Positions 1 through 64,000 of a DNA stretch of 64,000 bases are shown piece by piece. A program made the translations under genes and the position numbers. Where the stretch lies: the NCBI GenBank assembly GCA_014799805.1, contig JAAVHJ010000010.1:110652-174651 (forward strand), in the 5' to 3' direction. Under the pieces are notes generated by a model, which searched no databases, was not told where the DNA came from, and saw only the letters and a list, made by a program, of their open reading frames with translations. Source of the stretch: Ruminococcus sp. Lineage in GTDB: Bacteria > Bacillota > Clostridia > Oscillospirales > Ruminococcaceae. Each line of letters begins with the position of its first letter. Positions within the stretch are counted from its first letter, which is position 1.

Positions 1-588
1 GTTTCCTCTGCAAGTTCAAATATTACTTCTTTGACAGTTGGTATTTATGACAGCGACAAGAAATTAATTACTGGTAAAACTGCAATTCCGAATGCAAAGA
101 CTTATAATATTAATAAACTTGATAATTATGTAGAATTTAATAAGCTGTCAGATGGTACTTATAATTATTTAGTATTTGCAACAAATGCTGCAAATGAAAA
201 TTATGTGATTGTCAATAAGCAATTTACAGTTGGAAACGCAACAAGCAGTAATTCTAATACAGTCAGTTCCAATGCAAAGGGAATTAGTTTAACAAATGGG
301 ACAAGCATTCCTGAAACCATTGCAAAAGGCAAAGGCATTCCCGTAAGAGGTACTGTTACTTCTGATAGCACGATTAAAGCAATTACGGTAGCTGTCTATG
401 ACGCAAATAATAAGCTTGCAACCAGCAAATCCGTTGCACCAAATGCGACTTCCTATGATTTGAAAAATCTTGATAAATATATTGAATTTGACAAATTACC
501 AGCAGGTGCTTATACTTACAGAGTCGCTGTGACAACAACTGCAACAAAAGACTATACAGCCGACAGACAGACTTTTAACGTAAAATAA
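1..588 (+). CDS. C-terminal part of a surface/secreted protein with at least two homologous beta-rich repeats (5' truncated by window edge)
   Basis: Frame of ORF 31..588 stays open to base 1 (VSSASSNITSLTVGIYD...). Two repeats align: LTVGIYDSDKKLITGKTAIPNAKTYNINKLDNYVEF / ITVAVYDANNKLATSKSVAPNATSYDLKNLDKYIEF. Confidence 0.75.
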   Translation, partial: VSSASSNITSLTVGIYDSDKKLITGKTAIPNAKTYNINKLDNYVEFNKLSDGTYNYLVFATNAANENYVIVNKQFTVGNATSSNSNTVSSNAKGISLTNGTSIPETIAKGKGIPVRGTVTSDSTIKAITVAVYDANNKLATSKSVAPNATSYDLKNLDKYIEFDKLPAGAYTYRVAVTTTATKDYTADRQTFNVK

Positions 589-607
589 TTAAAATAATTT
601 AAATTTT

Positions 608-645
608 AAAATCTCTGATGAAATTATCATCAGGGATTTTTTTAT
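608..645 (+). terminator. Rho-independent terminator
   Basis: AAATCtCTGATGA...TCATCAGgGATTT stem followed by T-run. Confidence 0.8.
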
Positions 646-674
646 TTTTAATTATTAATTTTTAGAAAATATGC

Positions 675-734
675 TTGACAAAATTTTTTAATTATGTTAT
701 AATATATCTGTACTAATATAATTAATACAGATAT
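675..734 (+). promoter_or_regulatory. Promoter (TTGACA 675-680, 17-bp spacer, TATAAT 698-703) with inverted repeat ATATCTGTA/TACAGATAT (704-712, 726-734)
   Basis: Consensus -35/-10 boxes; perfect 9-bp inverted repeat just downstream of the -10. Confidence 0.7.
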
Positions 735-779
735 GACAAAAAATTTTCTTAAATCCAATCAAAAGCGAGGTGAGAAAAC

Positions 780-1142
780 ATGTTTGACATTGACTTGATG
801 AGCCGTATTCCGATTTATGAACAATTATACAGGAGAGTGATTGAATTGATTTTAAAAGGTGTGTTAAACGAAAATGACAAATTGCCAAGTGTTCGTAATT
901 TAGCGACACAATTAGGTGTCAATCCAAATACCGTTGCAAAAGCTTATTCTCTGCTGGAACGTGACAATATTATTCATTCACTTGCAGGGAGGGGCAGTTT
1001 TGTGACAAAGCCTGATGCGATTCTTGCACAAGAACATATTTTAAAAGATTTTGATACAGCTGTCACACATGCCATCGAAATTGGTATTAAGAAAGAAATT
1101 CTAATAGAACGTATTTCTAAAATCGCAAATCAAGAAAATTAA
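780..1142 (+). CDS. GntR family (YtrA-type) transcriptional regulator
   Basis: PIYEQLYRRVIELILKGVLNENDKLPSVRNLATQLGVNPNTVAKAYSLLE wHTH; precedes ABC transporter. Confidence 0.9.
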   Translation: MFDIDLMSRIPIYEQLYRRVIELILKGVLNENDKLPSVRNLATQLGVNPNTVAKAYSLLERDNIIHSLAGRGSFVTKPDAILAQEHILKDFDTAVTHAIEIGIKKEILIERISKIANQEN

Positions 1143-1172
1143 AAAATTAAATTAGAAAGGAGCGAATTTATT

Positions 1173-2078
1173 ATGATGCAGTTAAAAGCAACTGTCAAAC
1201 AGTTTGAAGATTTCAAAGCACTGGACGGCGTAGATTTAGAAATTCCCAAAGGCACAGCTTTTGGCTTACTAGGCTCTAACGGTGCAGGAAAATCAACGAT
1301 TTTAAGATTATTCAGTGGTATTTATAAACAAGAAAGCGGAGAAGTATTAATTGACGGCGAGCCAGTTTATGATAATATTCAGGCAAAACAAAAAGTATTT
1401 TTTATCAATGACGAAACAATTCAATTTTCTAATTTTACACTCATGCAATTAAAAGATTTTTATAAGCAATTTTATCCAAGCTTTTCAGAAGAAATTTTTG
1501 AAAAATTAGAAAAGGCAATTCAATTGCCACGCAATAAAAAAATTAATACATTTTCTAAGGGAATGAAACGCCAGGCTATTGTGATTATTGGTATCGCATG
1601 TTGTACGCCTTATTTATTACTAGATGAAGCATTTGACGGGCTTGACCCCACAATGCGAATTATTGTAAAACGTATGCTAGTTGATGCCATGTGTGAACGA
1701 GAATTAACAGTTGTCATTTCTTCCCATAATCTCAAAGAAATCAACGAAATGTGCGATATGGCAGGTTTATTGCACCATGGCAAAATTGTATTCAACAGAC
1801 AGTTAGACAGCTTAAAAGGCACAATGCATAAAATTCAAACAGCATTTGCCGATAAATCAAAAATTTACACAGCAAAAGATTTCCCAAGTTTAGAAATTCT
1901 GCATTTTGAAAAAACTCAAAGTATTTATCACATTATTGCCAAAGGAGAAGAAGAAGAAATTCACCAAGCATTAGCACCATTTAAGCCTGTGATAGCAGAT
2001 ATGATTCCATTATCACTGGAAGAAATTTTTATTTACGAATTGGAGGTATTGGGATATGACAGCCAAGTTTTTGCATAG
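1173..2078 (+). CDS. ABC transporter ATP-binding protein
   Basis: Walker A GSNGAGKST; D-loop region LLLDEAFDGLDP. Confidence 0.95.
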   Translation: MMQLKATVKQFEDFKALDGVDLEIPKGTAFGLLGSNGAGKSTILRLFSGIYKQESGEVLIDGEPVYDNIQAKQKVFFINDETIQFSNFTLMQLKDFYKQFYPSFSEEIFEKLEKAIQLPRNKKINTFSKGMKRQAIVIIGIACCTPYLLLDEAFDGLDPTMRIIVKRMLVDAMCERELTVVISSHNLKEINEMCDMAGLLHHGKIVFNRQLDSLKGTMHKIQTAFADKSKIYTAKDFPSLEILHFEKTQSIYHIIAKGEEEEIHQALAPFKPVIADMIPLSLEEIFIYELEVLGYDSQVFA

Positions 2079-4467
2079 TTTTTCAGCAAGAAATGCGTTT
2101 CGTCTTGTTAACCAAAATAAAAAATTTTTTATCGTCACTTGTATTTTGCAGTTATTAGGCATTCCATTAATTATGGGCAGTGGCATGCTGGAAGTATATT
2201 ATTCTGAGAGAAGAGAGCTGACACATGATTATTCCAGTTATAATTTTAATTATGAAGCATATATGGCAATTGGTTGTTTCTGTTTAGGAATTGCTGTGCT
2301 ATTAGGCATATTTTTTGGTATCAATGCTTATCGTGAAGAATGGGACAAATCCAAAGTTGATATGCTATATTCTTTGCCTTTAACAAACAAACAACGCTTT
2401 TTTAGTAATTATTTAGGCGGTTTGGGCATGTATGTAATTTCTTATATTGGAGCTGTTTTATTAGGCTGGATTGTGATTTTTATCATGACACCTCTTGTAC
2501 GTTCTGTCATGGATTCTCATGAGATTGGTCAATTAAATACTATTTATAAATATTATTTATTAATTACCATTGGCTTATTTTTCCTGATGTGCCTATATTA
2601 TACTATTTCAGCATTAATTGCTAGTTGTTGCGGTACGTTATTTGAAAATATTTATACAAATATTTTATTAAATCTATTAATCCCTGGCACATTTGCGGCA
2701 ATTCTTGCTGTCATTACAGAAATAATTGATACCATGAATTTTGAACACTCTTGGTATTTCATTGGCTATACGAGTCCAATTGGCGGTTTGATTTATTTAG
2801 TTTATCTTGTTTTTGAAAAAGGTGTTGATGTTTATTACTCTTATGGGAGTACTTATACAGCCACTGCTGGAGAATTAGGCGATTTAGGCTTAGTTCCTGC
2901 ATATCTGCGTTGGATATTGATTATTGTAGTTCTCACAGTTGCTGTTTTCATTCTTGCATGGAGATTATACGAACATAGAAAAGCCGAACATGTTGGCAGA
3001 CCATTTGTATATATCGGCATTTATTATGTAATTCTGACAGCAATTACAGTTTGCATTCTGTGCATATTAGAAGCAGGAATAGAAGCATTAATTCCAGTTT
3101 TAATTTTCAGTGCAATTGTTTATTTTATCATGGAAGTTATCCGCAAAAGAGGATTTAAAAAATTCTGGTTCAGTGCGATTTGCTATATTATCACAGTTGT
3201 AGTAGCACTTGCTAGTATGTTCTCCATTTCAGCAACAAATGCATTCGGACGAGCTTATTATATACCAGCTTTGGCAAGTGTCACTTCTGTAAAATTAGAA
3301 AATTATTATTATAACAGTAATATGAATTATGAATTAAATTTCAAAGACAAAGAAATCATCTCCAAAATTCAGGACTTCCAAAAAGAATGCAATCAACATC
3401 ATAAAAATCATTATAGCACACAGTTAGAAAATGCAATAGATGGCTATTATGACCTTAACTATAGTAACAACTATAAATATTATGATGAATATAATGGATA
3501 TTATGAATATTATGAGGATATAGAATCTGCTGTACATTATAATTATGATTCTGGATATAATAACAATGACTATATTTATGAAACTAATACAAAAAATAGA
3601 CCCTATATTTCGAGTTGTGCAACACTTGGTATTACTTATTATACAATTACTGGCTCTGCTATTTATAGAACTTATGAGTTATATACAGACGAATATATTA
3701 ATCTCATGGATATGTGCATTGGCACAGATGTCTATGCAGAAGCAAATTATAATCTTCTAAAATCCCGTTTAGAAAACATGTATAAGCAATATGATGATAC
3801 TATGTTAAAATATTATTATCCAAGTAAAATTAATTTTACAGTAGCTCCGCCTAATACAAATGATTATTATCGTTCTTATGAATCAGAACAATATATACAG
3901 ATACAACTTTCAGACGTAGAATCAAATTTAAATCTCTTAACAGAAGCTTATCAGCGTGACTTAAAAAATATGACAAGTGAAGAATTCCGCACAAGTGAAA
4001 TTATTTGTAATATTCTGGGCTTGCCTGTTCGTGCTTGCAATCAGGAAACTTATGCATTGCTTCAAAAATGGGGATTTGAAGAATTTAGTTTATATCAAAA
4101 ATATTATTCTATTTTGGGTACAGATACGCAAAAATTAGATATTAGAATTTATGCACCAGAAACTTATCAAACAAGCTCTTTGCAATATCCATCAAATACA
4201 TTACAAAATATTTATGTGAAACCAGATGCCAGCAATATTCCAAGTTATGAAAATACAATTTATTCTATCGTTGACTTAGACACATCGCTACAGGATTTAA
4301 TGCAAGTCGCAAGAAAACATTATATCAGCTCCGAGCCTTGCTATGTGCTTGTGATAAATAATTCTAAATATATGATTCCGTTAGAATATTCTGAACTGGC
4401 TGAACAAGTGATTAATCACAAGCAGACAAATTCAGCAAGTCAATCCAATATCACAGATATTTCCTAA
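2056..4467 (+). CDS. ABC-2 type permease with large Tyr/Asn-rich region
   Basis: Multiple TM helices; start overlaps ATPase stop by 23 bp; extended YY/NN-rich soluble segment. Confidence 0.8.
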   Translation: MTAKFLHSFSARNAFRLVNQNKKFFIVTCILQLLGIPLIMGSGMLEVYYSERRELTHDYSSYNFNYEAYMAIGCFCLGIAVLLGIFFGINAYREEWDKSKVDMLYSLPLTNKQRFFSNYLGGLGMYVISYIGAVLLGWIVIFIMTPLVRSVMDSHEIGQLNTIYKYYLLITIGLFFLMCLYYTISALIASCCGTLFENIYTNILLNLLIPGTFAAILAVITEIIDTMNFEHSWYFIGYTSPIGGLIYLVYLVFEKGVDVYYSYGSTYTATAGELGDLGLVPAYLRWILIIVVLTVAVFILAWRLYEHRKAEHVGRPFVYIGIYYVILTAITVCILCILEAGIEALIPVLIFSAIVYFIMEVIRKRGFKKFWFSAICYIITVVVALASMFSISATNAFGRAYYIPALASVTSVKLENYYYNSNMNYELNFKDKEIISKIQDFQKECNQHHKNHYSTQLENAIDGYYDLNYSNNYKYYDEYNGYYEYYEDIESAVHYNYDSGYNNNDYIYETNTKNRPYISSCATLGITYYTITGSAIYRTYELYTDEYINLMDMCIGTDVYAEANYNLLKSRLENMYKQYDDTMLKYYYPSKINFTVAPPNTNDYYRSYESEQYIQIQLSDVESNLNLLTEAYQRDLKNMTSEEFRTSEIICNILGLPVRACNQETYALLQKWGFEEFSLYQKYYSILGTDTQKLDIRIYAPETYQTSSLQYPSNTLQNIYVKPDASNIPSYENTIYSIVDLDTSLQDLMQVARKHYISSEPCYVLVINNSKYMIPLEYSELAEQVINHKQTNSASQSNITDIS

Positions 4468-4581
4468 CACTCCCTTAAGATATATACATCAGAAACGGCA
4501 TGTAAAATCAACATGCCGTTTCTGGATTTCTATTATAATATCACAAAATCCCCCATATTCTGACAATACAGGGGAATATTT

Positions 4582-5052
4582 TTATTTTGCACGTCTGCGA
4601 TAACGGGTTTTGCGGTCTGTGCTGCGTTTAATATCGCTGATACGCTCTTCACTATTTTTCTTAAAATCTGTCATCATATCTTCAAATGACATTTCAGAAT
4701 TAGATTTCTGTGAGGGCATTCCCTCCCAAACAATCCCTTTGTCACGTGATGGTCTGTTCTGACGATTTTGCCGATTTTCCCGAAATCTCTGTTGTGGTCT
4801 TTCTTCTCTGGGCAAAGCCTTTTTAATTGACATGCTGATTTTGCCTTGTTCATTCACTTGCAAAACAGTTACTTTTACTTCCTGCCCCTCTGTTAAAAAC
4901 TCACGAATATCATTTACAAATACATTTGCAACTTCTGAAATATGTACCATGCCAGTAATAGGCTTTTCGCCCTCCTGAGGCACTTCAACAAAAGCACCAT
5001 AATTCGTAATTCCCTTAACCTTACCATCATAAATTTTCCCGATTTCCAACAT
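4582..5052 (-). CDS. S1 RNA-binding domain protein (YabR-like)
   Basis: MLEIGKIYDGKVKGITNYGAFVEV... S1 fold; likely start at internal Met behind AGGAGG. Confidence 0.85.
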   Translation of the reverse strand: MLEIGKIYDGKVKGITNYGAFVEVPQEGEKPITGMVHISEVANVFVNDIREFLTEGQEVKVTVLQVNEQGKISMSIKKALPREERPQQRFRENRQNRQNRPSRDKGIVWEGMPSQKSNSEMSFEDMMTDFKKNSEERISDIKRSTDRKTRYRRRAK

Positions 5053-5094
5053 ATACAAAAAAGCCCTCCTGCTTTTCAAAAATTTCAATTTTCA

Positions 5095-5403
5095 TTATTT
5101 GCGTGATGTATCATAATAACGCTTTTCATCTGGATAAGCATAACCTGCTGATTCTATGGCAAGCTTTTCCATATATTTGCCAATATCATCTGATGCAATT
5201 AATTCCGCAAGTTCTTCATTTTCTGCTGCTAATACTTCAACTTCTTCTTCCAGTTCAGCTAATTCTGCTTTTTTTTCAACAACGGCATTCTGCGTTGTGA
5301 CTATCGAAACAGCACAAAATATTACAAACATAACCAAAGCAATATGCATAAGCATTTCTAACACTGATTTAGATTTCGGTTTTATTTTTTTTCCGTTTGC
5401 CAT
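5095..5403 (-). CDS. Septum formation initiator family protein (DivIC/FtsB-like)
   Basis: Single TM followed by coiled coil KKAELAELEEEVEVLAAENEEL; position in yabPQ-divIC-yabR order. Confidence 0.8.
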   Translation of the reverse strand: MANGKKIKPKSKSVLEMLMHIALVMFVIFCAVSIVTTQNAVVEKKAELAELEEEVEVLAAENEELAELIASDDIGKYMEKLAIESAGYAYPDEKRYYDTSRK

Positions 5404-5941
5404 GCAATCGCCCTTTCTGTTTTTTTAAATTTTTCGCACCAGTGTTATTATTCTGATTAGCATTACTATTATACACCTTGTGAGGGGGGTTTGACAAGTC
5501 ATTTTGCGAATTTTTCTTAGCAAAATGCAATTTTTTGGCATATTTCACAAAAGCTTGCTTTAATTTTCCACAAATCCATATAATTTTATTCCAGACCCAA
5601 TGCACAGGCATTAGCAATATATCACTAAAACGCATGATAATTGCTCCCAGTGTATAATAATATACCATGAATCCCAGAAAACAACCCACAAGATAATAAA
5701 CTCTAAATTCTCCTCTTCCAAACGCACTGATATAACATAGCATAAGAAAACTAATCAAAATAAAATATAAAATATCTTCCAATGCAACTAAAATTATATT
5801 ATGTTTTAATAATTTTCTGAATAATCTTGTGACATCAAATACAATACCTGCGGGAATGCCTAATAAAATTGCTCCAAAAAATAATAATAATTCTTCGTCT
5901 ACTGTCCGAAACGTTTCTGGAGCAACCTGTAATAACATCAC
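5369..5941 (-). CDS. yabQ: Spore cortex biosynthesis protein YabQ
   Basis: ELLLFFGAILLGIPAGIVFDVTRLFRKL...LEDILYFILIS; adjacent to YabP. Confidence 0.85.
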   Translation of the reverse strand: MMLLQVAPETFRTVDEELLLFFGAILLGIPAGIVFDVTRLFRKLLKHNIILVALEDILYFILISFLMLCYISAFGRGEFRVYYLVGCFLGFMVYYYTLGAIIMRFSDILLMPVHWVWNKIIWICGKLKQAFVKYAKKLHFAKKNSQNDLSNPPHKVYNSNANQNNNTGAKNLKKQKGRLHGKRKKNKTEI

Positions 5942-6261
5942 CGAAATAACCTGCCTAACATAGAAACAGGGGACTGCTTGTCTTTATCACCGTATTGCAA
6001 AGACCAAATATCACCCTCAACAGACATATTACCATTTTCAATGCTAATTGCATTAATATGCAAGTCCCGCCCTGTGATAGTCAATTCACCCATTTTTGTA
6101 TATAATACAATTTCTCTTTCATCAAAACTGTCAATATCTGTAATCCCCGCAATACTAAGTGTTTTACGATTTTCCATAATTACCATATGCTGTGTATTGG
6201 CATTAGCATTTACATTTGAACTGGTATTACACGAATTAGATATAAAATTTGCATCTTGCAT
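5938..6261 (-). CDS. yabP: Sporulation protein YabP
   Basis: MENRKTLSIAGITDIDSFDEREIVLYTKMGELTITGRDLHINAISIENGNMSVEGDI. Confidence 0.88.
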   Translation of the reverse strand: MQDANFISNSCNTSSNVNANANTQHMVIMENRKTLSIAGITDIDSFDEREIVLYTKMGELTITGRDLHINAISIENGNMSVEGDIWSLQYGDKDKQSPVSMLGRLFR

Positions 6262-6327
6262 TTTAATAGCCTCCTGTTAGGAATTTACTAAATATTATGC
6301 AAGAAATTTTTGAAATATGCTTGTTTT

Positions 6328-6765
6328 TTAAATACAATAATCACTGCCGATATATTCATTATTATGGCATAAAATATCCTGTAATGTAATATTATCTAAA
6401 TAATTACAAATTACTTGATATAAGCCGTCCCAAACATACAATGTCGCACAGTTATTTGCTAATTTACACGTATTTTCTGAATATTCCAGACAAGAAACAG
6501 GTGCTAAATTACCCTCTGTGGCACGCAAAACTTCACCAACTGTGATATTATCTGCAAGTTTTGCAAGCATATAACCGCCTCTATTTCCACGATTAGTGCG
6601 TAATAAATTACTTTTATTCAGCATAGGCACAATCTGTTCTAAATATTTTTTAGAAATATGCTGACGTTCTGCAATTTCTTTCAGAGAAATAAAACCTTGT
6701 TCCTGATGTTCGGCTAAATCTAATAGCATTCTTAATGCATATCTGCCTTTGGTTGAAATTTTCAT
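6328..6765 (-). CDS. Rrf2 family transcriptional regulator (IscR-like)
   Basis: MKISTKGRYALRMLLDLAEHQEQGFISLKEIAERQHISKKYLEQI; RBS AAAAGGAG upstream of internal Met. Confidence 0.92.
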   Translation of the reverse strand: MKISTKGRYALRMLLDLAEHQEQGFISLKEIAERQHISKKYLEQIVPMLNKSNLLRTNRGNRGGYMLAKLADNITVGEVLRATEGNLAPVSCLEYSENTCKLANNCATLYVWDGLYQVICNYLDNITLQDILCHNNEYIGSDYCI

Positions 6766-6818
6766 ATATAATCTCCTTTTCAAAATTTTATATTAATTTT
6801 ATTAAAATTATTATAACT

Positions 6819-6847
6819 ATTATAACATAGGTTTAGTAGGTTTGCAA
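6819..6847 (-). promoter_or_regulatory. Promoter of the Rrf2 gene
   Basis: On minus strand TTGCAA - ACCTACTAAACCTATGT (17) - TATAAT. Confidence 0.5.
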
Positions 6848-6911
6848 GCAAAAATTTAAAATTCTAAGAAAAAATCACAGCTTTTTCAAAAAGCCGTGAT
6901 TTTTATTATTT

Positions 6912-8345
6912 TCACTCAACAGAATTTAACACACCCATAAACATTGGCAAATTAGTATCTGTATCAACAATCGCATAGACAAATGGTCTATCTAGTATAA
7001 CAGTTTTTTCATAAAATACTGCACATTCATCTGTCATTGCAACAGAAGTTACAGCAGCGGCTTTTGTTCCTTCCTCAAATACATCAATATGTGTTTTATG
7101 AAGCACATTGTCAATATAAAGCAAACCGCTTTGTGTATCTGCCATTTTAGAAAAATCAGCACTTGGATTAAATGCCACTGGCATACCCATACTAGATAAT
7201 GTTTCAGATAATTCAATTTCATAATCATAGCTGAATTTTGGCAAACCTGCCTGCACACTGGTTCTTTTTGGATTCGAAATTAAATTTTGCAAAGATTCTG
7301 GTGTTAAATTTGCAATATAATTATTAATAGAAATATCTTCATTTGGCAATAACGCAACAAATGCATACCGATTGCCTTGATAATATTTCATAAATCCAGT
7401 TGTATTTTCATCTTCTAAATAATGATATTCATCAGAATGCATCATTTCAACTTCTTGTTCAGAATTATCAGCAGATGTAAAAATGCCATTCCATACTTCA
7501 TCTTCCGTATAAGGCGTTAGCCATTTGCCATCAAATGTGACAGCATTAATTAAATACATGACAGTATCATCAGAAATTTCTTCTAACAATTCTGGAATCA
7601 TATTATCCGTATTTTTTTTCACCCAATTATTTATATCACTCACAGTGCTGTCATCAAATGGAGCTTTGAACACAGAAGCATTATAATAATCTGCATTCGT
7701 CTGCAAAAATTCTTCTTTTACCTGAATACGTTCTTCTTCATCACGTACCCAAATAGAATTTGCTGTTAAAAGCTTACAGGTTTCGTCATTGGGTTGGGAA
7801 TTTCTTTGTGTATACAAATACTGATTTAAATCTTCCAGTGGCATACTGCCAATTGTCTGTTCCATTTGCGTTTTCGTTTCACCATTTGCACCATTCGCTG
7901 TCATGCCCAAAGCTTGCACAACAGAATATGGCGAAACCATAATATTCTGCCCTGCTTCACTTTCATTGACTGCATTTTGCAATAATTCTACAGCAAATTT
8001 TGTTTGACCATTGATAAAACTTTCATCTGCCTGTTTTCCAGTGACTTCTTGTGATTGCATATCCTTGCTCAGCTCTACAGACGCAGGGGAAATAATTGGC
8101 TTTGCTGATTTAAAAATACTTTTTTTCATGAGAACAAAATCAAAAATATTAATTTTTTCATCATGATTATAATCAAATTTTTTCCAATTGTCCAGATTTC
8201 CTTGCCCTTTCAGCCACTTGTGCAGAGTAATCACATCAGCTAAGTTATTTTCTGAAAATTCTTCAACAGCATTTGTTTGTATGAATGGTGTGCTACATGC
8301 ACAAAGAATTATCGCCAAGACAGCAGATAATTTTTTCAATTTCAT
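6912..8345 (-). CDS. Secreted dockerin-serpin 1
   Basis: Lipoprotein-like/signal N-terminus MKLKKLSAVLAIILCACS; dockerin-like DVITLHKWLKGQGNLDNWKKFDYNHDEKINIFDFVLMK; serpin core with hinge EEGTKAAAVT and RPFVYAIVD. Confidence 0.92.
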   Translation of the reverse strand: MKLKKLSAVLAIILCACSTPFIQTNAVEEFSENNLADVITLHKWLKGQGNLDNWKKFDYNHDEKINIFDFVLMKKSIFKSAKPIISPASVELSKDMQSQEVTGKQADESFINGQTKFAVELLQNAVNESEAGQNIMVSPYSVVQALGMTANGANGETKTQMEQTIGSMPLEDLNQYLYTQRNSQPNDETCKLLTANSIWVRDEEERIQVKEEFLQTNADYYNASVFKAPFDDSTVSDINNWVKKNTDNMIPELLEEISDDTVMYLINAVTFDGKWLTPYTEDEVWNGIFTSADNSEQEVEMMHSDEYHYLEDENTTGFMKYYQGNRYAFVALLPNEDISINNYIANLTPESLQNLISNPKRTSVQAGLPKFSYDYEIELSETLSSMGMPVAFNPSADFSKMADTQSGLLYIDNVLHKTHIDVFEEGTKAAAVTSVAMTDECAVFYEKTVILDRPFVYAIVDTDTNLPMFMGVLNSVE

Positions 8346-8369
8346 AAAAAACCTCCCTGATAAATTTAA

Positions 8370-10262
8370 TTATTCTTCTGGAATAGAATTTAACACACCC
8401 ATAAATATTGGCAAATTCGTATCTGTATCAACAATTGCATAAACAAACGGTCTATCTAATATAACAGATTTTTGTTCAATCAATGCACAACCATCATTCA
8501 TTTCAATGGAAGTGACAGCAGCGGCTTTTGTACCAGTTTCTGATACATCAATAAATGTTTTATGACGTACTTTACTAACAGAAAGTGATGTGTCTGCGAG
8601 TTTAGAAAAATTAGCATTACCAAATGCATCATGTATGCCCATAGTAACTAGTGTATCGTTTAATACTGTATCATAATCAAAACTGAATTTTGGCAAACCA
8701 ACCTCTACACTAATACTTTCTGGATTAGAAATTAAATTCTGGAAAGATTCAGGCGTTAAATCTGCAATATAATTATTAATAGAAATCTCTTCATCTGGCA
8801 ATAATGCAACAAATGCATAACGATTGCCGTCATAATATTTATAAAATCCTGTTGTATTCTCATCTTCTAAATAATAATATTCTTCTGAATACATCATTTC
8901 GGCTGTTTGTTCTGAACCGTCAGCCGATGTGAAAATTTTATTTTTAATATCACTATCTTTATAAGATACTGCCCATTTTCCGTCAAAAGCAATGGCATTA
9001 ATTAAATACATGACAGCGTCATCAGGAATTCCATCTAACAATTCTGGAATCATATCATCTGTATTTTTCTTCACCCAGCTATTAATATCATTCACAGTGC
9101 TACCATCAAATGGAGCTTTGAACACAGAAGCATTATAATAATCTGCATTTGTCTGCAAGAAATTTTCTTTTACTTGAATACGTTCTATATCATCACGAAT
9201 CCAGATAGAATTAGCTGTTGAAAGCTTGCATGTTTCATCATTTGGTTGTGTTGTTCTCTGTGTATATAAATACTGATTTAAATCTTCTATTGGCATACTG
9301 CCGATAGTTTGTTCAATTTGTGTTTTCGTATCGCCGTCTGCACCGTTGGCTAACATGCCGAAAGCCTGCACAACAGAATACCCTGAAACCATAACATTTT
9401 CGTTATTTTCACTTGTTTTGACTTCATTCTGGAATAATTCCAAAGCAAATTTTGTTTGCCCATTGATAAAATCTTCATCTGCCTGTTTTCCAGTGACTTC
9501 CTGAGACTGCATGTCTTTGCTAAGTTCTACAGTTCTTTCTAAAATGCCCTCTTGATACCATTCATCAGAATATGTATTTACCCAATCAATCGTTACAGAC
9601 TTTGCAGATTCCACTGCTTTATTCGTTTCAATCAAAATCACCCATGGTGCCATATCACATGTACCCAATAATGGAACATTACGATTTATTGTAACAGTCC
9701 AGTTATTATTTTCATCTGCGGTAATGCTTTGTACTTCATGGCTAATAGAACCACTGCCCTCTTCAATACTTACAATAATTAAATCATGTGTTTCAAAAAA
9801 TTCAGTATTATAATATGCCAGTTGATTTTCTAATTCACAAATTGTAGAATTCATAGAAACACTTTCACATCTTGCTGTAATAAAATTTTCTAATTCCTCA
9901 TGATTTTTAATCACATGATAATTATTTTCATCATCATATTTTGCATCATTATGTCGAATATATTTTGCACCATAAAAAGCAGGCTGTTCCTGTTCTGGTG
10001 AAACAATCGGCTTTGCTGATTTAAAAATATGATTTTTCATCAGAACAAAATCAAAAATATTAATTTTTTCATCATGATTATAATCAAATCGTTTCCAATC
10101 CTCCAGACTTCCTTGCCCTTTCAACCACTTGTGCAAAGTAATCACATCAACTAAGCTATTTTCTGAAAATTCGTCAACAGCATTTGTCTGAATAACTGGT
10201 GCTGAAATGCTACATGCACAAAGCATTGCTGTTAAAACAGCAGATAATTTTTTCAATTTCAT
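8370..10262 (-). CDS. Secreted dockerin-serpin 2 with about 150-aa extra domain between dockerin and serpin
   Basis: Same N-terminus and serpin core as neighbours; insert FYGAKYIRHNDAKYDDENNYHVIKNHEELENF...WVILIETNKAVESAKSVTIDW. Confidence 0.9.
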   Translation of the reverse strand: MKLKKLSAVLTAMLCACSISAPVIQTNAVDEFSENSLVDVITLHKWLKGQGSLEDWKRFDYNHDEKINIFDFVLMKNHIFKSAKPIVSPEQEQPAFYGAKYIRHNDAKYDDENNYHVIKNHEELENFITARCESVSMNSTICELENQLAYYNTEFFETHDLIIVSIEEGSGSISHEVQSITADENNNWTVTINRNVPLLGTCDMAPWVILIETNKAVESAKSVTIDWVNTYSDEWYQEGILERTVELSKDMQSQEVTGKQADEDFINGQTKFALELFQNEVKTSENNENVMVSGYSVVQAFGMLANGADGDTKTQIEQTIGSMPIEDLNQYLYTQRTTQPNDETCKLSTANSIWIRDDIERIQVKENFLQTNADYYNASVFKAPFDGSTVNDINSWVKKNTDDMIPELLDGIPDDAVMYLINAIAFDGKWAVSYKDSDIKNKIFTSADGSEQTAEMMYSEEYYYLEDENTTGFYKYYDGNRYAFVALLPDEEISINNYIADLTPESFQNLISNPESISVEVGLPKFSFDYDTVLNDTLVTMGIHDAFGNANFSKLADTSLSVSKVRHKTFIDVSETGTKAAAVTSIEMNDGCALIEQKSVILDRPFVYAIVDTDTNLPIFMGVLNSIPEE

Positions 10263-10373
10263 AAAAACTCCTCCTTATTTTAAAATATTTTTGAAACATT
10301 TTCGGTTTCACTCATTAGACGCAAGAGATTTAAAAATATCTTAGTAAATTTTGAAAAAATTTTTTCATCATAA

Positions 10374-11825
10374 TTATTCTGCTTGCGGAACAGAATTTAA
10401 CACACCCAAAAATATTGGCAAATTATTTTCTGTATCAACTATACTATAAACAAACGGTCTGTTTAAAATAACAGATTTTTCAGGGCGAGGAGGGGCTGCT
10501 GTTGGAGCATCTGATATAATTGTAACAGCGGCGGCTCTTGTGCCTTTTTCCGATATATCAATAAACGTGATTTGAGAAACATCACCAAGTTCCCGACTGG
10601 TAGTTTCCGTAATTCCAGAAAAATCAGCAAAATCACTGAATGCAACAGGCATTCCCATAACAGAAAGCGTTTCTTTTAGACTAACCTGATAATTACATTT
10701 AAATTTAGGAATTGCTACATCTGCTATTTCAGCATAATTATCTTTGTAAGCAAATAAATTTTGAAAATATTCTGGTGTTAAATCATTCACATAATCTGTG
10801 ACTGAAATATCTTCATTGGGCAATAATGACAGAAATGCATAACGTTTGCCGTTATAATATTTGAAAAATCCTGTTGCATTCTCATCTTCTAAATAACAAT
10901 ATTCTTCTGAATGCATCATTTCTACAATTTGTTCTGAACCATCAGCAGTTGTAAAAGTTTCTTCCCAGATATCATCTTCACAGTAAGTAGAAAGCCATTT
11001 TGCGTCAAATGCCACAGCATTAATTAAATACATTAGAATACTATCATCAATTTTATTTAATACTTCTGGAATCATAGTATCCGTATTTTCATTAACCCAA
11101 CTATTTATATCATTTACAGTACTATCATCAAATGGAGCTTTAAACACAGAAGCATTATAATAATCTGCATTTGTTTGCAAGAAATTTTCTTTTACCTGAA
11201 TACGTTTTATATCATCACGAATCCAAATAGAATTTGCTGTAGAAAGTTTGCATGTTTCATCATTTGGCTGTGTTGTTCTTTGTGTGTATAAATATTGATT
11301 TAAATCTTCTATTGGCATACTACCAATCGTTTGTTCTATTTGTGATTTTGTTTCACCATTTGCACCATTCGCTGTCATGCCCAAAGCTTGCACAACAGAA
11401 TATGGCGAAATCATAATATTTTCATTTTCTCCGTCAGCATTCACAACATTCTGGAATAATTCCAAAGCAAATTTTGTTTGCCCATTGATAAAACTTTCAT
11501 CTGCTTCTTTTCCAGTAACTTCTTGTGACTGCATGTCTTTGCTCAATTCCACAGACGCATCAGAAAAAACTGGCTTTGCTGATTTAATAATACTTTGTTT
11601 CATCAAAACAAAATCAAAAATATTAATTTTCTCATCATGATTATAATCAAATCGTTTCCAATTGTCCAGACTTCCTTGTCCTTTCAGCCACTTGTGCAGA
11701 GTAATCACATCAACTAAGCTATTTTCTGAAAATTCATCAACAGCATTTGTTTGCATGACTGGAGCAGAAATGCTACATGCACAAAGCATTGCCGTCAAGA
11801 CAGCAGATAATTTTTTTAATTTCAT
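10374..11825 (-). CDS. Secreted dockerin-serpin 3
   Basis: Same architecture as serpin 1; hinge EKGTRAAAVT, RPFVYSIVD. Confidence 0.92.
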   Translation of the reverse strand: MKLKKLSAVLTAMLCACSISAPVMQTNAVDEFSENSLVDVITLHKWLKGQGSLDNWKRFDYNHDEKINIFDFVLMKQSIIKSAKPVFSDASVELSKDMQSQEVTGKEADESFINGQTKFALELFQNVVNADGENENIMISPYSVVQALGMTANGANGETKSQIEQTIGSMPIEDLNQYLYTQRTTQPNDETCKLSTANSIWIRDDIKRIQVKENFLQTNADYYNASVFKAPFDDSTVNDINSWVNENTDTMIPEVLNKIDDSILMYLINAVAFDAKWLSTYCEDDIWEETFTTADGSEQIVEMMHSEEYCYLEDENATGFFKYYNGKRYAFLSLLPNEDISVTDYVNDLTPEYFQNLFAYKDNYAEIADVAIPKFKCNYQVSLKETLSVMGMPVAFSDFADFSGITETTSRELGDVSQITFIDISEKGTRAAAVTIISDAPTAAPPRPEKSVILNRPFVYSIVDTENNLPIFLGVLNSVPQAE

Positions 11826-11925
11826 AAAAATCCTCCTTGTTTTAAAATATTTTTGGTTTCACTAGTTAGACGGAGGAAGTTTAAAAATATCTTAGTAAAT
11901 TTTAAGAAAATTTTTTAAATTATAA

Positions 11926-12255
11926 TTATTCTGTTTCAGGAACAAAATTTAACACACCCAAAAATATTGGCAAATGATTTTCCATATCAATAATGCCATA
12001 AACAAACGGTCTGTCTAATATAACAGTTTTTGCTTCCAGAATATCCATAGTCCCATCAAGTTCCATATCCGTGATAGCCACTGCTTTTGTACCCTCTTCA
12101 AATACACTAATATGTGTTTTATGAATTACTTGACTAATCTTAACAAAACTATCTGTCATATTAGAAAAATCAGCAGTTTCATCAAAAGCATTTGTCATGC
12201 CCATCTGAGACAAAATACTTTGTAATTTGATTTCATAATCATATTTAATTTTTAA
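11926..12255 (-). pseudogene. C-terminal serpin fragment (5' part missing)
   Basis: Homology to the end of the tandem serpins begins at KYDYEIKLQSILSQMGMTNAFDETADF and runs through hinge EEGTKAVAITDMELDGT and RPFVYGIID; no signal peptide, dockerin or N-terminal serpin core. Confidence 0.8.
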
Positions 12256-12280
12256 TTACATACTAAAAATTCAGATAAAA

Positions 12281-12787
12281 TTACCACAACTTTTTTTGAA
12301 GAAAAGATTTAGGTTTTTCCTCATCTTCTTTATATTTTTGCCATTCTACTTCCATCTGCTGAAAAAATTTATCTAATGGTAGTGTACGCATATAATCTCT
12401 GTGTTTTTTCTTACTTTCATAATTTTTTTTCAGATTATCGTACTTAACTGCGAAAAAAGGAATGGCAAAGATAGGGTAAGCCAAGAACAAAAGACAACAA
12501 CATGTAATAAAATTTTTTTTAGCTTTTGCTATTTCAAATTCTTCTTTGGCTTGTTCGGCATCCCATCGTGCCAAAATTTCAAAACGTTGTGATTGAAGTG
12601 CCTTGAATTTTAAATTTTCTTGCTCCACTTCTACTCTTCTAAGCTGAGCTTCGTTAATAATATGTTGTGTTATACGATAATCATCTAACATAATTTTTGC
12701 TCCACAAAACTCGCAGAAAGCAAAATCACGATTGGTATCATGGATTGATAAATTTGCATTACAATTTGGACAAACACATTCTCTCAT
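12281..12787 (-). CDS. Zinc-ribbon protein with TM segment
   Basis: CPNCNANLSIHDTNRDFAFCEFCGAKI zinc ribbon, hydrophobic segment near the C-terminal half. Confidence 0.7.
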   Translation of the reverse strand: MRECVCPNCNANLSIHDTNRDFAFCEFCGAKIMLDDYRITQHIINEAQLRRVEVEQENLKFKALQSQRFEILARWDAEQAKEEFEIAKAKKNFITCCCLLFLAYPIFAIPFFAVKYDNLKKNYESKKKHRDYMRTLPLDKFFQQMEVEWQKYKEDEEKPKSFLQKKLW

Positions 12788-12928
12788 CTCTTCACATCCT
12801 TTACAAAATTATGATTTAATGTGGAGTTTTATGCTCTCCATTTTTATGATTATAACATGCCTACATTAAAAAAGTCAAGGAGATGCAACCATATTTTTCG
12901 CATTAATTTTTGAAACCAAAAATGCCGA

Positions 12929-13072
12929 CTAGGTGAATATGACTGCAACTGTAAATTTTTCTGTGACAACTTGTGCTTTTTTCTTGAGTTCAATACTTTT
13001 ACTTCCACAAGAAGAAAAAACACAGACACAAAATATTGCAATTAGAAAAGCAATTAGTTTCTTAAATTTCAT
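12929..13072 (-). CDS. Very short lipoprotein-like ORF (47 aa), possibly truncated
   Basis: Minus-strand translation MKFKKLIAFLIAIFCVCVFSSCGSKSIELKKKAQVVTEKFTVAVIFT*, lipobox-like FSSCG; not in the supplied ORF list because of length. Confidence 0.55.
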   Translation of the reverse strand: MKFKKLIAFLIAIFCVCVFSSCGSKSIELKKKAQVVTEKFTVAVIFT

Positions 13073-13084
13073 AAAAGTTCTCCT

Positions 13085-13120
13085 TTAAAAAAAGCAACGA
13101 CAAATTCTGCCGTTGCTTAT
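13085..13120 (-). terminator. Terminator downstream of nifU
   Basis: AAGCAACG...CGTTGCTT with T-run on the minus strand. Confidence 0.7.
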
Positions 13121-13126
13121 TATTTT

Positions 13127-13549
13127 TTAATGACAATCTTCGCAATCTGGAATAACTCCAACAATTGGTTCAGGGTCAACGCCCTGTTTTTTATAATAAT
13201 CTGTCAAAGCAGCCTTTACAGCCTGTTCTGCCAATACAGAACAATGCACTTTTACAGGTGGCAAACCGTCTAACGCTTCCATAACAGCTTTATTTGTAAG
13301 CTTTAATACTTCATTGATAGTTTTTCCTTTAATCATTTCTGTAGCCATAGAAGATGTTGCAACCGCCGCACCACAGCCGAATGTTTTAAATTTTACGTCT
13401 GTAATCACATCACCGTCAATTTTAAGATACATTTTCATAATATCGCCACATTTTGCATTGCCAACTTCGCCAATGCCGTCAGCATTTTCAATTTCACCAA
13501 CGTTGCGGGGATTTGTGAAATGATCCATTACTTTTTCACTGTAATTCAT
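13127..13549 (-). CDS. nifU: Fe-S cluster assembly scaffold NifU/IscU
   Basis: MNYSEKVMDHFTNPRNVGEIENADGIGEVGNAKCGD...TFGCGAA...VHCSVLAEQA. Confidence 0.95.
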   Translation of the reverse strand: MNYSEKVMDHFTNPRNVGEIENADGIGEVGNAKCGDIMKMYLKIDGDVITDVKFKTFGCGAAVATSSMATEMIKGKTINEVLKLTNKAVMEALDGLPPVKVHCSVLAEQAVKAALTDYYKKQGVDPEPIVGVIPDCEDCH

Positions 13550-13568
13550 AATAAAAACCTCCTGAATC

Positions 13569-14762
13569 TTATACTAATTTTTTATTTTGTTTCACAAGCG
13601 TTTCCCACATAGGAGACATTGCTCTTAATTTATCAACAATTTTTGGCAGAACTTCCAGAATATAATCTACATCTTGCTCTGTAAATTCTTCACCGAAGCT
13701 GATTCTTAAAGAACCATGTGCGACTTCATGCACAAGCCCTAAAGATAATAATACATGTGATGGGTCAAGTGAACCAGACGTACAGGCTGAGCCAGAAGAA
13801 GCCTGAATGCCATAGTAATCCAGCATTAATAATAAGCTTTCTCCCTCAATGCCGACAATAGAAATATTTACATTGCCTGCTAAACGCTTTTCTCTGTCGC
13901 CATTTAATTTAGTCTGTTCAATTTGTAAAATGCCATCAATTAATTTATTTCGCAAGGGCGTTAATTTTGCAATTTTTTCGGGAATATTTGCAGTTGCAAG
14001 TTCAATTGCTTTTGCAAGTCCCATAATTGCAGGAACATTTTCTGTGCCAGCACGTTTGCCAGATTCCTGTCCACCTCCATGAATTAAATTCGGGAGCTGA
14101 ATGCCTTTTCTGACATATAATGCACCAATGCCTTTTGGGGCATGAAATTTATGTCCAGACAGTGACAATAAATCAATATTTTGTGCTTTTACATCAATTT
14201 CTATATTACCAATTGCTTGTACAGCATCTGTATGAAATAACACACCATGCTTTTTACAAATTGCACCGATTTCAGAAATTGGCTGAATTGTTCCAATTTC
14301 GTTATTGGCATACATGATAGTGACTAAAGCCGTATCAGAACGAATTGCTTTTTCTACATCTTCAGGATTCACAAGACCCTCTGGACTGACTGGCAAATAG
14401 GTCACTTCAAAGCCGTGTTTTTCTAAAAATTCACAAGTATGCAATACTGCATGGTGTTCAAATACACTAGTAATAATATGCTTTTTGCCTCTAGAAGCTA
14501 ATTTATCCGCAACACCTTTAATTGCCCAGTTATCAGACTCTGAACCGCCTGCTGTGAAATAAATTTCTTTTGCGTCTGCATTTAAGCATTTTGCAACTCT
14601 CTCACGGGCATTGATAATGGCACGCTCATTTTCACGACCTTTTGCATAAATACTAGATGGATTTCCAAAATTTTCCTGAAAATATGGTAACATTTCTTGT
14701 AACACTTCATCAGACACGGCTGTTGTTGCAGCATGGTCTGCATAAATATAACGTTTTTCCAT
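13569..14762 (-). CDS. nifS: Cysteine desulfurase NifS/IscS
   Basis: [48 protein letters not shown]. Confidence 0.96.
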
Positions 14763-14836
14763 AATTTTTTCCTTTCTTTTTTATAAAATTTTATCAGAAC
14801 ATAAAATAAATTCTTTCTAAGTGTTTTATATTATAT

Positions 14837-14882
14837 CACAATTATACAAATATTGCAATATCTGTTAGCTTAACTAACAGAT
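14837..14882 (-). promoter_or_regulatory. nifS promoter region with palindrome ATCTGTTAGcttaaCTAACAGAT just upstream of -35
   Basis: Minus strand TTGCAA-17 nt-TATAAT; 9-bp perfect inverted repeat at 14860-14868/14874-14882. Confidence 0.5.
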
Positions 14883-14934
14883 AGCGCTTTTTTATTATAT
14901 ACTGGAATATAAACTTCTTTATTTGTTAAATATA

Positions 14935-14970
14935 TGCTCCTCATGCGTTACACATGAGGAGCAAATTTTT
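14935..14970. terminator. Hairpin downstream of GH94 gene
   Basis: TGCTCCTCATG...CATGAGGAGCA stem. Confidence 0.65.
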
Positions 14971-14978
14971 TATGTGAA

Positions 14979-17441
14979 TCAACCAAGTGTCACAATAACT
15001 TCATGTACTGTACCAGCATCTTTAGCAGGAATAATATTTCCTTCCACTTTTTCGCCGTCAACTGTCATAGACACAACGCCTTTGCATACATGATTTGGAT
15101 TTTCAACTTTAATGTTATAAGTAGCACCACGGAATTGACGTGTTGCTGTGAATCCATCCCATTCATGCGGAATAGATGGGTCAATTTTCAGACCATTCCA
15201 ATCTGGAATGACACCAAGAATATATTGTGAAACTGCAACGAAATTCCATGCTGCTGTACCAGTCAGCCAGCTGTTTTTCGCTTCCCCATGACGTGCAGCG
15301 TCTTTACCTGCAATCATCTGTGCATAAACATAAGGTTCTGTTCTATGTAAATCAGAATATTTTTCTTCTCTGTAAGCAGGAGCAATTTTAGAATAATATT
15401 CAAATGCCTTGTCACCTCTGCCAGCATAAGCTTCTGCACAGATAATCCATGCATTATTATGACAGAAAATACCTGCATTTTCTTTATAGCCGCCTGGATA
15501 AGTAGAAATTTCACCATACTGCACATAATATTTTGTAAATGCAGGGTTATTTAATACTAAACCATGTTCTGTATTTAAATATTTATCAATAGAATCTAAT
15601 GCTTTGATATCTGCACCAACGTCTTTACCAACTTCAGACATTACCATGAAACCTTGTGGCTCAATAAAGATTTTGCCTTCTTCGCATTCTTTAGAACCCA
15701 TTTTTTTGCCTTCGTCGTCATAAGCTCTGATAAACCAATCGCCGTCAAAGCCATATTTCATGATATTATCTTTCATTTTGTCAATTTCAGCCTGTGCAGC
15801 CTTTGCACCCTCTTCATCGCCCTTGTATTTGCAAAGTTCTACATAAGCAGGACCTGCATAAGTAAATAAACCTGCTACCATGAGAGATTCTGCAATTTTA
15901 GAGTACTTGTCCTCGCCGTATTTCGGAGATGTGGAAGTCTGGAAAGATTCCCCTGGTTCTTCGCTCCAGCAAGATAAATTAATGCAGTCATTCCAGTCAG
16001 CACGCATTGCTAATGGCAATCCATGAGGGCCAACATTTGTTGCAACTCTGTAAAAACTCTGTTTCAGATGATGCATCATAGTCTGTGCCTTAGATTCATC
16101 ATTGTCATAAGGAACAAGTTCATCAAGAATGCTATAATCTCCAGATTCTTTGATATAAGCACCTACAGATAAAATCATCCATAATGGGTCATCAGAGAAA
16201 TCACCGCCGATTTGGTCATTGCCTTTTTTGGTTAAAGGCTGATACTGGTGATAACAACCACCATCTTCAAACTGTGTAGAAGCCAAATCAATTAAACGCT
16301 CTCTTGCTCTGTCTGGAATCTGATGCACAAAGCCAAGTAAATCCTGATTAGAATCACGGAAGCCCATGCCACGACCGATACCACTTTCAAAATAAGATGC
16401 AGAACGGCTCATATTAAATGTTACCATGCACTGATACTGATTCCAGATATTCACCATACGATTCATCTTGTCATCAGGTGTATTGACTGTATATTTTGAT
16501 AACAAAGTATTCCACATAGATTTCAAATCTGCAAGCCCTTTTTCTACTTTTTCAGAAGTATTATACTGTTCAATCATTGCATAAGCACGGGATTTGTTTA
16601 AGCTTTTGCCATCTTCTAAGAATTTTTCTTCTCTTGGGTTTTCTACATAACCTAAAATAAAGATTAATTCTTTAGATTCGCCTGCTTGCAAAGTCACAGA
16701 AATGCTATGTGAAGCAATTGGTGACCAACCGTCCGCTTTAGAATTATTAGACTGATTTGCCATAACTGCTTGTGGATTGTTAAAGCCATTATAAAGCCCC
16801 ATAAAAGATTCTCTGTCACAGTCATAGCCATCAATTTCAGAATTTACAGTATAGAATGCAAAATGGTTTCTGCGTTCTTTGTATTCTGTTTTATGGAACA
16901 TGGTTGAACCTTCAATTTCAACTTCACCAGTATTGAAATTTCTCTGGAAATTTTCGCAGTCGTCCTGTGCATTCCAAAGACACCATTCTAACATAGAGAA
17001 TAATTTAAAACTTTTTTCAGAATCGCCTTCATTTTTGAGAACAACTCTTTGAATTTCGCCGTTATAATCCTGTGGCACAAAGAAAGTGACTTCTGCGGAT
17101 AAATTATTTTTCTTACCTGTAATCACGGTATAGCCCATACCATGACGGCATTCGTAAGCGTCAAGTTCAGTTTTTGCTGGAGACCAACCTGGAGACCAAA
17201 CTATATCATTATCATTAATATAAAAATATCTTCCGCCCATATCTACTGGAACGTTATTATAACGATAACGAGTAATTCTTCTCAAACGAGCGTCTTTGTA
17301 AAAATGATATCCACCAGCGGTGTTGGAAATCAAAGAGAAAAATGCTTGTGTACCCAGATAGTTAATCCATGGATAAGGGGTTCTTGGGGAAGTGATGACA
17401 TATTCTTTGTTTACATCATCAAAATGTCCAAATTTTTGCAT
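14979..17441 (-). CDS. GH94 cellobiose phosphorylase
   Basis: [91 protein letters not shown]. Confidence 0.93.
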
Positions 17442-17758
17442 ACTTGAATAAATCGCTACTTAAAATATAGACAAACATGTCCATAACAAGAAAATTTCCG
17501 TATAGCCCACGGTACTATTTACAATTATGTAAATAAAAATTCTTGAGTAGCTACTCCTTTCTTAAAAATTAAAAATATTTTTATTCTTCCTGTTTGCATC
17601 TCTGTTTTTAGACAGAAATCACAGAATGCTACAAGTATTATATCATATTTTTAGACAATTGGCAAGTCTTTTTTGACAAATTTCTAAAACAGTACCGCTA
17701 AAAATTACTTGCATGATTTGTGCATTTTGTCAGTAGTATTATCATTCTGCATGAAAAA

Positions 17759-18766
17759 TTATTTTAGAGTATAAAAATGCTGACGGAATGTCTTGCTTTG
17801 ATTTGGAGCAAGTTCTGTATAGCCTGTCACACCATTGGGCATGTCCAGATTAGGTGCGTCAATCATAGCGGACATGGGCTCAGGACAAAAGTATTTGTTA
17901 AAACCTTTATCATTCCAGAAAATCCAAAATTTATATTCTTCACCGATTTCATAGCAAATTTTCTTACGGGAGCCAGTATCTTCTAATACAATGCCGTAAA
18001 AATCATTACCATTTACATTCATATGCTCTGCAAAATACATTTCATTGTCAATATTTCGTAAAACAGGGCATCTTGTGCCATTTTTATATTCTAAATCCTG
18101 TTCTGTCAGGTCAATAAATTCACCTGTTGGCAAACAACGCTGATTTAAGACCCAACGTTTTCCAATTGGTGCGATAATTCTTTGATTTTCTTCTTTTGCA
18201 TTATCCACAAACGGTGAATTGATACTGGTATGTGTTGCAACAGAAATTGGCATTTGCTTATCAGAAAGATTTGTCAATGTAAATGCATATTCTAAACCAT
18301 TTGCTGACAAAGTAAATACAAATTCTGCTTTGAACGTAATTGGCAAATATTGAAAAAATTCGTCTTTTTCGTCATAAATATATTCTGTTTTGCACCATGC
18401 ACAATTGGCATCTGCCTGATGTTCTGTTACTGTATGGGAACGCTTATGTAAAAATCCATGAATATGATTATTATAAGGTTCTTTTTCGTTGACAGGGAGC
18501 TGATAAACAGCATCAGAAGTTTTTAATACACCATCTGCAAAACGGTTCGGCAAATACAGAGTCGGTAAGCCCCATACTTCCGCAGATTGTAATAATTTTT
18601 CAAAATCATTATTTGGGTTGAATCTGAAAAATTCAATTTGATTTTTTTGGTCACGCAGACGAATGACATTAGAACCAACTTTTGGTGCAATTAAGGCTGT
18701 ATAACCGCCAGCTTCTAAATGGACACATTCCATGTTGCCAAATTTCACAATTTTTGTTTTATTCAT
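17759..18766 (-). CDS. Aldose 1-epimerase-like protein
   Basis: Galactose-mutarotase-like pattern (YNNHIHGFLHKRSHTV; THTSINSPF). Confidence 0.65.
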   Translation of the reverse strand: MNKTKIVKFGNMECVHLEAGGYTALIAPKVGSNVIRLRDQKNQIEFFRFNPNNDFEKLLQSAEVWGLPTLYLPNRFADGVLKTSDAVYQLPVNEKEPYNNHIHGFLHKRSHTVTEHQADANCAWCKTEYIYDEKDEFFQYLPITFKAEFVFTLSANGLEYAFTLTNLSDKQMPISVATHTSINSPFVDNAKEENQRIIAPIGKRWVLNQRCLPTGEFIDLTEQDLEYKNGTRCPVLRNIDNEMYFAEHMNVNGNDFYGIVLEDTGSRKKICYEIGEEYKFWIFWNDKGFNKYFCPEPMSAMIDAPNLDMPNGVTGYTELAPNQSKTFRQHFYTLK

Positions 18767-19071
18767 GAAAAAAATCCTCCTTGATATGAAATAATAATTA
18801 AAAAAATAATGATTATTTTTATTTTAGCATATAATTTTCAATTTGTCCAGAGGATTGAAAAAAATATCCTACTTTGCACAGCAAATTTTTTTAAATTTGT
18901 GCAAAATCACGATTTTTTAAATTTAAGTTCTAAAACTTTCACATTCTGAATGAAAAAATACAATTTCCCCTTGCAAAATACAAAAAAGCATGTTATAATA
19001 ACGATAATCTGTATATTAGAACAGAGAATTATATTTAAAAAAAATTTTTTAAAAAAGGAGGAAAATTTTTT

Positions 19072-21936
19072 ATGTTAAGTCAAAATGCAGAAGTCAATTC
19101 TGCATCCAAAGCAACACTGTTACAGGGTAAGAACAAAGCTTCCATTGGCGAAGTTCTTAAAAGCTGGGCGTCCCGCAACCGATGGTATCTGATGGCATTT
19201 TTTATTCCGATTATTTTAATGTATATCAGCTATGCTATTTTCGGACTGTATCCATTCGGGGAGGAATCCGTTCTTGCATTGGACTTTAATGCACAGTATG
19301 TGTATTATTTTGAAGCTTTGCGAGATGCATTCTGGGGTGATGGAAGTGTTTTCTACAGTTGGGGGCGAAATCTTTCAGGCGGTTATATGGGTATTATCGG
19401 CTATTATTTAGCAAGTCCATTTACTCTGATTGTTATGCTTCTCCCTGAAAAAATGATGTTAACAAGTTTGTTACTCATGATTCTTGCGAAAATTGGTTCT
19501 GCAAGTACGATATTCTGTTTATATTTGCAGAAATCAAAAAAATTACAGCCAATGTCTGCTATGATGTTTGGTATTTTATATTCTCTCATGGCATATATGG
19601 TCATTCAGACAATTGACCCGATGTGGTTAGATGGTCTGGTATTTTTGCCATTAATTGCACTTGGTGTGGAATATTTAATAGACGATGGCAGAAAAATTAA
19701 TTATATTATTCCATTGGCAATTATGTTTGTCGCCAATTTCTATATTGGCTATATGTTGGGAATTTTCACAGCATTTTATTTTATTTATTATTTATTCTTT
19801 GGCACAGATTTAAAAAACAGAAAAGCAAAAGATTATGTTTATACTTGTTTCACATTTGGTGTGAGTACAATTGTTGCTGTGATGTGTTCCGCATTTATGA
19901 TTTTGCCAGTATATAAGGCATTATCACTTGGTAAATTTGATTTCACAACACCAGATTACAGTTTTAAAACACAGTTTGACCCGATTATTATATTAAGACA
20001 GCTCCTGACATGTCAATATGATTCTGTTAATGTACAGGGCAGTCCTGAAATTTATTGTGGCATTTTAACTGTTGTATTATTGCCTTTGTTCTTCCTGAGT
20101 AAAAAAATTACAGCAAAGAAAAAAATGGGCTATGGATTTTTATTAACAGTTATGTTCTTCAGCATGTATATCAAACCTGTTGACATGTGGTGGCATGGCG
20201 GACAAGTGCCAAACTGGTTGCCGTTCCGATATTCTTTTATTGTATCATTTATTTTATTATCTATGGCAGCAAGTGTTTACAAAGAATTAGAGCATACAGA
20301 TATTACACATTTTAGTGGTATTTTCTTTGGCATTATGGCAATTGCATTATATATTAATGCACAGGAATATGAACATCTTGATGCAATGAAATCTATCTGG
20401 CTGTCAATTGGTCTTGCAGGCGTATATTTATTAATTTTATACAGCATGTGTCAGAAAAAAACAAAATATGCTTTGCCAATTCTCTTAATGTGTGTTATTT
20501 CTGGCGAATTAGTATTTAATACAGTCGAAACAATGAAAGCTGTTGACAAAGAAGTTGCCTATTCTACCAGAGCATCTTACAGAACTTTTGTCCGTTCTGG
20601 TCGTGAAGCAGTTGCTACGATGAATGAATTAGATGGCGGTACTGACCCTGACGGCGGCTTATTCCGTTCTGAAAAGACATTTACAAGATGTATTAATGAT
20701 AATTTAGCATTTGGTCTGAAAGGTCTTACGCATTCCAGCTCTGTTATGAATGCACAGACTTTGAATTTTATTGAAACACTTGGTTATAACATGAGAAGTT
20801 ATTATTCCCGTTATGATGGCACAACAGAGCTTGCAGATTCTCTGTTAGGCATTAAATATGTTCTTGACAGAGGAGATAATTCACCCAGAAGTCTTTTGCA
20901 TGAATCTTATGAACGTGTTGCAGATTATAATTATCAAGACTATGACGATAAAAATGCAGATGGTTCGCCTAAAAATAAAACAATCAGCATTTATAAAAAT
21001 CCAAATGCATTATCTATTGGCTATCTCGTGAATGAAGATTTATTAAGAATTGACCATCTTGGAAATGATAACCCATTTAATAGCCAGAATGTTTTATTAA
21101 GCACCATGATGGGAAAAACTGGTTTTGATGAAGAAGGACAAATTGCTGGTATAGAAGCTTATTATACTGCAATTAATCTTGATGACACAGTCTTAGGTGC
21201 AGTCACACTTTCTGATTATAACGGTCAGGCTTGCTATACAAAAATGGATTCTGGCGACCCGACTGTTGACTATTGCTTTACAGTCACAGAAAATAAGCGT
21301 GTTTATGCGTATCTCAAAACAGAAAATGAACAAGCTGTTAATCTTTGGCTTGGCACGTATAACGAAGATAAAGGGATTTATGAATTTGACAGCAGAGGCT
21401 TTGGCACGTATTTTGAAACCAAAAACTATTGTATTTTAGATTTAGGTGTCTATGAAGTCGGTACAAAAGTTGCACTTCGTATGACAGTTAGCAATGATAA
21501 TAATGCAACTATCGTAAAAGCACCTTATTTCTACTATTTCAACGAAGATGTCTTCCAGAATGATATTGATATTTTAAAAACAAAGCAATTAAATATTCAA
21601 AAACATTCTGACACGTATATCAAAGGCACTATAGATGCACAAGAGGGCGAAATATTATTTACTTCTATTCCTTATGAAGAAGGCTGGACTGTCAAAGTAG
21701 ACGGAAAAAAAGTTGACACATCACAATGCTTGAAAGCAATGATTTATGTGCCACTGACAGCTGGAACGCATACAATAACATTATCTTATTTACCGCCTTA
21801 TTTTGCATTAAGCATGGTATTATTAGTCATTGGTATCGTTATTATTGTAATGTTCTATCGTTATGACAGAAAAAATAATAAAATTTTAATCGCAAGAATC
21901 AGAAATAAAAAACGTGAAGCAATGAAAAACGCATAA
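19072..21936 (+). CDS. YfhO family integral membrane protein
   Basis: Many TM helices, SVLALDFNAQYVYYFEALRDAFWGDGSVFYSWGRNLSGGYMG, C-terminal ...IPYEEGWTVKVDGKKV. Confidence 0.9.
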   Translation: MLSQNAEVNSASKATLLQGKNKASIGEVLKSWASRNRWYLMAFFIPIILMYISYAIFGLYPFGEESVLALDFNAQYVYYFEALRDAFWGDGSVFYSWGRNLSGGYMGIIGYYLASPFTLIVMLLPEKMMLTSLLLMILAKIGSASTIFCLYLQKSKKLQPMSAMMFGILYSLMAYMVIQTIDPMWLDGLVFLPLIALGVEYLIDDGRKINYIIPLAIMFVANFYIGYMLGIFTAFYFIYYLFFGTDLKNRKAKDYVYTCFTFGVSTIVAVMCSAFMILPVYKALSLGKFDFTTPDYSFKTQFDPIIILRQLLTCQYDSVNVQGSPEIYCGILTVVLLPLFFLSKKITAKKKMGYGFLLTVMFFSMYIKPVDMWWHGGQVPNWLPFRYSFIVSFILLSMAASVYKELEHTDITHFSGIFFGIMAIALYINAQEYEHLDAMKSIWLSIGLAGVYLLILYSMCQKKTKYALPILLMCVISGELVFNTVETMKAVDKEVAYSTRASYRTFVRSGREAVATMNELDGGTDPDGGLFRSEKTFTRCINDNLAFGLKGLTHSSSVMNAQTLNFIETLGYNMRSYYSRYDGTTELADSLLGIKYVLDRGDNSPRSLLHESYERVADYNYQDYDDKNADGSPKNKTISIYKNPNALSIGYLVNEDLLRIDHLGNDNPFNSQNVLLSTMMGKTGFDEEGQIAGIEAYYTAINLDDTVLGAVTLSDYNGQACYTKMDSGDPTVDYCFTVTENKRVYAYLKTENEQAVNLWLGTYNEDKGIYEFDSRGFGTYFETKNYCILDLGVYEVGTKVALRMTVSNDNNATIVKAPYFYYFNEDVFQNDIDILKTKQLNIQKHSDTYIKGTIDAQEGEILFTSIPYEEGWTVKVDGKKVDTSQCLKAMIYVPLTAGTHTITLSYLPPYFALSMVLLVIGIVIIVMFYRYDRKNNKILIARIRNKKREAMKNA

Positions 21937-21949
21937 TATTAAAAAATTT

Positions 21950-21983
21950 TAAAAGGGACGGCATTCCCCATGCTGTCCCTTTT
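21950..21983 (+). terminator. Rho-independent terminator
   Basis: AAAAGGGACgGCAT...ATGCtGTCCCTTTT. Confidence 0.75.
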
Positions 21984-22060
21984 CACAGGTTTATGCAGTT
22001 TTGCATAATATTATTTATAATATAATTATATTCAGAAATTCAAAAAGGAGTGATTATTTC

Positions 22061-22948
22061 ATGATAAAATTACAAATTCCTGCAACAAGTGCTAATCTTG
22101 GAGCTGGATTTGATGCTTTAGGCTTGGCTTTGCAATATTATAATTATGTCGAAATGGAAGAATCAGACTGTATTGAAATTACTTCTACAGATAACACTTC
22201 TGTGCCGACAGATGAAAAAAATTTAATTTATATTTCTGCAAAAGATTTATTTGAAGTCTGTGGGAAAAAATTAACTGGTCTGAAATTAATCCAGACAAAT
22301 CAAATTCCTATGACAAGAGGCTTAGGCTCAAGCTCAGCTTGTATTGTTGCTGGATTAGTGGGAGCAAATACTTTGCTTGGGAATCCTTTGGGAACAGATG
22401 ATTTAGTTGACCTTGCCACACAAATTGAAGGGCACCCTGATAATATTGCACCTGCCTTACTAGGAGGCATTGTAACAGCTGTTTTTGACGGAAGGCGTGT
22501 ACATTGGGTCAAACAAGAAGTTTATACAAAACTCAGATTTGTTGCTATGATTCCAGATTTTGAATTAAAAACAGAAAAAGCAAGAGCCTGTTTGCCAACA
22601 GAAATTTCCCACAAAGACGCTGTGTATAATTTATCCCGTGCCGCATTATTTTCAGCTTCTCTTTTAACTGGAAAATTTGAAAATCTTCGTACTGCAACAC
22701 ATGATAAATTACATCAACCTTACAGAATGGCATTAATCCCACATGCAAGAGAAGTTTTTGACATTGCCTATGCACATGGTGCGTATGCAGTCTATATTTC
22801 AGGTGCAGGACCAACTATCATGGCAATTGTTGATGAAGAAAATACATATTTTGCGGGGAAAATGCGATTTTCTCTTGATAATACAGGATTAAAAGGCTGG
22901 CAAGTACATGATTTAAAAATTGATAATACAGGTTGTGTATTATTATAA
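22061..22948 (+). CDS. thrB: Homoserine kinase
   Basis: MIKLQIPATSANLGAGFDALGLAL; TRGLGSSSACIVAG GHMP motif; RBS AAAAAGGAG before 22061. Confidence 0.95.
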   Translation: MIKLQIPATSANLGAGFDALGLALQYYNYVEMEESDCIEITSTDNTSVPTDEKNLIYISAKDLFEVCGKKLTGLKLIQTNQIPMTRGLGSSSACIVAGLVGANTLLGNPLGTDDLVDLATQIEGHPDNIAPALLGGIVTAVFDGRRVHWVKQEVYTKLRFVAMIPDFELKTEKARACLPTEISHKDAVYNLSRAALFSASLLTGKFENLRTATHDKLHQPYRMALIPHAREVFDIAYAHGAYAVYISGAGPTIMAIVDEENTYFAGKMRFSLDNTGLKGWQVHDLKIDNTGCVLL

Positions 22949-22951
22949 TTT

Positions 22952-22985
22952 TAAAATCCCTGTAATGATTTTTACAGGGATTTTG
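22952..22985. terminator. Bidirectional terminator between convergent genes
   Basis: AAAATCCCTGTAA...TTTACAGGGATTTT. Confidence 0.75.
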
Positions 22986-22988
22986 ATT

Positions 22989-23540
22989 TTAATCAATAGA
23001 TTTTCCAAGTGCATAAGCTTTTTGAAGTTCAGGTTTATTTTTAATATCACCAACATCACCATTTCCACCAGCAAGAACATGCCCCAAACTTTCCCATTTT
23101 AAATGTCCCATCAAATGCTGATAATAATTTAAAACATCTTCAAAGCCGTTTCCCTCTGCTGACATAAGTAAAACAGCCTTTCTGTCATGTCCTCTTAACA
23201 AATTTCCGTCATTTTCTTCTAATGCAAATAATCTATCAATGGCAATTCTAATTTGTCCGCTCATATGCCAGTAATATAAAGGCGTTGCAAAAACAATAAT
23301 ATTACTTTCTTTTACAGCAGGATAAATTTTCTGCATATCATCTTTCTGCACACAGGGACAGACTTTACTGCTATGACCGCCAAAACAGCCTTTACAACCA
23401 TGTATTTCCATTTCATCAAGAAAAAATTCTACAACACTGTTTCCAGATTCTTCTGCACCTCTGGTAAATTCAGCTGTTAATGCAGAAGTATTTCCATTTT
23501 TCCTAGGACTGCCGTTAAGAATTACAATTTTTTGATTCAT
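22989..23540 (-). CDS. NAD(P)H-dependent FMN reductase/flavodoxin-like protein
   Basis: MNQKIVILNGSPRKNGNTSALTAEFTRGAEESG; CKGCFGG; likely start at internal Met. Confidence 0.88.
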   Translation of the reverse strand: MNQKIVILNGSPRKNGNTSALTAEFTRGAEESGNSVVEFFLDEMEIHGCKGCFGGHSSKVCPCVQKDDMQKIYPAVKESNIIVFATPLYYWHMSGQIRIAIDRLFALEENDGNLLRGHDRKAVLLMSAEGNGFEDVLNYYQHLMGHLKWESLGHVLAGGNGDVGDIKNKPELQKAYALGKSID

Positions 23541-23556
23541 ATTATAATTTCTCCTA

Positions 23557-24102
23557 TTAAAGCTTATTTGCAAGTGCAATTGCCTGTTGACAGCCATCTG
23601 TTTTGTCAATATCGCCAATATTTAATACACTAGGAATTAACACTTCACCAATCATAGTCCATTTGTTTAATTTTGCAGAACGTTCAATTGGAATACGTAC
23701 GCCGTCCATAACAGTCATATCATCTTCTTCACAACAAGTAATTAAAGCACATTCTTTGCCTGCAATATCTTTTCCGCCAATCACAAGTGAAAAAATACGG
23801 TCAATGACAGCTTTGATTTGTGCAGGAATAGAATACCAGTAAACAGGCATTGTAAATACAATGACATCTGCATCAAGAATTGCTGGTGCAATTTTATTAA
23901 AATCATCATCAAATGTACATGCTTTCCCAGTAGAATAACATGTCTGACATGCACGGCAACCTGAAATTTTCATCATGGCTGTATCAAACCGTGTGACAGT
24001 ATGTCCATTTTGTTCAGCTGTCTGAATAAATGCGTCTGTCATAGCAAAACTATTGCCATTTTTTCTTGGACTTCCTGTTAATACAAGAACTTTTTTGCCC
24101 AT
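23557..24102 (-). CDS. NAD(P)H-dependent FMN reductase/flavodoxin-like protein (paralogue)
   Basis: MGKKVLVLTGSPRKNGNSFAMTDAFIQTAEQNGH; CRACQTC. Confidence 0.9.
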   Translation of the reverse strand: MGKKVLVLTGSPRKNGNSFAMTDAFIQTAEQNGHTVTRFDTAMMKISGCRACQTCYSTGKACTFDDDFNKIAPAILDADVIVFTMPVYWYSIPAQIKAVIDRIFSLVIGGKDIAGKECALITCCEEDDMTVMDGVRIPIERSAKLNKWTMIGEVLIPSVLNIGDIDKTDGCQQAIALANKL

Positions 24103-24206
24103 AATACATACCTCCAGATTTAAAAAATTTTTATTTCAGCATTGACTTTTAGAAATTGCTGTGTTATTATTATAACATAATTTTATAAAAAATCAAGTAC
24201 GCACAT

Positions 24207-24223
24207 GTAAGTAATATACTTAC
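24207..24223. promoter_or_regulatory. Candidate regulator operator in divergent region
   Basis: Perfect inverted repeat GTAAGTA-ATA-TACTTAC between FMN reductase and HxlR-type gene. Confidence 0.5.
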
Positions 24224-24248
24224 CAAAAGGAGAGTGTGATTAATTATC

Positions 24249-24590
24249 ATGAATGATTTAACATGCATTCAAAATGCAAAGCTAGAAAATACGGGATTTT
24301 ATTATACCATGCGTTTGATACAAGGAAAATATAAAATGTTTATTTTATATACACTCATGCATTATAAAATCGTACGCTTTAACGAAATGAAACGATATAT
24401 TGGCAATGTTTGGGATAGGACATTGAGTGCAATACTAAAATAATTGGAATTTGATAAATTAATTCATAGAAAAGAATATCCCCAGATTCCGCCAAAAGTA
24501 GAATATAGCCTGACAGAACGTGGAAAATCTTTAATTCCTATTTTAGATACCATGTGCGAATGGGGAGAAATTCATAAAAAAGAGCTGTAA
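24249..24590 (+). pseudogene. HxlR family regulator interrupted by one in-frame TAA (24441-24443)
   Basis: MNDLTCIQNAK...[66 protein letters not shown]; both halves in one frame, 342 nt. Confidence 0.8.
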
Positions 24591-24668
24591 ATAATAAATA
24601 ACATTAAGGTCGGGGAAATTCCTCGACCTTATGTAATATATCAAATTTTTTATCTTTGCTGTGAATTA

Positions 24669-25235
24669 TTATTTTTTAGTATACTTCTTTTTTAATTTTA
24701 GAAATTCCATTCTACAATGAATGAGTATATAAGAATACCATACAAATAAAAAAATATAAATTACAGTCAGTACTGTGTGCAATGGAATATCATCAAAACT
24801 ATGTGTAATTACTTTTACAAAATTAGGAATTAAAATTCCCAAAAATATTATCCAAATTGGCATTAGTTTTTTATTGATGATACTTTTTATCATTGCAAGC
24901 CTTGATTCACTATCACTGAATATTTCCGTATCTTCTTCAGTAAGTCCATCGGTTTTTTTTCTGAAATAGCTGTACCCATTCACATCTTGAATATATTTCC
25001 AACCATATTCATCAAACATCGTAATATAATATTGCATATCTTTGTCTTTATCTTCTGCAAAATCTAATCGATATACTACATTTTCAGGCTGGCATTTCTC
25101 AAAGATATAAACACTGCCCCACTGGATATTTTTAAGCTTCCAACCGCTTTTATGCATATCTGTAAGATATTTTTCTTCTTTTTCATAATCTGGAAGTAAA
25201 AAAAATTTGATTTCTTTTTTAATTTCTTTGTTCAT
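24669..25235 (-). CDS. DUF2812 domain membrane protein
   Basis: MNKEIKKEIKFFLLPDYEKEEKYLTDMHKSGWKLKNIQWGSVYIFEKCQPENVVYRLDF; downstream of PadR. Confidence 0.8.
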   Translation of the reverse strand: MNKEIKKEIKFFLLPDYEKEEKYLTDMHKSGWKLKNIQWGSVYIFEKCQPENVVYRLDFAEDKDKDMQYYITMFDEYGWKYIQDVNGYSYFRKKTDGLTEEDTEIFSDSESRLAMIKSIINKKLMPIWIIFLGILIPNFVKVITHSFDDIPLHTVLTVIYIFLFVWYSYILIHCRMEFLKLKKKYTKK

Positions 25236-25236
25236 G

Positions 25237-25548
25237 TCAAGCCCCTCCAATATTTCTGTATAATCTTTTAATTCTGTCAATTTCCAATTGCAGAATTTCC
25301 CTGCCAAGTTCTGTAATATAATATAATTTTCGTTTTTCTTCTTCACGGACAAAATAAATTAATCCGTCTTTTTCCATTTTTGACAAACTTCCATACATCG
25401 TACCAGCAGTTATTATCACTTGATTATCTGTCATATTTTTTACTTTTTGCGTGATACCGTAGCCATGCATTTCTTCTTGTAAACAGAATAAAATATAAAA
25501 TCCTGTTTCTGTCATAGGAATATAAATTCGCTTTATTTTATCTGTCAT
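25237..25548 (-). CDS. PadR family transcriptional regulator
   Basis: TETGFYILFCLQEEMHGYGITQKVKNMT...VIITAGTMYGSLSKMEKDGLI. Confidence 0.92.
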   Translation of the reverse strand: MTDKIKRIYIPMTETGFYILFCLQEEMHGYGITQKVKNMTDNQVIITAGTMYGSLSKMEKDGLIYFVREEEKRKLYYITELGREILQLEIDRIKRLYRNIGGA

Positions 25549-25585
25549 GCCATCAGCTCCAAATTTAAATTTATCAAGTCAGATT

Positions 25586-25646
25586 ATATCGTACTGCAAT
25601 ATATCTAACTACAATATAGTATATCACACTGCGATATAATTGTCAA
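25586..25646 (-). promoter_or_regulatory. padR promoter with three tandem 17-bp dyads
   Basis: Minus strand TTGACA (25641-25646)-17-TATACT (25618-25623). Dyads ATATCGTACTGCAATAT (25586-25602), ATATCTAACTACAATAT (25601-25617), ATATCACACTGCGATAT (25621-25637). Confidence 0.65.
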
Positions 25647-25792
25647 TCGTTTACTTAAAAAATATTTTAAATTTTTTTGTCTATTTTTTATATAAATTAT
25701 ACAATATCAAAAAATAAATTACATTTCTGCAAAATCTACTCTAAAAATGGGCATACTGTTTTTGAAAATTAAAACAGATAGGAGCAAATTAC

Positions 25793-26815
25793 ATGCCAAA
25801 ACGAATTTATTCAAGTCTTAGTTTTGAAAATCACCCGTCTTTATATAGTTTTGCAAGCATTGCAGGACAAAAAGAGGGTGAGGGACCTATGAAAAATTAT
25901 TTTGACCATATTGAGCAGGACGGAATGTTTGGCGAAAAAAATTGGGAAAAAGCAGAAAGCCGTTTACAAGCTAACACATTGAATTTAGCATTACAAAAAG
26001 GCAGATTGAAACCAGTTGATGTTGATTGCATTATTGGAGGAGATTTAATTAACCAATGCACGGGGTCAAGCTTTGCTGTGAGAGAAACAAAAATTCCATT
26101 TTTAGGCGTTTATGGTGCATGTTCCACCATGGCAGAAAGTTTATTACTTGCTGGAATTTTAGTGGACGGCGGATATTCTTTCAGGACAGCAGCTGTCACT
26201 TCATCACATTTTTCAACAGCGGAAAGACAATTCCGATTTCCCTTGTCTTACGGCGGGCAGAGAACACCCACAGCACAATGGACATGTACAGCATCTGGTG
26301 CAATTGTGGTGTCCGCCGAGGGAGAAGCACCCTACATTGTGGGCGGATGCATCGGCAAAATTAATGATTTAGGTGTGACAGATGCGACAAATATGGGTGC
26401 AGCAATGGCACCTGCTGCAGCTGATACGATTTTAAGATATTTACAGGACACGTCAACAACACCTGAAACTTATGATGCAATTATTACTGGAGATTTAGGC
26501 AATATTGGCTCGCCATTGTTAATAGATTTATTATTAAAACAGGGTGTTGATATTTCCAGTGTGCATCAGGATTGTGGTGCCTTAATGTTTGACGAACAAA
26601 AACAAGATACCCATGCTGGCGGTTCAGGCTGTGGCTGTTCTGCAAGTATTTTATGTGGCTATTTCTTGCCAAAACTGCAATCAGGCGAAATGAAAAAAAT
26701 TTTATTCGCTGCAACAGGTGCATTATTATCTGCTATGTCATCTCAGCAAGGTGAAAGCATTCCATCAATTTGTCATTTAGTAGAAATTCGCAGTCAGGAG
26801 GGTTTAACATGCTAA
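25793..26815 (+). CDS. spoVAD: Stage V sporulation protein AD
   Basis: VDCIIGGDLINQCTGSSFAVRETKIPFLGVYGACSTMAESL; QFRFPLSYGGQRTPTAQWTCTASGA. Confidence 0.94.
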   Translation: MPKRIYSSLSFENHPSLYSFASIAGQKEGEGPMKNYFDHIEQDGMFGEKNWEKAESRLQANTLNLALQKGRLKPVDVDCIIGGDLINQCTGSSFAVRETKIPFLGVYGACSTMAESLLLAGILVDGGYSFRTAAVTSSHFSTAERQFRFPLSYGGQRTPTAQWTCTASGAIVVSAEGEAPYIVGGCIGKINDLGVTDATNMGAAMAPAAADTILRYLQDTSTTPETYDAIITGDLGNIGSPLLIDLLLKQGVDISSVHQDCGALMFDEQKQDTHAGGSGCGCSASILCGYFLPKLQSGEMKKILFAATGALLSAMSSQQGESIPSICHLVEIRSQEGLTC

Positions 26816-27171
26816 TAGAATTACTCAAAGCTTTTTTGATAGGAGGCATTATTTGTGCAATAGGGCAATTATTTATTGACTATACAAAATTAACACCTGC
26901 AAGAATTTTAACAGCTTATGTAATTACAGGTGTCATATTATCTGCAATTGGCATTTATCAGCCTTTGGTAGAATTTGCTGGAGCGGGTGCAACTGTGCCT
27001 TTAACAGGGTTTGGACATTTACTCGCCCAAGGCGTTCGTGATGCGATTTCTGAAAAAGGAGCATTAGGTATTTTATCAGGTGGCATGAGTTCTGCTTCTG
27101 GAGGAATTACTGCTGCATTACTTGCTGGATTGCTTGCATCATTATGTTTCCAAAAACGCATGAAAACTTAA
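26809..27171 (+). CDS. spoVAE: Stage V sporulation protein AE (SpoVAE/SpoVAEB)
   Basis: MLIELLKAFLIGGIICAIGQLFIDYTKLTPARILTAYVITGVILSAIG; overlaps spoVAD stop. Confidence 0.92.
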   Translation: MLIELLKAFLIGGIICAIGQLFIDYTKLTPARILTAYVITGVILSAIGIYQPLVEFAGAGATVPLTGFGHLLAQGVRDAISEKGALGILSGGMSSASGGITAALLAGLLASLCFQKRMKT

Positions 27172-27176
27172 AACTT

Positions 27177-27213
27177 AAAAATCCTCACTAATTTTGCTTA
27201 GTGAGGATTTTTA
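27177..27213. terminator. Bidirectional terminator
   Basis: AAAATCCTCACTAA...TTAGTGAGGATTTTT. Confidence 0.8.
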
Positions 27214-27234
27214 TATAAAGATTTTATAATTTTT

Positions 27235-28362
27235 TTAATTCTGTTCCAATGTTCCATGAGAGAGCGATTTTAAATAGGCATGAATAAAGCCATCTAAATC
27301 GCCGTCCATGACTGCATTAATATTGCCATTTTCAAAATTAGTGCGATGGTCTTTTGCAAGCGTATAAGGCATAAACACATAAGAACGAATCTGCGCTCCC
27401 CAGCCGATTTCTTTCTGAACGCCTTTAATATCAGAAATTTTTTCCAAATGCTCCCGTTCTTTGATTTCAACCAGCTTTGAAATCAGCATTTTCATTGCAT
27501 AATCTTTATTCTGATACTGGCTTCTTTGTGTCTGACAAGTTGTTACAATGCCTGTTGGTTTATGCACCAGACGTACAGCAGAACTTGTTTTATTAACTTT
27601 CTGACCGCCTGCACCACTGGAGCGATAAAATTCTATTTCAATATCATCAGGTTTAATATCTACAGCAATACTGTCATCAATTTCAGGCATGACTTCCAAT
27701 GCCGCAAACGATGTATGTCTTCTGCCAGAGGCATCAAAAGGTGATACTCTCACAAGACGATGTACACCAGCTTCTGATTTTAAATAGCCATAGGCATTCT
27801 CACCAGAAACCATAATACAGGCACTTTTCAAACCAGCTTCTTCGCCGTCCAGATAATCTAAAAGCTGAACTTTAAAATCATGACGTTCAGCCCAGCGATG
27901 ATACATGCGATATAGCATTTCCGCCCAATCCTGAGCCTCTGTGCCACCTGCTCCAGCATGAAATGTCAGAATTGCATTTTTAGAATCATATTCCCCTGAT
28001 AACAATGTTTCTAAATTTTTTGCTTCTAAATCCTGCTTAAAAGCACTGATTTCTGAAACAATTTCATTCTGCATATCTTCGTCATTTTCTTCAATGCATA
28101 ATTCAATCATTGTAATAATATCTTCCAGACGACTCTGCATTTTTTCAAAATCCGTAATTTTATTTTCAAGCTGTTTTGTTCTTTGCAAAACTTTTTGGGA
28201 ATTTTCCAAATCGTCCCAGAATCCTTCTTGTGTGACTTGCTCCTGTAAACTTTTAACTTCCTCACGGGAATGCTTAATATCCAGCACTTCGCCTAATTCT
28301 TCTACGTCTTTTTTGTAGCCGTTCATTTCGACTTTTAATTCGTCCAGTAAAATCATAGTCAA
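27235..28362 (-). CDS. prfB: Peptide chain release factor 2 (no programmed frameshift seen)
   Basis: [53 protein letters not shown]; single continuous frame from start. Confidence 0.93.
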
Positions 28363-28431
28363 ATTATTTCCTTTCTTTGCTCTATTATAATTTTATTATA
28401 CACTATTTTTTTCATAAATGCAATAGCTTTA

Positions 28432-29106
28432 TTACAAAATATCTTGTAGACAGGCAATCCATCCTCGGGCAAGTTCTTCATGTCCAATCAAAGTCGGGTG
28501 TGTGCCGTCCAAAGTTTCATAATAAATTTTTTTTGCAGACAAATCTGCAATTTCGGCATTGTGTTTTTCTGCAACAAAACGAATGATTTCGTTATATTCT
28601 TCTAATGCAATGCCTGCAAATTTTTCTGGAAATTTCCAATTAGGAATTTTTGCATGATAAGTTCTTGCAACGGTTCCGCAAATAATTACAGAACTAGGAT
28701 AATTTAGGGCAATACGTTTCAGCATTAAATGATAGGCATCTTCAAAATAAATCGGATTTTTTAAAAATAATCTTTTGCTCCTGAGTGGTACACCCCTGCC
28801 AAAATCTTTAATTCCCATATAAATTAAAATATATTCTGGTGCATATTCCCCATTATGCAATAATTCTGTGCGTTTTATGCTATTTCCAGAGGGAAATTGC
28901 TTTCCTGCAACACAACTGCCTGCATAAGAATTATTTAAGCAAATACTGCCATGAAAATGTGCAATCACTTTCGCCCACCAGACATCACTTAAATAACGCA
29001 TAGCATTGCGTTTTAAATTTGCATAATCATAATAAACTCTGTAATCTTTGGGTTGTGAGCCAACATAAGTACTGATGGAATCACCCATAATGGAAAAATA
29101 ATCCAT
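28432..29106 (-). CDS. SGNH/GDSL-type hydrolase
   Basis: MDYFSIMGDSISTY; YILIYMGIKDFG; DGTHPTLIGHEELA. Confidence 0.85.
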   Translation of the reverse strand: MDYFSIMGDSISTYVGSQPKDYRVYYDYANLKRNAMRYLSDVWWAKVIAHFHGSICLNNSYAGSCVAGKQFPSGNSIKRTELLHNGEYAPEYILIYMGIKDFGRGVPLRSKRLFLKNPIYFEDAYHLMLKRIALNYPSSVIICGTVARTYHAKIPNWKFPEKFAGIALEEYNEIIRFVAEKHNAEIADLSAKKIYYETLDGTHPTLIGHEELARGWIACLQDIL

Positions 29107-29140
29107 AATTTTTTTACTCTCCTAAATAATGCAGATGCAA

Positions 29141-29842
29141 TTAGATATAAAATTCTTCCATTGTTTCCAAACACAAACAAGCAAGTCTTCCTGTTTGAAA
29201 ACATGCACCACAATCAATGCAAATACGATTGTTCCCGTGATAAATTTCAGCTTTTCCTGAATAATAAGGCGTTGGGGTATGACCAGTAATTACATAAATA
29301 TTTTTATCTTGAAAATATGCTTTATCTGGGTCATCACGAATGAATAATAATTCTTGTGGTTCATAGCTATCTAATTTTCTTGTTTCTTCAAAATTTTCTA
29401 AACCTGCATGTACTAAAATAAATTTTTTCTCTTGTATCTGAATTTCTTGATATAATGCAAATCCAGCAATATAATCTAATATTTCTTCACGCTCTGAAAT
29501 GCTTAATTTCTGAAATCCTGCAATTGTTGTATCTCCGCCCTCATCTATCCAAGCCAGAATATCTTGCATATCTTCTAATTCCAAGTCTGCTGCAAAATTT
29601 TCTTCTGTCATATCTGTGATAAGCATATCCAGCAAAAATAAAGCCATATAATCATGATTTCCCATAATGGGAATAATATTATTTCTTTTCATCATATCTT
29701 GATAAATTTCAATTGGCTGTTCGCCACGGTCTGCAATATCGCCTAGAATAAATAATTTATCTTGTTCAGAAAATTGAATTAATTCCAGCATCTGCAAATA
29801 TTTTTCATATTTGCCATGAATATCCGACATGACATAATGCAT
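29141..29842 (-). CDS. Metallophosphoesterase (Ser/Thr phosphatase-like)
   Basis: MHYVMSDIHGKYEKYLQMLELI; FILGDIADRGEQPIEIYQ; IMGNHDYM. Confidence 0.92.
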   Translation of the reverse strand: MHYVMSDIHGKYEKYLQMLELIQFSEQDKLFILGDIADRGEQPIEIYQDMMKRNNIIPIMGNHDYMALFLLDMLITDMTEENFAADLELEDMQDILAWIDEGGDTTIAGFQKLSISEREEILDYIAGFALYQEIQIQEKKFILVHAGLENFEETRKLDSYEPQELLFIRDDPDKAYFQDKNIYVITGHTPTPYYSGKAEIYHGNNRICIDCGACFQTGRLACLCLETMEEFYI

Positions 29843-30032
29843 GAAAATTCCTCCTTTATTCATTCATATAAAAATTTTATCACAAAAATAGTATTTTGTC
29901 AACTAGCAAAAAAATCACAGCTTTTTTAAAAGCCATGATTTAAAATTTGACTATTTTCATTTGACTCTTAACATCATTGGAAAAATGCCGTCCTGTATTC
30001 TCACAAGACGGCAACAATTATTATAATATATT

Positions 30033-30695
30033 TTAAATAAATAATTTTGCAAGTATTTTATGATGCTTTCCAGTATTTTCAAATATTTCAGGCAAGCTGA
30101 AAACAGCATAAGCACTTTGCAGTCCTAATGAATAATCACCATTTTCACATCCACGATATCTTTCACAGATTTCAGGGTCACGTATAGGCAATTCCTCATA
30201 TTGATTACCTTTATAACTAAAATCAATATATAATCTAGTTTCCAAAACATTTTTATAATAGTAACTTTCAACAGTTTTTTTACGAACTTTTGGATTTTCT
30301 ATTTTCAAAAACAAAAGCGACTCACCAGAAGCAGAGTCTGGGAAAACCACTTTCCCTAAATTTCTAAAAACTTTATTACAATTATCAGTATCTCTCCATT
30401 TAATAACATCTTCTAGCCTAACGGTTCCACACTTTTTCCAAGGAATTTTAGAATCATAAAGCCAATTCTCAGATTGTGCTTGTGTAGGTGTAGGTTTTAT
30501 AAAATTTATCTCTACAATATCTAATACATTTACATCACCTCCATTATCATATTTGATGTCCCGAGGCACAGCGTTTTGCATGCTATCCTTGTCTGAAACA
30601 ACACGTATCCACTGTTTAGTTGCCATATCAAAACCAGCAATACAATAATTTCCAAGCTTTTCACTTTTTGCCATAATCAAAATTTCTTTAATCAT
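30033..30695 (-). CDS. Dual-OB-domain-like protein of unknown function
   Basis: MAKSEKLGNYCIAGFDMATKQWIRVVSD...VLDIVEINF pattern; directly follows two DUF488 genes. Confidence 0.6.
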   Translation of the reverse strand: MIKEILIMAKSEKLGNYCIAGFDMATKQWIRVVSDKDSMQNAVPRDIKYDNGGDVNVLDIVEINFIKPTPTQAQSENWLYDSKIPWKKCGTVRLEDVIKWRDTDNCNKVFRNLGKVVFPDSASGESLLFLKIENPKVRKKTVESYYYKNVLETRLYIDFSYKGNQYEELPIRDPEICERYRGCENGDYSLGLQSAYAVFSLPEIFENTGKHHKILAKLFI

Positions 30696-30725
30696 ATGTA
30701 ATTCTCCTTTTTATAATTTTAAATT

Positions 30726-31169
30726 TTAAAGATGAATCACTTCAATTTCAGGAAATACTTCTTGAAATATTTCAGCAACTAATCTACGGTGACAATGTTC
30801 AGGTTCATGTTCACTGCATAATAAACAAATATTTTGTGAAATATGATAATTTTCAGCAATATATTTTCTGATTTCTCTTTTTTGCATAGTAGCAGTAAAT
30901 TCACATACATAAGTATTCCAATCAATATTTTTTTTCTTATATCTTGAAAGAGTAGATTCTTCAGGCGAAAACTTTAAATCATGTTGATAATTAATATCAC
31001 AGATAGTTTTCAGAAAAAATTGAATATCTGGAAATTTAGAAAATCCTGAAAGCTGTGAAACATTATTTAATCTAACATCAACAACAAGATTAATATTATT
31101 TTCTTTTAATATTCCAAAAAATTTTTCAGCTGATTTTTTAGTAAAACCAATTGTAAAAAGCTTAGTCAT
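30726..31169 (-). CDS. DUF488 family protein
   Basis: LFTIGFTKKSAEKFFGILKENNINLVVDVRLNN...ICLLCSEHEPEHCHRRLVAE. Confidence 0.88.
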   Translation of the reverse strand: MTKLFTIGFTKKSAEKFFGILKENNINLVVDVRLNNVSQLSGFSKFPDIQFFLKTICDINYQHDLKFSPEESTLSRYKKKNIDWNTYVCEFTATMQKREIRKYIAENYHISQNICLLCSEHEPEHCHRRLVAEIFQEVFPEIEVIHL

Positions 31170-31782
31170 AATACGCCTCTTCACTATCAAATTGAAAGCC
31201 TATTTTCTCATTTTGAAAACTATAACTATTTTTTACCATTTCTTCCCATGAAAGCTGGTCTTCTTCAAAAAAAGATAATTGCTCTCTGTTTGGATAATAC
31301 ATGTCAACAAGACGTTGTTCTATTTCTTCTTGTAAAATAAAACTTCCGTCTTGTAGTATATTTTTAATTACAAAGCCGCTTTTATGAAATTCTCTTGCCA
31401 CCATAATTGTACGGTGGCAAGTAATAGGGTCTTTTTCAGAACACATTAACACAAAACGATAACCAAGTGGAATTGCATTTGCAATTTTTTCAAAACCACT
31501 ACGAAACTCTTCTGATAATGCAAATAAATTAAAATCTAAATAACCATTTGGATAATATTGGCTATTATTCTGTCTAGCACCAAATTCTTTTTTGTAATTT
31601 CGATAGATAATTCTTGATTTTTTAAGCTTATTGTCTAAATCTGTTTTATTATAATTCTTGTAAAATTCAGAACGTGGTGAACTTCTAACATCAATTAGAC
31701 TATTAATATTATATTTTTTCAATACAGCAATAAAATCATCAATTGCAAATCCAGCATAGCCTATTGTATAAATTTCTTTCAT
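31162..31782 (-). CDS. DUF488 family protein
   Basis: IYTIGYAGFAIDDFIAVLKKYNINSLIDVRSSPRSEF...FVLMCSEKDPITCHRTIMVA; overlaps next DUF488. Confidence 0.9.
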   Translation of the reverse strand: MKEIYTIGYAGFAIDDFIAVLKKYNINSLIDVRSSPRSEFYKNYNKTDLDNKLKKSRIIYRNYKKEFGARQNNSQYYPNGYLDFNLFALSEEFRSGFEKIANAIPLGYRFVLMCSEKDPITCHRTIMVAREFHKSGFVIKNILQDGSFILQEEIEQRLVDMYYPNREQLSFFEEDQLSWEEMVKNSYSFQNEKIGFQFDSEEAYYD

Positions 31783-31793
31783 AATCATAAATA

Positions 31794-33119
31794 TTATAGC
31801 GTAGAAGAAATAAATGCATCATAAATACATCTGATTGCCTGATGTAAATCATGTTCATTGACACCAACAATGACATTCAATTCACTTGACCCTTGGTCAA
31901 TCATTTTCACATTGATTCTTGCATGTGCCAAAGAAGCAAAAATTCTTGCTGCCGTACCTCTTGTTTTTCTCATACCACGCCCCACAACTGCCAACAAAGC
32001 AATATCTGGTTCGATTTCTACTACATCTGGATTAACAGCTTTTCTTAATTCAGAAAGTAATTGTTCTTCTCTGCCTTTTAAAGCGTCTGCATCAGCAATA
32101 ATACTTAATGTATCAATACCAGATGGCATATGTTCTACTAAAATGCCCATATCTGCAAAGATATTTAATACATCACGAACAAAACCAACTTCACTATTCA
32201 TCATTGCTTTTTCTAAATTCACAGCACAGAAGCCTTTTTTACCTGCAATGCCTGTAATCGTACGGATACTATGTTCTTCTGTGTCGCTGTCTGGAATAAT
32301 CAAAGTGCCAGCATCTTCGGGTGCATTCGTATTTTTGATATTAATCGGAATACCTGCTGTACGAACAGGGAAAATAGCATCTTCATGCAGAACAGAAAAT
32401 CCCATATAAGACAATTCCCGCAATTCTTTGTAAGTAATAACGGGGATAACAATTGGATTTTCAACAACTCTGGGGTCCGCCACCAGTACACCAGAAACAT
32501 CTGTCCAGTTTTCATAAATAGACGCATGTAAAGCCCTTGCCACAAGTGAACCTGTTACATCAGAACCGCCACGGGAAAACGTTCTAACAACGCCACTAAC
32601 AGACTTCCCATAAAAACCAGGAATCACAGCATGTTCAACATCTTTTAAACGTTCTCTTAATTTTGCTCTTGTTTCATGACGTTGCATCACACCATCATCA
32701 GAAAAAACAATCACATCAGCAGCATCAATAAATTCAAAATCTAAATATTTTGCAATAATTTTACCGTTTAAAAATTCACCACGGCTTGCCGCATATTCCT
32801 TGCCAGCAGTTGCCAAATTTTTCTTAATTTCAGCAAATTCTTCTTCCAAAGATAAATTTAATGCTAAGCCGTCAATAATTTCCTGATAGCGATTTTTAAT
32901 ATTCTCAAAATCAGAATCAAAATTTTCCCCAAGGCTAGCTTTTTCATAACAAGCATATAGCATATCGGTTACTTTAATATCATCTGAAAATCTTTTACCT
33001 GGAGCAGATGGCACTACAAAACGCCGTTCTGCATCACTCTTTATAATAGCACTTGCCTTTTTAATCTGATTTGCATCAGCTAAACTGCTTCCACCAAATT
33101 TTACTACTTTTACTCCCAT
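31794..33119 (-). CDS. lysC: Aspartate kinase with C-terminal ACT domains
   Basis: MGVKVVKFGGSSLADANQIKKA; FSRGGSDVTGSLVARAL; ...IFASLAHARINVKMIDQGSSELNVIVGV. Confidence 0.93.
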   Translation of the reverse strand: MGVKVVKFGGSSLADANQIKKASAIIKSDAERRFVVPSAPGKRFSDDIKVTDMLYACYEKASLGENFDSDFENIKNRYQEIIDGLALNLSLEEEFAEIKKNLATAGKEYAASRGEFLNGKIIAKYLDFEFIDAADVIVFSDDGVMQRHETRAKLRERLKDVEHAVIPGFYGKSVSGVVRTFSRGGSDVTGSLVARALHASIYENWTDVSGVLVADPRVVENPIVIPVITYKELRELSYMGFSVLHEDAIFPVRTAGIPINIKNTNAPEDAGTLIIPDSDTEEHSIRTITGIAGKKGFCAVNLEKAMMNSEVGFVRDVLNIFADMGILVEHMPSGIDTLSIIADADALKGREEQLLSELRKAVNPDVVEIEPDIALLAVVGRGMRKTRGTAARIFASLAHARINVKMIDQGSSELNVIVGVNEHDLHQAIRCIYDAFISSTL

Positions 33120-33413
33120 AACAAACAAATCCTTTCTAAATTTTTTATTTTTAACATATTAATTATATGCTATTTCCGAAAAAAAATCAATTGGAAATGC
33201 ACACAAAATTTTTTTAGATAAAAATGTTTTTTTAGTGAATACGCATGTATTTGCTACAAGGACATTTTTTGCATAACCAAGACAACTGCATGAAAAATTC
33301 ACAAAGATATGATATAATTGATTAAAAAGAAATAGGAGCTATAAAACAGTCAATAAAAATATTGATAAAAGTGTTTAAATGTAGTAAAATATACGAAAAA
33401 AGTGAAAAAACAA

Positions 33414-33442
33414 TTGACAAAATCAAATAAAAGTAGTATAAT
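33414..33442 (+). promoter_or_regulatory. Consensus sigma-A-type promoter
   Basis: TTGACA (33414-33419) 17-bp spacer TATAAT (33437-33442). Confidence 0.7.
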
Positions 33443-33513
33443 GACATACATGAATCAAATATTGGACACTTTTTATTAAGTTAGATAGCTAATCATAGTA
33501 TCGGAGGTAAATA

Positions 33514-33879
33514 ATGTCAATCATAGTTTTATTGTTAGGGATAGCTTTTATCGCATTCAGAATATGGTGGTGTATTGGAATAACCATTAATGGACAAACT
33601 CTGTGTCAGGGCAAAATGGTAATGATTGACCCTGATACTGACCAACTTACCATAGAATATATTTACAAAAAAGGAAAGTTTTTTCATACTTTCAGTTATA
33701 AGTCCTTCCCTCTTAGTGTAAAAAGGCAGGGCGTAAAAGTTCCTGTTTTCGTTGAAAAAGATAATCCTGAAAATATAACAAAAGTCTTACAGGGATATTA
33801 TGATTATGGCGCACTTAGTCGACTTGCCCTGCTTTTCGGCTGTATTTTTACTTTAGCAGGTCTTGTTAGCTTATTATGA
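33514..33879 (+). CDS. Small membrane protein of unknown function (two TM helices)
   Basis: N- and C-terminal hydrophobic segments flanking a soluble core; RBS GGAGG upstream. Confidence 0.7.
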   Translation: MSIIVLLLGIAFIAFRIWWCIGITINGQTLCQGKMVMIDPDTDQLTIEYIYKKGKFFHTFSYKSFPLSVKRQGVKVPVFVEKDNPENITKVLQGYYDYGALSRLALLFGCIFTLAGLVSLL

Positions 33880-33920
33880 TAGACCGAAACTTTGATTTGC
33901 ATTTTCAGATATACATCATT

Positions 33921-33955
33921 GCAGTAAGGAGAACGCCCTCCTTGCTGTTTTTTAT
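33921..33955 (+). terminator. Rho-independent terminator
   Basis: GCAGTAAGGAG...CTCCTTGCTGTTTTTT. Confidence 0.7.
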
Positions 33956-34215
33956 TCAAGCGTGTGCTGATGCGTTATTTTTTTGAATTAAAGTATTACC
34001 ATCTAATAATGAACATCTCATTAGTGAAATTACTAATTATAGTATATTTTTTTCATGTAATTGCCCTGTTTGCATGACATAAGAAGCTTGACAGAAAGCA
34101 AAAAATATGTTATAATAATAAAAATCATGTAAAATATTGTTCTTATTTAACAATTTTTAAAATAAAATTGTATTTTTTTACAAAAATATATTTCAATCAG
34201 AAAGGAAGAAATCAC

Positions 34216-35520
34216 ATGTTTTTTCAAAAAGGCATTGAAACAATGTCCCGACAAGAAATTCAACGCTTGCAACTGGAGCGTTTAAAACATCAAGTACAGT
34301 ACTGCATGGACAATGTAGAATTTTATCATAAACGTTTAACAAAAGCAGGCGTGACTGCTGATAAAATTAAAACTTTATCAGATATACAATATATTCCCTA
34401 TACAACAAAAGCTGATATCAGAGATAATTATCCATTTGGATTATTTGCCAGACCTATGAAAGAAATTGTTAGAATTCATGCTTCTAGTGGCACAACAGGA
34501 AAGCCTACTGTTGTTGGCTATACCCGTAATGATTTAAATAACTGGAGTGATTGTGTTGCAAGACTTTGTACAGCAGTTGGTGTAAATGATACTGATATTG
34601 CACAAATTTCTTTTGGTTATGGACTATTTACGGGAGCGTTAGGCTTGCACTACGGTCTTGAAAAAATCGGCTGTGCTGTAATTCCGATTTCATCAGGAAA
34701 TACCAAAAAGCAAGCCATGATTCTAAAAGACTTCGGCACAAGTGTGCTAATCAGTACGCCGTCTTATGCAATGTACATGAGTGAAGTTGCCCATGAAATG
34801 GGAATTTCCAATGACGAATTAAAATTACGAATTGGTTTATTTGGTTCAGAGGGTTGCACAAATGCCCTTCGTGATAAAATTGAAAAAGGTTTTGGCTTAT
34901 TTTCTACGGATAATTATGGCATGAGTGAATTAATGGGTCCAGGCGTTGCAGGAGAATGTGAATATCGTTGTGGCTTACATTTTGCAGAAGACCATTTTAT
35001 TCCAGAAGTCATTAACAGCGAAACTGGCGAAATACTTCCAGCAGGAGAAAAAGGCGAACTTGTGATTACAACGCTCACAAAAGAAGGAATTCCTATGCTT
35101 CGTTATCGCACAAAAGATATTACCAGAATTCACTATGAAACTTGTAAATGTGGCAGAACACATGCCCGCATGGAAAAAGTACAGGGCAGAAGTGATGATA
35201 TGTTAAAAATTCGTGGTGTGAATGTTTTCCCATCTCAAATTGAAAGCGTCATGGCAAATATTGAGGGCATTTCTCCGCATTATGAATTAATTCTGACCAG
35301 AAAAAATTATACAGATTACTTAGAAGTCCGAATTGAAATTATAGATGAAAAATTATTAGAAAATTTTTCAGATTTGGAACGTTTACAAAAACAGTCCGCT
35401 GATAAATTAAAAACAGTTTTGGGGATTCAGGCAAAAGTAACGCTTGTTGCTCCAAAATCTATCCAACGTTATGAGGGCAAAGCCAAACGTATTATTGACA
35501 AACGAAATGAAAATCAGTAA
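34216..35520 (+). CDS. paaK: Phenylacetate-CoA ligase family protein
   Basis: HASSGTTGKPTVVGYTRNDL; DNYGMSELMGPGVAGEC; MLKIRGVNVFPSQIESV. Confidence 0.93.
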   Translation: MFFQKGIETMSRQEIQRLQLERLKHQVQYCMDNVEFYHKRLTKAGVTADKIKTLSDIQYIPYTTKADIRDNYPFGLFARPMKEIVRIHASSGTTGKPTVVGYTRNDLNNWSDCVARLCTAVGVNDTDIAQISFGYGLFTGALGLHYGLEKIGCAVIPISSGNTKKQAMILKDFGTSVLISTPSYAMYMSEVAHEMGISNDELKLRIGLFGSEGCTNALRDKIEKGFGLFSTDNYGMSELMGPGVAGECEYRCGLHFAEDHFIPEVINSETGEILPAGEKGELVITTLTKEGIPMLRYRTKDITRIHYETCKCGRTHARMEKVQGRSDDMLKIRGVNVFPSQIESVMANIEGISPHYELILTRKNYTDYLEVRIEIIDEKLLENFSDLERLQKQSADKLKTVLGIQAKVTLVAPKSIQRYEGKAKRIIDKRNENQ

Positions 35521-35556
35521 TTTATTTAAAATTTAAAAAAGGAGATTGATTTTAAC

Positions 35557-37287
35557 ATGAAAGAATTATTAATCGGCAATGCTGGAATAGCCAGAGGCTT
35601 ATATGAAGCTGGTGTACAAGTTATTTCAAGCTATCCTGGAACGCCTAGCACGGAAATTACGGAATTTGCTTCAAAATATGATGAAATCTATTGTGAATGG
35701 GCTCCCAATGAAAAAGTTGCTTTAGAAACAGCTTTTGGTGCGTCTTTGAGAGGTGTAAGAACGGCTTGTGCAATGAAACATGTCGGCTTAAATGTTGCTG
35801 CTGACCCATTATTCACACTATCTTATACAGGTGTCACAGGTGGACTTGTTATTTGTGTTGCGGATGACCCTGCAATGCATTCTTCTCAGAATGAGCAGGA
35901 TTCCAGACATTACGCAATTGGTGCAAAAGTCCCTATGTTAGAACCTGCTGATTCGTCCGAATGCAAAGAATTTGCAAAACTAGCATTTGAAATTTCTGAA
36001 CAATTTGATACGCCTTGTCTATTACGTGTCTGTACAAGAATTGCCCATGCACAAAGCATTGTAAATTTAGAAAGTCGTATCGTTCCTGAACAGAAAGCTT
36101 ATGAAAAAAATCCACAAAAATATATTATGTCCCCTGCAAATGCTATTAAAAGACATCCATTTGTAGAAGAACGTATGAAAAAATTAACAGAATATGCTGA
36201 AAATTCAGCAATTAATAAACTTGAAATTGGTGGCACGCAAATTGGTATTATTACATCAGGTGCTTGCTATCAATATGTCAAAGAAGTATTTGGCGACGCT
36301 GTTAGTGTGCTAAAGCTTGGCATGGTAAATCCTCTGCCAGTACAGAAAATTAAAGATTTTGCCCAAACAGTGAGCAAGCTCTATGTCATTGAAGAACTTG
36401 ACGGCATAATTGAAACGCATTGCAGAAATATTGGTGTTGAAGTCATTGGAAAAGAATTATTTTCACCATTGGGCGAATATTCTCAAAAAAGTATTGCAGA
36501 AGCGTTTCATATGCCTGCAAAAGATTTCATGACACCAGATACAGAAATTCCAATGCGTCCGCCTGTGATGTGTTCTGGTTGTCCGCACAGAGGAATATTT
36601 TATTTATTAGCTAAGCATAAAATTACTGTCTTAGGTGATATTGGCTGTTATACATTGGGGTCAGCTCCGCCTTTATGTGCATTAGATTCTACTTTATGTA
36701 TGGGTGCATCTGTTTCCAGTATCCATGGCTTTAATAAAGCGTCTAAAGGCGAATCAGAACATAAAACAGTTGCTGTCATTGGTGATTCAACGTTTATGCA
36801 TTCTGGTATGACGGGACTTGCTAATATTGCTTATAATGGTTCAAATTCTACTGTGATTATTTTGGATAATTCCATTACAGGCATGACTGGACATCAACAA
36901 AACCCAACAACAGGCTATAATATTAAAGGCGACCCAGCCACAAAAATTGATTTAGAAGCATTATGTCATGCATTGGGCATTCAACGAGTAAAAATCATAG
37001 ACCCTTATGATTTAGACGAATGCGAAAAGGTTCTCAAAGAAGAACTTGCTGTTGATGAACCGTCTGTCATAATTTCACGCCGTCCTTGTGTATTATTAAA
37101 ACATGTGAAAGCAAAACCACCTGTTGTGATTGATAAAAATAAATGCAGAAGTTGCAAAAAATGCATGAAATTAGGTTGTCCGTCTATTCATATTGACAGT
37201 GACGGCAAAGCAGGCATTGACAATACATTATGTGTTGGCTGTGGTGTATGTGAGCAATTATGTCCATTTGATGCAATTACAGGTTAA
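35557..37287 (+). CDS. iorA: Indolepyruvate ferredoxin oxidoreductase alpha subunit
   Basis: GNAGIARGLYEAGVQVISSYPGTPSTEI; MCSGCPHRGIFYLLAKHKITVLGDIGCYTLG; C-terminal 4Fe-4S motifs. Confidence 0.94.
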   Translation: MKELLIGNAGIARGLYEAGVQVISSYPGTPSTEITEFASKYDEIYCEWAPNEKVALETAFGASLRGVRTACAMKHVGLNVAADPLFTLSYTGVTGGLVICVADDPAMHSSQNEQDSRHYAIGAKVPMLEPADSSECKEFAKLAFEISEQFDTPCLLRVCTRIAHAQSIVNLESRIVPEQKAYEKNPQKYIMSPANAIKRHPFVEERMKKLTEYAENSAINKLEIGGTQIGIITSGACYQYVKEVFGDAVSVLKLGMVNPLPVQKIKDFAQTVSKLYVIEELDGIIETHCRNIGVEVIGKELFSPLGEYSQKSIAEAFHMPAKDFMTPDTEIPMRPPVMCSGCPHRGIFYLLAKHKITVLGDIGCYTLGSAPPLCALDSTLCMGASVSSIHGFNKASKGESEHKTVAVIGDSTFMHSGMTGLANIAYNGSNSTVIILDNSITGMTGHQQNPTTGYNIKGDPATKIDLEALCHALGIQRVKIIDPYDLDECEKVLKEELAVDEPSVIISRRPCVLLKHVKAKPPVVIDKNKCRSCKKCMKLGCPSIHIDSDGKAGIDNTLCVGCGVCEQLCPFDAITG

Positions 37288-37295
37288 ATAAAACC

Positions 37296-38114
37296 ATGAC
37301 AAAAGGCATATTAGGGGCTGTTATTGGCAGTATTCCAGCAGTTTTCATTTGGATTTTACTGGGCTATCTTGGTTTTACAAGTACACTAATTGCATTTGTT
37401 ATGGTATTTGGTGTCATATGTTGTTATCATGCATTTGGTGGCATACTTGACATGACAGAAATTATTATTTGTAGCATTGTTATGTTAATTACTATTTATG
37501 TTGGGGAACATTTGGCTTGGTCTGCATTAGTCTATCATAACTATGCAGAGAATGCAAATTTTAGTGAATGTGTGCAATCGTTATATTCTTGGTTAGATTT
37601 GTATTATATAAAAAGCGATTTTATCAGCAGTGTCATATGGAGTTATCTATTTGCCTTTATTACTTTTTGGGTGATAATCATAAGTGATAGGAATATCAAC
37701 AATATTATCAAAAAATTTCTAATTTTAGTTATCATATATTCTGCACTGGGGTTATATTCTAATGGTTCTTCTCTTTGGCAAATGCGTAACAATGAAATAT
37801 TGGATTGTAAAATTACATTTATTGATATAATGCATGGTGATATTTATGGAAAATTTATCGGCTCTAATACAGAAGAACTATTATATAATGATTGGTCATG
37901 GCAGAAATGTAATTTTGGATATTTCAATATTGGATATACAAATAGAAGAAATAGCAAAAATTTTTATGGAACACAAATTAAAGTATTATATGACAACCAA
38001 AATGGAAAAATTATAAATTTCAATTCTACAATAAAATATATGTTATTCTATATTTTTATAATTTTAATTTCATGTGTCATGATTTGGAGATTAAAAGACA
38101 AAAGTTTTAAATAA
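37296..38114 (+). CDS. Membrane protein of unknown function (paralogue A)
   Basis: MTKGILGAVIGSIPAVFIWILLGYLGFTSTLIAFVMVFGV; homologous to the next ORF. Confidence 0.75.
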   Translation: MTKGILGAVIGSIPAVFIWILLGYLGFTSTLIAFVMVFGVICCYHAFGGILDMTEIIICSIVMLITIYVGEHLAWSALVYHNYAENANFSECVQSLYSWLDLYYIKSDFISSVIWSYLFAFITFWVIIISDRNINNIIKKFLILVIIYSALGLYSNGSSLWQMRNNEILDCKITFIDIMHGDIYGKFIGSNTEELLYNDWSWQKCNFGYFNIGYTNRRNSKNFYGTQIKVLYDNQNGKIINFNSTIKYMLFYIFIILISCVMIWRLKDKSFK

Positions 38115-38132
38115 TGGGGAGGAAATATTTTT

Positions 38133-38558
38133 ATGTATCAACAGAATAATTTAAAAAATGGGATTTTAGGAGCTGTTATTGGCAGTATTCCAGGGATTCT
38201 GCTTTGGATTTTACTGGGCTATATCGGATTTACAGCTTCTATTGTTGGACTTGTCATTGCATTTGGGATTTTGTTCGGTTACCGTTTGTTATGTGGTGAT
38301 CTTGATAAAACAGGAATGATTATCTGTGTCATTGTTTTGTTGGCTGCTATCTATATTGGAGAACATATGACCTGGTCTGTTGTAATATATAAATCTTTGA
38401 AAGAATATTCAGAAGAAATTACATTAGGTGATTGTATTAAAAATTTAGGTTCTATACTGAAACTAACAGAAATGAAAGGTGATTTTGTTATTAGTTTAGT
38501 AAAAGGCTATATATTTGGCTTGTTAGGTGCTTCTGGTGCAGTCAAGAAATTATTTTGA
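38133..38558 (+). CDS. Membrane protein of unknown function (paralogue B)
   Basis: NGILGAVIGSIPGILLWILLGYIGFTASIVGLVIAFGI; homologous to the previous ORF. Confidence 0.75.
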   Translation: MYQQNNLKNGILGAVIGSIPGILLWILLGYIGFTASIVGLVIAFGILFGYRLLCGDLDKTGMIICVIVLLAAIYIGEHMTWSVVIYKSLKEYSEEITLGDCIKNLGSILKLTEMKGDFVISLVKGYIFGLLGASGAVKKLF

Positions 38559-38576
38559 TAAAGAAAGGGAATATTT

Positions 38577-38954
38577 GTGAATAAACAAGAATTAGCAATT
38601 AATTTTAAGCGTTCAGGAAATAATTGCTGTCAAGCAGTGTTATTAGCATATGTAGAAGAATTACAGCTCCCTGAAGAATTGCTTAGAAAATTAGGTGCAG
38701 GCTTTGGATTAGGCATGGGCTGTATGGAGGGGACATGTGGTGCATTATGCGGTGCAGAAATGGTATTAGGCTTATTGACCTATCAGGGCAAGCCAATTAC
38801 TTCTGATGCAAAAAAATTGCATCATGCATTTATAAAAAAAACTGGTGCATGTTTATGCAAAGATTTAAAAGGCATTCCAACAGGGAAAATGCTTTGTTCC
38901 TGTGATGACTGTATTCGTTATGCAGTAGAATTATTAGAATTATTGATTAATTAA
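38577..38954 (+). CDS. C_GCAxxG_C_C family protein
   Basis: NNCCQAVLLAYVEELQLPEELLRKLGAGFGLGMGCMEGTCGALCGAEMVLGL; GTG start behind AAAGGG. Confidence 0.88.
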   Translation: MNKQELAINFKRSGNNCCQAVLLAYVEELQLPEELLRKLGAGFGLGMGCMEGTCGALCGAEMVLGLLTYQGKPITSDAKKLHHAFIKKTGACLCKDLKGIPTGKMLCSCDDCIRYAVELLELLIN

Positions 38955-38969
38955 AAAGGAGATTTTAAC

Positions 38970-39542
38970 ATGAATACAAAAAGCATTGTCATTGCTGGTG
39001 TTGGCGGGCAAGGTTCGCTGTTAGCAAGTAAGCTATTAGGAAAAGTATTATTAAATGAAAATTATGATGTCAAAGTTTCAGAAGTGCATGGCATGAGCCA
39101 AAGAGGTGGTTCTGTTATTACCTATGTCAGATATGGTGATAGAGTTTATTCGCCTGTTGTACAATCTGGAGAAGCTGATTTTTTAATTTCTTTTGAGAGA
39201 ATAGAAGCTGGACGTTATGCACATTTGCTGAAAAAAGATGGTATTTTAATTACGAATACACAGCAAATTGCTCCTATGCCTGTCATTACGGGAGCTGTGC
39301 AATATCCTGAAAATATTCTTGATGAACTCAAGGCAAAAGGCATTCAGATTGAATCAATTCATGCTTTGGCACTTGCTGAACAAGCAGGTTCTGCGAAAGC
39401 TGTTAATATTGTATTAATGGGACAATTAGCAAAGCATTTTCATATTGCCTATGATAAATGGATTTCAGCATTGGAACAGACGGTGAAACCGCAATTTATT
39501 GCATTGAATAAAAAAGCATTTCAGCTAGGCTATGAATCTTAA
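38970..39542 (+). CDS. iorB: Indolepyruvate oxidoreductase beta subunit
   Basis: SIVIAGVGGQGSLLASKLLGKVLL; EVHGMSQRGGSVITYVRYGD. Confidence 0.93.
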   Translation: MNTKSIVIAGVGGQGSLLASKLLGKVLLNENYDVKVSEVHGMSQRGGSVITYVRYGDRVYSPVVQSGEADFLISFERIEAGRYAHLLKKDGILITNTQQIAPMPVITGAVQYPENILDELKAKGIQIESIHALALAEQAGSAKAVNIVLMGQLAKHFHIAYDKWISALEQTVKPQFIALNKKAFQLGYES

Positions 39543-39554
39543 GGGAGGGATTTC

Positions 39555-39989
39555 ATGACTGCAAATCAGCTTTCTATTTTTATGGAAAATAAATCAGGGC
39601 AACTTGTCAAAGTAACAGAGTTATTAAAAAATATAAATATTGATATCAGAGCGATGTCTCTGGCAGATACAAAAGATTTCGGCATTATTCGCATGATTGT
39701 GAGCGATTGCGAAACGGCACAAAAGGCTTTACGTGAAAAAGGCTTTCTATCAACAATTACTAAAGTATTATGCATTGCTTTAGATGATACAACTGGAAGT
39801 CTAAGTAATATTACAGAGTTATTTGCAAATGCTGCTATTAATATTAATTATTTATATGCATGCATTACAGTGATTGGAAAAAATGCGTATATTATTATGC
39901 ATGTAGATGATGAAGCAAAAGCCTGTGAAGTTTTGACAAAAGCAAATATTAAACTAGTTACTGACAAAGAGTTAAAAAATCTGGCATAA
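39555..39989 (+). CDS. Tandem ACT-domain protein
   Basis: LSIFMENKSGQLVKVTELLKNINIDIRAMSLADTKDFGIIRMIV and second ACT-like half. Confidence 0.88.
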   Translation: MTANQLSIFMENKSGQLVKVTELLKNINIDIRAMSLADTKDFGIIRMIVSDCETAQKALREKGFLSTITKVLCIALDDTTGSLSNITELFANAAININYLYACITVIGKNAYIIMHVDDEAKACEVLTKANIKLVTDKELKNLA

Positions 39990-40000
39990 TTTTTCTGGAA

Positions 40001-40026
40001 ACCCGATAGTAATATCGGGTTTTTTT
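40001..40026 (+). terminator. Rho-independent terminator
   Basis: ACCCGATA...TATCGGGTTTTTTT. Confidence 0.85.
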
Positions 40027-40165
40027 GAATATTAAAAAAAAATCCTCGAAAACTATTTCTTTTTTGGAAATTTTGTGGTATAATAAAAATAATTCTATGA
40101 ATTTGAAATTTTAGATTTTAATTTTTATTTTTACATAGAAGATAGAAACGGAGGAAATTTTACTT

Positions 40166-42220
40166 ATGATACAGCCTTATTATCAAAACAGAGAACTCTC
40201 TTGGATTGCATTTAATACAAGAGTGTTGGAAGAAGCAGAAGATGTAAACGTGCCGTTATTAGAACAGCTTAGTTTTTCGGCAATTTATCAAAGCAATTTA
40301 GACGAATTTGTGCAAGTACGTGTTGGAACAATGCTTGACAGAATGAAAGAAACTCCAAAAGAAAAAGATTCCCGTGCTGGTATGAAACCTAAAGAACAGT
40401 TACATGCAATGTTAAAACAAATTTCTGATTTATTGCCTCGTAAGGACAATGCTTATTTTCATACAATGGAAAAATTACAGGACTATGGCATTGTTCATGT
40501 CACATTTGCAGACGCTACGCCAGAAGAAAAATCTTTTTTGGAGCTTTATTTTAAACGTGAAATCAAGCCCCTGTTATCACCAATTATTATTGACAAACGA
40601 CAACCATTTCCATTTTTGAGAAATAAAGAAATTTATATTGCTGTGCATTTAGCATCAAAATCAGGTGTGAAGCTTGGAATAATTCCAACAGGTGCAGGAC
40701 AGACAGACAGAGTGATTCGGCTTGACAAAACAGGCAGATTTATTTTATTAGAAGATATTATACTGCATTTTGCACCGCAGGCTTTTAAAAATTATAAAGT
40801 TCTTGATTCGGCTTTGATTCGCATTACCAGAAATGCAGATATTCGTTTTGATGGCTCTGCAGCAGATGAACAGACAGATTTCCGTGATATTATGGAAAGC
40901 CTGCTTAGAAAACGTAAAAAACGGGAACCTGTAAGATTACAAATGAACAGTATGCTAAATAAAGACGCTATGGAATATTTACTGAAAAAATTAAAACTCT
41001 CAAAAAAGCAATTATTTTTAGAACAAACACCATTAGATTTATCTTTTGTCTATAAGCTTGGTGATTTTAATTCCGCTCCAGAATTAAAATATTCCCCAAA
41101 TAAGCCACAGCTAAGACCTGATATTTCTACAAGAACAGATATCATGTCACAAATTGCAGAACGTGATATTTTATTATCTTATCCATATGAATCTATTTCA
41201 CCGTTTTTGCGTTTATTGCAAGAAGCGGCAATAGACCCTGATGTCATTTCTATTAAAATTACGTTATATAGATTAGCATCTAATAGTCAAGTAATTGAAT
41301 CCCTTTGTCAAGCCGCTGAACATGGAAAACAAGTACTTGTTATGATAGAACTCCGTGCAAGATTTGATGAAGAAAATAATATTTATTGGGCAGAACGTTT
41401 AATTGATGCGGGCTGTACGGTAATTTATGGACCTCATAATATGAAAGTGCATTCCAAGCTTTTATTAATTACCAGAAAATCAGATGATAAAATTCAGAAT
41501 TTCGTGCAGATTGGCACAGGTAATTATAACGAAAAAACTTCAAGATTATATACAGATTTATCTTTGATGACAGCAAATCCTGAAATTGCCGAAGATGCAA
41601 AACATGTTTTTGATGTACTTTCTACAGATAGTCTTGTAGAACATACAAAGCAATTGCTTGTCGCACCATTATGTTTAAGAACCAGAATTTTAGAAATGCT
41701 TGATGAAGAAATTGCACATGCTAAAAATCATGAAGAAGCCTATTTTGCTGCAAAAGTAAATTCTATTAGTGACCGTGCCATTATGAATAAACTTTGTGAG
41801 GCTTCTCAAGCTGGTGTAACAATAGAACTTGTTGTCCGTGGTATTTGTTGCTTAAAGCCTAATGTTCCTGGCTATACAGATAATATTAAAATTGTCAGCA
41901 TTGTCGGACGTTATTTAGAACATAGCAGAATTTATATTTTTGGTAAAGAAAAACGTCAAAAAGTATATATCAGCTCAGCAGATTTTATGACAAGAAATAC
42001 AGTTCACCGTGTAGAAGTCGCTACACCTATTCTTGATAAAAAATTACAGCAACAAGCGGTAAATTTAGTAAAATTATGCTTGTCAGATAATACAAAGGCA
42101 CGTATTGGGCAACCAGACGGTACATTTCAACATTGTATTCCTGTTACAGATAATACCGCAATCAATGCACAGGAAATGCAATATCAAAATGCAGTTTCTA
42201 ATGCGAAATCATTATCATAA
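40166..42220 (+). CDS. ppk1: Polyphosphate kinase 1
   Basis: YYQNRELSWIAFNTRVLEEAED; IKITLYRLASNSQVIESLCQAAEHGKQVLVMIELRARFDEENNI; IGTGNYNEKTSRLYTDLSL. Confidence 0.95.
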   Translation: MIQPYYQNRELSWIAFNTRVLEEAEDVNVPLLEQLSFSAIYQSNLDEFVQVRVGTMLDRMKETPKEKDSRAGMKPKEQLHAMLKQISDLLPRKDNAYFHTMEKLQDYGIVHVTFADATPEEKSFLELYFKREIKPLLSPIIIDKRQPFPFLRNKEIYIAVHLASKSGVKLGIIPTGAGQTDRVIRLDKTGRFILLEDIILHFAPQAFKNYKVLDSALIRITRNADIRFDGSAADEQTDFRDIMESLLRKRKKREPVRLQMNSMLNKDAMEYLLKKLKLSKKQLFLEQTPLDLSFVYKLGDFNSAPELKYSPNKPQLRPDISTRTDIMSQIAERDILLSYPYESISPFLRLLQEAAIDPDVISIKITLYRLASNSQVIESLCQAAEHGKQVLVMIELRARFDEENNIYWAERLIDAGCTVIYGPHNMKVHSKLLLITRKSDDKIQNFVQIGTGNYNEKTSRLYTDLSLMTANPEIAEDAKHVFDVLSTDSLVEHTKQLLVAPLCLRTRILEMLDEEIAHAKNHEEAYFAAKVNSISDRAIMNKLCEASQAGVTIELVVRGICCLKPNVPGYTDNIKIVSIVGRYLEHSRIYIFGKEKRQKVYISSADFMTRNTVHRVEVATPILDKKLQQQAVNLVKLCLSDNTKARIGQPDGTFQHCIPVTDNTAINAQEMQYQNAVSNAKSLS

Positions 42221-42232
42221 AGGGGAAATTTT

Positions 42233-43627
42233 ATGCAAGAATCAAAACAAGAATTACAAGAAAATTCTAGTTCTGAAATTTTTAAACAACAAGTAGGGAA
42301 ATTTATCTGGACATTTCTTACCATTGCCGCTGCGATTTTATTTTACTATTTAATTCAATATCTGGGGAGTATTTCTAAATTTTTTCTGTCTGTCATGAAT
42401 GGAATCAGCCCTGTTATATGGGGCTTAGTACTTGCGTATTTACTTGAGCCAATCTGCAATTTCTGGGAAAGAAATTTACTCTCATGGCGTTTGCCAAAAA
42501 GCAAAAATCCTGAAAAAACTATGAAAAATATCCATGTTGCTTCAGCGATTTTAATGGTAATTTCTGCATTTGCAATCATTGCATTGCTATTATTATTAAT
42601 CGTTCCAGAAATTTATAATAGTATTACTGGAATTGGGAAAACATTACCATCACAAATAGAAAATATTTCCGATAGTCTTAAAAATAAAACTTTTTTTGAT
42701 AATTCTAACTCAATTGGTTTATATGCAAATAATGCATTATTAAGCATATTTAAATCTGTTGAAAAATGGTTAGTATCTTCTGACTTGCCATCACAGGCAC
42801 AGAAAATTATTAATTATTTTTATACAGGTGTCAAAAGCGTTTTTAATGTCGTATATAATTTAGTCGTTGGCTTAATTTTATCTATGTATATTATGATTGA
42901 CAAAGAAAAATTATTTCGTCAAATCAGAAAAATCACATATAGCATTTTTTCTGTAGAAACGGCATCAAGAATGCGTCGTATGATTGGGAGAGGTAATCAG
43001 AAATTCAGCTCTGCGATTCGTGGCAAAATTATTGATTCTATGATTATTGGTGTCATTTGTTTTGTATTATTAACAATTTCAAATCTTTTACCATGGTTTG
43101 CATTTCCGTATCCAGTTTTGCTTGCTGTAATTGTAGGCTTAACAAACGTTGTGCCGTTTTTTGGGCCTATTGTTGGTGCTTTTATCACAGGTGTTCTTGT
43201 GTTATTTGATAATCCTAAAATGGTAATTCCGTATGTGATTATTATTGTTATCCTGCAACAGTTTGATGCAAATTATTTAGACCCACACTTAGTTGGCGGT
43301 TCTATCGGATTAAAGCCATTCTGGTCAATTTCAGCTGTTTTGCTTGGAAGTACAATTTTTGGTGTGCCAGGATTTATTATTGGTCCTCCAGTGGTTGCTT
43401 TTATTTATGAAATTGTCAGTGAATGGACAGATGACAAACTTAGAACAAAACATCTTGCAGAAGAATTTCATATTCCACCAGAAGAAGATTTTGAAAATTT
43501 TTCTGAATCAAATAATGCTTATCGCATACAACAACAAAACGGATTTGAGAAAAAATTGAAGCATTCTATTAAAAACGCTGGAAATAAAATTTCTTCTCTT
43601 GTTCAGAAATTAAATCAGAAAAAATAA
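42233..43627 (+). CDS. AI-2E family (PerM-like) permease
   Basis: Multi-TM; LGSTIFGVPGFIIGPPVVAFIYEI; VPFFGPIVGAFI. Confidence 0.9.
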   Translation: MQESKQELQENSSSEIFKQQVGKFIWTFLTIAAAILFYYLIQYLGSISKFFLSVMNGISPVIWGLVLAYLLEPICNFWERNLLSWRLPKSKNPEKTMKNIHVASAILMVISAFAIIALLLLLIVPEIYNSITGIGKTLPSQIENISDSLKNKTFFDNSNSIGLYANNALLSIFKSVEKWLVSSDLPSQAQKIINYFYTGVKSVFNVVYNLVVGLILSMYIMIDKEKLFRQIRKITYSIFSVETASRMRRMIGRGNQKFSSAIRGKIIDSMIIGVICFVLLTISNLLPWFAFPYPVLLAVIVGLTNVVPFFGPIVGAFITGVLVLFDNPKMVIPYVIIIVILQQFDANYLDPHLVGGSIGLKPFWSISAVLLGSTIFGVPGFIIGPPVVAFIYEIVSEWTDDKLRTKHLAEEFHIPPEEDFENFSESNNAYRIQQQNGFEKKLKHSIKNAGNKISSLVQKLNQKK

Positions 43628-43649
43628 AAAAATTCCTTTATTGAGGATA

Positions 43650-43678
43650 AAAGTCCAGTGAAAAGCTGGACTTTTTTA
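43650..43678 (+). terminator. Rho-independent terminator
   Basis: AAGTCCAG...CTGGACTTTTTT. Confidence 0.8.
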
Positions 43679-43710
43679 AATGAATTTTATTTCTGCTTAT
43701 GGACTATTTT

Positions 43711-43955
43711 TGCAAACAAAATAGAAATGTTCCACGTGGAACATTCTTGCTAATAAAATAGAATTGTTCTCGAACGTTTTCGCCAACAAAATAGAAATGT
43801 TCCACGTGGAACATTTTTGCTAACAAAATTGAATTGTTCTGGAACATTTTCGCCAGCAAAATAGAAATGTTCCACGTGGAACATTTTTGCTAACAAAATA
43901 GAATTATTCTGGAACATTTTCGCCAACAAAATAGAAATGTTCCACGTGGAACATT
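43711..43955. repeat. Tandem array (70-bp period) of alternating full and collapsed parS-like palindromes
   Basis: TGTTCCACGTGGAACA at 43728-43743, 43798-43813, 43868-43883, 43938-43953 (exactly 70 bp apart); collapsed sites TGTTCTCGAACG 43765-43776, TGTTCTGGAACA 43835-43846, TATTCTGGAACA 43905-43916 (also 70 bp apart). Confidence 0.95.
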
Positions 43956-44025
43956 ATAAAACTTCATATTTATATAATATTATCCCTGCTTTCTTTTCAG
44001 AAGCAGGGACTGTTTCAATTTTTCA

Positions 44026-44529
44026 TTACAAATCACAGCCAATTTGTGCAAGTATGTTCCATGTTTCACAGTCAACTGTACCTGTTACTGGCAATGCACA
44101 CATTTTTTGGAAAATTTGTACAGCTTGTTCTGTTTGAATATCATATTCCCCTGTGACTTGCACATCAGGGACATTTGTATATTGTTTTGAAACTGAAAAT
44201 AAAATCGCTTGAATAATAATGACTGTAAAACAATCATCGCCAGAACGTACAACCGTATTTCTATCTTTAAAAGCATTTAACGGCTTTGGTGCAGTATCGA
44301 CAAAGCTTTTATATACAGTCACAATTTTTTTCCAAGTCGTTTCATTGACTTCACCTGTCTCTGTGAGACCATAAATTTTCTGAAAACTCTTGACAGCTTG
44401 TATTGTCTTGCTATCATAAACACCATTTGGAATCATGGGATTAATTCTGGTATCATAACAAGAAATAACATATAAATATCTTTGTAATTCCTGAATATGT
44501 AATTTTTTCTGTTCTTCAGTGTAAGCCAT
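44026..44529 (-). CDS. Protein with two peptidoglycan-binding-like (PG_binding_1) repeats
   Basis: YDSKTIQAVKSFQKIYGLTETGEVNETTWKKI; YDIQTEQAVQIFQKMCALPVTGTVDCETWNIL. Confidence 0.88.
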   Translation of the reverse strand: MAYTEEQKKLHIQELQRYLYVISCYDTRINPMIPNGVYDSKTIQAVKSFQKIYGLTETGEVNETTWKKIVTVYKSFVDTAPKPLNAFKDRNTVVRSGDDCFTVIIIQAILFSVSKQYTNVPDVQVTGEYDIQTEQAVQIFQKMCALPVTGTVDCETWNILAQIGCDL

Positions 44530-44555
44530 AAATTTACTCCTTTTTTCTATTAAAA

Positions 44556-45956
44556 TTAACCAGTGATTGTGTAACCAGGAGCTTGATAAGGACGCTTTCC
44601 ATAGCCAAAACGCAAATCAGAATATAATCCCCCGATTGCGTCCCATGTTACAACGCCTACAACACCATTTTCAGGCAAGCCAGAAAATCTTTGAAATGCA
44701 ATGACAGAAGCTCTTGTTAAAGGACCAAAATAGCCAGTATTTCTGACAGCAGGAATTTCTGGAATTGTTTCATGAATAAAGCTTAAATATTCCTGCAAAA
44801 TTCTGACATATTCACTTGTCACGCCCTCTTGCATGACATTCCCAGGATAAGGCACAGGAATATATTCTGCAACATCGACTGGAATAGATTCGACAATACC
44901 AGCGTAGGCTCTGAAAATTAAATCCCAAGTTGTTTCATCGACAACACCTGTTTGCGATAAGCCAAATACTCTTTGAAAAGATTTTACAGACTCTTCTGTC
45001 TGTTGGTCATAAATCCCTGTAATTTCTATCGGCTGTACAGATTCATAATAAGCCCCCACAACAGCAAGAAAATATTGTAAACCCCGTACTTGTTCATTTC
45101 GCATATTTGGCACAAGATTTTCTGTAAACTGGAACGGAAGTTCTTCTATTGTAATGCCCTCTGAATCTAATTCTGCCAAATGCTTGACACTAGTATAAAT
45201 ATATTCTATCTTATACCAAGTTGCTTTGTCAATGACACCTGTTTCAGGCAGATTAAAAATTTTTTGAAATTCTCTGACAGCAGATTCCGTTGCAGAATCA
45301 TAAGTACCATTTGCATCTGGAATTTTGGGAATCGCTGGATAATTTCTGGAAATTCTATTTAACTGAATCTGCATAATTTGCACAGCTCCCCCCGAAGACC
45401 CTGGGGCAAGTATTTCATCTGGATAAGAATGCGTTGCCGCCCTAACTGGTGCATCTTTCACAATTGTAATATCATCTCCATAATAATATTGTAATATTTC
45501 ATAAGGCAAAAGCCCTTGTTTCGCTAAATCAACTGTTCCCCATTGTGACAAGCCACTGCATGTAACGGTCGTACCGTTACAAAATGCCGCAAATAACGGC
45601 TCAATATTGCCATCACGTCTGATATAATCATCAAATAATTCATCTACTAATTGCGAAATATTATCATAAATTTCACGACCTTCAATAAATTTCTGGTCAT
45701 ACTGTGTGACAGCTGTAATATCAAACGGATAATTTCTTGACCGATACCATTCTGTATAAACACGATTCAAAGCAAAAGACACAATTGCATAAATATTTGC
45801 CCTTAAAGCTGTCTCTGGCCATGTAGGATAAATTTCACTGGAAGCAACATTTTTGATATAATCAGGAAACGAAAGTGTAACATTTGCTGCATTTTCATCT
45901 GGTGCGCCTAAATGCACTGTAATTTCTCTGGGTATAAATGGTTCACCTGTGAGCAA
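44556..45956 (-). CDS. SpoIID-like domain plus three peptidoglycan-binding repeats
   Basis: IYPTWPETALRANIYAIVSFALNRVYTEWYRSRNYPFDIT...GLSQWGTVDLAKQG; repeats YDSATESAVREFQKIFNLPETGVIDKATW etc. Confidence 0.85.
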   Translation of the reverse strand: MLTGEPFIPREITVHLGAPDENAANVTLSFPDYIKNVASSEIYPTWPETALRANIYAIVSFALNRVYTEWYRSRNYPFDITAVTQYDQKFIEGREIYDNISQLVDELFDDYIRRDGNIEPLFAAFCNGTTVTCSGLSQWGTVDLAKQGLLPYEILQYYYGDDITIVKDAPVRAATHSYPDEILAPGSSGGAVQIMQIQLNRISRNYPAIPKIPDANGTYDSATESAVREFQKIFNLPETGVIDKATWYKIEYIYTSVKHLAELDSEGITIEELPFQFTENLVPNMRNEQVRGLQYFLAVVGAYYESVQPIEITGIYDQQTEESVKSFQRVFGLSQTGVVDETTWDLIFRAYAGIVESIPVDVAEYIPVPYPGNVMQEGVTSEYVRILQEYLSFIHETIPEIPAVRNTGYFGPLTRASVIAFQRFSGLPENGVVGVVTWDAIGGLYSDLRFGYGKRPYQAPGYTITG

Positions 45957-45970
45957 AATTTCACCTCCTT

Positions 45971-46960
45971 TTAGACTGGTTCAGCCTGTGAGGGCAATTC
46001 AATTGTTTCTAAATCTTCACTAATTGCTAATGGCAGTGGTATCATTTGAAATACTTGTCTTGATGTGATTCCAGCAAATATCGGAACATCTTTTGCTTCC
46101 TCTCTGAAATAACCGCTTGCATAAATTTTGACATTATAAGTTGCATAGGGTTTTATATTTTCAGGCTCTTGTGATAAATTCGCAGGCGGTGCAGGCAAAT
46201 TTACAACGGGAGTCAAACCGCTTTCATCTGTTTTTAAAATATAATTCAACATTGTTTTGCCATCAATCTGGCTATAAATTGTCACTCTTGCATCAGGTAC
46301 AGGATATGCACTATCTGCTGTTGAGGCAACAATATAAAGTTTTCCTTCAGCAGTGTTGCGTTGTTCATAAGCTTCTTGTGCAGTCCATTCCTTTGGCAAA
46401 ACAGGCTTGACTGGTTGGATATAGTCTGGCAAAACAGGTTCTTCGTATTCAATAACTGGCTCTGGTTCTAATTCAAGTTTTGGCTCTGGGATTAATACTT
46501 CTGGAGCGGATTCTCCATGAATTTCTGTTATATCTGGTTCCATAGGTTCTGCCATGACAGATATTATTGCAGAATCTTGTTCCGAATTTTCTAATATATT
46601 TCTTGGTTGTGGTGGCTGTGGATTGATTGGTTTTTGTGGCGGTTGCGGATTGATTGGCTTTGGTGGCGGTGACGGATTGGTTGGCTTTGGTGGCGGTGAC
46701 GGATTGGTTGGCTTTGGTGGCGGTGATGGATTGGTTGGCTTTGGTGGTGGTGACGGATTGGTTGGCTTTGGTGGCGGTGATGGATTGGTTGGCTTTGGTG
46801 GCGGTGATGGATTGGTTGGCTTTGGTGGCGGTGACGGATTGGTTGGCTTTGGTGGTGATGGCGGATTTGGGGGTTTTGGGGGCGAAGTTGGTCTATTACT
46901 ATACATTCTTAACATTTCTTCACGGTATTTTTTCGCAAGTTCAGATAATGAATCTGGCAT
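45971..46960 (-). CDS. Pro-rich repeat protein with C-terminal carboxypeptidase-regulatory-like beta domain
   Basis: Seven KPTNPSPPP plus two KPINPQPPQ units; C-terminal KLYIVASTADSAYPVPDARVTIYSQIDGKTMLNYILKTDESGLTPVVNLPAPP; start at ATG behind GGAGG. Confidence 0.8.
   Translation of the reverse strand: MPDSLSELAKKYREEMLRMYSNRPTSPPKPPNPPSPPKPTNPSPPPKPTNPSPPPKPTNPSPPPKPTNPSPPPKPTNPSPPPKPTNPSPPPKPTNPSPPPKPINPQPPQKPINPQPPQPRNILENSEQDSAIISVMAEPMEPDITEIHGESAPEVLIPEPKLELEPEPVIEYEEPVLPDYIQPVKPVLPKEWTAQEAYEQRNTAEGKLYIVASTADSAYPVPDARVTIYSQIDGKTMLNYILKTDESGLTPVVNLPAPPANLSQEPENIKPYATYNVKIYASGYFREEAKDVPIFAGITSRQVFQMIPLPLAISEDLETIELPSQAEPV
46607..46860. repeat. 27-bp coding tandem repeat (Pro-rich)
   Basis: Seven copies of GGATTGGTTGGCTTTGGTGGCGGTGAY plus diverged flanking copies. 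Confidence 0.9.
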
Positions 46961-47114
46961 GCATATAACCTCCTTTTCTAATGATTCTGACAAATTATAT
47001 GCCTGATTTCTAAATTCTATGCTAATTTTTCTGCTAACTTGACAAATAGAATCACAAGTATTATAATATTTATTGAAATATATGCAAAAATTTTAATAGA
47101 AAGGATTGATTCAC

Positions 47115-47753
47115 ATGGAGAATCAAAGAAGTTTTACAAATCGTTTGGTATGTTATTTTGTAGGATTATTTATTATGACAATTGGAATTGCAATTTCTGT
47201 AAAATCTAATTTAGGTGTATCGCCTGTCAGTTCCATTCCCTACACAATGACAGTCTGCTGGGGGATTGAAATGGGTAAAGCAACTATTTTATTTCATGCC
47301 GTTTTAATTCTGATACAAGTTTTAATTTTAAGAAAAAAATTTAAATTAAAATTATTATTACAGCTCCCTGTGGGGATAATTTTTGGTTATTTTACGACTT
47401 TTTGTAATTCTCTTGCAGAAAATATTCCCACAACAGATAATTTTTTGATAAGAATATGCATGATTTTAATTAGTGTAGTTCTTGTCGCAATTGGAATTTT
47501 TTTATATCTTCCAGCAGATATTATGCCACTTGCGGGAGAAGGTGTGATGCAAGCTGTTTCAGATACGTTACATATAGAATTTTCAAAAGTAAAAATAGCA
47601 TTTGATGTCACTATGGTAATTATCTCACTTGTCACATGCCTATTATTATTGCATAATTTAGGCAGTGTTGGCTTAGGTACAGTCATTGCCGCTATTATGG
47701 TTGGTATTGTGTTAGGCTGGATTAAAAAATTTTGGGCAAAATATAAAAAATAA
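47115..47753 (+). CDS. YczE/YitT-like membrane protein (DUF6198-type)
   Basis: RLVCYFVGLFIMTIGIAISVKSNLGVSPVSSIPYTMT. Confidence 0.82.
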   Translation: MENQRSFTNRLVCYFVGLFIMTIGIAISVKSNLGVSPVSSIPYTMTVCWGIEMGKATILFHAVLILIQVLILRKKFKLKLLLQLPVGIIFGYFTTFCNSLAENIPTTDNFLIRICMILISVVLVAIGIFLYLPADIMPLAGEGVMQAVSDTLHIEFSKVKIAFDVTMVIISLVTCLLLLHNLGSVGLGTVIAAIMVGIVLGWIKKFWAKYKK

Positions 47754-47781
47754 TGCTATGCTATATTAGGAGTAATTTTTT

Positions 47782-48504
47782 ATGATACATCATGAAGTCA
47801 CAGAGAAAAAATTTTTAGAATGTGAACGTTGGTATATTTTAACATGCTTAACTTTTGTAGGCGGATTTTTTGGCGGTTATACATATTCTGTCAGAGGTGG
47901 TGTTTTTTGCAATGCCCAAACAGCAAATTTTGTTTTGCTAGCCATGTCATTAGGTTCATGCGATTGGAAACAAGCAAGTTATTTGTGTATTCCCATTACG
48001 GCATATTTTTTAGGTGCAGTTGTTTCAGAAGCTGTTGCTGATGGAATTAAACGCTTTCATCTGATTCGCTGGGATACGCTGTTAATTATTATCGAAATTC
48101 TTGTGATATTTATTTTGGGCTTTATTCCAGATACTGCACCTTATCAGATTTCACAAGTTGCTATTAATTTCATCGCTTCCATGCAATATAATACATTTCG
48201 GCAAGCGGACGGTGTTCCCATGGCAACGACTTTTTGTACCAATCATCTAAGACAAGTAGGGGTATTTTTTACAAAAGGCATTCGTCATAAAAGCTTGGCA
48301 GACATTAAACGCATGGGATTTTATATTGCAATGCTGGCTGTTTTTGTTGCAGGTGGGACAATTTCTACAATGATTTGTCATCAATTTACAGGAAAAGGCA
48401 TTTGGTTTGCGATTCTGCCATTAGCAATTGTCGTAATAGATTTATTACATGCAGATTTGAAAACAGAAAAAAATGAGTTTGACAGAATTCCAAGGGGGCA
48501 TTAA
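47782..48504 (+). CDS. YoaK family (DUF1275) membrane protein
   Basis: LTFVGGFFGGYTYSVRGGVFCNAQTANFVLLAM; FRQADGVPMATTFCTNHLRQ. Confidence 0.88.
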   Translation: MIHHEVTEKKFLECERWYILTCLTFVGGFFGGYTYSVRGGVFCNAQTANFVLLAMSLGSCDWKQASYLCIPITAYFLGAVVSEAVADGIKRFHLIRWDTLLIIIEILVIFILGFIPDTAPYQISQVAINFIASMQYNTFRQADGVPMATTFCTNHLRQVGVFFTKGIRHKSLADIKRMGFYIAMLAVFVAGGTISTMICHQFTGKGIWFAILPLAIVVIDLLHADLKTEKNEFDRIPRGH

Positions 48505-48511
48505 TTTAATC

Positions 48512-49324
48512 ATGTTTGGGGCAATTTATGGTGATATTATTGGGTCTTATTATGAAGTTCACTGCACAAAAAATTATGATTTTACATTTCATAAAAATTC
48601 TAGTTTTACAGATGACAGCGTTTTAACAACTGCAACATGTGAAGCAATTTTATTAAATCCTGAGCCTATTAAAAAAATTAAACTGAATCATCGTGCATTA
48701 GAATATGCCATGCAATATAAAAATTATTATTTTAGATTTCCGCATGCAGGTTATGGGACGATGTTCACGGAATGGGCAAAAGAAAAAACCGCTTATCCCT
48801 CAAAACAAAAAAGCTTTGGGAACGGCGGTGCAATGCGTGTTGTACCAATTGGACTGGCTTATGAAAGCTTAGAACAAGTATTATTGCAAGCCAAAGCAAG
48901 CTATTTATACACACATCATCATAAAAAAGCCATTCAATCCGCACAAGTTGTTGCAAGTGCAGTCTATCTTGCAAAACATCATGCAAGCAAATCTGAAATT
49001 AAAAAATTTATTTCTGAAACATTTCAATTTAATTTAGATTATCAAATACAGGATATTAGAAATAATTATCAATTTGATAGCTATGCAGAATATTCTGTAC
49101 CGCCTGCAATTGTTTGTTTTTTAGATTCACATGACTATGAAAGTGCAATTAGAAATGCGATTTCTTTGGGTGGAGATGCTGACACAATGGCTTGCATTGC
49201 TGGCGGAATTGCACAAGTATTTTACAAATCTATTCCAGAACATATTAAAAAATTCTGTGATACCAGGCTTGATTTTGGTATCAAGCAAGTGATTAAAACA
49301 TTTGAACAGCAATATTTTTTTTAA
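48512..49324 (+). CDS. ADP-ribosylglycohydrolase family protein
   Basis: MFGAIYGDIIGSYYEVHCTKNYDF; FTDDSVLTTATCEAIL; AISLGGDADTMACIAGGIA. Confidence 0.93.
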   Translation: MFGAIYGDIIGSYYEVHCTKNYDFTFHKNSSFTDDSVLTTATCEAILLNPEPIKKIKLNHRALEYAMQYKNYYFRFPHAGYGTMFTEWAKEKTAYPSKQKSFGNGGAMRVVPIGLAYESLEQVLLQAKASYLYTHHHKKAIQSAQVVASAVYLAKHHASKSEIKKFISETFQFNLDYQIQDIRNNYQFDSYAEYSVPPAIVCFLDSHDYESAIRNAISLGGDADTMACIAGGIAQVFYKSIPEHIKKFCDTRLDFGIKQVIKTFEQQYFF

Positions 49325-49331
49325 TATAAAA

Positions 49332-49368
49332 AAATTCGTCCAGTTTTTGCACTGAACGGATTTTTTTT
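49332..49368 (+). terminator. Rho-independent terminator
   Basis: AATTCGTcCAGT...ACTGaACGGATTTTTTTT. Confidence 0.7.
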
Positions 49369-49399
49369 ACATAATTTTAAAAAAATTTTCAAAAAAGGG

Positions 49400-49429
49400 T
49401 TGACAAAAAGCCCCTTGATATGTTAGAAT
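49400..49429 (+). promoter_or_regulatory. Promoter upstream of orphan HTH gene
   Basis: TTGACA (49400-49405), 18-bp spacer, TAGAAT (49424-49429). Confidence 0.6.
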
Positions 49430-49452
49430 GAAGTTGCAGAAAAATCAAACAA

Positions 49453-49545
49453 ACAATCAGGAGGGCTTCTTGCTATAGGACAGGAGAAACCGCCCTATAC
49501 TATTCATCAATTCATTAATAGTATAGCATATTTTCTCCTGATTGT
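49453..49545 (+). promoter_or_regulatory. Structured leader with competing hairpins
   Basis: ACAATCAGGAG (49453-49463) pairs with CTCCTGATTGT (49535-49545); CAGGAGAAA (49481-49489) pairs with TTTCTCCTG (49532-49540), using the same 3' arm; CTATACTATT/AATAGTATAG (49495-49504/49517-49526) competes with TATAGG/CCTATA (49474-49479/49494-49499). Confidence 0.7.
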
Positions 49546-49581
49546 CAAGTGTTTTTTGAAAAAAAATTAGGAGGAATTTTT

Positions 49582-50499
49582 ATGCAATTAGTAATCGAAG
49601 ATAAATCATGGAATAGATGTGCCAGACAAGTGAGACGAAACAGGAAAATCACAAGAACAGCAGAAAATCTACATATGACGCTGTTAGACAGATGGGACGG
49701 AACTAACACTGTACAGATGTCAAATACTGCCATTGAAAGAGAGCTTAACTGCTGTCATCAGAGTGTGATTAATGCAAAAAACCGTTTAGTTGAATTAGGC
49801 TTAGTGCAGATAGCAGAAAGAAAAAACCCAACTGAAACCACATCATTTATTATTCAACCAGTTTTACCACCAAAGAGAAATTGTAAAGCTAGCAAACCTG
49901 TATCAGAAAAACAATCAGATACACAACCTAAAAAACCAAAAAAAGTTACAGCTAAAAAACCGTCTGAACCAGCTAAGAAAAAATATGGCAAAAATGGTCG
50001 AGTTAGATTAACAGATGAAGAATTTGCTAATTTGATAACTGATTTCGGAGAAGAAGTTGTAAGAGACTACATTCAGAGAGCGGACAACTATAGCGTAGAA
50101 CACAACAGATGGTATAAAAATAACGCTGAAACTATCCGTAAATGGATTTTAGAAGATAAAGAAAAGCCGAAATTCAAAAATAAACAATCGAAAAAAGATA
50201 AATTTACAGACGAAGAATTACAAGGTTATTTGTCACTGGTTTGGAAATCTAGCCCAGAAGATTTAGAAAATTTAAAAAAATCCGAAGAAAGTTGCATAAA
50301 CAAAACGGAATGTAAAGAAATTGAACCTCCAGTACGTCCAATAGGATATGAATTGACGGACGAAGAAATTGAAGCAATAGAAAATTTACATTTTGAAACG
50401 ATTTTGAACAACTCTCTTCACCCGTTGTATTATTGCACGCCAGGCGAGTTAATGGTTCTTGCTGAACAGTGGAAAAAATATAAAAAACTGTTGTTATAG
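49582..50499 (+). CDS. HTH-domain protein resembling phage/mobile-element replication proteins
   Basis: N-terminal HTH ...NTAIERELNCCHQSVINAKNRLVELGLVQIAE; basic Lys/Pro linker; central domain DEEFANLITDFGEEVVRDYIQRADNYSVEHNRWYKNNAETIRKWI; RBS AGGAGG. Confidence 0.6.
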   Translation: MQLVIEDKSWNRCARQVRRNRKITRTAENLHMTLLDRWDGTNTVQMSNTAIERELNCCHQSVINAKNRLVELGLVQIAERKNPTETTSFIIQPVLPPKRNCKASKPVSEKQSDTQPKKPKKVTAKKPSEPAKKKYGKNGRVRLTDEEFANLITDFGEEVVRDYIQRADNYSVEHNRWYKNNAETIRKWILEDKEKPKFKNKQSKKDKFTDEELQGYLSLVWKSSPEDLENLKKSEESCINKTECKEIEPPVRPIGYELTDEEIEAIENLHFETILNNSLHPLYYCTPGELMVLAEQWKKYKKLLL

Positions 50500-50905
50500 A
50501 TTTCTAAAAGCCTACTGGCTTGAATATCTGAAAAAAGGCTGTTGCAAAACGGTCTTTTCGTGTTGTCTAAATTTAATTAAAAACAAAGAAAATTATCACA
50601 ATAGAAAATTCTATCATTAATTTTTGTATAGAATTTTACATTATGATAATTTTTTTATATTTTTAGCTAATCTAAAATTTAGATTAGTACTAGTATAAAA
50701 ATTAGACTAATTTTTTTCTGCACATATTATAATATATATTTTCAGAATATTTTTCAGAGTGTTGTAACAACAACAACAACAATTGCAATTACAAAATCAT
50801 TGATATTATCTATGAAAGCACAGCAATATATTACTAAACTTGATTTTGATATTAGTATTAAGCAAATTAAAAAAAATTCTCCCTATGATATACAGGGAGA
50901 ATCTT

Positions 50906-51103
50906 TCATTTGCCTAATTTGCGTTTATTGCCATGTTCATCCATAATATAAGTATTTTCTAACTGACTCGTTAAATTATTTCTAAATTCTTGACGATACT
51001 GGTTTCTGAGTAACTCTTGTTCGGCTTGTTCTTCTTGCGTTAAGCCAATTGTTTTAGATTTTCGTGCCAGTTCATTAATACGCTGGATTAATTCTGATTG
51101 CAT
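50906..51103 (-). CDS. DUF896 family protein (YnzC-like)
   Basis: IQRINELARKSKTIGLTQEEQAEQELLRNQYRQEFRNNLTSQLENTYIMDEHGNKRKL. Confidence 0.92.
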   Translation of the reverse strand: MQSELIQRINELARKSKTIGLTQEEQAEQELLRNQYRQEFRNNLTSQLENTYIMDEHGNKRKLGK

Positions 51104-51133
51104 GATATGATAATTCCTTTCTGAAAAAAATCA

Positions 51134-51154
51134 CGATGTCATAGCATGACATCG
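51134..51154 (-). terminator. Perfect 9-bp hairpin
   Basis: CGATGTCAT-AGC-ATGACATCG; on minus strand followed by TGATTTTTTT. Lies between DUF896 start and deoD end. Confidence 0.65.
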
Positions 51155-51299
51155 CATGAAAAACAGGTGCAAAACAAATTATTTCAAAAATAATTTATAA
51201 TGGGGGAATCCTCAAAAAATGAAAATCTTTGATTATTTCTATTATACTACTGGAATTTGAAAAAATACTTAATACACTATGAATTTTTTGAAAATTTTT

Positions 51300-52007
51300 T
51301 TATAATTTTTTAACAGTTTCCAGTGCAAGTTTCATCATATCTGTAAAACCTGTCTGGCGTTCTTCTGCACTCGTGAATTCATGTTTTAACGGACAATCTG
51401 AAACAGTACAAATACAAAGTGCTTCTTTGCCTGCTCGCATTGCATTCATGTATAATGCACCAGATTCCATTTCAATTCCCAGTACATGCATTTTTGTCCA
51501 TTGTTCCAAAGAGTTTGAATCATCATAAAACATATCACTTGAAAATAAATTGCCTACATGTACAGGTAAATTTAATTCTTGTGCTGTATCAAAAGCAGAT
51601 TTCAATAATTTAAAACTGGCAATTGGGGAATAAATTCCCTGCAATTGATACTGCATTGCAAAATTAGAATTCGTACAAGAAGCCTGTCCTAAAATAATAT
51701 CTCTAAGTTTTACTTCTGGTGCAATGCCTCCAGCTGTGCCAATGCGTATAATGCTTTGCACATCAAAAAAATGATATAACTCATAAGAATAAATTCCGAT
51801 AGACGGCTGACCCATGCCACTGCCTTGTACAGAAACTGGTATCCCCTGATAAGTTCCAGTATAGCCTAACATACCCCGAATTTTGTTTACACACTGAACA
51901 TTTTCTAAATAATTTTCTGCAATAAATTTTGCCCGCAAAGGGTCCCCTGGCATAAGCACAACTGGTGCATAATCGCCTTTTTCGCCTTGTAAATGTGGTG
52001 TTGCCAT
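51300..52007 (-). CDS. deoD: Purine-nucleoside phosphorylase
   Basis: MATPHLQGEKGDYAPVVLMPGDPLRAKFIAENYLENVQCVN; GIYSYELYHFF; GIEMESGALYMNA. Confidence 0.94.
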   Translation of the reverse strand: MATPHLQGEKGDYAPVVLMPGDPLRAKFIAENYLENVQCVNKIRGMLGYTGTYQGIPVSVQGSGMGQPSIGIYSYELYHFFDVQSIIRIGTAGGIAPEVKLRDIILGQASCTNSNFAMQYQLQGIYSPIASFKLLKSAFDTAQELNLPVHVGNLFSSDMFYDDSNSLEQWTKMHVLGIEMESGALYMNAMRAGKEALCICTVSDCPLKHEFTSAEERQTGFTDMMKLALETVKKL

Positions 52008-52040
52008 AATAACTAAAATCCTTTCTGATTTAAAATTTAA

Positions 52041-53477
52041 TTATCCCCGTTTCAGCAATTTTTTCACTGTTTGCAAAATCGCACTGGAATTAAATACCAC
52101 CATGAAAATTAAGCAAAATACTTGCACAGGAATTAAACATTTGGGTTCTTTAATTGCCATAATACACATGAAAAATAATACTAGCAAATTACAAGCAAAT
52201 CTTCCATGATAGACTTTGAAATAAATAATTTTTCTGGTATCTATAATTCTGACAACATAGCAAACAAAATAACTCATAAACGTTGCAATAACAGCTCCCT
52301 GCACACCCCATTGATAAATTAAAATTACATTTAATATTAAATTAGTAATCGCTGCAATTAAACTCGTCCAGAAACTATGAGAAGTTTTCTGTGTTGCCGT
52401 ATAAATACTGCTTAAAAACTGGTTTAAACTCATCATGAGAACACCAACAATTAAAATTGGCGTAAATTGATAAGCTCTGGCATAAGCAGGGTCTGTACTG
52501 GAATCAATTAACATGTTAGATAAAGGCTTTACTAATGCAACCATGAATGACGCACCCAGAAACATAATAGACTGATAAGCCGAAAAAATGCGATAATAAA
52601 ATATACTTCTGTCATTGCTGTTATTTTCTGTAATGGCTGACATATTCCAAGCCTGAAAAAAAATAGTTGATACCATAGAAATTAAATTCGGAACTTTAGA
52701 AGAAGCATCATAAACACCAGCGGCGACATCTCCGACATCTGGACTAACTGAAAAATTAACCATATAACGCACAAATAATCTATCAGAAAATCCTGTAATA
52801 ATCCATAATACAGCCGTTGGAATCATAGGAATTGAAAATCTTAGCATAATTTTTGTAATTTCATAATTATAATACCGCAAATCAAAAAATTTTCCTAAAC
52901 TGGCAACTATCCATAAAAACATACCAGAACAAAAATCTGATAACATAACTGCCATCATAAAGCCTGTTACGCCTAAATGCAATACAGAAATAAATATGAC
53001 ATTAAAGATAAATAACGACAAAGTCGCCAGAATACCATCTAATGCAAATAATCTGACGAGTCCTCTTGCACGGACAAACTGAGAATTTAACTGCCGAAAT
53101 GATGACGCAAGAATATATAATAATAACAACGGCACATAGCCTTTCGCATACGGCAATAAATATAATAACGGCGAAAATAATAACATAATCATAATACCAA
53201 TTAATTCTGTCACACATGCCGAAGTAAAAACTTCTTTATTATTATATTCTCTGTCAAGTCCATATCGGATAACTGCTTCTGCAATGGAAAAAGTCGCAAT
53301 TGGAATGATAAAATTTGCAGTCTGTTCTAATAACGACTTTGTGCTGTTATCTGCCGAAGAAATATTAGCCGTATATAATCTGGTTAATAATAATAATAAT
53401 ATTTTTGACCCAAAAGAACCAATTGCAAATACCAGCGTATTGGAAGCAAGTTTTTTATATTTATTCAAGTTGAACAA
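52041..53477 (-). CDS. Polysaccharide flippase (MOP superfamily)
   Basis: Multi-TM; KLASNTLVFAIGSFGSKILLLLLTRLYTANIS. Confidence 0.88.
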   Translation of the reverse strand: MFNLNKYKKLASNTLVFAIGSFGSKILLLLLTRLYTANISSADNSTKSLLEQTANFIIPIATFSIAEAVIRYGLDREYNNKEVFTSACVTELIGIMIMLLFSPLLYLLPYAKGYVPLLLLYILASSFRQLNSQFVRARGLVRLFALDGILATLSLFIFNVIFISVLHLGVTGFMMAVMLSDFCSGMFLWIVASLGKFFDLRYYNYEITKIMLRFSIPMIPTAVLWIITGFSDRLFVRYMVNFSVSPDVGDVAAGVYDASSKVPNLISMVSTIFFQAWNMSAITENNSNDRSIFYYRIFSAYQSIMFLGASFMVALVKPLSNMLIDSSTDPAYARAYQFTPILIVGVLMMSLNQFLSSIYTATQKTSHSFWTSLIAAITNLILNVILIYQWGVQGAVIATFMSYFVCYVVRIIDTRKIIYFKVYHGRFACNLLVLFFMCIMAIKEPKCLIPVQVFCLIFMVVFNSSAILQTVKKLLKRG

Positions 53478-53674
53478 ACCCCTCTTTCTTTGAAATACAG
53501 GATAATAGTTATATTATATCAGAATTTTTGAAAAAAGGCAAGTGTTTCCTGAAAAAGCATTTTTTTTAATTATCAATTTTATATATTTTTATAAATTCAA
53601 ATTTATGCAAACTGACAAATTTGAAACAAAAAGCACAGTGATTCACAAATCACCGTGCTGAAATTTTTCATTTT

Positions 53675-55147
53675 TTACAAAATAAAGCAAATTAATCCAG
53701 AACAGCCTTCGTTAATCACTCGTTCCAAAGTTTCCTGTAATTTCATACGTGCTTCTACAGGCATTTTAAATAATTTATTATGCAAGCCCTCGTTCACAAG
53801 CTCATGCAAAGACTTCCCAAAAATATTAGAACTCCAGATTTTCGTTGGATTTTCTTCAAATCCCTGTAATAAATACATAATTAATTCTTCACTCTGTTTT
53901 TCAGAGCCAACAATTGGACTAACTGTAGTATTAATACCTGCTCGCATCATGTGAATAGACGGTGCAGAGGCTTTTAAACGCACGCCATATTTACCGCCTT
54001 GTTTAATAATTTCTGGTTCTTCCAGACTTAATTCTTCGAGAGTTGGCATAACAATGCCATAACCAGTTGCTTCAACTTCTTTTAGAGCGGGTTCTAATCT
54101 GGCATAAGCTTTTCTGACTTCGCATAATTCCCGTAAAATTTCAAGCAAATTACTTTCATCACGGATTTCTAATCCAGTAGATTCGCTTAAAATATTAAAA
54201 AATAATGCATGATGTAATGTTACTGCAATTGTCACAGCACCACTGCCTAAATCAATTTCAGATGCATTCGCATGCATGACATACTGACAATCACAAATTG
54301 GCTTTGCTAGTTTGGTCGCATCTTTGACAGTAATTAAATCTTGTGCAGATTGTCTGATAACAGAAAACACTTCTTGTTTCACAGGGTGCCCTTTTTCCAG
54401 CATGGAAATCCAACTTGGCATAGCAAAATTAACTTCCCTGATTGGAAACGCATATAATAAAGCCGTCAGAATTTTTTTAATATCTGATTCTTGTAACTGA
54501 ATACAGCTGACTGGCAATACCGTTGTATGATAATTTTCCTGCATTTGTAAAGCAAGTGCTTTTGCTTCTTCTGCATCTGGGTCAACGCAGTTTAATAATA
54601 CAACAAATGGCTTGCCTAATTCCTGTAATTCATGAATCACACGTTCTTCGCATTCGGCATATTCTTCTCTGGGAATATCTGAAATACTGCCATCTGTTGT
54701 GACAACCAATCCGATAGTCGCATGTTCTGTGATTACTTTTTGCGTACCGATTTCAGCAGCCATATTAAACGGAATTTCTTCATCAAACCACGGTGTCATG
54801 ACCATACGGGGCATTTCGTTTTCAATATATCCTAGAGAGCTAGGCACAATATAGCCCACGCAGTCAATCATTCTGGTTCTGAATTTTGCACCATCTTCTA
54901 AGCAAACTGGCACAGCTTCTTCAGGAATAAATTTCGGCTCTGTTGTCATAATTGTTTTTCCTGCGGCAGACTGGGGCAATTCATCAACAGCACGTTCTTT
55001 TTTATAATCACTTTCAATATTAGGAATGACAAGCGTTTCCATAAAACGCTTAATCAATGTAGACTTACCAGTACGTACAGGACCTACGACACCAATATAA
55101 ATATCTCCTCCTGTACGCTGGGCAATATCACTATAAATATCTTTCAT
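53675..55147 (-). CDS. spoIVA: Stage IV sporulation protein A
   Basis: MKDIYSDIAQRTGGDIYIGVVGPVRTGKSTLIKRFMETLVIPNI; characteristic SpoIVA NTPase. Confidence 0.96.
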   Translation of the reverse strand: MKDIYSDIAQRTGGDIYIGVVGPVRTGKSTLIKRFMETLVIPNIESDYKKERAVDELPQSAAGKTIMTTEPKFIPEEAVPVCLEDGAKFRTRMIDCVGYIVPSSLGYIENEMPRMVMTPWFDEEIPFNMAAEIGTQKVITEHATIGLVVTTDGSISDIPREEYAECEERVIHELQELGKPFVVLLNCVDPDAEEAKALALQMQENYHTTVLPVSCIQLQESDIKKILTALLYAFPIREVNFAMPSWISMLEKGHPVKQEVFSVIRQSAQDLITVKDATKLAKPICDCQYVMHANASEIDLGSGAVTIAVTLHHALFFNILSESTGLEIRDESNLLEILRELCEVRKAYARLEPALKEVEATGYGIVMPTLEELSLEEPEIIKQGGKYGVRLKASAPSIHMMRAGINTTVSPIVGSEKQSEELIMYLLQGFEENPTKIWSSNIFGKSLHELVNEGLHNKLFKMPVEARMKLQETLERVINEGCSGLICFIL

Positions 55148-55158
55148 GAAAAAACCTC

Positions 55159-56697
55159 TCAATTTGTAATCGGAATTAATAACATGCTATTTTCTGGCAA
55201 ATATTCCTGTGTTAAATCATTTTCTTCCATAATGGCTTCTACGCTAGTATGACAGCGTTTCGCAATTTCCCAAACACTTTCTTTTGCTCTGCCAAAATAT
55301 AATTTCAATGCAAAATTTTTATTATGCTCTAAATCTTCCTGTATTTCAATATCAGATAATACTTCTGTTTCTGTGCAATGTGTCACAGTTCCTTCCATGC
55401 GTAATTCTGTTTTTAACACAACTTCAGAAGCACCTGACAACGTGTAAGAACAATTTTCTGCAAAAGCTTTTACTTGTAACATATCCTGTGCGCCTAATCC
55501 CTGTACTGCAAATTTATGCTCAAAACTTTCTTCTTTTTCTAATAATCTTGGCATACCAGTACTTTCCCGCACCAGAACAAAACAGCTTAACATGCCGTTA
55601 ATACAAATTTCAGTATTTTCAATACTTGTTGTTAAATTTTTAATTTCACACCACGCATCATAAACGCAATCTAATTCTCCATCTGTGCAATTTAGCTTTG
55701 TATTGCACACTAACATTTCAGAAAAATTCACAGGAATGCCACTTGTGATTAATTTTGTTTTTTTAATCACACTGGGGTGTTCTGTTGAAAATGCATCACA
55801 AACAAGTGATTCCGTTGCAATTCTTAATACAATACAAGATAATCTTAATTCTGCTTCACAACGTAGTACTCTAATATCGCCATTTTCATCTGTAACAGGC
55901 TTTAAATCACAGGACGCAACAGAGCATAATACTTGACAATTATCCTGTTCTTCTACGCCCTCCAATTCTATCATTTGGCTATACGGAATGCGAAAACTCA
56001 TAGATTCTAAACCGCTGTCGCCGTCTTTTTCACAGGCATATAAAATCTGAATCTGTAAATTTCCCTGTGCTAATAAATTTCCAGAAACAAGTTTATGACT
56101 TTGTTCCACAGGCTGTGCCTCACAGCGTACAACATGTAATAACGCTGGCTTAGAATTGCCTAATTCTAATTCTTCTGCCAAAACAATATGATTCATTGTA
56201 TTCGTTCTTTTTGCCTGATATTGCAAAGGCTTTTTCTGTAACTGCATATTTTTTCCAAATACATCACATAAAGCCTCCTGTTGTTTCATGGCAATGCTTT
56301 TAATTCCAATTGTAATTGCACCACGAACATCTAATCTTCTTCGGCTAATCGCACGGCAATTGACATAATCCGTCACAGGTAAAATTTCTGTCATAATATT
56401 TTCACCTGCGGGTAATTCTGCCGTTCTGGAAAAATGCAAATTCTGTGTCACACACTGCAACACATGGCTATTTTCACTGCAATATAAAATTCTGATTTCT
56501 GCCAGTAATTCATAAGACAATCTGTTTTCGCTGATAGATTCATTTACAATACTTGGTTTAATAAAACATTTAATTAATTTACACACGTCTGGATAATAAT
56601 CAGGCAGTACATAATCTAATTCAACGCCTTGTTCCTGCATTGTATTTCCCGCAGTTTCATTTGCTGAAATCACAGCTTTATTCATTCTTAACTCCAT
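55159..56697 (-). CDS. sipL: SPOCS (DUF3794)/LysM protein, SipL-like
   Basis: QGVELDYVLPDYYPDVCKLIKCFIKPSI; C-terminal LysM ESVWEIAKRCHTSVEAIMEENDLTQEYLPENSMLLIPI. Confidence 0.88.
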   Translation of the reverse strand: MELRMNKAVISANETAGNTMQEQGVELDYVLPDYYPDVCKLIKCFIKPSIVNESISENRLSYELLAEIRILYCSENSHVLQCVTQNLHFSRTAELPAGENIMTEILPVTDYVNCRAISRRRLDVRGAITIGIKSIAMKQQEALCDVFGKNMQLQKKPLQYQAKRTNTMNHIVLAEELELGNSKPALLHVVRCEAQPVEQSHKLVSGNLLAQGNLQIQILYACEKDGDSGLESMSFRIPYSQMIELEGVEEQDNCQVLCSVASCDLKPVTDENGDIRVLRCEAELRLSCIVLRIATESLVCDAFSTEHPSVIKKTKLITSGIPVNFSEMLVCNTKLNCTDGELDCVYDAWCEIKNLTTSIENTEICINGMLSCFVLVRESTGMPRLLEKEESFEHKFAVQGLGAQDMLQVKAFAENCSYTLSGASEVVLKTELRMEGTVTHCTETEVLSDIEIQEDLEHNKNFALKLYFGRAKESVWEIAKRCHTSVEAIMEENDLTQEYLPENSMLLIPITN

Positions 56698-56812
56698 GAA
56701 ATCTAAAAACCTCCTTGACTTCACTAGTAATAAATTCTATGCAAAGACTGTCCCAAGTATGCCAAAAAACAAATTCTCCGCTGTTTTTCAACAACAGAGA
56801 ATTTAGTTTCCT

Positions 56813-57148
56813 TTAATCTTGTTTTTTAATTAATCTTTCAATGGCATTTGCATTTAATTTTGCAGTTAATTTTAATCTATCCAGTTCTTGTTTTAAATTC
56901 TGGTTATCCTCTTGTTTTAAAATTTCAACTTCCGCTTCAAAGCGACTTAATTTTAAAATAATTTTTACCTGTGTTTCTTTTAATTTTGCAACTTCTGTCT
57001 GTATTTCCTGTATTTGCCGACTGAATAAGCTATTCTGCAATTCTAATACTCTGATTCGTTTCAAAAGTTTTTCATTTAATAGATTTTGTTCTTCGCCGAA
57101 TTTTTCAAGGGCTTGTTCTTGCATTGGCTCATATGTTTTTGCATTCAA
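56813..57148 (-). CDS. Short coiled-coil protein
   Basis: Heptad-like LNEKLLKRIRVLELQNSLFSRQIQEIQTEVAKLKETQVKIILKLSRFEAEVEILKQ; same strand as neighbours. Confidence 0.65.
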   Translation of the reverse strand: MNAKTYEPMQEQALEKFGEEQNLLNEKLLKRIRVLELQNSLFSRQIQEIQTEVAKLKETQVKIILKLSRFEAEVEILKQEDNQNLKQELDRLKLTAKLNANAIERLIKKQD

Positions 57149-57165
57149 AATTAATCACCTGCTTT

Positions 57166-58122
57166 TTATAAAATTCCGAAATTTCTTCGGTTATGATTTA
57201 ATATAGTTTGTAATGTCTCTCTTAATGAAAATTCTGGTTGCCAACCTGTGTGTGATTTTAATTTGCTAATATCTGCTTCTATCATAGCAATCTCAGCAGG
57301 ACGCATTCTAGCTGGATTTTTTTCTATGATAATAGATTCCTGACTTAATTCTAATAAAATATCTAATAATTCCTGAATTGCAACTGCATGACCACTGCCG
57401 ACATTATAAATTTCACCTGCACAGCCTTTTTGCATTAATAATCGATAAGCCTTTACAATATCACGTACATCAGAAAAATCTCTTTTAGCATTTAAATTCC
57501 CGACTTGTATAACAGGCGGTCTTAATCCTGCTTCAATTTCTGCAATTTGCAAGGCGAAATCAGATGCCACAAAAACTGGTGCCTGTCCTACACCAATATG
57601 ATTAAAAGCCCGAACCATGATAATTTTCATACCATAAGTTTTCGCATAAATACTGCCAATCATAGTTTGACAAGCCTTAGTCACTGCATAAATATTGGCA
57701 GGATTCAATTTTTCCTGTTCGTTGACAGGGCAAGCATTTTCACATAAATAGCCATATTCTTCGCCTGAACCAACTAATAAAATTTTGGGATAATAATTTT
57801 TGATATTTCTGATTGCTTCTAGCAAATGCAAAACGCCTTTAATATTCACATCAATTGTCAATTCAGGATTTTTCCACGAAACCGCAACAGAACTTTGTCC
57901 TGCAAGATGATAAATCTGTTCTGGTCTGTAAATTTCTAATAATTTTTGAATTTCATGCTGATAATTCATATCTAAATCTAATATTTCACAGCCTTTTACC
58001 GCAATATATTCTTTTGACAATTTACAGGCACCAACATGAAGCCCGTTTGTTAATAATTCCTGTACTAAATATTTTCCTACAAATCCACCTGCACCAGTTA
58101 CCAATGCATCCAAATAAAACAC
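57166..58122 (-). CDS. NAD-dependent epimerase, GDP-4-dehydro-6-deoxy-D-mannose reductase-like
   Basis: LVTGAGGFVGKYLVQELL; VRAFNHIGVGQAPVFVASDFALQIAEIEAGLRPPVIQVGNLNAKRDFSDVRDIVKAY. Confidence 0.85.
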   Translation of the reverse strand: MFYLDALVTGAGGFVGKYLVQELLTNGLHVGACKLSKEYIAVKGCEILDLDMNYQHEIQKLLEIYRPEQIYHLAGQSSVAVSWKNPELTIDVNIKGVLHLLEAIRNIKNYYPKILLVGSGEEYGYLCENACPVNEQEKLNPANIYAVTKACQTMIGSIYAKTYGMKIIMVRAFNHIGVGQAPVFVASDFALQIAEIEAGLRPPVIQVGNLNAKRDFSDVRDIVKAYRLLMQKGCAGEIYNVGSGHAVAIQELLDILLELSQESIIIEKNPARMRPAEIAMIEADISKLKSHTGWQPEFSLRETLQTILNHNRRNFGIL

Positions 58123-58135
58123 CTCACTTTTATAT

Positions 58136-59248
58136 TTAATTATTTTTTAAAATTTTATAAATTTCATGCATTATTTTTTTACTGTCATAAAATTCATAAA
58201 CACGTTTTTTTGCATTTTCGCCATATAATTTTCTTAATTCTGAAGAATCGGCTAATTTCTGAATTGCCTTTGCAAGTGCTTGTATATTTTTAGGTGCAAC
58301 TGTCAAGCCAGTTTGTTCATGAATACTTACAAACGGCACACCTGTTGGCAAACTTGTATTAATTACAGGTTTTCCATAAATCATAGCTTCTTGTTGCACA
58401 ATGCCAAATGCTTCTGAATTTTCCACAGACGGCAGAATAAAAATATCACAATCTGCAAAAGCAGATTTTAAATCATAATCCGACAAATTTCCCAAAAAAT
58501 GCACTGCTGAATTTTTCGCTAAATTTTTTAATTCTGGCTCTAAAACCCCTGTTCCGCATAAAAATAATTCGCAATTCTTCACAGATGCAAATGCTTTGAT
58601 TAAAACATCTACCCCTTTATAATAAACTAATCTGCCAACAAATAATAATTTAATAAAATTTTTATTTTCTAATTTCTCAGTCAGAATTTTTTTTAAATTA
58701 TTAATATTATAATTGGCAATTTCAATTCCATAGGGAATAATTTTGCATTTATTTCTAAATTCAGGCAAAAATTTAGAACTATCAATATGCCCTTGTGTGG
58801 CTGTAATAATCACATCAGCTTTTTTTAAAAATTTTTTTAAAATTGGCTGATAAAATTTCAATAATTTTTTTTGCTTAATCACATCACTATGCCATGCAAT
58901 AACCACTCTGCATTTACAGTTAGATAACAAGCAAGCCAAATCTCCCAACGGAAAAGGCATATGAAATTCAATGACATCAGCCCATTTTGCTAATTTCTGA
59001 AATTTTATAAAAAATTCTATTGAAACAGGACAGGAAAAATAAACACCAAAACTACTGCAACGAATAATTTCTATATGATTGATTTTTTCAAATTTTCCCT
59101 TTCCCCGTTCCTGACAAACTAATACTTTTACCTCTATATCTGGATAATTTGCTAAATAGTTTGCTCTTTGGGCAATCACAGTTTCAATGCCCCCAATATG
59201 AGGCGGATAAAATTTATTGACTTCTAACACATGCAATTTTTGATTCAT
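58136..59248 (-). CDS. Glycosyltransferase family 4-like
   Basis: EVNKFYPPHIGGIETVIAQRA; LLFVGRLVYYKGVDVLIKAF; EAFGIVQQEAM. Confidence 0.92.
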   Translation of the reverse strand: MNQKLHVLEVNKFYPPHIGGIETVIAQRANYLANYPDIEVKVLVCQERGKGKFEKINHIEIIRCSSFGVYFSCPVSIEFFIKFQKLAKWADVIEFHMPFPLGDLACLLSNCKCRVVIAWHSDVIKQKKLLKFYQPILKKFLKKADVIITATQGHIDSSKFLPEFRNKCKIIPYGIEIANYNINNLKKILTEKLENKNFIKLLFVGRLVYYKGVDVLIKAFASVKNCELFLCGTGVLEPELKNLAKNSAVHFLGNLSDYDLKSAFADCDIFILPSVENSEAFGIVQQEAMIYGKPVINTSLPTGVPFVSIHEQTGLTVAPKNIQALAKAIQKLADSSELRKLYGENAKKRVYEFYDSKKIMHEIYKILKNN

Positions 59249-60402
59249 GCATTCACCTCTGGCAAAATTTCCTGATATACCTGATACAATAATTTTGCAC
59301 TTCTTTCCCAAGAAAATAATTTTGCTCTTGCAAGCCCCTGTATTTTTAAATTTTCTCTTAAATTTTTATCAATAAATAATGCATGCAAACCTTTTGCCAT
59401 AGAATCTATATTTTCTGGATTCACTATCACAGCATTTGTTCCCGTCACTTCTGGCAGAGAAGCCACCCCAGAAGTGAAAACAGGTGTTCCACATGCCATA
59501 GCCTCCAACGGCGGCATTCCGAACCCTTCATAAATAGACGGAAACACAAAAGCCAATGCACCACTCATCACAGCACATAAATCATTTTCCTCAAGATATT
59601 GCGTAAAAATCACATATTTTTCCAGATTTAATTCTGTTACTTTTTTAAAAATATTATCATAAAGCCAGCCCTTACCACCAGCAAGCACTAATTTTGCAGG
59701 ATTTTCATGCGATTTTACAAATAACGCATATGCCTGAATCAAACGCTCTAAATTTTTTCTTGGCTCAATCGTTCCCAAATATAAAAAATAATCTTGCATA
59801 ATTCCATATTTTTGGCAAACAGCCTTTATAAAATTTTTATTCTCAACTGGATAAAATTTTTTACCATCCACACCACAGGGAACAACTCTGATTTTATCTT
59901 CAAATTCAGCATAATATTTAATAATTTCAGATTTAGAAAATTCAGAATCCGTTACAATTCTGTCTGCTCTTTGCATAGATTTGACAAGTCCTAAATCTAA
60001 CATATGCCTTGTTCTGCTTCTGACAGTTTCTGGAAATGCTTTATAAACCATATCATGCACAGTGACAACAGTTTTTCCAGAAACGCCATAAGGCACAATA
60101 TAATTAAAAAAATGCGTCAGGGAATTATTTTTTCCAAAAAACCAATCATAATTAACTGGCAAAAAACTAGATAATATTCGATAGCCATAAGCTGAACAAA
60201 AAGCATGTTTTGCTGTCATATTTTTTGTTAAATAATAACTAATTTCCTGCTTATGCTTTTTTAAATCTTTCATTGCAAAATAATTCAATACAAAATCATG
60301 TTCTGGATATAATCTTGCCAAAGCTGTTACTTGTCCAGCTTCACAGCAGCCGATGCCTGTTTTTCTGCCTAATAATGGCAATGCATCAAATGCAATTCTC
60401 AC
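59245..60402 (-). CDS. Glycosyltransferase family 4-like
   Basis: YLGTIEPRKNLERLIQAYALF; PSIYEGFGMPPLEAMACGTPV. Confidence 0.94.
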   Translation of the reverse strand: MRIAFDALPLLGRKTGIGCCEAGQVTALARLYPEHDFVLNYFAMKDLKKHKQEISYYLTKNMTAKHAFCSAYGYRILSSFLPVNYDWFFGKNNSLTHFFNYIVPYGVSGKTVVTVHDMVYKAFPETVRSRTRHMLDLGLVKSMQRADRIVTDSEFSKSEIIKYYAEFEDKIRVVPCGVDGKKFYPVENKNFIKAVCQKYGIMQDYFLYLGTIEPRKNLERLIQAYALFVKSHENPAKLVLAGGKGWLYDNIFKKVTELNLEKYVIFTQYLEENDLCAVMSGALAFVFPSIYEGFGMPPLEAMACGTPVFTSGVASLPEVTGTNAVIVNPENIDSMAKGLHALFIDKNLRENLKIQGLARAKLFSWERSAKLLYQVYQEILPEVNA

Positions 60403-61430
60403 AGATTTTTAACCTTGATTTCTTTCTGCACTAATTCTAAATCATGTGTTACCATGCGTTGGACTAATTCCGCAAAACAAATTTCACGTTGCCAATTTAA
60501 ATTTTTCTCTGCTTTTTCAGGATTTCCGAGCAAAATATCGACTTCGGCAGGTCTGAAAAATTTCTGATTAATTTTTACAATAATGTTACCAGTTTCTTTA
60601 TCTTTGCCGACTTCATCAACACCAGAACCCTCCCAGATAATAGTAATATCTACCGTTTTAAAAGCCTGTTCTACAAACTCTCTGACGGTTCTGGTTTCAT
60701 TTGTCGCAATCACATAATCATCTGGTTTCTCTTGCTGTAACATGAGCCACATAGCTTTGACATAATCTTTAGAATGTCCCCAGTCACGTTTAGAATCAAG
60801 ATTTCCTAATTCTACAAAATCCTGTACACCTAATTTAATACTTGCTACCGCATGGGAAATTTTTCTTGTTACAAATTCAAGTCCTCTGCGTTCTGATTCG
60901 TGATTAAATAAAATACCAGAACAAGCAAACATGCCATAACTTTCCCGATAATTCTTAGTAATCCAATGCCCATAGAGTTTAGCGACACCATAGGGACTAC
61001 GGGGATAAAACGGCGTTTTTTCAGTTTGAGGCATTTCCTGTACAAGTCCGAACATTTCCGAAGTAGACGCCTGATAGAATTTCGCCTCTGGTTTTACAGT
61101 GCGAATGGCTTCCAGCATATTTGTAACACCAAGGGCATCAATTTCAGCTGTTCCCAAAGGCGTATCCCAGCTTGTGGCAACAAAAGACTGTGCTGCAAGA
61201 TTATACACTTCATCTGCCTGAGAAATCCGCATTGCAGAAATCAAAGAAATCACATCTGTCATATCTGCATAAATTAATTTAATTTTATCTTTTAAATGTG
61301 AAATATTCCCATAATCAACAGTAGCCTTTCTTCTCCAGATGCCATAAACTTCATAGCCCTTTTCCAGTAATAATTCTGCCAGATAAGAACCGTCTTGTCC
61401 AGTAATCCCAGTAATTAATGCATGTTTCAT
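60399..61430 (-). CDS. gmd: GDP-mannose 4,6-dehydratase
   Basis: ALITGITGQDGSYLAELLLEKGYEVYGIWRR; FYQASTSEMFGLVQEMPQTEKTPFYPRSPYGVAKLYGHW. Confidence 0.96.
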   Translation of the reverse strand: MKHALITGITGQDGSYLAELLLEKGYEVYGIWRRKATVDYGNISHLKDKIKLIYADMTDVISLISAMRISQADEVYNLAAQSFVATSWDTPLGTAEIDALGVTNMLEAIRTVKPEAKFYQASTSEMFGLVQEMPQTEKTPFYPRSPYGVAKLYGHWITKNYRESYGMFACSGILFNHESERRGLEFVTRKISHAVASIKLGVQDFVELGNLDSKRDWGHSKDYVKAMWLMLQQEKPDDYVIATNETRTVREFVEQAFKTVDITIIWEGSGVDEVGKDKETGNIIVKINQKFFRPAEVDILLGNPEKAEKNLNWQREICFAELVQRMVTHDLELVQKEIKVKNL

Positions 61431-61460
61431 AAATAAAAATCTCCTTTTATAATTATAATA

Positions 61461-62531
61461 TTATAATAAATTAAATTTTTCTTGCTTTCTGATTTCAGCA
61501 AGAACTTTTTTAATATCTTGTGTACTGTTTTTATCACAAATTAATAATGCATCAGGTGTATCAACAATGACTAAATTATCTAATCCCAATAAAGCAATTG
61601 TTTTATTATCAGCACAGACAGTACAATTTCTGGTATCAACGCTGATAATATCGCCATCAAATAAATTGCCCTGATTATCCGTTGCATTAATACGTTCTAA
61701 TGCAAGCCAATTTCCCACATCGTCCCAGCCAAAGCTTGACGGAATTGTATAAATATTTTCTGCTTTTTCCATAATACCAAAATCAATAGATTCCGCTGGC
61801 AAGTCAGGAAAATTTTCAATTAATATTTTTTCAAAATTTTCAGTTCCATAAGCATTTGCAATTGGCTGTAAACCAGTATATAAATCAGGCATATATTTTT
61901 TAATATTATTTAAAATACTGGAAGCTTTCCAGATAAACATGCCACTATTCCAAAGATATTTTTTAGAATTTAAATAATTTTTTGCCGTTTCTAAATCAGG
62001 TTTTTCAACAAAGCATTCTACACCATAAATACCGTCCTGACTGCTGTCATGCAAATATTTAATATAGCCATAACCTGTTTCTGGATAAGTCGGCATAATG
62101 CCCAAAGTAATCAAATTTTCGCCTTTTTCTGCAAATGCAACAGCTTGTTTTAGTGTATTTAAATAAATTTCTTCTGCATGAATCAAATGGTCTGATGGTA
62201 ATACAAGCATCACAGCATCTTGATATTTTTTCTGAATCATACAACTTGCTAAACCAATACAAGGAGCTGTATTTTTGGGACAAGGTTCTGCGATAATATT
62301 TTCTTTTGGCAAATCTGGGAGCTGATTTTTTACTAAATATAAATATTCCTGATTAGTAATAATATAAATATCTTGTTTTGCTACAAGATTTTTCAAACGC
62401 CTGACAGTTTTTTGAATCATTGTTTCACCATCAGCCGTCAGAGATAAAAATTGCTTTGGATAATTCGCACGGCTTTTTGGCCAAAAGCGTTCTCCTTTTC
62501 CGCCAGCCATAATTACTGCAGTTAATTTCAT
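61461..62531 (-). CDS. manC: Mannose-1-phosphate guanylyltransferase
   Basis: VIMAGGKGERFWPKSRANYPKQFL; FVEKPDLETAKNYL; WNSGMFIWKAS. Confidence 0.95.
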   Translation of the reverse strand: MKLTAVIMAGGKGERFWPKSRANYPKQFLSLTADGETMIQKTVRRLKNLVAKQDIYIITNQEYLYLVKNQLPDLPKENIIAEPCPKNTAPCIGLASCMIQKKYQDAVMLVLPSDHLIHAEEIYLNTLKQAVAFAEKGENLITLGIMPTYPETGYGYIKYLHDSSQDGIYGVECFVEKPDLETAKNYLNSKKYLWNSGMFIWKASSILNNIKKYMPDLYTGLQPIANAYGTENFEKILIENFPDLPAESIDFGIMEKAENIYTIPSSFGWDDVGNWLALERINATDNQGNLFDGDIISVDTRNCTVCADNKTIALLGLDNLVIVDTPDALLICDKNSTQDIKKVLAEIRKQEKFNLL

Positions 62532-63922
62532 ATCTTTTTCTCCTTTTTGTTCTGTTTATTTTTATTTTTAATAGATAATAGCTCTTCATTTGTTTTCTGT
62601 GTAGGAAAGAGCGTAATCTTAATTGTCATTAATATAATCTGAATATCCCGAAATAACGAATAATTTTCAATATACATCAAATCCATTTTTAATTTATCAT
62701 AAGGCGTTGTATCATAAACACCTGTTACTTGTGCATAGCCTGTTAATCCAGCTTTTACTTGCAATCTGAATTTAAATTCTGGGAATTGCTTTTCATATTC
62801 TTGGCATAATTCAGGGCGTTCAGGTCTGGGACCTACAACTGACATATCGCCTTTCAGAATATTAAATAACTGTGGCAATTCGTCTAATCTGCATTTTCTT
62901 AAAATTTTTCCAACAGGTGTAATTCTGGTATCATGATTTTCAGCAAGTTTTGCACCATGCAATTCTGCATTGGGAATCATACTTCTGAATTTATAAAGCA
63001 TAAATTCTTTTCCGTCTTGTGTCAGACGCTTTTGCCGATAGAAAACGGCTCCGCCATCACAAAGCTTGACTGCAATTGCACAAATCAGCATAATTGGCAA
63101 TGCGGGAATCAATGCGAATACACAAAACATCAAATCAAATATTCTTTTTAATAATTTCTGTTCAAACGTCAAGCCATAATTTCTGCATAATAACAAAGGC
63201 GTATCAAATAATCTTAAATCTTCTGCACCTCTTAGAATAATATCTGAAATTTCTGGCACAATATACGCTCTTAAATGCTTATCAAAACAAAATTTTACTA
63301 AATCATTTCTTAATTTTTCTGGTAAATCGCAAATAATCACACCATCATATTGCAAAATTTTTAATTTCATTTCTTCGTAATCTGTTTTGGCACTCACAGA
63401 TTCACAAATCATATATTTATCAACACGATAGCTCATTTTCATAACTAATCCTACCGCTGACGAACTGCCATAAACAATAACTAATTTTCTAGGCGGATAC
63501 AACGCAAAATATAATTTATGTGTGAAAAACGTCCAGCAACATAATACAATAAATTCCAATACTGTTAATTTCAACATGGGAGCAATTTCTGCAAAATGTC
63601 TTAAAATCACACTAATTTGCAAGTATGTGACTAAATTTCCCCCACAGACAGATAACATTTGTGATAATAAGGCATCTGTCTTTCTTAAATAACCGACTTT
63701 AAAAGCCCCATATATTTTAAAAAACAGGAACATCACAACGGCATAAATGCCAATGACAGCCCAGTTACCACGCCTAAAAAATGGCAATACCAGCCCATTC
63801 AGATAACTTTCATACCAGGTATCAGCAAATTGTAATGTTAATATTCCTAATAACAGCAAATCTGAAAAAAAGCCGATAATATGCTTGTATTGTTCCCGAT
63901 TGTGTTTCTTATACAAAATCAA
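62528..63922 (-). CDS. Polyprenyl glycosylphosphotransferase (initiating sugar transferase)
   Basis: KRIFDLMFCVFALIPALPIMLICAIAVKLCDGGAVFYRQKRLTQDGKEFMLYKFRSM; RKCRLDELPQLFNILKGDMSVVGPRPERPEL. Confidence 0.94.
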   Translation of the reverse strand: MILYKKHNREQYKHIIGFFSDLLLLGILTLQFADTWYESYLNGLVLPFFRRGNWAVIGIYAVVMFLFFKIYGAFKVGYLRKTDALLSQMLSVCGGNLVTYLQISVILRHFAEIAPMLKLTVLEFIVLCCWTFFTHKLYFALYPPRKLVIVYGSSSAVGLVMKMSYRVDKYMICESVSAKTDYEEMKLKILQYDGVIICDLPEKLRNDLVKFCFDKHLRAYIVPEISDIILRGAEDLRLFDTPLLLCRNYGLTFEQKLLKRIFDLMFCVFALIPALPIMLICAIAVKLCDGGAVFYRQKRLTQDGKEFMLYKFRSMIPNAELHGAKLAENHDTRITPVGKILRKCRLDELPQLFNILKGDMSVVGPRPERPELCQEYEKQFPEFKFRLQVKAGLTGYAQVTGVYDTTPYDKLKMDLMYIENYSLFRDIQIILMTIKITLFPTQKTNEELLSIKNKNKQNKKEKKI

Positions 63923-64000
63923 AGCCCTTTCTTTGAAATTTCAATTTTTGATAAAGCACCTTATTATTATTATAACAAACTAAAATAAAACTGTCAATAG

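What the first reader, a model, noticed from the sequence alone, without database searches (positions are those of the whole stretch)
43711..43955. Higher-order array of four perfect parS-like palindromes alternating with three 'collapsed' sites
Direct observation: TGTTCCACGTGGAACA occurs four times at exact 70-bp spacing (43728, 43798, 43868, 43938). Sites 2 and 3 extend to a 22-bp palindrome AAATGTTCCACGTGGAACATTT. Between them, also at 70-bp spacing, are three copies of the same flanking unit (GCYAACAAAATAGAA...) in which the core is TGTTCTGGAACA or a variant, i.e. the palindrome minus CACG. Unit lengths fit: about 37 bp full plus 33 bp collapsed = 70. Established: the Firmicutes parS consensus for ParB/Spo0J is close to TGTTNCACGTGAAACA. 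Inference: this is a clustered ParB-loading region that expanded by duplication of a full+collapsed dimer, or a repeat family that grew from parS. The 4-bp loss changes half-site spacing and should abolish or alter ParB binding, so collapsed units may act as spacers or decoys.
Basis: partly seen in the sequence, partly recalled or inferred. Interest (0 to 1): 0.8.

Follow-up and report, generated by a model that had tools for sequence, protein, structure and literature searches.

The report
Duplicated tandem array of parS sites
This is a short tandem array of the DNA sites (parS) where a bacterium's chromosome-segregation protein ParB is expected to load; it lies near the replication origin, is copied a second time beside the parAB genes, and in both copies every second site has decayed.

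Summary
Four perfect TGTTCCACGTGGAACA sites lie at exact 70-bp steps, alternating with three copies of the same repeat whose core has lost about 4 bp. Genome-wide the 16-mer occurs 16 times exactly, plus four near-copies, all on one contig within a 48-kb region beside dnaA that holds parA, parB and a noc-like gene. They are almost certainly real chromosomal parS sites, not a scattered repeat. A second array, outside the window, sits between noc-like and parA: six parS at 69-bp steps, again alternating with collapsed cores. Its spacers are about 68% identical to the first array's, so one was probably copied from the other. A close relative has an all-intact array of five parS at 37-bp steps, with noc on one side and this window's right-hand neighbour gene on the other, as an inversion between the arrays would give. 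Most congeners have a single parS or a close pair at noc-parA. The collapsed cores are not Noc sites and are not enriched elsewhere; decayed repeat units is the best reading. New variant of a known kind (ParABS): tandem parS arrays behaving like a small bacterial satellite repeat. ParB binding was not tested.

The parts
43706..43955 (.). Array 1: tandem parS array, dimeric higher-order repeat of 70 bp (37-bp full unit + 33-bp collapsed unit)
   Evidence: TRF period 70, 3.6 copies, 93% matches; the repeat finder D1
43728..43743 (.). parS site 1 (TGTTCCACGTGGAACA)
43798..43813 (.). parS site 2 (inside a 22-bp perfect palindrome)
43868..43883 (.). parS site 3 (inside a 22-bp perfect palindrome)
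43938..43953 (.). parS site 4
43765..43776 (.). collapsed core 1 TGTTCTCGAACG (no GTTCCAC half-site on either strand)
43835..43846 (.). collapsed core 2 TGTTCTGGAACA
43905..43916 (.). collapsed core 3 TATTCTGGAACA
42233..43627 (+). left neighbour: membrane protein of the YtvI/AI-2E exporter type, 464 aa; its 3' end faces the array
   Evidence: none of the 29 relatives' loci inspected has parS or the right-neighbour gene next to it
44026..44529 (-). right neighbour: small protein with peptidoglycan-binding-type domains, 167 aa; next to the array here and next to noc-array in relative G031

Best explanation
Array 1 is part of the chromosomal centromere of this rumen Ruminococcus-like bacterium: a cluster of four intact parS sites about 57 kb from dnaA, one end of a field of 16 exact (about 20 in all) parS sites around parAB and noc. 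Proposed action (inferred from established ParABS biology): ParB dimers load at each intact 16-mer, close as CTP clamps, slide onto neighbouring DNA, recruit SMC and engage ParA, so the array is a strong extra loading point on the origin-side arm. Proposed origin (inferred): a close parS pair in the noc-parA gap gave a tandem array of ~37-bp units by slippage or unequal crossover. One unit lost bases at its palindrome centre. The intact+collapsed dimer then spread through the array, and a copy was seeded at the second locus. The collapsed cores have lost the half-site and the half-site spacing and are most likely inert spacers.
For: Shown: 16 exact and 4 near sites, all at C10:154379-202383; ParB_N genes among them; gene order mnmE-mnmG-rsmG-noc-like-array 2-parA-parB-serS, with dnaA-dnaN-recF-gyrB-gyrA beyond; GC skew and gene strand flip at dnaA. 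ParB aligns to solved ParB/Spo0J proteins with the parS-type residues R173 and G201. The second array has the same full/collapsed alternation; spacers 68% identical, z 4.5 against shuffles. Within-phase spacer identity exceeds between-phase in both arrays (0.91-0.97 vs 0.79; 0.95-0.98 vs 0.89). In array 1 the four intact cores have 0 of 16 variable columns, the collapsed cores 3 of 12. G031 has five intact or near-intact parS at exact 37-bp steps with homologous spacers. Most congeners with this parS type have only one site or a close pair (25-45 bp) at noc-parA.
Against: No ParB binding data. The genome is a draft of 88% completeness and the relatives are mostly metagenome assemblies. Core-versus-collapsed variability rests on very few copies and is not significant alone. 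In array 2 four of the six intact sites carry 1-2 mismatches, so constraint there looks weaker. The direction of change (37-bp array to 70-bp dimer, or the reverse by homogenisation) is inferred.
Confidence: 0.87

Rival explanations
1. The collapsed cores are functional: binding sites for the second ParB-family protein (noc-like), so each array alternates ParB and Noc sites.
For: The paralogue next to array 2 has Noc-type specificity residues (Q173, K179, R184, R201 by alignment with the solved Noc), and B. subtilis-type Noc sites are absent from this genome, so its true site is unknown.
Against: Known Noc sites are 16-bp palindromes with the same half-site spacing as parS. Collapsed cores differ between the two arrays (12 bp TGTTCTGGAACA; 11 bp RRTTTRAARYA). 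The exact 12-mer occurs once elsewhere in the genome. G031, whose noc-like protein is 99% identical, has no collapsed units in the array held.
Confidence: 0.05
2. The collapsed units are neutral in sequence but useful in length: they hold intact parS about 70 bp apart and so tune ParB loading density.
For: Both arrays keep strict alternation and nearly constant length (70 and 69 bp) despite sequence divergence.
Against: Constant length is expected from recent tandem duplication of a dimer. G031 and arrays in other genera keep intact parS at 37-38 bp, so 70 bp is not required.
Confidence: 0.15
3. The palindromes are transcription terminators or RNA hairpins at a convergent gene junction rather than ParB sites.
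For: Each intact 22-mer can fold into a 9-bp hairpin (-6.5 kcal/mol as DNA); four terminator-like minus-strand calls fall on the four sites; the array lies between convergent genes.
Against: The exact parS sequence is found at 16 oriC-side places, including gene starts, and nowhere else. Collapsed units do not fold stably. No Rfam match.
Confidence: 0.04
4. Generic interspersed repeat (REP- or MITE-like) that happens to contain parS.
For: The spacer sequence is itself repeated and present at two loci.
Against: Only two array loci in 2.48 Mb; single parS sites have unrelated flanks; no phage or plasmid match.
Confidence: 0.02

Closest known systems
Myxococcus xanthus chromosomal parS cluster (22 parS in about 3 kb, 4 kb upstream of parA; PMC3899335)
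   Same: Dense cluster of parS repeats (consensus TGTTCCACGTGGAACG) near parAB and oriC; ParB shown to bind a consensus parS
   Different: Here two separate small arrays with a fixed 69/70-bp dimer period, alternating with decayed cores; homologous spacers; the arrays are linked to a probable rearrangement
Bacillus subtilis and Corynebacterium glutamicum parS (about ten 16-bp sites near oriC; C. glutamicum: ten in one 35-kb cluster on one side of oriC, PMC7083940)
   Same: Same 16-bp palindrome class, oriC-side clustering, one-sided as in C. glutamicum
   Different: Those sites are described as dispersed single sites, not tandem arrays
Noc and its NBS sites (PMC7383237)
   Same: The paralogue next to array 2 has Noc-type specificity residues
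   Different: The sites here are parS, not NBS; the known NBS consensus is absent from this genome

Membership tests
Chromosomal ParABS centromere (parS) | 16-bp palindrome matching the parS consensus | tested here: met
   Four exact TGTTCCACGTGGAACA; matches the M. xanthus consensus TGTTCCACGTGGAACG at 15 of 16 bases
Chromosomal ParABS centromere (parS) | Sites clustered near oriC, not scattered | tested here: met
   All 20 sites with up to 2 mismatches lie within 48 kb of C10 beside dnaA
Chromosomal ParABS centromere (parS) | parA and parB present, ParB with parS-type contacts (R173, G201) | tested here: met
   parA-parB adjacent; residues from the alignment to Caulobacter ParB, their meaning from PMC7383237
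Chromosomal ParABS centromere (parS) | ParB binds the site in vitro or in vivo | not testable with these tools
   needs ChIP-seq or gel shift
Collapsed cores as parS or half-parS | Contain the GTTCCAC or GTTTCAC heptamer (half-site described in PMC7022226) or the 16-bp spacing | tested here: not met
   Cores are 12 or 11 bp and lack the heptamer on either strand
Noc-binding site (NBS) | Matches the TATTTCCCGGGAAATA-type palindrome | tested here: not met
   Only 2 places with 2 mismatches in the whole genome, none in the arrays
Interspersed repeat (REP or MITE) | Many scattered copies across the genome | tested here: not met

The most novel reading that the evidence does not exclude
parS arrays in this family behave like a miniature bacterial satellite centromere: ParB sites are held at a preferred ~38-bp step, expand from a close pair at noc-parA into tandem arrays, evolve in concert as higher-order repeats, and recombine with a second array to invert the ~46-kb origin-side segment between them.
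Probability: 0.3. Interest if true: 0.65.

Novelty: new variant of a known kind. Interest (0 to 1): 0.45.

Why it matters
parS is usually discussed as dispersed single sites. Two homologous arrays in one chromosome, with site decay in every second unit, an all-intact version in a close relative and pairs in other species, give a natural series for asking how many ParB loading sites a centromere needs, whether their spacing matters, and how bacterial centromeres grow, decay and cause rearrangements. In vitro, ParB condensation force rises with parS number, with 5-7 sites as a minimum (PMC8299390), so array size should have a measurable effect.

Tried and rejected
(1) Generic repeat or mobile element: no phage or plasmid match and no scattered copies. 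(2) Collapsed core as a separate regulatory motif: one further exact copy in 2.48 Mb, and one-mismatch hits spread across many contigs. (3) B. subtilis-type NBS: absent. (4) Known RNA family: none. (5) Promoter inside array 1: one weak hit outside the array, fewer than in shuffles. (6) Confirming the inversion by its reciprocal junction in G031: its assembly (79% complete) holds neither parA nor the AI-2E-type gene, so it could not be tested. (7) Helical phasing of close parS pairs: there is a peak at 36-40 bp and small groups at 28-29 and 45-49, but most pairs lie at the same noc-parA locus, so common descent is not excluded. (8) Literature searches for tandem parS arrays in this bacterial group found none.

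Full report
OBSERVATION. The four perfect 16-mers are at 43728, 43798, 43868 and 43938, exactly 70 bp apart. Chance gives 0.21 hits with up to 3 mismatches in a window of this composition. Between them lie three copies of the same flanking unit with a shortened core: TGTTCTCGAACG (43765), TGTTCTGGAACA (43835) and TATTCTGGAACA (43905). TRF reads the array as period 70 (93% matches) and also as 37/33.

WHAT IT IS. In the host genome (2.475 Mb, 76 contigs, 88% complete) the 16-mer occurs 16 times exactly and four more times with 1-2 mismatches, all on contig C10 between 154379 and 202383 (window position = C10 - 110651). Within this field lie serS, parB, parA, a noc-like ParB paralogue and rsmG, followed by mnmG and mnmE, and about 10 kb from the noc-like gene dnaA, then dnaN, recF, gyrB and gyrA. 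GC skew and gene orientation flip at dnaA (C10 ~211 kb). Array 1 is about 57 kb and array 2 about 10.5 kb from dnaA. All sites found are on one side of dnaA, as reported for C. glutamicum (PMC7083940). The ParB aligns with solved ParB/Spo0J proteins and has the arginine and glycine (R173, G201 of Caulobacter) that PMC7383237 describes as conserved in ParB. The 16-mers are therefore chromosomal parS by every sequence criterion available. Binding is inferred, not shown.

THE SECOND ARRAY. Searching with the array itself found a second one at C10:200354-200724, opposite strand, in the noc-parA gap: six parS (two exact, four with 1-2 mismatches) at exact 69-bp steps, alternating with five collapsed cores of 11 bp (RRTTTRAARYA). 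Its non-parS spacers are 68% identical to those of array 1; mean alignment score 15.4 against -1.2 (sd 3.7, maximum 13.0) for 300 shuffles. AT-rich composition contributes: spacers of the more distant relative G027 score 11.6 against array 2. Homology is therefore likely rather than certain. Within each array, half-spacers in the same phase are more alike (0.91-0.97; 0.95-0.98) than those in opposite phase (0.79; 0.89), as expected when a full+collapsed dimer is the duplicating unit. A sigma-70-like promoter (TTTACA-17-TATAAT, 11 of 12) begins about 26 bp below the last parS of array 2, ahead of parA, so array 2 may also feed back on parAB expression (inference).

RELATIVES. The genus consists of uncultured gut and rumen Ruminococcus-like bacteria. 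In the 30 noc loci examined, two parS types occur by species group: TGTTCCACGTGGAACA in about half, TGTTTCACGTGAAACA in the rest. Most congeners of the first type have one parS, or two 25-45 bp apart, at noc-parA. The closest relative, G031 (noc-like 99% identical), has five intact or near-intact parS at exact 37-bp steps with spacers such as TTTTTGCAGAAATAATTATAA and no collapsed core. G027 (95%) has a parS array of 64-bp step upstream of parA at a contig end. So arrays expanded within this small lineage. Other genera of the family carry arrays of their own, for example five sites at 38-bp steps beside mnmG in G175.

A REARRANGEMENT. In G031 the array is flanked by noc on one side and by the orthologue of this window's right neighbour (44026-44529, 98% identical) on the other. 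Arrays 1 and 2 of the window's genome are in opposite orientation, so one crossover between them would invert the ~46 kb between and give exactly this junction. In the 29 relatives' loci of the left neighbour that I inspected, neither parS nor the right neighbour is adjacent; array 1 thus sits at a lineage-specific junction, and the coding strand switches there as well. The reciprocal junction could not be tested because G031's assembly lacks parA and the left neighbour. A chimeric metagenome contig remains possible.

THE COLLAPSED CORES. They lack the GTTCCAC heptamer that some ParBs bind as a half-site (PMC7022226) and, being 4-5 bp shorter, would turn the two half-sites by nearly half a helical turn relative to each other (inference from B-DNA geometry). 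They fold poorly where the intact site forms a 9-bp hairpin. The missing bases lie at the palindrome centre, a usual place for hairpin-related deletion (general knowledge; inference here). They vary more than intact cores in both arrays (3 of 12 vs 0 of 16 columns; 5 of 11 vs 3 of 16), though numbers are small. The exact 12-mer occurs once elsewhere in the genome. The noc-like paralogue has Noc-type residues (Q, K, R, R), but the collapsed cores do not resemble NBS and the G031 array lacks them. Decayed, passive units is the simplest reading.

SPACING. In 398 family genomes, 55 (31 of 126 genera) have two parS 24-54 bp apart. Counting each spacing once per genus, 31 of 60 fall in 36-40 bp (mode 38), against about 10 expected if uniform (binomial p about 2e-10; one spacing per genus, p about 1e-6 to 5e-5). 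The listing was truncated, so a few pairs are missing. Most pairs are in the noc-parA gap, so descent from one ancestral pair with conserved spacing is possible; that would itself suggest constraint, since the intervening sequences have diverged. The 37-bp unit of the arrays falls in this range, which suggests the array grew from such a pair.

MECHANISM. Inferred from ParABS work: each intact parS catalyses CTP-dependent ParB clamp loading and sliding; in vitro condensation force rises with parS number, with a minimum of 5-7 sites (PMC8299390). Array 1 would be an extra nucleation zone about 46 kb from the parAB zone, comparable with the separate ParB nucleation zones seen in C. glutamicum (PMC7083940).

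VERDICT. The kind is known (ParABS; M. xanthus has a 22-site cluster, PMC3899335). The variant is new as far as the searches here show: two homologous higher-order parS arrays, decay of alternate units, an all-intact version in the nearest relative, and a probable array-to-array inversion.

Noticed in passing
G000:C10:200726-201562 (L046:14723-15562, minus strand): Noc-like ParB paralogue with Noc-type specificity residues (Q173, K179, R184, R201) in a genome without B. subtilis-type NBS; it scores below the NCBIfam Noc cut-off (290 vs 315 bits). Its DNA site is unknown. Present in all 12 good-quality genomes of the genus.
   Followed up: partly
genus-wide noc loci L092-L121: parS differs between species groups of one genus: TGTTCCACGTGGAACA in one set, TGTTTCACGTGAAACA in the other.
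   Followed up: partly
L046 single parS sites (e.g. C10:187025, 187349, 191863): Several dispersed parS are flanked by A-runs and T-runs, giving perfect inverted repeats of about 30 bp that also look like bidirectional terminators.
   Followed up: no
L046:14310-14726 (+): A 138-aa open frame runs through array 2 (69 bp = 23 codons, repeated MFHVEHSNYF); probably a spurious product of the repeat, since array 1 and the G031 array have periods not divisible by 3.
   Followed up: no
L105:327-1129 (G028): Another tandem amplification: parS inside a ~203-bp repeat, five copies, between rsmG and noc in a congener.
   Followed up: partly
window 46620-46867: 27-bp tandem repeat (9.2 copies, 93% matches) within the proline-rich frame 45971-46993 (minus; PSPPPKPTN repeats).
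   Followed up: no
L046:9335-11077 (minus strand): Secreted glycoside hydrolase with a dockerin-like stretch (GDVNNDGVVDVKDVKYLQDYL), suggesting a fibre-degrading, possibly cellulosomal, gut bacterium (by eye).
   Followed up: no
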